Shown in pieces: positions 1 to 38,025 of a stretch of DNA of 38,025 nucleotides. The notes below the pieces were generated by a model. It was given only the letters and a program-made list of their open reading frames with translations, was not told where the DNA came from and did no database searches. The position numbers and the translations under genes were made by a program. Origin of the DNA: Prevotella sp. (GTDB lineage: Bacteria > Bacteroidota > Bacteroidia > Bacteroidales > Dysgonomonadaceae); NCBI GenBank assembly GCA_031285905.1, contig JAITVH010000107.1:1-38025 (forward strand). The letters are read 5' to 3'. Every line of letters starts with the position of its first letter. The stretch's first letter is position 1.

Positions 1-3000
1 CTCTGTCTATATCAGGATCAGAGAACCTGAAATCTTTTGTCCATATCAGGAGGTTCTGGCCGATTAATGCTACATTGGCCTCTTTCACTTTCAGTCTTTC
101 ACATATTAATTTCGGGAATGAGTAATTGAGTGATAATTCGCGTAGTTTGAAGAAGGTCTTATCCTGAAGGTTGTTCGACCTGTTTCCTCCATTGTAAAGT
201 CTCATGTAAGATTCATAAGAGACTTCTTCGTCGTTAGGTGCAAATACACGGGTATCTTCCAGTATTTTGCCGTCCAGGTCATACTTAACGCTACCCGATA
301 CCACTTTCACTCCTGTGCCTACATAATTCTTTTTGCCTTCGACTACTTCCTGATAACGCCATTGGTTATCAGAATCGATATGCCGTCCCGATTGCCATAA
401 ACGTGCTTCCATCGAGTTGAACATCACTCCGCCAACACGTCCGTCCAGGGAGAAACTTAATGTAACATTTTTATGCCTCAGCGTATTTGTCCATCCCCAA
501 GTCCAGTCAGGGTTACTATATCCGGCGAGGGTAGGGTAGTCGCTGGCTTTAGGCAATCCGTTATAATGAATAATATTGCCGTCAGGATCACGTTCCCAGT
601 CATTCATCGATATCCAATACCAGTTGCTGCCCGGTGTTACCCAATATCTTTTTGTTGAAAATTCAGGGTCTAACTGATGATAGTAATACCGGTCTAACGA
701 CCAGTTAAGCATTGTTACCCATTCCCAGTTTTTAGACCTTATGACATTATAGTTTGCAACCACTTCGTAGCCTTTGCTCAACTGTTCTTCTTTATTATTT
801 ACCAGACGCGATTCGTAACCGCTCGTATGGCTCATTCCGGCATACCATTGCAGGTTATATTCCTTTTTCCGGTAATAGGAGAAATCAAGTTTTAGCCTGT
901 TATCTAATAAATGAATGGAAGTCCCTAATTCGTATGCGCTGGATGTTTTTGGTTTTATGGTCGTGTTTTTCAATGAATTGGGAAATGATGTGGCAGTCAT
1001 ATTTCCCCAATAATTGCGATGTATATTGTACGTCTGATTGATAGTATAAAAGCCAAGCGGATGTTTCGTCAGGTTCCACGATGCTCTTAGCTTCCAGAAC
1101 GATATTGGCTTGGGCAGGTTGATGTATTCGGATGCGATGAAACTACCCGAAACAGAAGGGTAGAAATACGATTGCTCCGATTTTGACATGGTGGATACCC
1201 AGTCGTTACGGCCGGTGACTTGTAGAAATACTCCGTTTTTCCAGCCCACATCCAGTGAAGCCAGTATACTGTTGTTTTGTTGCTTTTCTGTGTCAACAGA
1301 TGTTGCAGGTGGATCGATAGAAGCGTAGATGGAATAAAAACCCGGGATATTCAATCCATTCAATGTGGCAATACTTTGTCGCTTAATATCATGAAGATAT
1401 ACCGATCCCCCAAGGAATCCATTAAGGGTAAAATCTTTTATTTTATGTTCCGAGAATATAAAGACATCATTATTGAGGCTATATCCGCTGTTAGATGTAG
1501 TGGAGTAATATCCTTTCTTATTAGCCCGTGAGCTGATGGCTTCTTTTCTCTCAAATTTGTTTATATAATTATCCAATCCCGTTCTTATCGATACTTTGAC
1601 AGACGGTATGATATTGAAGCTCAGATCGAAGTAATTCCGGCTGATATCGTATTGGTTAGACTGTGTACGTTCATATGCGAGGAAATAAGGATTGTCATAC
1701 CAGTTGTCGTCCATCCAGTTCTGTTCTTTATCCTTTTTTCGCCAGTAATTCCTGTAGTCACGTATGTCATAATCAGAGCCTGTCCAGATAAGTGTATTGT
1801 AGAGGTAACCCCCGATACCATACCCCGTGCCCATATTGTTAGGATAAAAGCTCTTGTTGTATGAACTGCTAGCTTCGAGCGTGATTCCTTTCCATTTTGT
1901 GTTTCCTGATACTGAAAAAGAGAATCTGTTAAACTTCGAGTTCGGGAACTGTCCTTTGTTGTATATATGGGTGAGCGAAATCCTGGCGCCGCCATACCTT
2001 CCCTTTTGCGATATATTTACATTGTTATTGGTAAGAATAGCTGTTTCCAGGAAGTTGTCGAGATTGTTCCGCCCTTTCGATACGAGAGGCATCTCACTCC
2101 ACTCGTGGTTGTACGGATCGTATTGTTTTGCTGTACGGCCAATGTCGAGTTTGTCGCCCCATACATAGTCTCCGGCTATATATTTCCCTTGCGAACCTGC
2201 ACTGTAACTGTGTTGTACTTCAGGCATCTTGAGATATCCGGCATGGAACATGGTGCTGCTGTTTACCTTTACACTAAGCCCTTCTTCCGAGGCTTTCTTT
2301 GTAGTAACCATAATTGTTCCGTTCCCTCCCTTATAGCCATACAATGATGATGGTGGCGAACCTTTCAGTATATCGATCGATTCGATATCATCGGCTGGTA
2401 TATCGCTTAATCTTACATTGTAAAAAGGAACCCCGTCGACTACTAATAGTGGCGCATAACCCCTGAGACTGATAGATGGATCTTCTATAAATTCAGTACT
2501 GTTCTTGATAGACAATCCGGCTATTTTTCCCGTTAATGCACTTGTGACATCCAGCCCTTTCACCGATGAGAGATTAATGCCTTCTATCCGTTGGGCTGAA
2601 TACCCTAAGATCTTCTCCTCGCGCCTTATACCCAGGGCTGTAACAATAACTTCGCGCATCACTTCCGAGTCTTCGCTCAGTTGAATATGTAGAAGCGTAT
2701 TTCCTTGTGTTGCAAGGATTTCCTGTGTGGTATATCCTATATAAGAGATGTATATATATTTACCCAGCATACAATTTAAAGCAAACTCTCCATTCGAGTT
2801 TGTCAATGCACCTATAGAAGTGGTTGAGGATGAGGATGATCCCTCTTTGATTCCTTTCTGATAGATACTGGCTCCGGGCAAGGGTTCCCCGGCAGGATCG
2901 ACTATTTTCCCTTTTATGATAATATAAGATGCTGCTTGGCTGTCTGTTGTTTTTTCTGTCTGTTCTAATCCCACTGTAATGGTGTTTTTACCTCGCAGGA

Positions 3001-3322
3001 ATGTCAATCCGGTTTGTGCAGTTATAGATTGCAAAACATCAGCAAGAGAAGCCTTATTGAAATCCAATGAGACTGTCAATTTTCGATTGATGATATTTTC
3101 ACTATAAAAGAAATTCATTCCGGTTTGATTTGATATAGTTTCAAAAGCCTTTTCTACAGGCTGTTTTTTAATTTTTATCGAGATCTTTTTATCACTATCT
3201 TGGGTAAAAGCAGGTAGGAAATTGAAGGCAATCAATAGCACTAAACATATGCGTTTGCAAATGTCAGATATACTTTTTACCACAATTTTGTGATTAGATT
3301 TTACATGTAGAGATGGCTCCAT
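1..3322 (-). CDS. SusC/RagA-like TonB-dependent outer-membrane receptor with STN domain (3' end off window)
   Basis: One uninterrupted minus-strand frame runs from the ATG at 3320-3322 to the left edge, about 1107 codons. After a basic N-terminal stretch and a hydrophobic signal segment (about residues 26-40) comes an STN domain (about 46-117), typical of receptors that signal to FecR. A carboxypeptidase-like beta-sandwich (about 133-220, with KGKIVDPAGEPLPGASIY) and a plug follow (IAGLSIKN, SLRGYAPLLVVDGVPFYN). The last visible part, NVALIGQNLLIWT, matches the conserved C-terminal SusC barrel region, so probably under 100 residues are missing. SusC proteins import glycans or peptides through the outer membrane using TonB energy, usually with a SusD lipoprotein, which would lie off the left edge. 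The FecR and sigma genes just upstream fit sigma/anti-sigma control. The substrate cannot be told from the sequence. Confidence 0.93.
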   Translation of the reverse strand, partial: MEPSLHVKSNHKIVVKSISDICKRICLVLLIAFNFLPAFTQDSDKKISIKIKKQPVEKAFETISNQTGMNFFYSENIINRKLTVSLDFNKASLADVLQSITAQTGLTFLRGKNTITVGLEQTEKTTDSQAASYIIIKGKIVDPAGEPLPGASIYQKGIKEGSSSSSTTSIGALTNSNGEFALNCMLGKYIYISYIGYTTQEILATQGNTLLHIQLSEDSEVMREVIVTALGIRREEKILGYSAQRIEGINLSSVKGLDVTSALTGKIAGLSIKNSTEFIEDPSISLRGYAPLLVVDGVPFYNVRLSDIPADDIESIDILKGSPPSSLYGYKGGNGTIMVTTKKASEEGLSVKVNSSTMFHAGYLKMPEVQHSYSAGSQGKYIAGDYVWGDKLDIGRTAKQYDPYNHEWSEMPLVSKGRNNLDNFLETAILTNNNVNISQKGRYGGARISLTHIYNKGQFPNSKFNRFSFSVSGNTKWKGITLEASSSYNKSFYPNNMGTGYGIGGYLYNTLIWTGSDYDIRDYRNYWRKKDKEQNWMDDNWYDNPYFLAYERTQSNQYDISRNYFDLSFNIIPSVKVSIRTGLDNYINKFERKEAISSRANKKGYYSTTSNSGYSLNNDVFIFSEHKIKDFTLNGFLGGSVYLHDIKRQSIATLNGLNIPGFYSIYASIDPPATSVDTEKQQNNSILASLDVGWKNGVFLQVTGRNDWVSTMSKSEQSYFYPSVSGSFIASEYINLPKPISFWKLRASWNLTKHPLGFYTINQTYNIHRNYWGNMTATSFPNSLKNTTIKPKTSSAYELGTSIHLLDNRLKLDFSYYRKKEYNLQWYAGMSHTSGYESRLVNNKEEQLSKGYEVVANYNVIRSKNWEWVTMLNWSLDRYYYHQLDPEFSTKRYWVTPGSNWYWISMNDWERDPDGNIIHYNGLPKASDYPTLAGYSNPDWTWGWTNTLRHKNVTLSFSLDGRVGGVMFNSMEARLWQSGRHIDSDNQWRYQEVVEGKKNYVGTGVKVVSGSVKYDLDGKILEDTRVFAPNDEEVSYESYMRLYNGGNRSNNLQDKTFFKLRELSLNYSFPKLICERLKVKEANVALIGQNLLIWTKDFRFSDPDIDR

Positions 3323-3479
3323 TTTACCTTCCCCTCCCTTGTTTTACTTTATTAGTGTTTCATGAAATCAGCATAGAACAGTTCATCTGCTTTCTTATAC
3401 TAAGTTACTCTAGTTTATTGATATTAGATTAATTATATATTACAAAATTGTTAATGTCGGATGTTAATAGTAATTGTTC

Positions 3480-4484
3480 TTATTTCCCTTTTTTATACAG
3501 TATAATTTTATCACCTGATTTTTTGTGTTTAATGCCGGTAGTGAAGCTTATCGCATTTAGTATTGTTTCAAGGTCTTCGCCGTCATGCATTCCATATATG
3601 TATTCTTCATAGTTATCTTCGCCATCTGCAAATTCGATACTGCAATCGAACTTTCTCATTAATACCTGTACTACTTCTTTGATAGGAGTTCGATTGAAGT
3701 ACATACCTCCTGATATCCAAAGTTTTGTATTACTAACGTTCTCAGTACTTTTGGAAAAGTCTGAACTGGTTCTGTTATAATTTAAATGTTCCGATGCGGA
3801 AAGTTGCAACGAAGCCTTAGCCAGCTCTACCTGTACTTTGCCCGACTCTACGGTTACTGCTAGTCCGTCACTCTCTTCGTAAGCATTTATATTGAATGAT
3901 GTACCTAATACCTTTACCTTTGCATCAGACGTTTGTACTATAAAAGGTTTTCCTTTATTGGGAGATACATTGAAAAAGGCTTCACCATCGAGAAATACTT
4001 TCCTTTCTTCTCCTTCAAATTTTTCGGGATAAGAAAAAGATGAACCCGCATTGAGGACAACTTGTGTGCCGTCTGCCAGTGTGATCTGTTTTTGTGTGCC
4101 GTTTTCTATTTCAAGGGTTATTAATGGAACATCCGAGATGTCTGCCGTTTTGTTTTTTATCAGGAAATAGAATGTAGCACCTGCAATTAATATTATAGAA
4201 GCAGCCGCTACATATTTAAAAAAAGGTTTTAAGTAATGGGTATCAGGACGACCCTTTATCTGTCTCAATAATTGTTTTGCTTCCTTTTCATATTCTTGTT
4301 GTTTAGATGAGGTTGGTTTTATTTTTGCGGAGTCTTCCCACATCCTGTCCATTTCTTCGTCTATTCCTCCCGATATAATCTCAGAAGACAACTCCCTGAT
4401 CAGAAGGTCTGCATCGTTTTTGGTATAATATCCTTTTATATACCGGATGAATGCCTGTTTGATATTTCTTTTTTCTTGTGACAT
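3480..4484 (-). CDS. FecR-family anti-sigma factor
   Basis: A 334-residue single-pass inner-membrane protein. It has a cytoplasmic N-terminal part (1-88), one hydrophobic segment at about 91-109 (YVAAASIILIAGATFYFLI), a periplasmic FecR domain (about 120-215, with LADGTQVVLNAGSSFSYP and VKVLGTSFNINAY), and a C-terminal STN-like DUF4974 domain (about 262-330). In this family the cytoplasmic part holds the ECF sigma factor, and the periplasmic part senses the STN domain of a loaded receptor. It lies between the sigma gene (63 bp upstream) and the STN-containing SusC gene (157 bp downstream), the standard three-part arrangement. Length and domain order are normal for Bacteroidetes. Confidence 0.94.
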   Translation of the reverse strand: MSQEKRNIKQAFIRYIKGYYTKNDADLLIRELSSEIISGGIDEEMDRMWEDSAKIKPTSSKQQEYEKEAKQLLRQIKGRPDTHYLKPFFKYVAAASIILIAGATFYFLIKNKTADISDVPLITLEIENGTQKQITLADGTQVVLNAGSSFSYPEKFEGEERKVFLDGEAFFNVSPNKGKPFIVQTSDAKVKVLGTSFNINAYEESDGLAVTVESGKVQVELAKASLQLSASEHLNYNRTSSDFSKSTENVSNTKLWISGGMYFNRTPIKEVVQVLMRKFDCSIEFADGEDNYEEYIYGMHDGEDLETILNAISFTTGIKHKKSGDKIILYKKGK

Positions 4485-4547
4485 TAAAAGTCTTTTCTAT
4501 AAATAATACAAAAGACGGGCAGGTATCTGGGATGTCGTTAACTCTAT

Positions 4548-5138
4548 TTAACAATTTAAGCAAATAAGTAATAAAATAATATCTGCATAAGTCCCGGTAT
4601 ATTTTGCCAGATATGTGCGGATTGTTTTTAGTGCGGTGGATATGTGCTGTTGTACTGTATATACGGATATATTCAGTTCATCCGCAATTTCTTTGTGAGT
4701 CTTCATTTCCCCTCTGCTCAACTCGAATATCCTTTTTTGTTGAGGGGTGAGATTGTCTATTGCCTTATCTAATAATTCGTTTAAGTCTTTGTCTATAATC
4801 GTGTTCTCTGTATCGTTTCCGCTATCTATTGCTCTCTCTTTGATGATTTTTTTCAACTCAGACTCTTTATCAATACTGTACAAAATATTTAAGAGCCTGT
4901 TTTTCATAATAGTATGCAGGTATGAAGAGAAAGACTGATTGGGATTCAGGAATTTTCGGTTTTGCCATACTGCAACAAAGGTGTCGTGGAATATATCCTC
5001 GGCAAAGTCTTGCGATTTAGTAAATTTTATCGCAAAGTAAATAAGCCTTTCCTTATATGAGGCGTATAATTCGCAGAATGCCGATTCATCATCATTTATC
5101 AATGCGATGACCAATTCCTGTTCGTTACGTACCCTCAT
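4548..5138 (-). CDS. ECF-type RNA polymerase sigma factor
   Basis: A 196-residue sigma-70 family protein of the Bacteroidetes FecI-like group. Region 2 lies at about 20-90 (YASYKERLIYFAIKFTKS, AEDIFHDTFVAVWQNR). Region 4 lies at about 128-178 (LTPQQKRIFELSRGEMKTHK, EIADELNISVYTVQQHISTA), the usual helix-turn-helix for the -35 element. The C-terminal tail is hydrophobic and Leu/Ile-rich (ADIILLLICLNC), which is common in this group. It is the first gene of a sigma-FecR-SusC set and presumably directs polymerase to the SusC promoter when FecR releases it. The regulon is inferred from gene order only. Confidence 0.94.
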   Translation of the reverse strand: MRVRNEQELVIALINDDESAFCELYASYKERLIYFAIKFTKSQDFAEDIFHDTFVAVWQNRKFLNPNQSFSSYLHTIMKNRLLNILYSIDKESELKKIIKERAIDSGNDTENTIIDKDLNELLDKAIDNLTPQQKRIFELSRGEMKTHKEIADELNISVYTVQQHISTALKTIRTYLAKYTGTYADIILLLICLNC

Positions 5139-5177
5139 AGCTTCTGCCCTTTTTTACTATTTTTATGATATGATACA

Positions 5178-5212
5178 CAAACATAAAAAAAATCTTTAAA
5201 GGATTTTGTTAA
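5178..5212 (-). promoter_or_regulatory. Possible terminator of the FISUMP gene overlapping a candidate -7 box for the sigma gene
   Basis: On the minus strand a short hairpin (AAATC / GATTT with an inner CTTTAAA) is followed by eight T residues, as in an intrinsic terminator. Directly after it lies TATGTTTG (5178-5185), which fits the Bacteroidetes -7 consensus TAnnTTTG, about 40 bp before the sigma-factor ATG. No TTTG -33 box is visible at the right distance, so the promoter half is weak. Confidence 0.35.
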
Positions 5213-5254
5213 TAAGGCGAAAAGTTGCAGTAGAATAAAATGATTATTTCATAT

Positions 5255-6481
5255 TTAATCTTGTTTGCATCGCACGCTAAACATATACTCTCTTCCTTCG
5301 GGCGCCCTGTAAATAGATTTTCCGTTTCCATTAGCATCCTCTTTATGATAAAAATGACGATGCCATGCTTTTGTTTCATCATATGCGCTGCTTGTCCAGA
5401 AATATGCATATCTGCCAAATAGATTATGGTAAGCCGCCAAAGCGTTGCCGATTAGTAAGATATCGAATCCGTTTTCTGTCCGGGTTTTGCTCAATCCATT
5501 TGTAGTGTAAGATTCTAATACTGTTTTCTTAGATTTCATATGAGTGCCGGAGAATTCACCCTGCCAGCCTTTTACCACATTCCAGTTTGCATCCCAATCC
5601 TCTACCTGGGTAATCATACAGGCGTCACTATATTTGTTAGCTCTACATTCAGAAATCGCACAAAGTAGCTCATTCCATTCTTTATCGCTTGGCAGATGCC
5701 ACCCTTTGGGGCAAAGTCCCCGCACCCCTGTTTCTTCCACATTGCCGGCAGCAAAATTTGGTGCATTATATCCCTCACCTTCATCAAATCCCTGTCCTTT
5801 ACCGTCAGAGCCGCCTTTCTTCATTGTAGCAGCCGCCCAGTTGTATAATAATCCCTGTTCTTTAGTCCAGGTGGCAGGCGCTTCGGGTACTCCCGGACTG
5901 CTCGTTCCCCCCGGAAAATAGTAGAGTGGCTCATCTAGTTTGTCATCTGCGCCGGCCGAAAGTCCAACCTTTAGGCATGGATGACCGAGTGTTGAACGTA
6001 AGTTTTGCGTCATCCAACGTCCGGCACTGCCAAACTGTGCTGTTTTGTAATCGTTGCCCTCACTGTCATATAAGATTTCTGTAGCAGGATCGTATCTGGA
6101 TTTATCATTCTTATTGATGTCGAACATTTCAGTCCATTCTTCTCCATTCCACACATATAGTCCCGGGCAGAAAATACCGAATTCATCACTATTCTGATGC
6201 CCGGTCTGATATACCACCAGTCCGATGTGGTCTTCTTCTTCGGTACTGGAAGGATTATCCAACACATTGGTTAAATCGTATCTGTTTGTCAGAACCATCC
6301 GGGGCATACCCAATCCTTTGGTTGAATTGATATTGTCAGATGATGAGGCATCTGCCAGATTTTTCAATTGTAGTAAAGCTCCATGAACCGGGGCTTCATC
6401 TATACCAATTGTTACCTGAGCCTTTGCCTTCACAGAAATAAGGCTGCTAAATACAAGAAATAAACATAATCTTTTCGTCAT
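5255..6481 (-). CDS. Secreted FISUMP-domain protein (Fibrobacter succinogenes major paralogous domain)
   Basis: A 408-residue protein with a signal peptide (MTKRLCLFLVFSSLISVKAKAQ). Its N-terminal module (about 23-125; VTIGIDEAPVHGALLQLKNL, then IFCPGLYVWNGEEWTEM) is shared with the Ig-like protein at 30597-32462. The C-terminal part is a FISUMP domain: YKTAQFGSAGRWMTQNLRST, GVRGLCPKGWHLPSDKEWNE, and the closing FSVRCKQD. FISUMP proteins are found exported or surface-exposed in Bacteroidetes and Fibrobacteres. Their biochemical role is not established, so none is proposed. The gene stands alone, with its own promoter about 180 bp upstream. No T9SS sorting domain is visible. Confidence 0.85.
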   Translation of the reverse strand: MTKRLCLFLVFSSLISVKAKAQVTIGIDEAPVHGALLQLKNLADASSSDNINSTKGLGMPRMVLTNRYDLTNVLDNPSSTEEEDHIGLVVYQTGHQNSDEFGIFCPGLYVWNGEEWTEMFDINKNDKSRYDPATEILYDSEGNDYKTAQFGSAGRWMTQNLRSTLGHPCLKVGLSAGADDKLDEPLYYFPGGTSSPGVPEAPATWTKEQGLLYNWAAATMKKGGSDGKGQGFDEGEGYNAPNFAAGNVEETGVRGLCPKGWHLPSDKEWNELLCAISECRANKYSDACMITQVEDWDANWNVVKGWQGEFSGTHMKSKKTVLESYTTNGLSKTRTENGFDILLIGNALAAYHNLFGRYAYFWTSSAYDETKAWHRHFYHKEDANGNGKSIYRAPEGREYMFSVRCKQD

Positions 6482-6658
6482 CTCGCAATAAAACTAAGCG
6501 TTTACATTAAAAAAACCACCGAAGTTTTATGCGTGTCTGAAAGTGTTAACGGTATCAATAAGGAAACTACAATTCCCTTATCTTCTCTATTATGGTAAAT
6601 GAATATATGAAACGTGATGTATTATTAATACATAATCGAGATCGGGCATTTACTGTCG

Positions 6659-6689
6659 CAAAAATAGTAGTATTTTATTTTCTGGCAAA
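6659..6689 (-). promoter_or_regulatory. Bacteroidetes-type promoter for the FISUMP gene
   Basis: On the minus strand a TTTG (6686-6689) is followed after 19 bp by TATTTTTG (6659-6666). This matches the Bacteroidetes sigma-ABfr pattern TTTG-N19-21-TAnnTTTG. It predicts a 5' untranslated region of roughly 170 nt before the ATG at 6481. I see no recognised riboswitch in that leader. Confidence 0.55.
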
Positions 6690-6733
6690 AATATAAGGGA
6701 AGAAAATAGGATTAATTTCATGAATAGCTAAAA

Positions 6734-6764
6734 GGAAAAAGGATCATTCTTAATAATCCTTTCC
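6734..6764 (-). terminator. Probable intrinsic terminator after the MFS exporter gene
   Basis: Just past the MFS stop codon (6777) the minus strand carries an inverted repeat, AAAGGAT / ATCCTTT, with an 11-nt loop, followed by a T-rich stretch (TTTTTCCTTTT). The stem is short and A/T-rich, so it would be a modest terminator. Confidence 0.45.
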
Positions 6765-6776
6765 TCCGGTTTATAT

Positions 6777-7991
6777 CTATCTGGCTTCGATAACTTCTGT
6801 ATCCAGCTTTATCTTACTGAATACAATGACAAAGGCCAGTGCACTGCATAGGAAGAATGTTATCCCCACTGCTACTATCGTTCCATTGCTTATTATTCCC
6901 GAAATAACAGTGCAAACAAACGCTACTGCCAGTTGTATCGACCCGAACAAAGCCGATGCCGTACCACTATTGCTTGTTCCGGCAAAAGGAGTGATAGCCA
7001 GTTCGGTAGTTGTAGGGAATAATACGCCGATAGGGAATATATAGAAGAACAGGATGAAAAGTATAACAGGCATGCCGAAGTTCATATACATCGCTGCAAG
7101 TAATACTGCACCCATTGCAGTCATCATCAGGATAGCCTGTTTGACCAGCTTATTTGTCGGAATACGTTTTTGCAATGTGGTGGTAATATACGAGCCTACC
7201 ATCAGCCCTCCCGCATTGATGGCAAATATGATACTAAACATATCGCTGGAAAATCCACCCTTTTCCATAATCAGGAACGGGCCATTCGCCACATATATCA
7301 TCAATGCTCCATTAACGATGCCTGCTATAACAGAGTAAATGGTAAAGCGCTTGTTTTTCAGGATGCTTAGGTAATCTTTGACAACATTTGTTTTCGTAGC
7401 TACATCTCTGTCTTTGTGTGTCTCAGGTAGGAACAACAACGTAAGCAGAAACAATAAGACACCCAATACTGCCATTGCCCCAAACAATCCTTCCCAACTG
7501 AAAGCATGCAATACCCCGTTGCCAATACTTGGAGCCAGAATAGGCGCTATCCCCATAATGAGGGCAAGTAAAGCAAATATCTTCAAAGTATTGGATTTAT
7601 CAAAATAGTCGGTCACAATAGCCCTCGATATTACTACACCTGCGCATCCTCCAATGGCCTGAATGAACCTGACAACCCAAAGTTGCTCAACGGTGCGGAC
7701 ATATATACAGGCAATAGAGGCTATGATGAAAATAAGCAGGGAAACCAATATAGGCTTCTTTCGTCCAAACTTATCGGCTAGCGGGCCCCATATAAGCTGT
7801 CCGACAGCAAAACCTGCCAGGAAGGTCGATAAAGAAATCTGCACCGATGCCACATCTGTGCCAAAAGCCTCGGATATCATGATAAACCCCGGCAAATACA
7901 AATCGATACTTAACGGCTCTAAAGCTGTAAGCAGAGCAAGGATGAAAATAATACCCCATTGTACTAAACTAAAACCTTTCATACACTTCAA
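6777..7991 (-). CDS. Bcr/CflA-family MFS multidrug exporter
   Basis: A 404-residue, 12-helix major facilitator protein. The start is typical of the Bcr/CflA group (LALLTALEPLSIDLYLPGF), and the loop 2-3 motif is GPLADKFGRKKPIL, the MFS motif A in this group. The motif C-like helix follows (ILAPSIGNGVLHAFSWEGLF). Proton-driven efflux of drugs or small metabolites across the inner membrane is the family role; the substrate is unknown. It lies 77 bp downstream of an AraC-type regulator on the same strand, so the two may be co-regulated, or the exporter may have its own start (candidate -7 at 8006-8013). Confidence 0.88.
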   Translation of the reverse strand: MKCMKGFSLVQWGIIFILALLTALEPLSIDLYLPGFIMISEAFGTDVASVQISLSTFLAGFAVGQLIWGPLADKFGRKKPILVSLLIFIIASIACIYVRTVEQLWVVRFIQAIGGCAGVVISRAIVTDYFDKSNTLKIFALLALIMGIAPILAPSIGNGVLHAFSWEGLFGAMAVLGVLLFLLTLLFLPETHKDRDVATKTNVVKDYLSILKNKRFTIYSVIAGIVNGALMIYVANGPFLIMEKGGFSSDMFSIIFAINAGGLMVGSYITTTLQKRIPTNKLVKQAILMMTAMGAVLLAAMYMNFGMPVILFILFFYIFPIGVLFPTTTELAITPFAGTSNSGTASALFGSIQLAVAFVCTVISGIISNGTIVAVGITFFLCSALAFVIVFSKIKLDTEVIEAR

Positions 7992-8005
7992 TTTTTTTTG
8001 TGAGG

Positions 8006-8013
8006 CAAAAGTA
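8006..8013 (-). promoter_or_regulatory. Candidate -7 box upstream of the MFS exporter
   Basis: The minus strand reads TACTTTTG, fitting TAnnTTTG, 14 bp before the exporter ATG. There is no TTTG -33 partner at the expected distance. It could be chance in an A/T-rich spacer. Confidence 0.25.
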
Positions 8014-8068
8014 TGAAAGAAGAATGGGTAGAGACTTATAATTTTCCACCCTTTACTTGCACAAATGG

Positions 8069-8866
8069 TCAGCTATCCCTGAACTGGGTGGGTGTCAGTG
8101 ATGTATGCTGTTTAAAAAAACGGGTGAAATAAGCTGCTTCGTTGAAACCCAGATCGAAAGCTATCTCTTTCAGGCTCTTCTTGTTGAGGCGTATCTCTTT
8201 CTTTATCTCCAGTACCAGCCGTTCCTGCAGGTGCTGCTTTATTGTTTTACCTGTCCCTTTTTTACATGCTTCGTTAATGGACTTAGGCGTCATCCCGAAT
8301 TCATTGGCATAGAAGTCCGTTTCGCGTTGGGTAATAAAGCATTTATCGATCAGCCTCATCAATTCAGCTATCAGCGAATCATTCTTGTTATAAGCCGGTT
8401 CTGACTTTTCAAATAGTGATGATACATGAAACAGGAAAGCTTCCATGTAGCTATTCATCAATACAATACGATTTAGTGAGTTGTATTCTCCGAGTATCAG
8501 ATCATTCAATTTGCCCAATATCTCTTTTGTTTCTTTATCAGGCCTGAGGAATGGATTCGAATGGAAGCCGTTCAGGTAATCCGATTTGATATGGTGATTT
8601 ATATGGAAGAAAATATCGTTGTGTATGGTATATAAGAATCCCTCTTTTCCCCTGATATCCAGTTTGTCTATTTGTCCGGGAAATATAAGTATAATCTGAT
8701 CGTCTTCCAGCATATATTCATTAAAGTCGAGGAAATAAGACGGATCGCCCCCAATTTTGGTAAGCCAGAGCAACTGATAGAAATCATATCGCTGATAGTT
8801 ATCGAAGAGGGGATTTTCGCCAATATCCTCGAACCGGAAAACTTGTATGAATAGATTTTCTTCCAA
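8069..8866 (-). CDS. AraC-family transcriptional regulator
   Basis: A 265-residue protein with the AraC DNA-binding domain at its C-terminus (about 165-263). The first helix-turn-helix region spans YANEFGMTPKSINEACKKGT, and the second includes KSLKEIAFDLGFNEAAYFTR and FFKQHTSLTPTQFRDS, a clear match to the AraC signature. The N-terminal 150 residues resemble the cupin-like sensing domain of this family, but no ligand can be named. It starts 11 bp after the trpA stop, so it may be read as the last part of the trp transcript. Its regulatory target is more likely the adjacent MFS exporter. Confidence 0.88.
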   Translation of the reverse strand: MEENLFIQVFRFEDIGENPLFDNYQRYDFYQLLWLTKIGGDPSYFLDFNEYMLEDDQIILIFPGQIDKLDIRGKEGFLYTIHNDIFFHINHHIKSDYLNGFHSNPFLRPDKETKEILGKLNDLILGEYNSLNRIVLMNSYMEAFLFHVSSLFEKSEPAYNKNDSLIAELMRLIDKCFITQRETDFYANEFGMTPKSINEACKKGTGKTIKQHLQERLVLEIKKEIRLNKKSLKEIAFDLGFNEAAYFTRFFKQHTSLTPTQFRDS

Positions 8867-8877
8867 AAGAGTAATAG

Positions 8878-9651
8878 TTACTTATTTAATACTTCTTTCA
8901 ACGCCTTCACTGCTTCTTTGATATTCGTACTTTCTTTCAGCAAAATAATGAATTTACTGCCGATAATGGCGCCGCTTGCATTTGCCTGTGCAGCCTCTAA
9001 TGTCGCCTTGTTAGAAATTCCGAATCCGATGAGGCGCGGATTGCGCAGGTTCATCCCGTTTATACGGCGGAAGTATTCCTGCTTCTTCTCATCGAAGCTT
9101 TTTTGCGCTCCTGTGGTTGCGGCCGACGACACCATGTAGATAAAGCTGTCGGTATGCTCGTCTATCAGTCTGATGCGCTCTTCTGAAGTCTCGGGAGTGA
9201 TAAGCATGACCACTTTGATATCATATTTATCGGCAATGGGTTTAAATTCGTTGATATAATCATTGAAAGGCAGGTCGGGGATAATCGCCCCATCAATCCC
9301 AATCTCTTTACATTGCTTGCAGAAGTTTTCAAACCCGTATTGCATAATAGGGTTCAGATAGCCCATCATAATAAGCGGAATGGTTACATCTTTTCGGATG
9401 TCCTTTAGCTGATCGAAGAGGATTTTTAATGTCATTCCATTTCTCAGGGCAATAGTGCCGCTATCCTGTATCGTAGGCCCGTCTGCCATCGGGTCAGAGA
9501 ATGGAATACCTATTTCGATTAAATCCACTCCATTGGCTTCCAGTTCCCGTATCACATCGCATGTATCGTTCAGGTGGGGGAATCCTGCTGTAAAGTAAAT
9601 GGATAGTATATCTCTTTGTTTCTTCTCGAATAACTGTTTAATCCTGTTCAT
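8878..9651 (-). CDS. trpA: Tryptophan synthase alpha chain
   Basis: A 257-residue TIM barrel that cleaves indole-3-glycerol phosphate to indole and glyceraldehyde 3-phosphate, passing indole to TrpB. The catalytic pair is present: Glu46 in [11 protein letters not shown] and Asp57 in PMADGPTIQ (E. coli Glu49 and Asp60). The phosphate-binding end IGFGISN and the flexible loop (SSAATTGAQ) are intact. Its start overlaps the end of trpF by 14 bp, which implies translational coupling. It is the last biosynthetic gene of the trp operon. Confidence 0.97.
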
Positions 9652-10264
9652 CGTTCAGTGCTTTTATAAATTGTTGTAATAGTTCTATATCTTTCAGTCC
9701 GGGTTCGGTCTCGAATCTGCTGTTGAGATCGATTCCGGCAAACCGGGGATGCTTTATTTCCTTTATAGCTTCCACATCATCGATAGAAATACCTCCACTA
9801 AGTAGAAATGGTGTGTTGCCTTTATATTCAGCCAGAATACTCCAATCAAACTTTTGCCCCGAACCACCATATTGAGTGGTCTTAGTATCGAAAAGGAAGT
9901 AATCGGCAACCCCTTCATATTGTTTCGCCTGTTCAAAGTCGGAAGCATCCGCTATACTGAATGCCTTGATAACAGGCATTGTCTTATTCAGTTCGTTGCA
10001 GAACGCGGGTGATTCATTTCCATGTAGCTGGATGATATCAAGGCCGTATTGGACTATTTTCTCTGCAATATAGTTTATATCAGCATTCACAAACACCCCT
10101 GTCAATTTTATGCGTTGCGGGACTTCAAACAGGTCGTATCCTGTAAGGCCGTTTATATATCGTGACGATTTATCATAGAATATCATCCCCATAAGATCGA
10201 TGGGCAACTTATTCAACTCCTTTATGTTATCGGGATATTTCATCCCACATACTTTGATTATCAT
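9638..10264 (-). CDS. trpF: Phosphoribosylanthranilate isomerase
   Basis: A 208-residue stand-alone TrpF. It converts N-(5-phosphoribosyl)anthranilate to the carboxyphenylamino-deoxyribulose phosphate. The N-terminal IIKVCGMK holds the catalytic Cys, and FLFDTKT holds the catalytic Asp. [16 protein letters not shown] and FLLSGGI complete the family pattern. It overlaps trpA by 14 bp. It is separated from trpC by an unusual 302-bp spacer holding a repeat element (10271-10466). Confidence 0.97.
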
Positions 10265-10270
10265 CTTTGT

Positions 10271-10466
10271 ATTTTAACTAAAAAGTAACAGAAGTAACAG
10301 GTTTCAGCGAACAAAGAACTGGTGGCTTTGCCTGTAGGGACGAAATATTTTTCGCCCGATGTTTGATTGCGGGCGGATGATAATTGACTCGTATTCACTT
10401 CGTCCATTTCCAAGTCGCCCCTACAGCAAGCCCGAATATTTTAACTAAAAAGTAACAGAAGTAACA
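10271..10466. repeat. Palindromic element flanked by 29-bp direct repeats, between trpF and trpC
   Basis: Two identical 29-bp direct repeats (10271-10299 and 10438-10466, starting ATTTTAACTAAAAAGTAACA) bracket a segment with nested inverted repeats. The outer arms are CTGTAGGGACGA (10332-10343) and TCGCCCCTACAG (10415-10426), with inner pairs GGACGAA/TTCGTCC and CGCCCG/CGGGCG. The inner part looks like a dispersed palindromic repeat of the TGTAGGGGCGA type. The rest of the 302-bp trpF-trpC gap (to 10566) is A/T-rich with no gene. The direct repeats could be a long duplication made on insertion or by slippage. The segment is transcribed as part of the trp operon. Confidence 0.7.
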
Positions 10467-10566
10467 CTTTTCATTTATTATTTTACACTCATAATTTATA
10501 TTTTAAAACCATTTGCTAATGTGCTAATTTGCAAATTTGCTCATTGATTTTCTATAGATAAATTTC

Positions 10567-11349
10567 TTATTTTTTCATCAATTCTCCTATAAACTCTTCC
10601 AATGCCTTACCCGGATTACTTGTCTTCATAAAGTTCTCTCCCATTAGAAAACCCTTGTAACCGACAGATTGTAAGTCAATAACGGTTTGCGGTTGCGAAA
10701 TGCCGCTCTCTGAAATTTTTACAAATTCATCCGGTATTCTATCTGCCAGATCGAAGGAAATTTGCACGTCGGTAACGAAAGTACCCAGATTGCGGTTGTT
10801 TACGCCTACCACATCCACTTTGTCGTTAATGTGGGCGAGTTCCTGTTCGTTATGAATCTCTAATAAAACATCCAGCCCCAGTTGTTTTGCTGTGGTCGCC
10901 AGTTGTTTTGTCTCCTTTATTGTCAGGGCAGATGCAATAAGCAATATGGCGCTTGCTCCGGCTGCTTTTGCCTGATAGAGCTGATATTCGTCTATTACAA
11001 AATCTTTTCGCAATAGGGGAGTATCGGTCAGGCTCCTTGCATTTTTCAAATCATCGAGGTCGCCCCCGAAGAAGTCCATATCGGTAAGAACGGATATAGC
11101 GCTGGCTCCTCCTTGCGAATACAAAGGAATAACATCTTCAACTTTTGCATCCTTGAAAATCCAGTCGCGTGACGGAGAACGGCGTTTAAACTCGGCAATG
11201 ATTCCTGTTTTGGAATTGATCAACGCTTTTTTGAATGAGTTGACAGGAGTGTCTGTTATACTTTCCTCCAGTTGGGAGAATGATACGAGCGATTTCTGCC
11301 CTGCTACTTCTATCCTTTTATTCGCTATAATTTTATCTAATATGTTCAT
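10567..11349 (-). CDS. trpC: Indole-3-glycerol phosphate synthase
   Basis: A 260-residue (beta/alpha)8 enzyme that closes the indole ring in tryptophan synthesis. Family motifs are all visible: GIIAEFKRRSPSR with the catalytic Lys region, LLRKDFVIDEYQLYQAKAAG, LLEIHNEQELAH, VGVNNRNLGTF, and VKISESGIS with the phosphate-binding Ser-Gly. The start codon overlaps the stop of the MFS gene as ATGA (11346-11349), so translation is probably coupled. Length is normal. Confidence 0.97.
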   Translation of the reverse strand: MNILDKIIANKRIEVAGQKSLVSFSQLEESITDTPVNSFKKALINSKTGIIAEFKRRSPSRDWIFKDAKVEDVIPLYSQGGASAISVLTDMDFFGGDLDDLKNARSLTDTPLLRKDFVIDEYQLYQAKAAGASAILLIASALTIKETKQLATTAKQLGLDVLLEIHNEQELAHINDKVDVVGVNNRNLGTFVTDVQISFDLADRIPDEFVKISESGISQPQTVIDLQSVGYKGFLMGENFMKTSNPGKALEEFIGELMKK

Positions 11350-12518
11350 TTCTTTTCCACTCTAAATATTTTTATCATCGATACAAGCACCACTATACAA
11401 ATGCCGAATAATCCGATCAGCGCATAGGAATACCTCAGGTTGGTTACACTCGAAATATATCCGATCAGCGGAGGTCCCATCAGAAATCCGAGGAAACTAA
11501 CACTCGACACGATAGTTAGTGCAATGCTGGTGGGTATTTTTGTCCGTTGTCCGGCAACGCTGTATATAGTGGGAACGATACCTGCCGTTCCGAATCCGAT
11601 GATCATAAATGCAATGATGGTAGTAATGAAGTGGGGGAATGCCACTGCAGTGAAAAGTCCTACAGTAATCAGCGTACCTCCTGCCTGTAGTACACGTTTG
11701 CGTCCCCATCGCTGGATCGCTTTATCGATAAGGAAACGGCCCGATGCCATCGTAACCATATAAGCGGCTAACCCTATAGGGGCAATGTGTGCCGGTGCGC
11801 CGACCACATCTATCAGGTAGAGTCCGCTCCAGTCCGACATAGCTCCCTCTGCCGCCATACCGCAAAAGGCAACGATACCCAACAAGAACAAAAATGTCTC
11901 CGGCTTATTTCTTTTCTTTGCTGCAACCTCCGTCGGGTCTTTTTCCTTTTTCACGTCGGGTTGCAGGTATTTTTTATTGATGATCAGATTAATAAATACA
12001 AGTAATCCGACAATACTAAAGTGGTAAATGGGTTTCAGATGCAATGATGACATCAGCAGCCCGAGGGCAGCGCCTGTCAGTCCGGCCAGACTCCAACCCC
12101 CATGAAAGGAAGCCATGATGGGCTTGTCATACATTGATTCCACAGTTACGGCCTGTGTATTTACTGATATATTACAGAAATTGCCAAAGAATCCGAATAC
12201 GATAAGGCTCATAATTAAAGCATATTCGCTGGCCGAAAGTCCGACAAACAGCAACGCTATAACATATCCTGTAAGAGCTACCGGAAATATCCTGCGGCTC
12301 CCTATTTTAGAGATAAGAAATCCGGAGATGGTCATCCCGCATATCTGACCGATAGGTATCATCAGCAATATAGTTCCCCAGGCGGCGTCTCCCAGTCCAA
12401 GCGTCGTTTTTATATCGGGTATACGGCTTGCCCAGCTTGAAAAACAAAATCCTGTACAGAAGTATAAACAAAAGATTGCCAGCCGGATTCGTTTTTTATG
12501 CTCAATGTTACTTTCCAT
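11346..12518 (-). CDS. MFS transporter (YbjJ-like), embedded in the trp operon
   Basis: A 390-residue major facilitator with about 12 hydrophobic helices. The start RLAIFCLYFCTGFCFSSWAS and GQICGMTISGFLISKIGSRR resemble the YbjJ/fucose-permease-like branch of the MFS. The central loop is basic (KKEKDPTEVAAKKRNKPET). The substrate is unknown. Its position between trpD and trpC, with a 4-bp overlap with trpC, suggests co-expression under tryptophan control, so movement of an aromatic compound is possible. That is context only. Confidence 0.82.
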   Translation of the reverse strand: MESNIEHKKRIRLAIFCLYFCTGFCFSSWASRIPDIKTTLGLGDAAWGTILLMIPIGQICGMTISGFLISKIGSRRIFPVALTGYVIALLFVGLSASEYALIMSLIVFGFFGNFCNISVNTQAVTVESMYDKPIMASFHGGWSLAGLTGAALGLLMSSLHLKPIYHFSIVGLLVFINLIINKKYLQPDVKKEKDPTEVAAKKRNKPETFLFLLGIVAFCGMAAEGAMSDWSGLYLIDVVGAPAHIAPIGLAAYMVTMASGRFLIDKAIQRWGRKRVLQAGGTLITVGLFTAVAFPHFITTIIAFMIIGFGTAGIVPTIYSVAGQRTKIPTSIALTIVSSVSFLGFLMGPPLIGYISSVTNLRYSYALIGLFGICIVVLVSMIKIFRVEKK

Positions 12519-12646
12519 TTCTCTAAAATAGCTTATATATTATCATTTCTATAACAGGAGGGCAGCAAAAGTGCCACCCTCTATTTATTAAATTCTTCTT
12601 ATTATTAATGGAACAAGTTTCATTTGGATTAGTTTACTCCCCATTC

Positions 12647-13186
12647 TTAGCGGAATAACATAAACATAGCTCCACCGAATATCAAATCCCAAATCAAACA
12701 CAATACAACAAACAAAGCTGTAGTGGCGACGGATAATATAATAGTATACATTATCTGTTGCCCGAAATTAGTTGTGTTGCGTAAAGAATTTCCGACCGCC
12801 AGCATACCTAATGCGCCACAGCCTACAAGGAAAGCTCCCCCTATGACGCCCAGACGGAAGCCTGGTACGATTATCGTTACAAAAGCAATAAAAATAAAAG
12901 GTAAGACTGAAAGTAACAAGGACAGTCCTCCCAATCTTTCTTCCAGATTAGTGGTCATTCCTCTGAATATAACCTGCCTTCCGGGAAGCAATGCCGCTTT
13001 TACTTTTACGATATCATCACCGCCATCGGTGGTTCCTACCTTGTACTTTAATCCGCCAAAACCGGAACCGCTCTTTTTAATTTCGATATTGTTCTGGTAA
13101 AATTTCTGACTCAACGGATTATACACAATTTTAAGATCACCCTCTACTCCATTCAGATTGAATGGTAATTCTGTTGTCCAATTCAT
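12647..13186 (-). CDS. Unrecognised small membrane protein in the trp operon
   Basis: I do not recognise the family. The 179-residue product has a soluble, Gly- and Lys-rich N-terminal half (1-85, with SGSGFGGLKYKVGTTDGGDD), with no signal peptide. Three hydrophobic segments follow, at about 88-108, 112-132 and 145-175. The layout suggests a cytoplasmic domain tethered to the inner membrane. It lies 76 bp after the oxidoreductase gene and 128 bp before the MFS gene, with the same orientation and no obvious terminator between. The upstream gap holds a 10-bp inverted repeat (13199-13208 and 13229-13238) that could form a hairpin near the start codon. Confidence 0.7.
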   Translation of the reverse strand: MNWTTELPFNLNGVEGDLKIVYNPLSQKFYQNNIEIKKSGSGFGGLKYKVGTTDGGDDIVKVKAALLPGRQVIFRGMTTNLEERLGGLSLLLSVLPFIFIAFVTIIVPGFRLGVIGGAFLVGCGALGMLAVGNSLRNTTNFGQQIMYTIILSVATTALFVVLCLIWDLIFGGAMFMLFR

Positions 13187-13198
13187 AGTTTCTAAGTT

Positions 13199-13238
13199 TT
13201 GCGAAGATTAATACAATAATTATTATACATCCTCGCAA
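13199..13238 (-). other. Inverted repeat in the leader of the small membrane protein
   Basis: TTGCGAAGAT (13199-13208) is complementary, with one mismatch, to ATCCTCGCAA (13229-13238). An A/T loop containing TAATAATTATT separates the arms. No T-run follows on the minus strand, so it does not look like an intrinsic terminator. It may be an mRNA hairpin 12 nt before the start codon. Confidence 0.35.
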
Positions 13239-13262
13239 GATAGTAATATTCTGTTAAAGAAA

Positions 13263-13838
13263 TTATCCCCTTCCTAATTTTTCTACCTTATCGAGCCACT
13301 GTGTCCTTTGTTCAGGTGTCGATTTTTTTATGGTGGCCAGATAAGTAGTTCTGGTATTCTTTATACCGCAGAATGCACCTATGTCTTTTCGTATCATTCT
13401 GCCTCCAAGGTCTTTAACCATCCATTTGTAGTACCATACAGGGGCATCCATTGTGCTGATTATTTCTGAGGTTTTCCCTGTGAATAACTTTTTGGGAAAT
13501 GGAGATTTTTCCTGATACTCAAATGTAAAGCCCGGAAGAAAAATCCGTTCGATAAAACCTTTTAGTAAAGCAGGCGGTGAAGCCCACCATGTAGGATAGA
13601 TCCATACAATATGCTCTGCCCATTGCAGTTTTTCCCAAGCCTCTAACAAATCCGGCTCTAACTCGGTACGCTTGCGGTAGCCATATTTGAGAATCGGATT
13701 AAAATCCATTTCAGTGAGAATAATCTCCCTCACTTCGTTTCCTTTCTCCAAACTACCTTTCTTATAGCTTTCGTGCAATCCGAAGCAAAAACCTTCTTTG
13801 TCGGGATGGCCGTTTATTATTAATACTTTTTTCATCAT
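13263..13838 (-). CDS. Flavodoxin-fold NAD(P)H oxidoreductase (MdaB/KefF/NQO-like)
   Basis: The start is placed at the ATGATG of MMKKVLIINGHPDKEGF, one base after the cupin stop. A longer frame reaching 13925 would run back through the cupin gene. The 191-residue protein begins with the FMN/FAD phosphate-binding beta-loop of flavodoxin-like quinone reductases (LIINGHP) and has HIVWIYPTWWASPPALLKGF, the family hallmark. KLFTGKTSEIISTMDAP follows. Such enzymes reduce quinones or nitro-aromatics with two electrons from NAD(P)H in the cytoplasm. It sits in the trp operon next to a cupin, but any link to tryptophan chemistry is unproven. Confidence 0.85.
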   Translation of the reverse strand: MMKKVLIINGHPDKEGFCFGLHESYKKGSLEKGNEVREIILTEMDFNPILKYGYRKRTELEPDLLEAWEKLQWAEHIVWIYPTWWASPPALLKGFIERIFLPGFTFEYQEKSPFPKKLFTGKTSEIISTMDAPVWYYKWMVKDLGGRMIRKDIGAFCGIKNTRTTYLATIKKSTPEQRTQWLDKVEKLGRG

Positions 13839-13839
13839 A

Positions 13840-14166
13840 TCATGTATTATATTCTTTGACTGAAAGCCCAACCATAATCGTTGTTGTATCTGCATTATTC
13901 CATACCGAATGCGGAATATTACCATTCAATAAAAAAGATTCGTTGGCATTCAGTATTTTAGATTCTTCACCCATTTCTATTCTTGCCTGTCCGCTGACAA
14001 CGATAAACAAGTGCGAATGCTCATGTGTATGAGGCTTTAGCGGGCCGCCGCCATGCACTTCGAGGTAAGCGATAGAACCATCTATTATCTCTCCACAATT
14101 ACCAAACAGCTTTTTAGCTAAGAAATTGATATGTTCGGGAGGCGTTATGAAGGTTTCTTCTTTCAT
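13840..14166 (-). CDS. Small single-domain cupin
   Basis: A 108-residue cupin barrel. The first cupin motif is GGGPLKPHTHEHSHLFIVVS, with His residues placed to bind a metal. The second is ESFLLNGNIPHSVWNNAD. Function is not determinable from a cupin fold this small: it could be an isomerase, a sensor or a dioxygenase-like protein. The start overlaps the trpD stop as ATGA (14163-14166), and the oxidoreductase start follows after one base, so the three genes are tightly coupled. Confidence 0.85.
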   Translation of the reverse strand: MKEETFITPPEHINFLAKKLFGNCGEIIDGSIAYLEVHGGGPLKPHTHEHSHLFIVVSGQARIEMGEESKILNANESFLLNGNIPHSVWNNADTTTIMVGLSVKEYNT

Positions 14167-15161
14167 GTGTTCAGTTCTAAAAACTTACTGAATGTTTCTT
14201 TCAGCTTTCCGCTGTCTATTGATTCGCATGCCTGTGCAATCGCATCCTCAAAAGACATATTGGGATTGATCGTTTGTATAGCCGCAGCGGCATTGGCTAT
14301 TACTGCATTCTTCTGCGCAGTGGTAGCCGTATTATTCACCACATTGTCGAATATCCTTGAAGCATCTTCCGGTGTTTGCCCTCCGTCTAATTCTTTTTCC
14401 TCACATCGCTTAAGACCTATAAGTTCAGGACTGTAAATGCGCTCTTCGTGCTTATTGATTATCTTGAAGTCACTTGTCAATGATATTTCATCATATCCGT
14501 CGATACTATGCACAATAGAATAATCTACATCAGTCTGCTGATACATATAGAAATACAGGCGAGCCATTTTCAAGTTGAAAACCCCCAGTACAGTGCGTTT
14601 CGGGCGGATAGGATTGACTACAGGCCCCAGCATGTTGAAGAACGTGCGTACCCCTAATGCCTTACGAATGGGTGCAACAACCTTCAATGCATTATTAAAT
14701 AGCGGAGCGTGCATGTATGCAATGTTTGTCTTATCGAGCGATTTTTCCAGCTTGCTCACATCAGCAGTGAATTTCACGCCATGTTGTTCCATCACATTCG
14801 ATGCACCACTCACAGATGTAGCCCCATAGTTTCCATGCTTGGCAACCTTATATCCTGCACCCGCTACCACAAAGCAGGCCAGGGTAGATATATTGAATGT
14901 ATTCTTATTATCACCTCCTGTGCCCACAATATCGATCGGATTATAGGCTGCTAGTGCATCTACATTTGCCCGCAGATCAAGTAATGCATCCGAAAAACCC
15001 AGAAATTCGTCCACACTGATACTACGCATAAGGAAGACAGTGATAAATGCGGCAATCTCGGAATCGTTATACTTTCCATCTGCCATATTAGTCAGTATTT
15101 CCTTTGCCTCGTTGCGGTTGAGGTATTGATGTTCAAAAAGCCTGTTTAGAATTTGTTTCAT
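14163..15161 (-). CDS. trpD: Anthranilate phosphoribosyltransferase
   Basis: A 332-residue enzyme that joins anthranilate to PRPP. The family signatures are complete: DIVGTGGDNKNTFNIST with GTGGD at 80-84, VAKHGNYGATSVSGASN, and the acceptor-site FNMLGPVVNPIRPK. The start codon lies a few bases from the left edge of a hairpin element (15166-15297) that fills the gap to trpB2. The stop overlaps the cupin start by 4 bp. Confidence 0.97.
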   Translation of the reverse strand: MKQILNRLFEHQYLNRNEAKEILTNMADGKYNDSEIAAFITVFLMRSISVDEFLGFSDALLDLRANVDALAAYNPIDIVGTGGDNKNTFNISTLACFVVAGAGYKVAKHGNYGATSVSGASNVMEQHGVKFTADVSKLEKSLDKTNIAYMHAPLFNNALKVVAPIRKALGVRTFFNMLGPVVNPIRPKRTVLGVFNLKMARLYFYMYQQTDVDYSIVHSIDGYDEISLTSDFKIINKHEERIYSPELIGLKRCEEKELDGGQTPEDASRIFDNVVNNTATTAQKNAVIANAAAAIQTINPNMSFEDAIAQACESIDSGKLKETFSKFLELNT

Positions 15162-15165
15162 AAGT

Positions 15166-15297
15166 AGCCCTCCAGCCTGAGCCCCTCCAACCTCCCCAGA
15201 GGGGAGGCTTCAAAGAGGGAATTTATTTTATTATTTATATGCAATTACTTTTTCTTGCGTTAGCCTAAAAGTCCCCCTCCGGGGGATTAGGGGGCTA
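15166..15297. repeat. REPIN-like inverted hairpin element, trpD/trpB2 junction
   Basis: On the plus strand a left module (GCCCCTCC then hairpin CCTCCCC-AG-AGGGGAGG, 15181-15207, with an extra AGCCCTCC copy at 15166) faces a right module. The right module is hairpin TCCCCCTCCGGGGGA followed by TTAGGGGGC, 15272-15295. About 62 bp of A/T-rich DNA separate them. The modules are in inverted orientation. The right end contributes the TAG stop codon of trpB2 (15295-15297). The same modules recur at 17236-17341, at 18743-18869 and at both ends of the insertion in leuS. Confidence 0.75.
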
Positions 15298-16653
15298 GGC
15301 CAATTTTTCCAACGCATCGGTTGTTTTAGCGATCTCTTCGTCAGTCAGTTCATGATTAGTCAGTTCGCCATCGAAATAACGGTCATAAGAAGCCATATCG
15401 ATAAGCCCGTGACCTGACAGATTGAATAGGATTGTTCTCTGTTTGCCTTCTTCTTTTGCCTTCAATGCTTCCTGGATGGCGGCATAAATGGCATGTGATG
15501 ATTCGGGCGCCGGTATAATACCTTCAGTTTTTGCAAACAGTATAGCGGCCTCGAATGTATCCAGCTGTTTCACATCTATAGCCTCTATATATCCGTCTTT
15601 TTTCAGTTGGCTGACGATAGTTCCTGCTCCATGGTAGCGAAGTCCGCCGGCATGGATATTGGCAGGGGCAAAATTATGACCTAATGTGTACATTGGAAGA
15701 AGAGGGGTGTACCCTGCTTCGTCACCAAAGTCATACTCAAATTTACCACGGGTTAATTTAGGGCATGATGCCGGTTCTGCTGCAACAAGGCGGACATCTT
15801 TGCCTTCGGTCAGTTTGTGACGCAGGAACGGGAAAGTGATACCTGAAAAGTTGGATCCACCGCCAAAACAACCGATTACTACATCCGGATATTCTCCTGC
15901 TATTTCCATCTGCTTTTCTGCTTCCAGCCCGATAATAGTCTGATGAAGTGCCACATGGTTCAATACACTGCCTAATGTGTATCTGCAATTAGGAGTGTTT
16001 AAAGCCAGTTCTATAGCTTCCGAAATAGCTGTTCCGAGACTTCCCTGATAAGTCGGATTTTCTGTAATGATCTTACGTCCGGCTTTGGTACTCATACTTG
16101 GCGATGCGATCACCTCAGCGCCATATGTCTGCATAATGGAGCGGCGGTAAGGTTTTTGGTGATAGCTGATCTTTACCATATAAACAGCCAGATCCAACCC
16201 AAAGTGATTGGCTGCATATGATAAGGCGGCACCCCATTGCCCTGCTCCGGTTTCGGTCGTAATATTGGTTATTCCCTGCTCTTTGCAGTAATATGCCTGT
16301 GCTATTGCTGAGTTCAGCTTGTGGGAACCTACAGGGCTAACACTTTCATTCTTGAAATAGATATGCGCCGGAGTATCCAGGGCTTTCTCGAGGCCGGTAG
16401 CACGTACCAGAGGGGTAGGGCGGTAGTTTTTATATAGCTCCCGTATCGGATCCGGAATTTCGATCCAGCGGTCGGTATAGTTCAGTTCCTGCTTAGCCAG
16501 CTCTGTTGCGAATATCGGTTCCAGATCGCTAACTTCCAGTGGTTTCTTTGTTCCCGGGTGGAGGGGAAGTAATGGTTTATTTTTCATATCCGCTACAATG
16601 TTGTACCAGCTCCGGGGAATGTCGTTTTCACTTAATAAGATTTTCTTAGTCAT
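15295..16653 (-). CDS. Second tryptophan synthase beta chain, TrpB2 type
   Basis: A 452-residue PLP enzyme of the TrpB2 class, longer than ordinary TrpB and with the N-terminal extension typical of that class (LLPLHPGTKKPLEVSDLEPI). The PLP lysine is Lys112 in SPVGSHKLNSA. TETGAGQWGAALSYAA carries the catalytic Glu, and GCFGGGSNFSG binds the phosphate. The C-terminus has the usual FNLSGHGLIDMASYD. Some TrpB2 proteins make tryptophan from indole and serine without TrpA; others act on O-phosphoserine. Here it lies 18 bp after trpG and coexists with a canonical TrpB (18861-20042). Its stop codon lies inside the hairpin element. Confidence 0.93.
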   Translation of the reverse strand: MTKKILLSENDIPRSWYNIVADMKNKPLLPLHPGTKKPLEVSDLEPIFATELAKQELNYTDRWIEIPDPIRELYKNYRPTPLVRATGLEKALDTPAHIYFKNESVSPVGSHKLNSAIAQAYYCKEQGITNITTETGAGQWGAALSYAANHFGLDLAVYMVKISYHQKPYRRSIMQTYGAEVIASPSMSTKAGRKIITENPTYQGSLGTAISEAIELALNTPNCRYTLGSVLNHVALHQTIIGLEAEKQMEIAGEYPDVVIGCFGGGSNFSGITFPFLRHKLTEGKDVRLVAAEPASCPKLTRGKFEYDFGDEAGYTPLLPMYTLGHNFAPANIHAGGLRYHGAGTIVSQLKKDGYIEAIDVKQLDTFEAAILFAKTEGIIPAPESSHAIYAAIQEALKAKEEGKQRTILFNLSGHGLIDMASYDRYFDGELTNHELTDEEIAKTTDALEKLA

Positions 16654-16671
16654 GATTGTTAGATTTTTATA

Positions 16672-17295
16672 TTAATTGTTTAAAAAATTTCTTACGATTG
16701 TTTTTCCTTCAGGGGTTAATACTGATTCAGGATGGAATTGTACGCCATGTATATCATACTCTTTATGACGGAGTGCCATCATTTGCCCATTACTATCTAC
16801 AGCTGTCACCTCCAGACATTCAGGTAATCCTTTATTATCAACTATCCACGAATGATAACGTCCTACTTCCAGTTTATTATCCAGTCCGGCGAAAATATAA
16901 TCAGGGGCGATCTTTTCTATCTCTGTAGCCACTCCATGATATACATCTTGCAGATTGGTGAGATGAGCCCCGAAAGCTTCGCCGATAGCCTGATGTCCCA
17001 AACAAACACCGAAGATAGGTTTTTTGCCTGCATATTGTTTTATAAGGGGTAATAACAATCCTGCTTCTGATGGGATTCCAGGCCCCGGGGAAAGTATTAT
17101 TTTATCGTATTTAGAAATTTCATCTAAATTGATCTTATCATTCCTGTATACATCTATATCGTTATATCCCAGTTCTTTAACGAGATGAACAAGGTTGTAT
17201 GTAAATGAGTCGTAATTATCGAATATCAGTATACGGCCCCTCCTGGCCTCCCCTGAGGGGAGGAACTGGTTCTCAATATGTGTTTTATTTTTCAT
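16672..17295 (-). CDS. trpG: Anthranilate synthase glutamine amidotransferase subunit, with element-derived N-terminus
   Basis: A 207-residue class I glutamine amidotransferase that supplies ammonia to TrpE. The triad is present: Cys98 in GVCLGHQAIG, with His188 and Glu190 in VQFHPESVLTPEG. LSPGPGIPSEAG is also intact. Homologues begin close to ILIFDNYDSFTYN. Here about 21 extra residues precede it (MKNKTHIENQ FLPSGEARRG R), because the only usable ATG lies inside the hairpin element at 17236-17341 and residues 11-21 are translated from its palindrome. The extension has no recognisable domain and is probably tolerated as a flexible tail. The gene follows trpE by 43 bp. Confidence 0.95.
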   Translation of the reverse strand: MKNKTHIENQFLPSGEARRGRILIFDNYDSFTYNLVHLVKELGYNDIDVYRNDKINLDEISKYDKIILSPGPGIPSEAGLLLPLIKQYAGKKPIFGVCLGHQAIGEAFGAHLTNLQDVYHGVATEIEKIAPDYIFAGLDNKLEVGRYHSWIVDNKGLPECLEVTAVDSNGQMMALRHKEYDIHGVQFHPESVLTPEGKTIVRNFLNN

Positions 17296-17341
17296 TGTTA
17301 TTCTGTATTTAATTCCCCCTTTGGGGGATTTAGGGGGCCTA
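17236..17341. repeat. REPIN-like inverted hairpin element, trpG/trpE junction
   Basis: The left module is GCCCCTCCTGG plus hairpin CCTCCCC-TGA-GGGGAGG (17236-17263). The right module is hairpin TCCCCC-TTT-GGGGGA followed by TTTAGGGGGCC (17314-17338). The two are inverted around 50 bp that hold the trpG start codon. The TAG stop of trpE (17339-17341) abuts the right end, and the left module is translated as part of TrpG. The tails GGCCCC and GGGGGCC are complementary and could pair in the mRNA around the start site. Confidence 0.77.
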
Positions 17342-18799
17342 GTTTCTCAATTTTTCTGCGAATTTAATAGCTTTTGCCAAAGCGCCCAATTTATTTTTCA
17401 CTTCCATCACTTCTGTTTCAGGATTCGACTTGGAAACAATGCCACCCCCTGCCTGATAATAGAGTACATTGTTGCGGCTGAGGAAAGTACGGATAGTGAT
17501 TGCCTGGTTGAGGTCACCATTGAAACCTATATAACCGATACATCCACCATATACTCCGCGCATCTGGCTTTCGATGTCACGTATCAACTGCATAGCCCTC
17601 ACTTTTGGTGCGCCGGACAAAGTACCTGCCGGAAAAGTATCGGCAAAAACAGAAATACTGTTTGTCCCTTCGTCTACGATACCGCTCACGCGCGATACCA
17701 GATGAATAACATGGGAATAGAATTGTACGTTCTTGTAAAATTCCAGCTTCACATCGTGGCAATTGCGGCTGAGATCGTTGCGAGCAAGATCTACCAGCAT
17801 AACATGCTCGGCGTTTTCTTTTTCATCTTTCAGTAATTCTTCTGACAGCAGACGGTCTTTTTCATCATTGCCTGTACGGAAATAGGTACCTGCAATAGGA
17901 TCGATATATGCTTTGCCTTTGGTGATTTTACAATGTGTTTCGGGTGAAGAACCAAAGATTCGGAAAGAACCGAAGTCGAAGTAGAAGAGGTAAGGTGAAG
18001 GATTGATGGAACGAAGAGAGCGGTAGACTTTAAAATCGTCTCCGGCAAACTTTTGCGTAAAACAGCGGGAAAGAACGATTTGAAATACATCGCCGCGTTT
18101 ACAATGAGCTATTCCCCGGCGTATCATTTCCTTATGCTCTTCATCGGTTATCATAGACTGTTCCTGATCTATTGTTTCAAAATTGTATGAGGCGATATTG
18201 TTATTATTGAGAATGGCCTCTAGTTCAGGTGTTTTTTCTTCTGTTCCTTCAACTATATTTTCTACTATGGTCAGTTCATTTTTCAGGTGATTTATCACTA
18301 ATATAAAGCGATAGAGTATATAGTAAAATTCCGGAGCATCGGCATTTTTTAACTTACTGTTCTCAGGATCGACAGATTCGAAGTAGCGAATGGCATCATA
18401 AGATGTATATCCGAAAAAGCCGTTTATGTTCGTTTTGTTATCTCCCTGTACATCAAATTGTTTGATAAACTCATTAAATTTATCGGTCAGTTTCACATCT
18501 CCGGACAAAGTTTCTACTATCGATGTATTATCCGGATAAGTACAGGTAATGTTATTATCCTGAACCTTGAAACGAGCTATCGGATTAATGCCAATAAACG
18601 AATAACTGTTCTCGCCCCCATGATAATCCGAACTTTCCAATAATGCCGATTCAGGATAAATATCCCTTACCTTGAGGTAGATGCCTACGGGCGTTTGCAG
18701 GTCGGCAAGGAGGTCTTTGGTTTTGACGGTAATTTTATAGCCGCCCCTCCCATCCTCCCCATGAGGGAGGCTTATTATAGTATCGTTCATATCATCCAT
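17339..18799 (-). CDS. trpE: Anthranilate synthase component I, with element-derived N-terminus
   Basis: A 486-residue chorismate-utilising enzyme that makes anthranilate with TrpG. Residues 53-56 are LLES, the motif that binds tryptophan for feedback inhibition in TrpE, followed by NSYSFIGINP. The catalytic half has DPIAGTYFRTG, LVDLARNDLSRNC, and AGTLSGAPKVRAMQLI. The first about 20 residues (MDDMNDTIIS LPHGEDGRGG) precede the usual start region YKITVKTKDLLAD. They are encoded partly by the left hairpin of the element at 18743-18869. An alternative ATG four codons in is possible. Its stop lies at the edge of the next element. Confidence 0.96.
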   Translation of the reverse strand: MDDMNDTIISLPHGEDGRGGYKITVKTKDLLADLQTPVGIYLKVRDIYPESALLESSDYHGGENSYSFIGINPIARFKVQDNNITCTYPDNTSIVETLSGDVKLTDKFNEFIKQFDVQGDNKTNINGFFGYTSYDAIRYFESVDPENSKLKNADAPEFYYILYRFILVINHLKNELTIVENIVEGTEEKTPELEAILNNNNIASYNFETIDQEQSMITDEEHKEMIRRGIAHCKRGDVFQIVLSRCFTQKFAGDDFKVYRSLRSINPSPYLFYFDFGSFRIFGSSPETHCKITKGKAYIDPIAGTYFRTGNDEKDRLLSEELLKDEKENAEHVMLVDLARNDLSRNCHDVKLEFYKNVQFYSHVIHLVSRVSGIVDEGTNSISVFADTFPAGTLSGAPKVRAMQLIRDIESQMRGVYGGCIGYIGFNGDLNQAITIRTFLSRNNVLYYQAGGGIVSKSNPETEVMEVKNKLGALAKAIKFAEKLRN

Positions 18800-18869
18800 A
18801 TATTATTTAAGTTTTCAATATTTTAAATAAGGGTTTGCGTAAAAGTCCCCCTTGGGGAATTTAGGGGGC
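18743..18869. repeat. REPIN-like inverted hairpin element, trpE/trpB junction
   Basis: The left module is GCCCCTCCCAT plus hairpin CCTCCCC-AT-GAGGGAGG (18743-18770). The right module is TCCCC-CTT-GGGGA plus ATTTAGGGGGC (about 18844-18869). They are inverted around about 73 bp of A/T-rich DNA containing the trpE start codon. The TAA stop of trpB (18861-18863) is read from the right module, and the left module is translated as part of TrpE. The spacer has no similarity to the other copies, so only the ends are conserved. Confidence 0.77.
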
Positions 18870-20042
18870 ATATTCAATATACGTTTCCATATCCTTATCG
18901 CCGCGCCCCGAAAGGCAGACGACAATGATATCGTCTTTCTTGAAATTCATCTTATCCAAAGCAGCCAGTGCATGAGCCGATTCTATTGCCGGGATAATTC
19001 CTTCGAGCTTTGTCAGTTCAAATGCCGCCTGCATGGCTTCGTCATCAGTGACGGCCAATACCTGAGAACGCCCAATACTGGATAGATGTGCATGTATAGG
19101 GCCTATGCCCGGATAATCAAGCCCTGCGGATATAGAATAAGGCTCTTCTATTTGTCCATCTTCCGATTGCATGATAAGCGTCTTGCAACCATGTATGATT
19201 CCTAATCGTCCCAGATGGATGGTAGCGGCCGATTCGCCCGAATCAATTCCCTTTCCGGCGGCCTCCGCCAATACGATTTTCACATCAGGCTCATCGATAA
19301 AGTGGAAAATAGTTCCTGCTGCATTGCTGCCTCCACCCACGCAAGCCATTACATAATCAGGCGTTTCTCGTCCTTCTTTTTCCAGTAGCTGTTTACGTAT
19401 TTCCTCGCTGATAACCGATTGCAGGCGCGCTACCATATCAGGGTAGGGGTGAGGGCCAATGGTAGAACCGATAATGTAGTATGTATCCGAGGGGTTTGAA
19501 CACCAGTCACGGATGGCTTCATTGGTAGCATCTTTCAATGTCATATTTCCACTGGTAACGGGTATGACTGTAGCGCCCAACATTTCCATTTTTTGCACAT
19601 TCAATTTTTGACGTTCCACGTCCGTAGCACCCATATATACTACACATCCCATATTCATCAGGGCGCAGACTGTTGCTGTGGCTACCCCATGCTGCCCGGC
19701 TCCTGTTTCGGCTATGATTCGCGTCTTACCCATACGACGGGCAATCAATATCTGGCCGATTGTATTATTTATTTTGTGTGCACCTGTGTGGTTGAGGTCT
19801 TCGCGCTTGAGGTATATTTTACAACCATATTTTTCTGATAATCTTCTGGTTAAGTACAGAGGGGATGGACGGCCTACATAGTCCCTCAACAGGTCATTGT
19901 ATTCCTTTTGGAATGAGGGATCGTTTATTATTTTCAAGTAATTATCCTTTAATGTTTCTACGTTATCGTAAAGGATTTCAGGAATATATGCTCCTCCGAA
20001 CTCTCCATAAAAACCGTTTTGATCGACTGCAAATTTTTTCAT
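18861..20042 (-). CDS. trpB: Tryptophan synthase beta chain (canonical TrpB)
   Basis: A 393-residue PLP enzyme that condenses indole from TrpA with serine. The PLP lysine is Lys90 in [10 protein letters not shown]. The catalytic Glu is in [14 protein letters not shown], and the phosphate-binding loop is [10 protein letters not shown]. The N-terminus [18 protein letters not shown] is the standard TrpB1 start. It is the first structural gene of the operon, 28 bp after the attenuator hairpin and 104 bp after the leader peptide. Its stop codon TAA comes from a hairpin element. Confidence 0.97.
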
Positions 20043-20069
20043 TTTATCTCGTGTTATATTTTTCCTTAC

Positions 20070-20102
20070 AAAAAAAGCCTGTCGTGAGTTACGACAGGCT
20101 TT
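20070..20102 (-). terminator. trp attenuator: intrinsic terminator hairpin
   Basis: On the minus strand an 11-bp perfect stem (AAGCCTGTCGT / ACGACAGGCTT) with the 5-nt loop AACTC is followed by seven T residues. It lies between the leader peptide and trpB, so it would stop transcription before the structural genes. The 3' arm plus loop (CTCACGAC) is exactly complementary to GTCGTGAG at the leader stop codon, giving the alternative antiterminator. Confidence 0.85.
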
Positions 20103-20152
20103 GTATTTTATACATCTTCTACTTATAAATACATACCAGTTTGGCTCACGAC
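20081..20152 (-). promoter_or_regulatory. trp antiterminator pairing that competes with the terminator
   Basis: GTCGTGAG in the leader (plus-strand 20145-20152, overlapping the last codons and TGA stop of the leader peptide) can form eight perfect base pairs with CTCACGAC (plus-strand 20081-20088) in the loop and 3' arm of the terminator. A ribosome stalled on the Trp codons leaves GTCGTGAG free, so the antiterminator forms. A ribosome at the stop codon covers it, so the terminator forms. The logic matches the enterobacterial trp attenuator; the pairing is seen directly and the behaviour is inferred. Confidence 0.72.
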
Positions 20153-20205
20153 TTTTTGAGTTGAGAGTGCCACCACCAAAATGTATTTGTCAATAGAAAA
20201 TTCAT
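20146..20205 (-). CDS. trpL: trp operon leader peptide with three consecutive Trp codons
   Basis: A 19-residue frame, [19 protein letters not shown], ends in TGA (20146-20148). Codons 10-12 are TGG TGG TGG. Tryptophan is the rarest residue, so a run of three in a short frame directly before a trp terminator is strong evidence of a sensing leader peptide. The frame starts about 15-20 nt after the predicted transcription start and ends 44 nt before the terminator stem. The ribosome should stall on the Trp codons when charged tRNA-Trp is scarce, allowing read-through into trpBEG. It is too short for normal gene callers. Confidence 0.82.
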
Positions 20206-20227
20206 TGTTCTTTCTGTTTTGTTTTTG

Positions 20228-20257
20228 CAAAGATATAAAAAAAATGAAAAATGCAAA
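20228..20257 (-). promoter_or_regulatory. Promoter of the trp operon
   Basis: On the minus strand TTTG (20254-20257) is followed after 18 bp by TATCTTTG (20228-20235), close to the Bacteroidetes TTTG-N19-21-TAnnTTTG pattern. The predicted start of transcription is near 20220, just before the leader peptide ATG. The promoter begins within 20 bp of the stop codon of the upstream FG-GAP gene on the same strand. Confidence 0.6.
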
Positions 20258-20273
20258 TAATGATAATGATTTT

Positions 20274-22610
20274 TTAATCATAATAATCCATCGCACTGAT
20301 ATTGTGGTTGACTGGTAGGTGGCACGACATAACTCTTACTTTTACAGAAACGCTATTGATTGTCTCTGCATTATCCTCCACTACCACTCGGTAATAAAGT
20401 ATTCCCCGTTTCTGATCGGTCGGTGTGTAAGCAATAGCCGTTGCCCCTGATATGTCTGCCCAGGTAATATTATCTCTGCTGGATTGCCATTGGTAAGTAT
20501 TTGTACCATCAGGCAGTACAAAGCTACAGCTCATTTCTCCTGCTTTACTCAGGCAAACTTCCTGTTGGGTAGGCAATACTCCATAGTAGCGATAGCGGCT
20601 TTTATCATCTTTACAGACTGGCTGATTATGGTCGCCTGTTCCCTTGTCATTCAGGTTGATAACAATGAAGTTGTAGGTAGTCCAGCTTTTAAAATTAGGT
20701 ATGGTTAGTGTCATAGAGATAGTCTCACCTTTTTCTACATCGTCATTATAGATAAATGTCTGTTTGGTTGCAGAACCTACATTGTCCTTATACACTGTCA
20801 CATAGAAAGGGGCGTCAAATATGGCGTCTCCTGCATTTTTTATTTGTAGGGTAATAGTCATCTTATCATCTGCGTCGTTATAACTGAATACAGGAACACC
20901 CACGATCTGGGCTTCGGGAGCCAGCCAGAGAGGCATTCCATAGTGATCCAGCGTTGTCTGTTGCATCAGATAGCCATTGAAAGGACGTACATCATCACTA
21001 TTACCCAGAATCTTGTCTACACCGGGGAACCGGGTTGCGGGATTGAACTGTACTTCTGGCACTGTCAGATCGTTGTTTATATTCACTGCGTTGTATGCAA
21101 ATTGGTTCCACACTCTGCGGGCAGGAGCCCACGACCCGACCGGATTGGATGTATAAACACGTAGCCAGCCATTCCCCTGATTACGTACCGAGCCTCCTGT
21201 TACAATGATTTCGGCAGAGCCATCATTGTTAATATCAGCAACGATAGGATATTCTGTCGAGGTAGAAGATGTACAAGGGAAAGTGGCAATATTTACTCCC
21301 GTTATTCCATCTATTATGCGCAGGTCGGTTTCGTCGCGATAGACCAACTCTACGAATCCATCCTGATTGAAGTCGAACATACACATGGTGGTTGCCGCAG
21401 AGCCATCAGTGGTCACCTGCTCCCACTTTTTTGTCAGTGTTCTGGTAGTTGGATTATAATCATATGCAAACATTTTTAGCGAAGCGGTAAAACATATCTC
21501 AGGATAACCATCGTTATCTATATCTCCGACGAATGGCTGAGATCCCCCCTGAAAACCGCTTACTATATTGTCGTGCATCACTTCTCCTGTTCGCGGGTTA
21601 TATACATACAAGGCTCCGGTGTTTGCAGGAATGGTCGCCAGGTTTTTATATGGAACTATCACAATGACATCGAGAAATCCGTCATTATCCATATCGGCGA
21701 CAGCCACAGCTCCATCAGTAACTTCACTATGCCCTGTTTTGCTGCATTGCTTCCATAATGTGTATGAGTTGCCGCTTGTGCCGTTAGGGTTCGTTATGTT
21801 TATTTTATAGACATAGTCGCCCCCGATATACTCGGGCACGCCATCGTTATCCACATCGGCAAGGACAGGCATGGAAGCAAGATATGTATGATAGGCATTC
21901 CCAAAACTATTAGGTGTCCCATTATAATAAAAGGCTCCGTCAGCTAGAAGCTCGAATGTGCGTGCGTTATAAACTTTGTCGTGAACTACCACTTCGGGTA
22001 TACCGTCTCCATTAAGATCGGCAATCATCGGATAACCACGGTCTGTACCGCCTCCATATCCCACCCCCGATATAGGAGCAAAAGTAGTCCAACGTACACG
22101 CTTCGCTTCTACATACTGCGTGCCGTTAAAGTCGTATTTTATCAGCTGTTGCTGGTCAGCCGCAGTATTATAAGTTCTGTTGGTGCATATAAATATCGAA
22201 GCATAATTATTTCCGTTTACTTTTGCAATAGCCATAGGATTCGCAAGGCTACAAGTATAAGGTATAGACAGATTTTGTTGCAATGTTATTTGATTGTCTT
22301 TAAACTTAAAGATACGTAAGACATTGGTAGCAAGACTTACCACTCCGGGACCAAACACTAAAATCTCGTTATATCCGTCATTGTCAATATCGCCGGTAAG
22401 GATAACATGGTTATTGTCTACAGGATATTGACTGTATGAGGTTGCCGCCAGTTCTTTCACTGTGAATGCTGTGCCTGGTGGAAGGACGGAGCAGGCCTCT
22501 ACTATATTGTCAGGCATCACTACACCTGAAGGTAAAGTAATTTGTGCATATGTCAAATTACTGAATAGCAGAAACACTAAAAGAATGGAAAATAAAAATC
22601 TTTGTTTCAT
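20274..22610 (-). CDS. Secreted FG-GAP/VCBS-repeat (integrin-like propeller) protein
   Basis: A 778-residue exported protein with a signal peptide (MKQRFLFSILLVFLLFSNLT, then YA). Seven clear calcium-binding repeats of the pattern DxDNDGxxE fill about residues 70-510: GDIDNDGYNEILVFG, ADLNGDGIPEVVVHD, ADVDNDGVPEYIGG, ADMDNDGFLDVIVIV, GDIDNDGYPEICF, DFNQDGFVELVYRD, ADINNDGSAEIIVTGG. One degenerate copy brings the total to eight. They suggest a beta-propeller. The C-terminal third holds beta-sandwich, Ig/CARDB-like regions (YQWQSSRDNITWADISGATA). The protein ends at NHNISAMDYYD with no recognisable T9SS sorting domain. An adhesin or surface-binding role is possible. A long CT repeat lies in its upstream region. 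Confidence 0.85.
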   Translation of the reverse strand: MKQRFLFSILLVFLLFSNLTYAQITLPSGVVMPDNIVEACSVLPPGTAFTVKELAATSYSQYPVDNNHVILTGDIDNDGYNEILVFGPGVVSLATNVLRIFKFKDNQITLQQNLSIPYTCSLANPMAIAKVNGNNYASIFICTNRTYNTAADQQQLIKYDFNGTQYVEAKRVRWTTFAPISGVGYGGGTDRGYPMIADLNGDGIPEVVVHDKVYNARTFELLADGAFYYNGTPNSFGNAYHTYLASMPVLADVDNDGVPEYIGGDYVYKINITNPNGTSGNSYTLWKQCSKTGHSEVTDGAVAVADMDNDGFLDVIVIVPYKNLATIPANTGALYVYNPRTGEVMHDNIVSGFQGGSQPFVGDIDNDGYPEICFTASLKMFAYDYNPTTRTLTKKWEQVTTDGSAATTMCMFDFNQDGFVELVYRDETDLRIIDGITGVNIATFPCTSSTSTEYPIVADINNDGSAEIIVTGGSVRNQGNGWLRVYTSNPVGSWAPARRVWNQFAYNAVNINNDLTVPEVQFNPATRFPGVDKILGNSDDVRPFNGYLMQQTTLDHYGMPLWLAPEAQIVGVPVFSYNDADDKMTITLQIKNAGDAIFDAPFYVTVYKDNVGSATKQTFIYNDDVEKGETISMTLTIPNFKSWTTYNFIVINLNDKGTGDHNQPVCKDDKSRYRYYGVLPTQQEVCLSKAGEMSCSFVLPDGTNTYQWQSSRDNITWADISGATAIAYTPTDQKRGILYYRVVVEDNAETINSVSVKVRVMSCHLPVNHNISAMDYYD

Positions 22611-22847
22611 GAGTTTGTGGAATTAAAAATCCTTTCTGCTTTTTCTGGGCTAAAGCAAAAAGGAAGGTTTATCAATAGAATTTGGTTATTTCTTTCGATA
22701 TATTCAGGTACACGAAGTCTTTTCAGGAGAGGTAGAAATACCCTGAAATTTTCAATTAAAAAAGAATAAAAATAGTTGGATGTTTGATAGAAATGATTTA
22801 TCCTATCATGCGTATATGTGTTTGTGTGTATGCATGCGTGAATGTCT

Positions 22848-22901
<54 letters not shown>

Positions 22902-23000
22902 ACAAAATGGAGCTAATCCCCAAATTTTCAGGGAAGAAAATGCGATTATTTTCTGCAAATTTTTGTTGTATTTCGATTATTATCTCAAACATATGATTTA

Positions 23001-23008
23001 CAAAGATA
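23001..23008 (-). promoter_or_regulatory. Candidate -7 box upstream of the CT repeat
   Basis: TATCTTTG on the minus strand fits TAnnTTTG and is identical to the trp promoter -7 box. A second candidate, TATGTTTG, lies at 22986-22993. No -33 TTTG is seen at the right distance, so support is limited. Confidence 0.35.
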
Positions 23009-23164
23009 ACCCTAATTTAGTAAAAAATGTAAAAATAACTGAAATAAAGTACGTAACTGTACTGGATAATTATACAGAAAGGGTCTCTTCTGTTGAAGGT
23101 AATGTTTTCTATTCCATATATTTAGATCTATGAAATTCTATATGAAACGACTCTTTGTGAAATT

Positions 23165-24154
23165 TTATTTAAGGTTAAAAGATATAGGCAAAAGATAGAA
23201 AGAATCTACATTTTCTCCATTCAATTTTCCCGGTGTCCATCTTGGCATGGACTCTATTACCCTCCTTGCCTCAGCATTACAGGCGGGATCGAACCCCTGT
23301 GCAATACGTGTGTCGGACAGTTCACCTGTTTTTTTTACTATAAATTGTAAAATAACTCTTCCGGTTCGTATTTCTTTCTTTGCCTGATATGGATAAACAA
23401 GGTTTTTATTTATAAATTTAGCCATATCCTTTTCTCCACCGGGAAATACGGGCTGCATATCCGGGGAAGCTATAACTCCACTATATTTGGGATTTGATGA
23501 ATCGAAGCCGGATGTTTCATCGAAGGACAATTCCAAAACTCTTTTACCAATATATTTACCTTCATATCTCTTCAATCCATCTTTTTCCAGTAAAAGACTA
23601 TTCTTTAATATTTTTGCTTTACTGGCAGGAGATTTTTGGGTAAACAGGTTGTATAACTCTTCTGCACCGGTTTCTTTACCATCAAGAATATAAACCGTCT
23701 CTTTGTATTCTTTTGTATCATAGTCTATTCGGAAAAGTATAGGTAATGTAACATAGGCGTCTACCTTCTCTCCATCTTTTTCTCCTGCAATCCATTTTGG
23801 CATTTCATATACCATACGTTTGGCCTCTATATCGCAAAGCGGGAATATACCGCTAACAATCCTTACATCTTCTATTATTCCCCTTTTAGTTACTTTGAAA
23901 CGGACTTTTACTTCACCTTGTATCCCTGCTCTTTTAGCTTCAGTCGGATACCGGAGTTCTCTCCAAAGGTATTTGTACAATGCATTTTCTTCTTCATGTC
24001 CGGGAAATAAAGGAGGTATAGTGTCATTGACTGTTTTGCCTTCAATTTTCACTTTTTCTGCCAGGCTAGAAGCGTATATGCTATCACTTAATAAGAGTGC
24101 CAATACGAACGCGATAGAGCAGAAGTATCTTATTGAAAATCGTTTGTTTATCAT
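23165..24154 (-). CDS. Secreted protein with two TonB C-terminal domains (second of a tandem pair)
   Basis: The start is placed at MINKRFSIRYF because it gives a proper signal peptide (MINKRFSIRYFCSIAFVLAL and on to YASS). The longer frame to 24211 would overlap the upstream gene. The 329-residue product has two TonB_C domains. The first, about 50-150, contains LRYPTEAKRAGIQGEVKVRF and MPKWIAGEKDGEKVDAYVTL. The second, about 235-329, contains VFPGGEKDMAKFINKNLVYP and MPRWTPGKLNGENVDSFYLL. Classic TonB needs an N-terminal membrane anchor and a Pro-rich linker, and both are absent, so it probably is not an energy transducer. It is paralogous to the next gene. Confidence 0.85.
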   Translation of the reverse strand: MINKRFSIRYFCSIAFVLALLLSDSIYASSLAEKVKIEGKTVNDTIPPLFPGHEEENALYKYLWRELRYPTEAKRAGIQGEVKVRFKVTKRGIIEDVRIVSGIFPLCDIEAKRMVYEMPKWIAGEKDGEKVDAYVTLPILFRIDYDTKEYKETVYILDGKETGAEELYNLFTQKSPASKAKILKNSLLLEKDGLKRYEGKYIGKRVLELSFDETSGFDSSNPKYSGVIASPDMQPVFPGGEKDMAKFINKNLVYPYQAKKEIRTGRVILQFIVKKTGELSDTRIAQGFDPACNAEARRVIESMPRWTPGKLNGENVDSFYLLPISFNLK

Positions 24155-24177
24155 AGTTGTACTATTTTGGGATGTTG

Positions 24178-25170
24178 CTATTTGAAGGATATTGGTATAT
24201 AAACAAGACAATCTTTATTTTCTCCGTCTACTTTGCCGGGAACCCATTTGGGCATGGCTTCGATTAGTCTTATAACTTCGGCATTACATGTTGGTTCCGC
24301 GCCTTCAACTATATATAAATCGGTTATTTCACCGGATCGTCTTACGATGAAACCGGCTACTATTCTTTCTCCTACTCTCCCCTTTTTTGCATAAGTAGGG
24401 GTTTTCAGCTTTTTCTTTATAAATTTATTCATTTCCTTCTCGCCTCCCGGAAACGATGGGGCCACATCCGGATTAGCCGTTACCTTTCCACTCAAAAGCT
24501 CAGGCGAATCGAGTTGTAAAGAAGCAGGTTTCATAGATATTTCGAATATATTGCAGTCAACATATTTATCACCATATCTTTTTAAGGTTTTGCTATCTGA
24601 AAAGATACCGTTTCTTAAAATTTCCATTTTGCCTATGAGATCCTTTTCTTCATACATAGAATTAAATTCTCTGGCATTCATTCCTTCATCATCCACCAAA
24701 TAGACTGTTGTCTGTAGTTTTTTATTAGGATTATCCCTCATCCGGAAATGGATAGGTATCGTAAAATATATATCTGCATTTTCACCGTCTTTTTTTCCGG
24801 GTTCCCACTTTGGCATCAGCCCTATAACACGTTTTGCTTCGGCGTCGCAGGAGGGATATAATCCCCTGATTACATTGATATCTTTCAGCTCCCCCGTTTT
24901 TGTCACTACAAAACGTATTACTACCCGGCCTTGTATATCAGCCCGTTGGGCATTAGACGGATATATAAGATTATCACTGATAAATCCATTCATAGCAGAC
25001 TCTCCACCCGGATATTTAGGCATAACTTCATCAGACGGATTTGGACTTAGATCTTTATTAACAGAATCTTTGTCGATTGTAAGTGCCCGCAGGCTATTAC
25101 TAGTGAAAATAGTGGATGCTATTATAATTACTGCAATAAAAATGACAGAGTTTTTTCTCTTGTTCATCAT
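24178..25170 (-). CDS. Secreted protein with two TonB C-terminal domains (first of a tandem pair)
   Basis: A 330-residue product with a signal peptide (MMNKRKNSVIFIAVIIIAST and on). Two TonB_C-like domains follow. The first contains KYPGGESAMNGFISDNLIYP, GRVVIRFVVTKTGELKDINV and MPKWEPGKKDGENADIYFTI. The second contains SFPGGEKEMNKFIKKKLKTP and MPKWVPGKVDGENKDCLVYI. It precedes its paralogue by 23 bp, so the pair arose by tandem duplication and is probably one operon. The function is unknown; the TonB_C fold can bind TonB boxes or peptides in the periplasm. No BlaR/M56 peptidase partner, often found with such domains, is nearby. Confidence 0.85.
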   Translation of the reverse strand: MMNKRKNSVIFIAVIIIASTIFTSNSLRALTIDKDSVNKDLSPNPSDEVMPKYPGGESAMNGFISDNLIYPSNAQRADIQGRVVIRFVVTKTGELKDINVIRGLYPSCDAEAKRVIGLMPKWEPGKKDGENADIYFTIPIHFRMRDNPNKKLQTTVYLVDDEGMNAREFNSMYEEKDLIGKMEILRNGIFSDSKTLKRYGDKYVDCNIFEISMKPASLQLDSPELLSGKVTANPDVAPSFPGGEKEMNKFIKKKLKTPTYAKKGRVGERIVAGFIVRRSGEITDLYIVEGAEPTCNAEVIRLIEAMPKWVPGKVDGENKDCLVYIPISFK

Positions 25171-25226
25171 AGTGGTGAGATATGAAGGTTGTTAAATGTT
25201 TTGTAAATATAATAAACATTTCCTGT

Positions 25227-26033
25227 TTACAGATACTCTACATTCAGAAAATGTGCGGCGCGTTTCTCCTTTGAAGGGACAACCATATAGTCTCCATATT
25301 GCTTCCGAAGATAGGTGTCTACGTCTTTAGGTGCAAAAAATTCTTTCCCTTCAAACATGACTTTACCGACAGGAAACATATAAGCTGCATTATGATTGGT
25401 GGAATTTCCAATACCATAACTGTGTAATATATTATCGGGCTTAGTTATTTTACAGATTCCCCGTGCCAGCCATTTTAGAAGCATCCCGATAGGATATAAG
25501 ATCAATGAAATAGTGAACTCATAAAAATATTTCAGAGAATGAAACGGTCTGCCTCTTTTGATCCTTCTGAAAGCCCTGCCATAAAAGAAATCGACAATGT
25601 TTTTTATCCAACGGTAACTCCTTTCTTCGGGAAAGATGTCAATGAATATTCCCTTTTCTTTATAGCGTGCCATATCTTCTTCCTCAGAATGGATGATGGA
25701 ATTCTTATCTCTTACTTTGGAAAACAGAAGACGGTAGCTTTTCTCTTTTGGTGTTTGCAGGTATAGATTATCCGGTAATTCTTCGGGTAGTATTTTGAGT
25801 AGTTTTTTATAGTCAGGTAATAATAGTTCGATATCTATATCATCATCCCAGGGAATAAATCCTCCATGACGCATAGCACCGAGCAATGTGCCGCCACTGA
25901 TCCAATAAGTAAGATTATGCTTATCGCAAATATCGGTAACAGCGATCAGTATATCCAGCATCTTGAGCTGCAGGGTTCTCAGTTCCGAACCATCGGGATT
26001 GTATAACTCTCTTAAGTTTTCGTTATCGTTCAT
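25227..26033 (-). CDS. LicD-family phosphotransferase
   Basis: A 268-residue protein with the LicD/nucleotidyltransferase-like core near the N-terminus: TYWISGGTLLGAMRHGGFIP, then WDDDIDIELLLPDYKKL, where the Asp residues bind metal. KGIFIDIFPEERSYRW follows. LicD proteins transfer phosphocholine or another phospho-alcohol from a CDP-activated donor to a surface glycan. It is the last gene of the glycan cluster and overlaps the GT2 gene by 4 bp. No choline uptake or activation genes (licABC) are visible here, so the transferred group is uncertain. Confidence 0.9.
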   Translation of the reverse strand: MNDNENLRELYNPDGSELRTLQLKMLDILIAVTDICDKHNLTYWISGGTLLGAMRHGGFIPWDDDIDIELLLPDYKKLLKILPEELPDNLYLQTPKEKSYRLLFSKVRDKNSIIHSEEEDMARYKEKGIFIDIFPEERSYRWIKNIVDFFYGRAFRRIKRGRPFHSLKYFYEFTISLILYPIGMLLKWLARGICKITKPDNILHSYGIGNSTNHNAAYMFPVGKVMFEGKEFFAPKDVDTYLRKQYGDYMVVPSKEKRAAHFLNVEYL

Positions 26034-27034
26034 TGCTTCTTTCTTAAGAAAAGTACCAGTTTAAACAGTTTCAGAAAAACGGAAGGATTAAGCGTCTTAA
26101 AAGTTGGGAATAAAGCTTTCCCATACTTCTTTTGTGCGACACATAGGACAATCCATCTCGACCATAGAAAAGCAATAAAATCAGATTGATTATAAAGCTT
26201 TTTGACATTGTTCTGTTTCAGCAGCTTGGAAAACCAAGCGGAAACATTATCCGTTACAATAGTTGATATATTTTGTTTGTTGCCAAGCTGATAGAGCCTG
26301 AATGTTATTTTGTGATAATATAACTCCTCATTTGTCGGATGCAGTCCTAATGTCTCTATTTGATTTTCAATGACTTTATCTTTTAACTTATCTTGTATTT
26401 CATTATTCAGCACCGAAACATTTGAGTCGTGCCAACGATATTGTAGCAGGTCTTTGCCGATGTTAGCGATTTTGCCCAACCGGGCTATCCTGCACCATAG
26501 CTCATAATCCTCTACATGCTTGTAGGCCTCATCATATCTGTTATCCTGCAATATTTCCCTGCGTATCATCATACTGGGATGAACAAATGGAGGAGAGAAC
26601 AATAGATTGATTTGCAAAAGATTATTTTCGGTAAGATTACGGATCTTTCCTGTAGCTTTATCCTCATTGTCGATCACAATGGCATTTGTACCGCACATTA
26701 TATGGTCAGGATGATACTCCAGAAAATCAACCTGTTCCTGCAGTCGGTGGGGCTGCGAAATATCATCAGCATCCATCCGGGCAATATACCGGCCATGACA
26801 ATAGTCAATACCTTTGTTCAGGGTTTTGATCAATCCTTGGTTCTCAGGATTCTTTATATAATAGATGCGTTCATCTTCAAACCGGTTGATCACAGCCTCG
26901 CTATTATCTGTTGACCCGTCATTGATCAGTATCAGCTCCCAGTCGGTAAAAGTCTGGGAAATAATGCTCCCGATTGCCTTATCAAGGAATCGTTCGGCAT
27001 TGTAGACGGGCATCAGAACGGATACTTTCGGCAT
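26030..27034 (-). CDS. Family 2 glycosyltransferase
   Basis: A 334-residue GT-A enzyme. The N-terminus VSVLMPVYNAERFLDKAIGS and LILINDGSTDNSEAVI binds the nucleotide sugar, and RMDADDIS is the metal-binding D-x-D. HVEDYELWCRIARLGK carries the general base motif ED. The C-terminal 120 residues are basic and may contact the membrane or acceptor lipid. It lies between the fucosyltransferase (9 bp gap) and licD (4-bp overlap), so it should add one sugar to the same oligosaccharide. The donor and linkage are unknown. Confidence 0.94.
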   Translation of the reverse strand: MPKVSVLMPVYNAERFLDKAIGSIISQTFTDWELILINDGSTDNSEAVINRFEDERIYYIKNPENQGLIKTLNKGIDYCHGRYIARMDADDISQPHRLQEQVDFLEYHPDHIMCGTNAIVIDNEDKATGKIRNLTENNLLQINLLFSPPFVHPSMMIRREILQDNRYDEAYKHVEDYELWCRIARLGKIANIGKDLLQYRWHDSNVSVLNNEIQDKLKDKVIENQIETLGLHPTNEELYYHKITFRLYQLGNKQNISTIVTDNVSAWFSKLLKQNNVKKLYNQSDFIAFLWSRWIVLCVAQKKYGKALFPTFKTLNPSVFLKLFKLVLFLRKKQ

Positions 27035-27043
27035 AATCTTATT

Positions 27044-27928
27044 TTATAGTTTAATCCAGCCTTTAGGATAAAAGTCATCTAATAATTTATTCTTGTCTTC
27101 GCTCAGAAACCATTTGTCAGGAGCAATTACAATCTTATTAGGATTGGGATTGAGCCATGCACCCCACCAGCTAAAACTGCTGTTGGCTATCACATTATGT
27201 CTGCATAAACTCATCATTTGCATATCGATATAGCTATCCTCTTCTTTGTTCCAATCAACAAATGTTGCAGAATGATTATCAAAATTAAGATTTTCTTTTA
27301 CCCATTCCTGATCATCGGAAAAAATAAAAATATCAGGGTTTTCTATTTTTCTGCTTATATGTTCAATCGCTTTTTCGTAATACGCCCTATCGCAAGTGAC
27401 GAAATTAGCAGCCGCATTTTTATTGCTCAGGTAGTCGCCACGCCGTATATGTACAGCCACAGAATTGGTTGCTTTTATTTTTTTATATAGTTCGAAATTC
27501 TTTCCTGTTAAAGGATTGATAAAAGTAAAGTCACGCCTTATATCACTTTCTATTTCCTTAAAATATTTCTCATTCTGAAAATTGCCATACATATATACAC
27601 TACCTTTTTTTATTTCCTGTATGTATGGCAGGTATTGAATAGCAAGCGTATCAGTATAGAAGCCGAATACTGAAAAGAATTTTCTATACTTTTGGGCATA
27701 AGGGTATGTCTTATTCAACAATTTTCCTTTCAATGTATTCCTTTTCTCTATATCAATATCGAATACGCTCAGTTCAAAGTTGCGCTTGGTGGTCTGTGTC
27801 TTTTTATCAAGTGCATAGGTATCGAAGACCAGCGATGTATGCAGCCGGACAGCTACCGCTTTAGCAGCCGCATACTGAAACATCTGATTTCCCAAGCCCC
27901 CCGATAATAAGATTGTAACCATATTCAA
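27044..27928 (-). CDS. GT11 alpha-1,2-fucosyltransferase-like enzyme
   Basis: A 294-residue protein matching GT11. The N-terminal ILLSGGLGNQMFQYAAAKAV, the donor motif VAVHIRRGDYL, VTCDRAYYEKAIEHI, FIFSDDQEWVKENL, and NSSFSWWGAWLNPNPNK are all present. GT11 members transfer fucose from GDP-fucose to galactose in alpha-1,2 linkage, making H-antigen-like caps; some use other sugars. It overlaps the flippase stop by 4 bp. A start two codons later (Met3) is also possible and would be closer to family members. Confidence 0.92.
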   Translation of the reverse strand: MNMVTILLSGGLGNQMFQYAAAKAVAVRLHTSLVFDTYALDKKTQTTKRNFELSVFDIDIEKRNTLKGKLLNKTYPYAQKYRKFFSVFGFYTDTLAIQYLPYIQEIKKGSVYMYGNFQNEKYFKEIESDIRRDFTFINPLTGKNFELYKKIKATNSVAVHIRRGDYLSNKNAAANFVTCDRAYYEKAIEHISRKIENPDIFIFSDDQEWVKENLNFDNHSATFVDWNKEEDSYIDMQMMSLCRHNVIANSSFSWWGAWLNPNPNKIVIAPDKWFLSEDKNKLLDDFYPKGWIKL

Positions 27929-29370
27929 ACATTCAGTTTTTTACCCTTGATTATACTCAGGAAGTCGTCCATAACTTTAGATCCTGCCAGCTTCAACAAT
28001 ATCAGATATACTGAGGCTCCTATAACACCTTGTAGCACTAGCAACAATAAATTATTACTGATATAAACTGATAAAAAGTATAATGGGCCGAATGAGAGAA
28101 CAGCTAAAAATGCATAAGGGAGTACATCTTTCAATATATGAAACATTTTATATCCGATAATCCGTCCTGTAACGTAATATTCGCTAAAGAAAGTAATGAC
28201 TGTCATAATGCTTACTACCCAAAGCATTTGGCTGATTCCGTAATAGCTGGCGATAAATATACCTAAAACAGTTAACAGGTTTCTTGTAAACTCCATTGTA
28301 AGTAAAAGCCCCGACCTGCCTAGTGACTGTAACAAAGAGGTCAGTAGATAGAGTAATGGCAAAACAGAACTGCCTACCGACAAAATACGGAGCATAGGAA
28401 TAGCACCGATCCATTTTTCGCGCAAGAAAGTGAGTACAATCGGGTCGGCAGCTACAAAGGTGAAAGCTGCAAGCGGGAAACAAACAAAACTAATAACCCT
28501 TACTATCTTGCGGAATACCCTGTTCCTCCTTTCCTGATTGTCTCCGATATTATTCAATAACGGAAATGTGACACTGGACAAACTGCTTGCAATGACCGAT
28601 TGGGGAACATACCCGAACTTGGTGGCATTCGAGTAATTACCCGCATCGCTAAATAAGAATTTCTTACCCATAATCATCGAAGTGATATTCCCTGCAATCT
28701 GGTTGAATAGAGAGTTTAGCAAAAGCTTAGAACTATAGTTATATAAAGCTTTGATTCTCGCCAGTTGAAAGCCTTCTTTGGGATACCACTTTACCCACAT
28801 CCACAGGAACAACGAACGCAGCATAGCCTGCAAAACCTGTTGTACGGCAAGGCTCCATACGCCATACTTGAAATATGCCATAGCGACAGCTACCATTCCC
28901 GATATCAAAGACGCTAAAATGGAAATCCGCGCATTGGTCTTGAAATCCATTTTCTTTATTAAATGGACATTCTGAATAATACCAAGGGCATTGAATACAA
29001 ATCCAAGAAATACAAAGCGGGAAAGTCCAGTCAGTACAGGCTGTTTATAAAAAGCGGCTATCCAGGGAGCAGCAATGAAAAGTATGATATAGATAGTGAC
29101 ACTTATTCCAATGTTGAAATAGAAAATAGATGCATAGTCCGCTTCATCAGCATTCTGCTTTCTGATTAGGGCAGAAGAAAAACCACTCTCCTGCATGATA
29201 TTGGCTACAGCGCTAAAGATAACGAGAACAGCTATCAAACCAAGTTCATCCGGTATAATAAGCTGCGACAGAATAAACATAAAGGCAAGCTGCAAAAACT
29301 GCTGCCCTCCTTTGTCCATAAAACTCCAGAAAAGAGCTGATGTCGTCTGTTCTTTTAGCGATTTAGCCAT
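27925..29370 (-). CDS. Polysaccharide flippase (MOP superfamily, Wzx/WzxC-like)
   Basis: A 481-residue polytopic membrane protein with about 14 hydrophobic segments. The N-terminal SLKEQTTSALFWSFMDKGGQ and MQESGFSSALIRKQNADEAD are characteristic of WzxC/TuaB-type lipid-linked oligosaccharide transporters, which move repeat units across the inner membrane. ILSVGSSVLPLLYLLTSLLQ follows in the C-terminal half. It sits 9 bp after the FkbM methyltransferase gene and overlaps the GT11 gene, fitting an exported surface glycan. No polymerase (Wzy) is seen in the window. Confidence 0.93.
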   Translation of the reverse strand: MAKSLKEQTTSALFWSFMDKGGQQFLQLAFMFILSQLIIPDELGLIAVLVIFSAVANIMQESGFSSALIRKQNADEADYASIFYFNIGISVTIYIILFIAAPWIAAFYKQPVLTGLSRFVFLGFVFNALGIIQNVHLIKKMDFKTNARISILASLISGMVAVAMAYFKYGVWSLAVQQVLQAMLRSLFLWMWVKWYPKEGFQLARIKALYNYSSKLLLNSLFNQIAGNITSMIMGKKFLFSDAGNYSNATKFGYVPQSVIASSLSSVTFPLLNNIGDNQERRNRVFRKIVRVISFVCFPLAAFTFVAADPIVLTFLREKWIGAIPMLRILSVGSSVLPLLYLLTSLLQSLGRSGLLLTMEFTRNLLTVLGIFIASYYGISQMLWVVSIMTVITFFSEYYVTGRIIGYKMFHILKDVLPYAFLAVLSFGPLYFLSVYISNNLLLLVLQGVIGASVYLILLKLAGSKVMDDFLSIIKGKKLNV

Positions 29371-29379
29371 TATAAGTTT

Positions 29380-30051
29380 TTACTGTTTCAACTTCCAGTT
29401 TTCCCAGATAAATGGGTACTGGTAAGTCAGTTCGTGAGTTTTAGATAATTTATCTTGTATTTTGGTCATCTTCTCTTTAGCATCAGGGAAGAAATCATGG
29501 AACTGCACCTGTATCTCATTGGTAGAGTGGATGTATTTACTGTTGATCAATCGTTCGAGAAGCTCATATTCACTGCCTTCTATGTTGATTTTCATTAATG
29601 AAACTTTCTCAATATTATTTGCGTCCAACCAATCTACAATATCTTCTATCTTTATGTTGATCGAATCCTTACCCACATTGCGATGAACAGAACTGGAATA
29701 CTGATTGACTGACATTGATTCGGTACTGGCATGGCCTCCTAAGCCAATCTCATAAATTTCTATTTTTCTATTTTTTTTGAATCGTTTTCTCATTTGTTCT
29801 ACAAAATGAGGAACAGGCTCAAATACCTTAATCCGGCAACTGTAGCGGGCGTAGATTTCAGCCGAAAAGTCGCCATGAAATCCGCCGATATCCATTACAA
29901 GGGAGTTTTCGTCCAATTCATGGACAGGAATCAGATTATAATCACCATTGTCGGCTCTCCACTTTTTTATAGATTTATCCTGTTCGGTAGGAAAATAGTT
30001 TTGTCGGATGTATACTTTTATTTTGTTAAAAAAGGAGATTAATTTCTTCAC
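29380..30051 (-). CDS. FkbM-family SAM-dependent methyltransferase
   Basis: A 223-residue Rossmann methyltransferase. The SAM-binding motif is SLVMDIGGFHGDFSAEIYAR, followed by IKVFEPVPHFVEQMRKRFKK. The FkbM hallmark DIVDWLDANNIEKVSLMKIN and IEGSEYELLERL is present. Such enzymes O-methylate sugars in surface polysaccharides and natural products. It is the first gene of the five-gene glycan operon and should modify the same glycan. It faces away from the plus-strand Ig-like gene. Confidence 0.92.
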   Translation of the reverse strand: MKKLISFFNKIKVYIRQNYFPTEQDKSIKKWRADNGDYNLIPVHELDENSLVMDIGGFHGDFSAEIYARYSCRIKVFEPVPHFVEQMRKRFKKNRKIEIYEIGLGGHASTESMSVNQYSSSVHRNVGKDSINIKIEDIVDWLDANNIEKVSLMKINIEGSEYELLERLINSKYIHSTNEIQVQFHDFFPDAKEKMTKIQDKLSKTHELTYQYPFIWENWKLKQ

Positions 30052-30259
30052 TGATTACGTATTTGTTCGTTAAAGTGCAAAAATACAAAATGTTTAGCTG
30101 TAATTCTTACACAAGGATTATTATAATCCGAAAAATAATGAATTTAGAATACTTTGCAAGTAGTAGCCATCCCATTTTCTTCTTCTATTCTTACCCTTTT
30201 CATGATTTTTCTTATCGTTTATCTGGTACAAAAAGATGCCTAATGTTAAAATTTTTTCC

Positions 30260-30267
30260 TATATTTG
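30260..30267 (+). promoter_or_regulatory. Candidate -7 box for the Ig-like protein gene
   Basis: TATATTTG fits the Bacteroidetes TAnnTTTG consensus and is followed by GCAATT. The -33 region lacks a clear TTTG. If used, the leader is about 320 nt. Confidence 0.4.
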
Positions 30268-30423
30268 CAATTGGAAAAAGTAATGTAGTGCTATCTCATT
30301 CACAAAAGAACACAGTCTTACACGCTATGTCTATATCTGAAAATTCAGATGTAAAGTAATTATACCAGAGAGGACAAGCTTCTGTATCTATTTTGCACTA
30401 TATATATAAACTAAATAATTGGG

Positions 30424-30478
30424 CCTTTAAATTGGTAGACGGGAAAACCGTTAAAGGTATTTTATCCAGTCTTACTGG
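30424..30478 (+). other. Small inverted repeats in the leader of the Ig-like gene
   Basis: CCTTTAA (30424-30430) pairs with TTAAAGG (30451-30457), enclosing a small CGG-GAAAA-CCG hairpin. A second hairpin, CCAGT-CTT-ACTGG (30466-30478), follows. They could fold in the mRNA leader about 120-170 nt before the ATG. They match no RNA family I know. Confidence 0.3.
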
Positions 30479-30596
30479 TTACTGGCAGTGGCTTAGAATA
30501 TTAGCCCACGAAATGAAACACGCTATTGTATGTTCTTTCTTTTTTGAAAGGCAAATTATTGGATAATAATTGATCTTCACAAATAAAACTAAACTT

Positions 30597-32462
30597 ATGA
30601 AAACCTCGTATCTGATATTGGGAATTTTATTGTCGACCCTTTATCTACCTGTTCATCTGTTAAACGCTCAGATAACGATTGGATCGCATATCAAACCCAT
30701 AGAAGGGGCTTTACTTGACTTAAAAGAACAAACACCATCTTCAGACAATATCACTGCTGTCAAAGGACTGTTATTGCCCCGTGTAAACCTCAGTGAGCCG
30801 GATCAGCTTTATCCGATGTTTGAAGCAGGTTCGGCTCCGGACAAATATAAGTTTGGAACACAAGAACTGGATAAAACTAATGAAGATCCGGTACATACCG
30901 GACTGACAGTATATAACCTGACAGATGACTGCCTATTCTGTCCCGGGGTATATACCTGGACAGGTATAGTCTGGAATAAGCTCGGAGAAGCCTGTTGCCC
31001 ATGCCTGTTTTCGGTGACCTCAGGCGGTACGCTTCATCAAAGCGTGTATTTGGGCGAGACCCCGACACTCGGGGCGGTGACTGCAAATTATTCTGATGGC
31101 GGGACACATGACACCGCATACCAATGGTACATCAATACTTCAGCTCTGAATACAGGTGGAACGGCTATCGCGGAAGCTCCCGATCATACACATATTCTGC
31201 TTCCGACACGAACGTCAGCTACAGGAACTTATTACTTCTATTGTGTAGCAACCAATACATGTAATAATAAGAGTATGGCTTCTGACGTGTATACTGTGGA
31301 GGTGACCGATCCTTGTGCCGGTGTTGCTGTAACGGGAACAACCGACGGCAGCGTATGCGGTTCGGGTACGGTAACCTTGGCGGCAACGGCAAGCTCAGGT
31401 TCTGTCATACGTTGGTATGATGCAGCTACGGGTGGGAACTTACTGCAAACCGGGACAGGTGGAACCGATATTTATATTACCGGAAATCTATCAGTCACCA
31501 CAACCTATTGGGTAGAAGCTTATAATGCAACTTATAACTGTGTATCACCAAAAAAAGCGGTTGTTGCAACGGTAAATGAAATACCGGCTGCACCAACAGG
31601 AGCCGTAGGCGCGTCGGTATGTCAAAACACCACAGCATCCCTGTCTGTGACTGCTCCGACCGGCTGCACTATAGACTGGTACGATGCGGCAACAGGCGGA
31701 AGCATGGTAGCCAGTGGTACTAATCCATTTACAACACCTAGCTTATCAGCTACAAAAATATATTACGCAGAAGCGCGTAACGCTACAACAGGTTGTAGGT
31801 CTGTAAGCCGGTTGGCTGTTACAGCTACTGTCATATTACCGCCAAGTATAACTGCAACACCTTCGGGAACTACATTAAATGCAAATGGAGCTACTACTGT
31901 CACTGCTAGCGCTACCCCGAGCACGGGTGCAACTATCCGGTGGTTCGATGTTGCCACTGGCGGAACATCAATTGGCACGGGAAATACTTATCAGACGTCG
32001 CCGGACTGTGCTGATAAATATGTGTATGCGGAAGCTTATAACAGTTGCGGAGTTAGCACCCGTACACCATATACCGTTGTGGGTGTACAAGTTAAGCTAC
32101 ATGGTACGGTAACGATCAGCAGGATTGATAGCTTCAATGATCACGTTAGTGTTACGTTTAGTGACAATACTCTTCCTGCTGCCAGTTGGGCTACCATGAG
32201 TAGCAACAGGTTCACATGGTTGACTCCGACTATTACTGTTAATCCAAATACATACACTTCCCGAATCGGAATGGACACATCAGCGGGTAGTTTCTGGTGG
32301 ACTTTGCGCGGTTATTTTGGTGGATGTGCATGGGAACTTCAGGTTGAATCTGATGGTGCATGGCGTGCATATACATATACGTTAAGTGTTGGTTCAAGTA
32401 CACTGACAAGTGGTACTTTCAATACGAATAGTGATGGTGTACGTACCTCTTTCTCGTTTTAA
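30597..32462 (+). CDS. Secreted multi-domain protein with CHU_C-type Ig-like repeats
   Basis: The start is placed at the ATG of MKTSYLILGILLSTLYLPVH because it begins a signal peptide ending near LLNAQ; a TTG nine codons upstream is less likely. The 621-residue product begins with the module shared with the FISUMP protein (ITIGSHIKPIEGALLDLKEQ, then CPGVYTWTGIVWNKL; about 25-140). After one divergent beta-sandwich (about 150-240) come three Ig-like repeats of about 80 residues, marked by IRWYDAATGGNLL, IDWYDAATGGSMV and IRWFDVATGGTSI, each ending in YAEAxN or similar. A last unique domain rich in Ser/Thr and Trp ends in VRTSFSF. Such repeats occur in cell-surface proteins. It is the only plus-strand gene and runs into the convergent eptA-like gene with a 3-bp gap. 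Confidence 0.85.
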   Translation: MKTSYLILGILLSTLYLPVHLLNAQITIGSHIKPIEGALLDLKEQTPSSDNITAVKGLLLPRVNLSEPDQLYPMFEAGSAPDKYKFGTQELDKTNEDPVHTGLTVYNLTDDCLFCPGVYTWTGIVWNKLGEACCPCLFSVTSGGTLHQSVYLGETPTLGAVTANYSDGGTHDTAYQWYINTSALNTGGTAIAEAPDHTHILLPTRTSATGTYYFYCVATNTCNNKSMASDVYTVEVTDPCAGVAVTGTTDGSVCGSGTVTLAATASSGSVIRWYDAATGGNLLQTGTGGTDIYITGNLSVTTTYWVEAYNATYNCVSPKKAVVATVNEIPAAPTGAVGASVCQNTTASLSVTAPTGCTIDWYDAATGGSMVASGTNPFTTPSLSATKIYYAEARNATTGCRSVSRLAVTATVILPPSITATPSGTTLNANGATTVTASATPSTGATIRWFDVATGGTSIGTGNTYQTSPDCADKYVYAEAYNSCGVSTRTPYTVVGVQVKLHGTVTISRIDSFNDHVSVTFSDNTLPAASWATMSSNRFTWLTPTITVNPNTYTSRIGMDTSAGSFWWTLRGYFGGCAWELQVESDGAWRAYTYTLSVGSSTLTSGTFNTNSDGVRTSFSF

Positions 32463-32465
32463 TAA

Positions 32466-34175
32466 TTAAGGGTTTAAACCAGCTCTGGATTGAAGCCCAA
32501 CATATAAAACTTTATCTACCCTCACATCTGAATGATGCGGGGGTAGATATTTTTTTCCCATGTCGATATATGGATACGTATTTTTGTCTACATGAAAAAT
32601 GTATTTTCCGGCTTCTGTTGCCTTTTCAACTACTTCGTCAGTAACCTCATATCCCATTATTTCGGAAAGTATATATATCGAACTGGATGTATTGATTAGC
32701 GAAGTTTCCGGATCGATATACCTGTACACGATGGAGTCCACAGGAAGCGGACTATTGTTGATTGTTACCAAAGGCACGTCGAATAAACCCTGATCGAAGA
32801 CCAGTACACCATGTCCGCCATTATCAACCAGTTCGGCGTGGTCTGAGAAGTAATAAAGCACTGATGAACTATCCTGCTGCATTATATCATATATATTCCT
32901 CAACAAGCGGTCAGTGTGATGAATTGAGCGGTCATATTCCAGCATCTTTGTCTTTTTGCCGGGTAAAGCCAAAGCGTCTTCTTCATCATATCTTTCGTTG
33001 TAAGGTACATGGCTGCCAAGCAGGTGAACAACAAAAAATTGCTTTTTATCCGGTTTATAGGCTTCTTGTATATAGGTCAATAGCTTTAAGTCCTCTTTTG
33101 CAAAATCCTTTTCAAAATAAGATTCTGTGGCATTTGCCGAAACGAAGCCGATATAGCTTTCGCTTTCTCCTACTTTGTCCTGATTCGATATCCAGACTGT
33201 TTCATATCCTGCTTTATTGGCAAGGTCTATTATATTGAAATTCTCAAAGAAAGGTTTTACATCTTTTGGCGTAGAGAATGACAGGATAATGCGCAACGCA
33301 TCGCGTGTAATAGATGCAGGTGAGTAAGCATCATAGTGGTGCAAAACATCAGGAGCTGCATATGCCAGACTGTCAAAGAAAGGGCTGGTTTTTTGCGGAT
33401 AGCCATACAGCGAATAATGTGAACGGCCGGCACTTTCGCCTATGATAAAGAATATCTTTTCAGGACTTTCTTTTCCGGTATTGAATTGCACTCCTGTGGG
33501 CATCTGCTTTTCCAGATCGAGGAACTTTCTCATTTGATACATTTCATGCTGATAGGCAATAAATGTAGACATATCTCCATATACCAACGGAAAATTAGAT
33601 GCTACAACTGAATGTATTCCTATAACCGGCATATTCGCAATAAAGTCTTCATACTTAAGTGACTTTATCTTCCAGTATGCTATAGCAGGCATTACAATAA
33701 CCCAATAGCCCAAAAGAAGTATTAATGATACTTTACGGGATAACTTGCTCGCTTTAAGCTCCCGTTGCGACATCAGTATGAGGAAAAGACTTGCAACCAG
33801 CACTGCAATAGCAGGCATAACAGCCTCTGACATTACTCCGGCAGCTTCTGTAGGATTTGTCTCCAATATAGATGCCATTGTTCCTATCGACATCTGGTTG
33901 GAATATACAAAGGCAAAATAAGCATCGAACGAAACAAAAATGGCCAGAATAATGGATATCCAAAGGCTGTACTTTGTCTTCGCCAGTATATTAAGGATCA
34001 GGACGAATGACAGAGCGTTAACCAATGCCGGTTTGCTGACTATATAAAGAGCCAGAACGGAAATGACACAAAAATAGGCAAGGCATAAAATAGTGAATTT
34101 ATAACTCCACAAGAATTCTCCGGCCTGCTTTATATACTTATTTATTTTGTCCACAATGCATTGTTTATATGGCAA
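32466..34175 (-). CDS. Phosphoethanolamine transferase (EptA/CptA-like, alkaline phosphatase fold)
   Basis: A 569-residue inner-membrane enzyme with five N-terminal hydrophobic segments (to about residue 170) and a periplasmic sulfatase-like domain. IFFIIGESAGRSHYSLYGYP carries the metal-binding Glu, YSPASITRDALR the likely nucleophilic Thr, and VVHLLGSHVPYNERY and YYFSDHAELVDNGGHG the metal-binding His/Asp. The family moves phosphoethanolamine from phosphatidylethanolamine to lipid A, core sugars or glycans, and lipid A modification lowers binding of cationic peptides such as polymyxin. Target specificity is not readable from the sequence. It follows the YitT gene by 13 bp and probably shares its transcript. 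Confidence 0.9.
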   Translation of the reverse strand: MPYKQCIVDKINKYIKQAGEFLWSYKFTILCLAYFCVISVLALYIVSKPALVNALSFVLILNILAKTKYSLWISIILAIFVSFDAYFAFVYSNQMSIGTMASILETNPTEAAGVMSEAVMPAIAVLVASLFLILMSQRELKASKLSRKVSLILLLGYWVIVMPAIAYWKIKSLKYEDFIANMPVIGIHSVVASNFPLVYGDMSTFIAYQHEMYQMRKFLDLEKQMPTGVQFNTGKESPEKIFFIIGESAGRSHYSLYGYPQKTSPFFDSLAYAAPDVLHHYDAYSPASITRDALRIILSFSTPKDVKPFFENFNIIDLANKAGYETVWISNQDKVGESESYIGFVSANATESYFEKDFAKEDLKLLTYIQEAYKPDKKQFFVVHLLGSHVPYNERYDEEDALALPGKKTKMLEYDRSIHHTDRLLRNIYDIMQQDSSSVLYYFSDHAELVDNGGHGVLVFDQGLFDVPLVTINNSPLPVDSIVYRYIDPETSLINTSSSIYILSEIMGYEVTDEVVEKATEAGKYIFHVDKNTYPYIDMGKKYLPPHHSDVRVDKVLYVGLQSRAGLNP

Positions 34176-34188
34176 AGATAAAACAATT

Positions 34189-35058
34189 TCATCTTATCTT
34201 ATCGAACCCTTCGCCGTACACGCCTCTTACCGTGCTTTGGGAGATAAATGCATTTTCATCAATTGTCTTTATCAGGCGGAATATCTCGGTTGCTTCGTTC
34301 CGTTTTGCCAGTACAATAATAACTTTCGATGCTTCTTTCGTGTACCAGCCTGTACTATCCAGCACTGTACATCCACGATGTAATTCCTTGTTGATGGCGT
34401 CGGCAATGGTCGCGTATTTCTTCGAGAACACCATGATTTGTACAGATTGTTTAAATCCGTTGATCACCATATCGATGCAGTAGGTCATTACACCCATCAC
34501 AATAAGGCCGTAGATGATCTTGTGGTAATCATAGAATAAGAAATAAGAACTGCATATAATCACAAAGTCGCAAAGCATCATGCCGCGTCCGAATGTAATA
34601 TTCTTATACTTATTGATAATGGCTACAATGATGTCTGTTCCCCCTGTGCTGCCATTTGAGTTGAACACCAGCCCGATCCCCGTACCGCATAGCATAGCCC
34701 CGATAACCCCCGAAAGCAAAGGCTCGTCTTTTACAATCGGTTCGGTAATATAGATCTGAAAAAGCGTAAGCAAGCCGGTTAAGACAAATACACCATAGAT
34801 GGTCTTTACCATAAACTTCACGCCGAGTATTTTGAAGGCAATAAGCAACAATACACAGTTAACAGTGAAATAAGTATATTGTAATGGAATTCCGCCATTG
34901 GTCGAATATTCTATCAAGAGGGCGACCCCCGCCAAACCTCCGGTAACTATTCCTCCGGGTTTGATAAAACCAATTAGCCCCAGTGCATATATGGCAAGCC
35001 CCAAGGTTATTATGGCATAGTCTTTCCAATAGAATTCTTTTAAATATCTTTTTGGCAT
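34189..35058 (-). CDS. YitT-family membrane protein
   Basis: A 289-residue protein with about five transmembrane helices (DUF161/YitT_membrane), including LGLAIYALGLIGFIKPGGIV and GLAGVALLIEYSTNGGIP, and GLVFNSNGSTGGTDIIVAII, the family core. The C-terminal soluble DUF2179 domain (about 215-288) has GCTVLDSTGWYTKEASKVII and ISQSTVRGVYGEGFDKIR. The molecular function of this widespread family is not settled; transport is suspected. It starts 29 bp after the leuS stop and precedes the phosphoethanolamine transferase. Confidence 0.9.
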   Translation of the reverse strand: MPKRYLKEFYWKDYAIITLGLAIYALGLIGFIKPGGIVTGGLAGVALLIEYSTNGGIPLQYTYFTVNCVLLLIAFKILGVKFMVKTIYGVFVLTGLLTLFQIYITEPIVKDEPLLSGVIGAMLCGTGIGLVFNSNGSTGGTDIIVAIINKYKNITFGRGMMLCDFVIICSSYFLFYDYHKIIYGLIVMGVMTYCIDMVINGFKQSVQIMVFSKKYATIADAINKELHRGCTVLDSTGWYTKEASKVIIVLAKRNEATEIFRLIKTIDENAFISQSTVRGVYGEGFDKIR

Positions 35059-35087
35059 GGGCGTTATTTACTTAGAGTTTTGTCTTT

Positions 35088-38025
35088 TTACAATACCACA
35101 TTAATCATCTTTTTCGGCACAAAGACAATCTTCTTCGGAGTTTTACCATCCAGCCATTTTTGAGCCAACTCATGCTTAAGTACTGTTTCTTCAACCTCCT
35201 TTTGATCTATATCGGCAGGGAACTCTATATCGAAACGTACTTTTCCGTTGAATGCCACACCATATCGGAATGAGTCTTCAGCCAGATATTCTTCTTTGAA
35301 TTCAGGCCATTGAGCATCGCATACAGAGTTCGTATTACCTAAAGCATGCCACAGTTCTTCCGCCACAAAAGGGGCGAAAGGGGCAAGCACAACAATTAAG
35401 TCTTGGAAGATGGCTTTTTTGCTGCATTTGAGAGCACTCAGCTCATTTACACATATCATAGAAGCCGATATGGATGTATTGAAAGAGAATGCTTCTATAT
35501 CGGCTGATACTTTTTTGATCAGTTTATGCAATGCCTTCAATTCGGCTTTTGTCGGTTCTTCATTGGTAACGATAAATTCATCCCCTTTATAGAACAATCC
35601 CCACATCTTGCGCAAGAAGCGGAATACGCCGTCTATGCCGTTCATATCCCACGGTTTGGACTGTTCCAACGGGCCGAGGAACATTTCATACATACGCAAG
35701 GTATCTGCCCCATATTTTTCGGCTACATCGTCAGGGTTTACTACATTATGGTAACGTTTACCCATTTTTTCGATATTCCATCCGCAGATATATTTACCAT
35801 CTTCCAATATGAATTGAGCATCAGCATATTCAGGACGCCAGGCTTTAAACGCTTCTATGTCCAGAATATCATTGCTTACGATATTGACATCCACATGGAT
35901 TTCTGTTGTTTCATATTGGTCTTTCAGGTTGAAGGATACGAACTTATTCGTTCCGTTGATACGGTAAACAAGGCTGCTTCGTCCCTGTATCATTCCCTGG
36001 TTGATCAGTTTCTTGAACGGTTCGTCTTCGCATGAAACGCCTATGTCATACAGGAACTTATTCCAGAAACGGCTGTACACCAAGTGTCCTGTGGCGTGTT
36101 CCGTACCACCGATATATAAATCTACATTACGCCAGTATTCGTCTTTATCCTTCGATACCAGTTCGTCAGGATTATATGGATCCATATATTGCAGATAATA
36201 GGCCGAAGAACCGGCAAATCCCGGCATAGTGTTCAATTCCAGCGGGAAAATTGTCTTATGATCTATCAATGAATTGTCAACCACTACTTCTTTTTGCGTA
36301 TCCCATGCCCATTTAGTAGCGCGTCCCAATGGCGGTTCGCCTGTTTCGGTAGGTAAGTATTTGTCCACATCAGGCAATTCCAGAGGTAACTTGTCAATCG
36401 GCAACATATAAGGTATTTCACCCTTATAATAAACAGGGAACGGTTCACCCCAATAGCGTTGGCGTGAGAATATGGCATCACGCAAACGGTAATTTACCTT
36501 TATGCGTCCAAGGTCGTTTTCTTTAATATGCTGTCTCGCTTTTTCAATGGCGTCTTTTACTTCAAGTCCATTCAAAAAGCCTGAATTGATCATTATACCT
36601 TCTTTTGCATCGAAGCTTTCTTCCGACACATCAGCCCCTTCTATAAGAGGGATGATTGGCAGGTTGAAATGTTTGGCAAAAGCATGGTCGCGGCTGTCGT
36701 GCCCCGGTACGGCCATAATAGCTCCTGTTCCGTATCCGGCCAAAACGTAATCGGCTACCCAGATAGGCACTTCTTTTCCATTCAGCGGATTGATAGCATA
36801 AGAGCCTGTAAATACTCCTGTTACTTTCTTATCCATCTGGCGGTCGCGTTCGGTACGGCGCTTGGTGGCTTGAATGTATTTGTCCACTTCCAGCTGATGT
36901 TCGACAGTAGTTACTTTGGATACATATTCACTTTCAGGTGCCAGTACCATAAAAGTCACTCCAAAAATAGTATCGGGGCGGGTAGTGAAGACAATTACCT
37001 CCCCTAAATCCCCTCCAAAAGAGGGGACTTTGGCATCGCAAAATGATTTTATCTTAGCTATAACATTATCTGTGTCGGCAATAACTTCTTCATTCGAAAA
37101 GTGAAGAATAGTATATCCCAGTTCTTCTAATGCTTTGTCACGTTGTATATCATACTCCTGTTGATCCGGATTATTATGATATCCACCGTCCACTTCGATA
37201 ATCAGAGATCTCTCGAAGCAAATAAAATCTATAATAAATTTATCTATCAAATGCTGACGTCTAAATTTATATCCTATGTTTTTATTGCGAAGCATTTGCC
37301 ACAAAGCATTTTCTGCTTCTGTGGGATTTTTACGGTGTTCACGGGCATTGCTTATATTACTATTCCAATCCAGTTTGTTTGTTGTATGGTTGGGAGGTAA
37401 TTCATCCCCCCGCCTTTTGGAGGGGGCTAGGGGGAGGTGTATCTCAGCACCCTCACTGCGTCCTATCCAGTTGCGTTGGGTTTCTTTCAACGATTCAGTC
37501 CAATCTATCGTATCAAGGCTTTCCAACAGTCGTTGCGCATAAGCCGACGTCCTGATACTCCATTGGCGCATCAGGCGTTGCTCTACAGGATAACCGCCAC
37601 GCTCCGATAAGCCGCCGATTACTTCATCATTAGCCAATACAGTGCCTAAAGGTGCGCACCAGTTTACAGTGGTTTCGCTCAGATAGGCTATGCGGTAGTT
37701 TAATAATACTTCCTGTTTCTTTGTTTCTGAATACGCCTTCCACTCATCGGCAGTAAAATGTAGCTCTTCGCTGCAAGCAATATTCATCCCTTCCGTACCT
37801 ATTTGTTCGAATGCTTGTATCAGTTCTTCAATAGGGCGGGCTTGATTTTCATCGTTGCAATAATAGCTGTTAAACATTTTGATAAATGCCCATTGCGTCC
37901 ACTTGTAGTAACGAGGGTCGCATGTCTGTATCTCCCTGCTCCAGTCGAATGAGAAGCCGATCTTATCCAGTTGTTCACGGTAACGCTTGATGTTTTCAGC
38001 CGTAGTGATAGCCGGATGCTGCCCT
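35088..38025 (-). CDS. leuS: Leucyl-tRNA synthetase carrying an in-frame DUF559 nuclease-domain insertion (5' end off window)
   Basis: The frame is open to the right edge. The visible part starts at [20 protein letters not shown], so only about 70-75 residues including the HIGH motif are missing. Synthetase parts: [31 protein letters not shown] at the entry to the CP1 editing domain, the editing motif [30 protein letters not shown] with the editing Asp, [16 protein letters not shown], and [20 protein letters not shown], where the KMSKS loop reads KMGKR. Between GAEI and [10 protein letters not shown] lie 147 extra codons (36999-37439) encoding a DUF559 nuclease domain. Without them the protein would be a normal size (about 900 residues). 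The frame is intact throughout, so the enzyme is probably functional with a nuclease-like domain looped out of the editing domain. The nuclease part may be inert or active; this cannot be told. Confidence 0.95.
36997..37438 (-). mobile_element. 442-bp element with terminal inverted repeats and DUF559 (Vsr-like) nuclease domain, inserted in leuS
   Basis: The ends are 25-bp inverted repeats matching at 21 positions (36997-37021, starting ACCTCCCCTAAATCCCC, and 37414-37438 reversed, starting ACCTCCCCCTAGCCCCC). Each continues into a hairpin: CCCCTC/GAGGGG on the left, CCCCC/GGGGG on the right. Between them is a DUF559 domain of the PD-(D/E)XK endonuclease superfamily: [20 protein letters not shown], then [20 protein letters not shown], then [20 protein letters not shown]. 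The conserved Glu, the Asp of IIDF, and the Glu/Asp/His of IEVDGGYH are all present. The first in-frame Met in the element follows the first conserved Glu, so the domain is made only as part of LeuRS. No transposase, intein or intron motif is seen. Confidence 0.78.

Follow-up and report, generated by a model that had tools for sequence, protein, structure and literature searches.

The leucyl-tRNA synthetase (LeuRS) gene in the 38,025-nucleotide stretch of DNA from a Dysgonomonas-group genome (Bacteroidota) analysed here (the window) carries, in frame within its editing domain, a complete Vsr-like nuclease domain bounded by inverted ends, and related blocks occupy conserved positions of many unrelated genes across the phylum. 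The block is probably a selfish, homing-type element which invades conserved genes in frame without any means of splicing and is thereafter kept in the protein. The features discussed are collected in Table 1.

Table 1. Positions of the features discussed in the text, numbered along the window
Feature	Position	Strand	Remarks
Leucyl-tRNA synthetase gene (leuS)	35088..38024	-	Open frame of 978 codons; editing and anticodon-binding domains
Inserted element	36999..37439	-	147 codons, 441 bp, read as part of LeuRS
DUF559 (PF04480) Vsr-like nuclease core	37038..37355	-	Pfam match
Editing motif FTTRPDT	36969..36989	-	Directly after the element
Terminal inverted repeat, leuS-start side	37409..37438	.	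Read as 11 residues
Terminal inverted repeat, editing-motif side	36997..37026	.	Read as 10 residues
Hairpin in first (leuS-start side) inverted repeat	37407..37426	.	Hairpin scan; arm folded alone
Hairpin in second (editing-motif side) inverted repeat	37009..37027	.	Hairpin scan; arm folded alone
Solo palindrome, TrpG N-terminus	17247..17263	.	Related palindrome, in frame, no nuclease
Similar solo palindrome, TrpE N-terminus	18752..18772	.	In frame, reads SLPHGEDGRGGY; TrpE-type by profile

The Element within the Leucyl-tRNA Synthetase Gene

The LeuRS frame runs on the minus strand from 38024 to 35088 with no stop, the element included, and Pfam places a DUF559 match (E=6e-34) first and the editing-domain match after it, which upholds the original prediction of a DUF559 block lying in frame in the editing domain. 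The element follows the residues GAEI, and the motif behind it, FTTRPDT, is invariant in six of its seven columns (346-349, 351 and 352) among the 20 LeuRS proteins compared. As had been anticipated, alignment with relatives exposed the empty site: LeuRS genes of the same genus that are free of the block carry a sequence like GAEMKFKVKDSDIDFEIFTTR, and because they read in this way the element is seen to replace the hairpin turn, which is not merely split. From its place in the editing domain, the replaced segment appears to be a β-hairpin turn. The element ends were set by this same comparison and, a turn being replaced, are good to a few bases.

The 5′ end of leuS is cut off by the contig end; the remaining part (MEYNF..GLPAEQ) forms the start of contig C129, with about five residues, as judged by relatives, missing before it would join the window end. 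An uninterrupted second leuS, which would have suggested that the window copy is not the working one, was not found among the best 7 of 11 profile matches in the genome (the others scoring below 60 bits) in an assembly that is 88% complete. The block is also present in the LeuRS of Dysgonomonas sp. 521 and PF1-14, whose records are not marked as metagenome bins, and it is therefore not an assembly fault of a single bin. As a separate observation on the same protein, its KMSKS signature reads KMGKR near residue 753 (KMGKRYHN), a form found in the LeuRS of 9 of 21 Dysgonomonas genomes, both occupied and empty.

The Nuclease Domain and the Question of Splicing

The assignment of the block to a Vsr-like DUF559 nuclease is borne out by Pfam, where PF04480 is matched at 116.6 bits against a cut-off of 20.6, by a profile of 56 copies, which finds PDB entry 3hrl (E=3e-33) and the homing endonuclease catalytic domain 3r3p (E=3e-6), and by the predicted fold of the element (pLDDT 84, pTM 0.77), in which the domain matches the homing endonuclease I-Bth0305I and Vsr. 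The element carries this EDxHD/Vsr fold together with its key residues, and the nuclease has a short conserved leader, YxTAxxxxYxLLKE. The Vsr-type active-site residues, which we take to be catalytic, are retained in 100-102 of the 103 inserted copies examined, and key residues are lost in place in L020, L066 and L068 (LeuRS) and in L196 (RecG). The domain is under purifying selection as judged by dN/dS, for pairs that share ancestry and have dS near saturation. A lower synonymous divergence of the inserts was considered as a sign of transfer and dropped, because the inserts have a lower GC3. Pfam reports no further domain in the insert that would represent an extra DNA-binding domain, and the host protein could supply such a region. 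Among phage records, three weak relatives of the insert were found at E<=1e-5.

The original prediction had also held that splicing motifs are absent, and this stands: no intein splicing domain is matched by Pfam in the window LeuRS or in six other hosts (one of them, L249, truncated), and the sole Rfam match in 36900-37550 lies far under its gathering score, the block being coding from end to end. The reading frame, which is open throughout the block, and the lack of any Rfam family at threshold speak against a group I or II intron, and the lack of a splicing domain in Pfam against an intein. It is extremely improbable that the block is skipped or removed before maturation by ribosome bypass over paired ends or by an unknown kind of splicing. 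The two ends could pair in the mRNA, which would favour such a route; against it stand a frame that is open through the ends and through linkers of varied length, selection on the domain at the protein level, and the Rfam and intein results just described.

Terminal Inverted Repeats and Solo Palindromes

The inverted ends measure 30 nt at 80% complementarity and form the only inverted repeat of at least 12 nt reported in 36500-37900; the best-scoring local stretch within them gives the same 25 bp with 21 of 25 matches as were first described, and either arm, when folded alone, forms a hairpin. In the wider set of copies, the inverted match between the two flanks was compared with that of shuffled flanks, and it lies above their 99th percentile for 66 of the 101 inserted copies tested and for 31 of the 42 free ones. 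The 35 inserted copies that fall short include most of those in RecG, and two further inserted copies were omitted from the end tests because their flanks are short. The clear ends follow a common pattern, for example CCTCACCCC-nnn-CCCTCTCC-AAA-GGAGAGGG, and, read in frame, encode peptides such as LSPALSKGEG and LPFGEDLGEV. Within a copy, the two ends agree more closely than they do with the ends of other copies (medians 28 vs 18), the own match ranking first in 29 and within the top tenth in 55 of the 101 copies. The inverted ends are thus part of the element. With up to 3 mismatches allowed, the 33-nt end taken from the window copy is found once in the genome, by a pattern that overlooks even the opposite end of this element; under a less strict palindrome pattern there are 0-3 matches per genome, with a match in 9 of 25 Dysgonomonas genomes. 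In the LeuRS of G032 (L029/L087), several more palindrome-encoded in-frame stretches are seen besides the nuclease.

The palindromes in TrpG and TrpE show that ends like those of the element also occur in frame without a nuclease. The first host was named TrpG by a profile match starting at residue 21-22, and its palindrome occurs in 6 of the 21 Dysgonomonas genomes; the other 15, in which TrpG starts with MKILIFDNYDS or a close variant, lack it. Similar C/G-rich hairpins lie between genes around trpE and trpG (15273-15294, 17310-17333 and 18847-18868). The window holds seven hairpins of this make-up, where 40 shuffles gave 1.4 on average and 4 at most; one of the seven, at 35357-35380, may be a chance match.

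The solo palindromes therefore leave room for another mobilising enzyme. It is nonetheless unlikely that a palindrome element is moved by other means (an unlinked transposase or hairpin replication slippage), with the nuclease as a passenger or helper and the in-frame sites being those that survive selection. Such an origin would be consistent with the nuclease-free palindromes in TrpG and TrpE, with the number of hairpins in the window and with ends that are themselves hairpin-forming inverted repeats, but it fits poorly with the recurrence of narrow sites (the LeuRS, ValRS and IleRS editing turn, RecG and IleRS site B), with the clustering of copies by site described below, and with the retention of almost all active-site residues.

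Hosts and Distribution in Bacteroidota

Elements of this kind lie in frame in a wide range of unrelated genes, and most of them have inverted ends that match, which fits the mobile element that the original prediction had proposed. The window genome contains one other DUF559 copy, which lies in frame in valyl-tRNA synthetase (ValRS) directly before VVATTRPET, the matching place of a related editing domain, and a genome of the same family has a copy in isoleucyl-tRNA synthetase (IleRS) before AWTTTPWT, the ileS profile being split around it. DUF559 matches occur in at least 138 of 393 sampled genomes of the order at E<=1e-8 and in at least 162 of 395 sampled genomes of the phylum at E<=1e-15. 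Among 80 named loci, out of at least 529 relatives, the domain sits within an open reading frame (ORF) of at least 215 codons in 68 and does not in 12.

Decoding of the first 198 loci, which were found with a core profile made from five sequences, gave 145 distinct copies once cores below 86 residues had been dropped and identical cores merged. By the same limit of 215 codons, 103 of these lie inside longer ORFs and 42 are short (free); the labels of L146 and L151 (cut by contig ends) and of L086 (called free) were set by hand, a further 29 phylum-sample loci lie outside the 145, and the loci read are a part of the matches, those in the order and the phylum included, whose totals are minimum values. 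The inserted copies are distributed over the LeuRS editing turn (36), a second LeuRS site (3), ValRS (11), the IleRS editing turn (3), a second IleRS site, site B (10), RecG (12) and other places (28). Site names were assigned from the motif directly behind the element, and seven such hosts were confirmed by profile (L119, L133, L137, L138, L127, L131 and L195 being among the profile-confirmed hosts). Further hosts named by profile are a WbcJ-type reductase, guanylate kinase, MazG, DegT/LegC aminotransferases, a ligase-associated helicase, IcmF, chorismate synthase, IspF, the CCA-adding enzyme, an AAA-domain protein, RecJ, UvrA, MetH and several restriction-modification proteins; a profile search gave no name for the host of L192, and the phylum sample adds MetH and HsdR copies (one MetH confirmed by profile). 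Host families come to about 22 in all, namely LeuRS, ValRS, IleRS, RecG and about 18 others.

The element is situated just before strands leading into motifs such as MTATPIPRT, GDVHDIGKN and the guanylate kinase P-loop, as judged by eye, and in guanylate kinase and IspF it is placed at the N-terminus rather than internally. The 15 host columns that follow it stand at conservation percentile 80 in LeuRS, 70 in ValRS (an unremarkable value), 95 in RecG and 100 at the second IleRS site, with 4 of 36 LeuRS rows (L020 and rows lacking the anchor motifs) and 1 of 11 ValRS rows omitted. An in-frame ATG precedes the core in 40 of the 42 free copies vs 61 of the 103 inserted ones. The free copies do not lie within broken versions of the host genes: 82 of their 84 flanks have no match to the host proteins seen among inserted copies. 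Of the two that do, one is next to L164 and matches over a piece of 30 residues, and the other holds an IcmF-like gene at a distance of 0.6 kb from L189.

Two side observations concern individual copies. The contig of L157 is titled Limnohabitans (Pseudomonadota), its RecG insert grouping with Flavobacterium, and is probably mis-binned. In the LeuRS of L062, L064 and L068, a motif like SSFVFRVN is followed by a further nuclease-like stretch of divergent sequence, which reads KYAEHLLWE...IIEIKSQ in L064 and L068 and is perhaps an older captured copy.

The nature of some hosts, several being restriction-modification or DNA-repair proteins, together with the purifying selection and the near-complete retention of active-site residues, could be taken to mean that the domain serves the host, for instance in defence or as a regulatory switch on housekeeping enzymes, and is retained for that service. 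This is rather improbable, however, as chorismate synthase, IspF, IcmF and sugar-nucleotide enzymes are among the hosts as well, 15 of 21 LeuRS and 18 of 23 ValRS of the genus do without the domain, and its key residues are lost in place in the four copies named above.

Occupied, Empty and Footprint Alleles

The block is not universal in relatives, and in this the original prediction again holds good: of 21 Dysgonomonas LeuRS sequences 6 contain the nuclease, as do 5 of 23 ValRS sequences, and in 14 of the 15 unoccupied LeuRS the turn has its ordinary length, the remaining one showing a short footprint. Altogether, four unoccupied genes hold a short in-frame footprint, namely LeuRS of G013, where it reads FPLTPQKRGESVVV, and ValRS of G024, G012 and G007, the last reading APPTPQGGVEGA and resembling both ends joined. 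The same site is empty in close relatives and its occupation is patchy, as in homing endonucleases. When a LeuRS tree is made with the insert left out, 8 changes are required to place the 9 occupied among 32 rows (mean of the shuffles 8.1), the six occupied Dysgonomonas LeuRS being dispersed among the 15 others (the fragment L117, which begins after the site, was dropped), and on the ValRS tree the 5 occupied of 23 rows need 5 (shuffled 4.6), with G020 counted as two rows and L225 (G018), whose motif was unmatched, dropped. Patchy occupancy and clean empty sites in these alignments speak for transfer.

The ValRS genes of G014 and G017 form a close pair, one occupied and the other empty; they are 93-100% identical in most 90-bp windows, and the element stands where the empty gene has the turn codons EGEDG. 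Identity falls to 77-83% only at 90-270 bp upstream, the nearest 90 bp being 96% identical; no sampled donor matches this dip and other pairs have no clear tract, so that the dip hints at recombination and does not amount to a clean conversion tract. No target-site duplication was seen by eye in this one pair. In the ValRS of several Dysgonomonas (e.g., L001, L004 and L005), a second in-frame palindrome peptide like APLSPPEGGNWG is found before DEDCLDTWF, where in part of the genus it replaces the LPEGGF segment.

On a tree of the 145 cores, site labels need 32 changes, compared with 87 for shuffled labels. All RecG copies fall together, two changes suffice for those in ValRS, and the window genome has its LeuRS copy and its ValRS copy in different groups. 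The tree is weak (107 columns, 18 of 142 forks starred), the LeuRS-site copies need 14 changes on it, and a single origin of 35 LeuRS-site copies (L020 omitted) is not rejected (p=0.40). It fits site-specific lineages, which either homing or descent would maintain.

Copies would likewise group by site if an old domain was fused once to these synthetases and then inherited vertically with many losses, and the Dysgonomonas LeuRS inserts do group together on the core tree, in line with the single LeuRS origin that is not rejected. Such a history is very unlikely in view of the 14 of 15 unoccupied LeuRS of the genus whose turn is of ordinary length and scar-free, the scatter of occupied genes on the host trees, which equals random, and the presence of the element in about 22 host families.

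Proposed Mechanism and Relation to Known Systems

The element consists of two palindrome-bearing ends, mutually inverted and without stops in the frame that is read, around a Vsr/EDxHD-type nuclease, and it sits in short loops just before conserved motifs. Under the homing reading favoured here, it would spread from allele to allele of conserved Bacteroidota genes. Because an extra domain in such a loop presumably does little harm, no splicing would be needed; the domain would stay in the mature enzyme, which would remain active with its insert. In this model, the fused synthetase-nuclease, or another copy, would nick or cut an empty allele, following which repair would copy the element into the cut allele; part of the copies would then decay, and loss of the nuclease would leave a short in-frame footprint. 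Mobility would thus be driven by the nuclease itself. It has to be noted that several points count against homing, namely the lack of a clean co-conversion tract, the small size of the insert with no separate DNA-binding part in Pfam, the single LeuRS origin that is not rejected on a tree with weak forks, the failure to see a target-site duplication by eye in the one close pair, the shared ancestry and near-saturated dS of the pairs behind the dN/dS result, the unremarkable ValRS percentile, and ends that match in 66 of 101 copies only.

Rickettsia palindromic elements (Ogata 2000, 2002), as described in PMC10969869, are selfish palindromes of about 150 bp that insert in frame into unrelated proteins of Rickettsia, where they are kept, and that encode a short conserved peptide. 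The present element is alike in being palindromic and in frame in unrelated protein genes, and differs in its 441 bp, its complete nuclease domain, its fixed sites and its occurrence in Bacteroidota. Known homing endonucleases, according to PMC3943268, travel in introns, inteins or free-standing genes. Of the systems known, the Rickettsia elements are nearest in kind and the homing endonucleases nearest in enzyme. With the EDxHD homing endonuclease I-Bth0305I and Vsr the element shares the nuclease fold and Vsr-type key residues, and with homing endonucleases in general the patchy occupation of conserved positions in essential genes, but neither a splicing element nor a separate DNA-binding arm was found here. 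Inteins likewise lie in frame beside conserved motifs of essential enzymes and carry a nuclease, whereas here no splicing domain was found. The free-standing DUF559 genes of Bacteroidota have the same domain, with matching inverted ends in the fraction of free copies given above, and differ from the inserted copies in how often an in-frame ATG stands before the core. The open-access literature searched yielded no description of nuclease domains residing unspliced in such genes, and none linking DUF559 with a tRNA synthetase.

Biological Significance

It is possible, and is put forward tentatively, that these elements represent a new class of mobile element, in which nuclease genes move by homing and yet reside for good, without splicing, as an extra domain of essential enzymes. 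If so, the expression of the window copy would come wholly from the host gene, because no in-frame ATG, GTG or TTG exists within the insert ahead of the conserved glutamate, and a nuclease-free branch, represented by the TrpG and TrpE palindromes and by the ValRS and LeuRS footprints, would shape loops and N-termini of Bacteroidota proteins.

To our knowledge, homing nucleases have been held to need introns or inteins for hiding in conserved genes. Here, a nuclease seems to occupy loops that tolerate a whole extra domain, and it does so repeatedly in three related synthetases as well as in RecG, RecJ, UvrA and other core enzymes. What it costs to carry a selfish domain within an essential enzyme, and how selfish DNA gives rise to new protein domains, become directly testable in this setting, and the element may account for odd DUF559 fusions and N-terminal extensions in the gene annotation of Bacteroidota.
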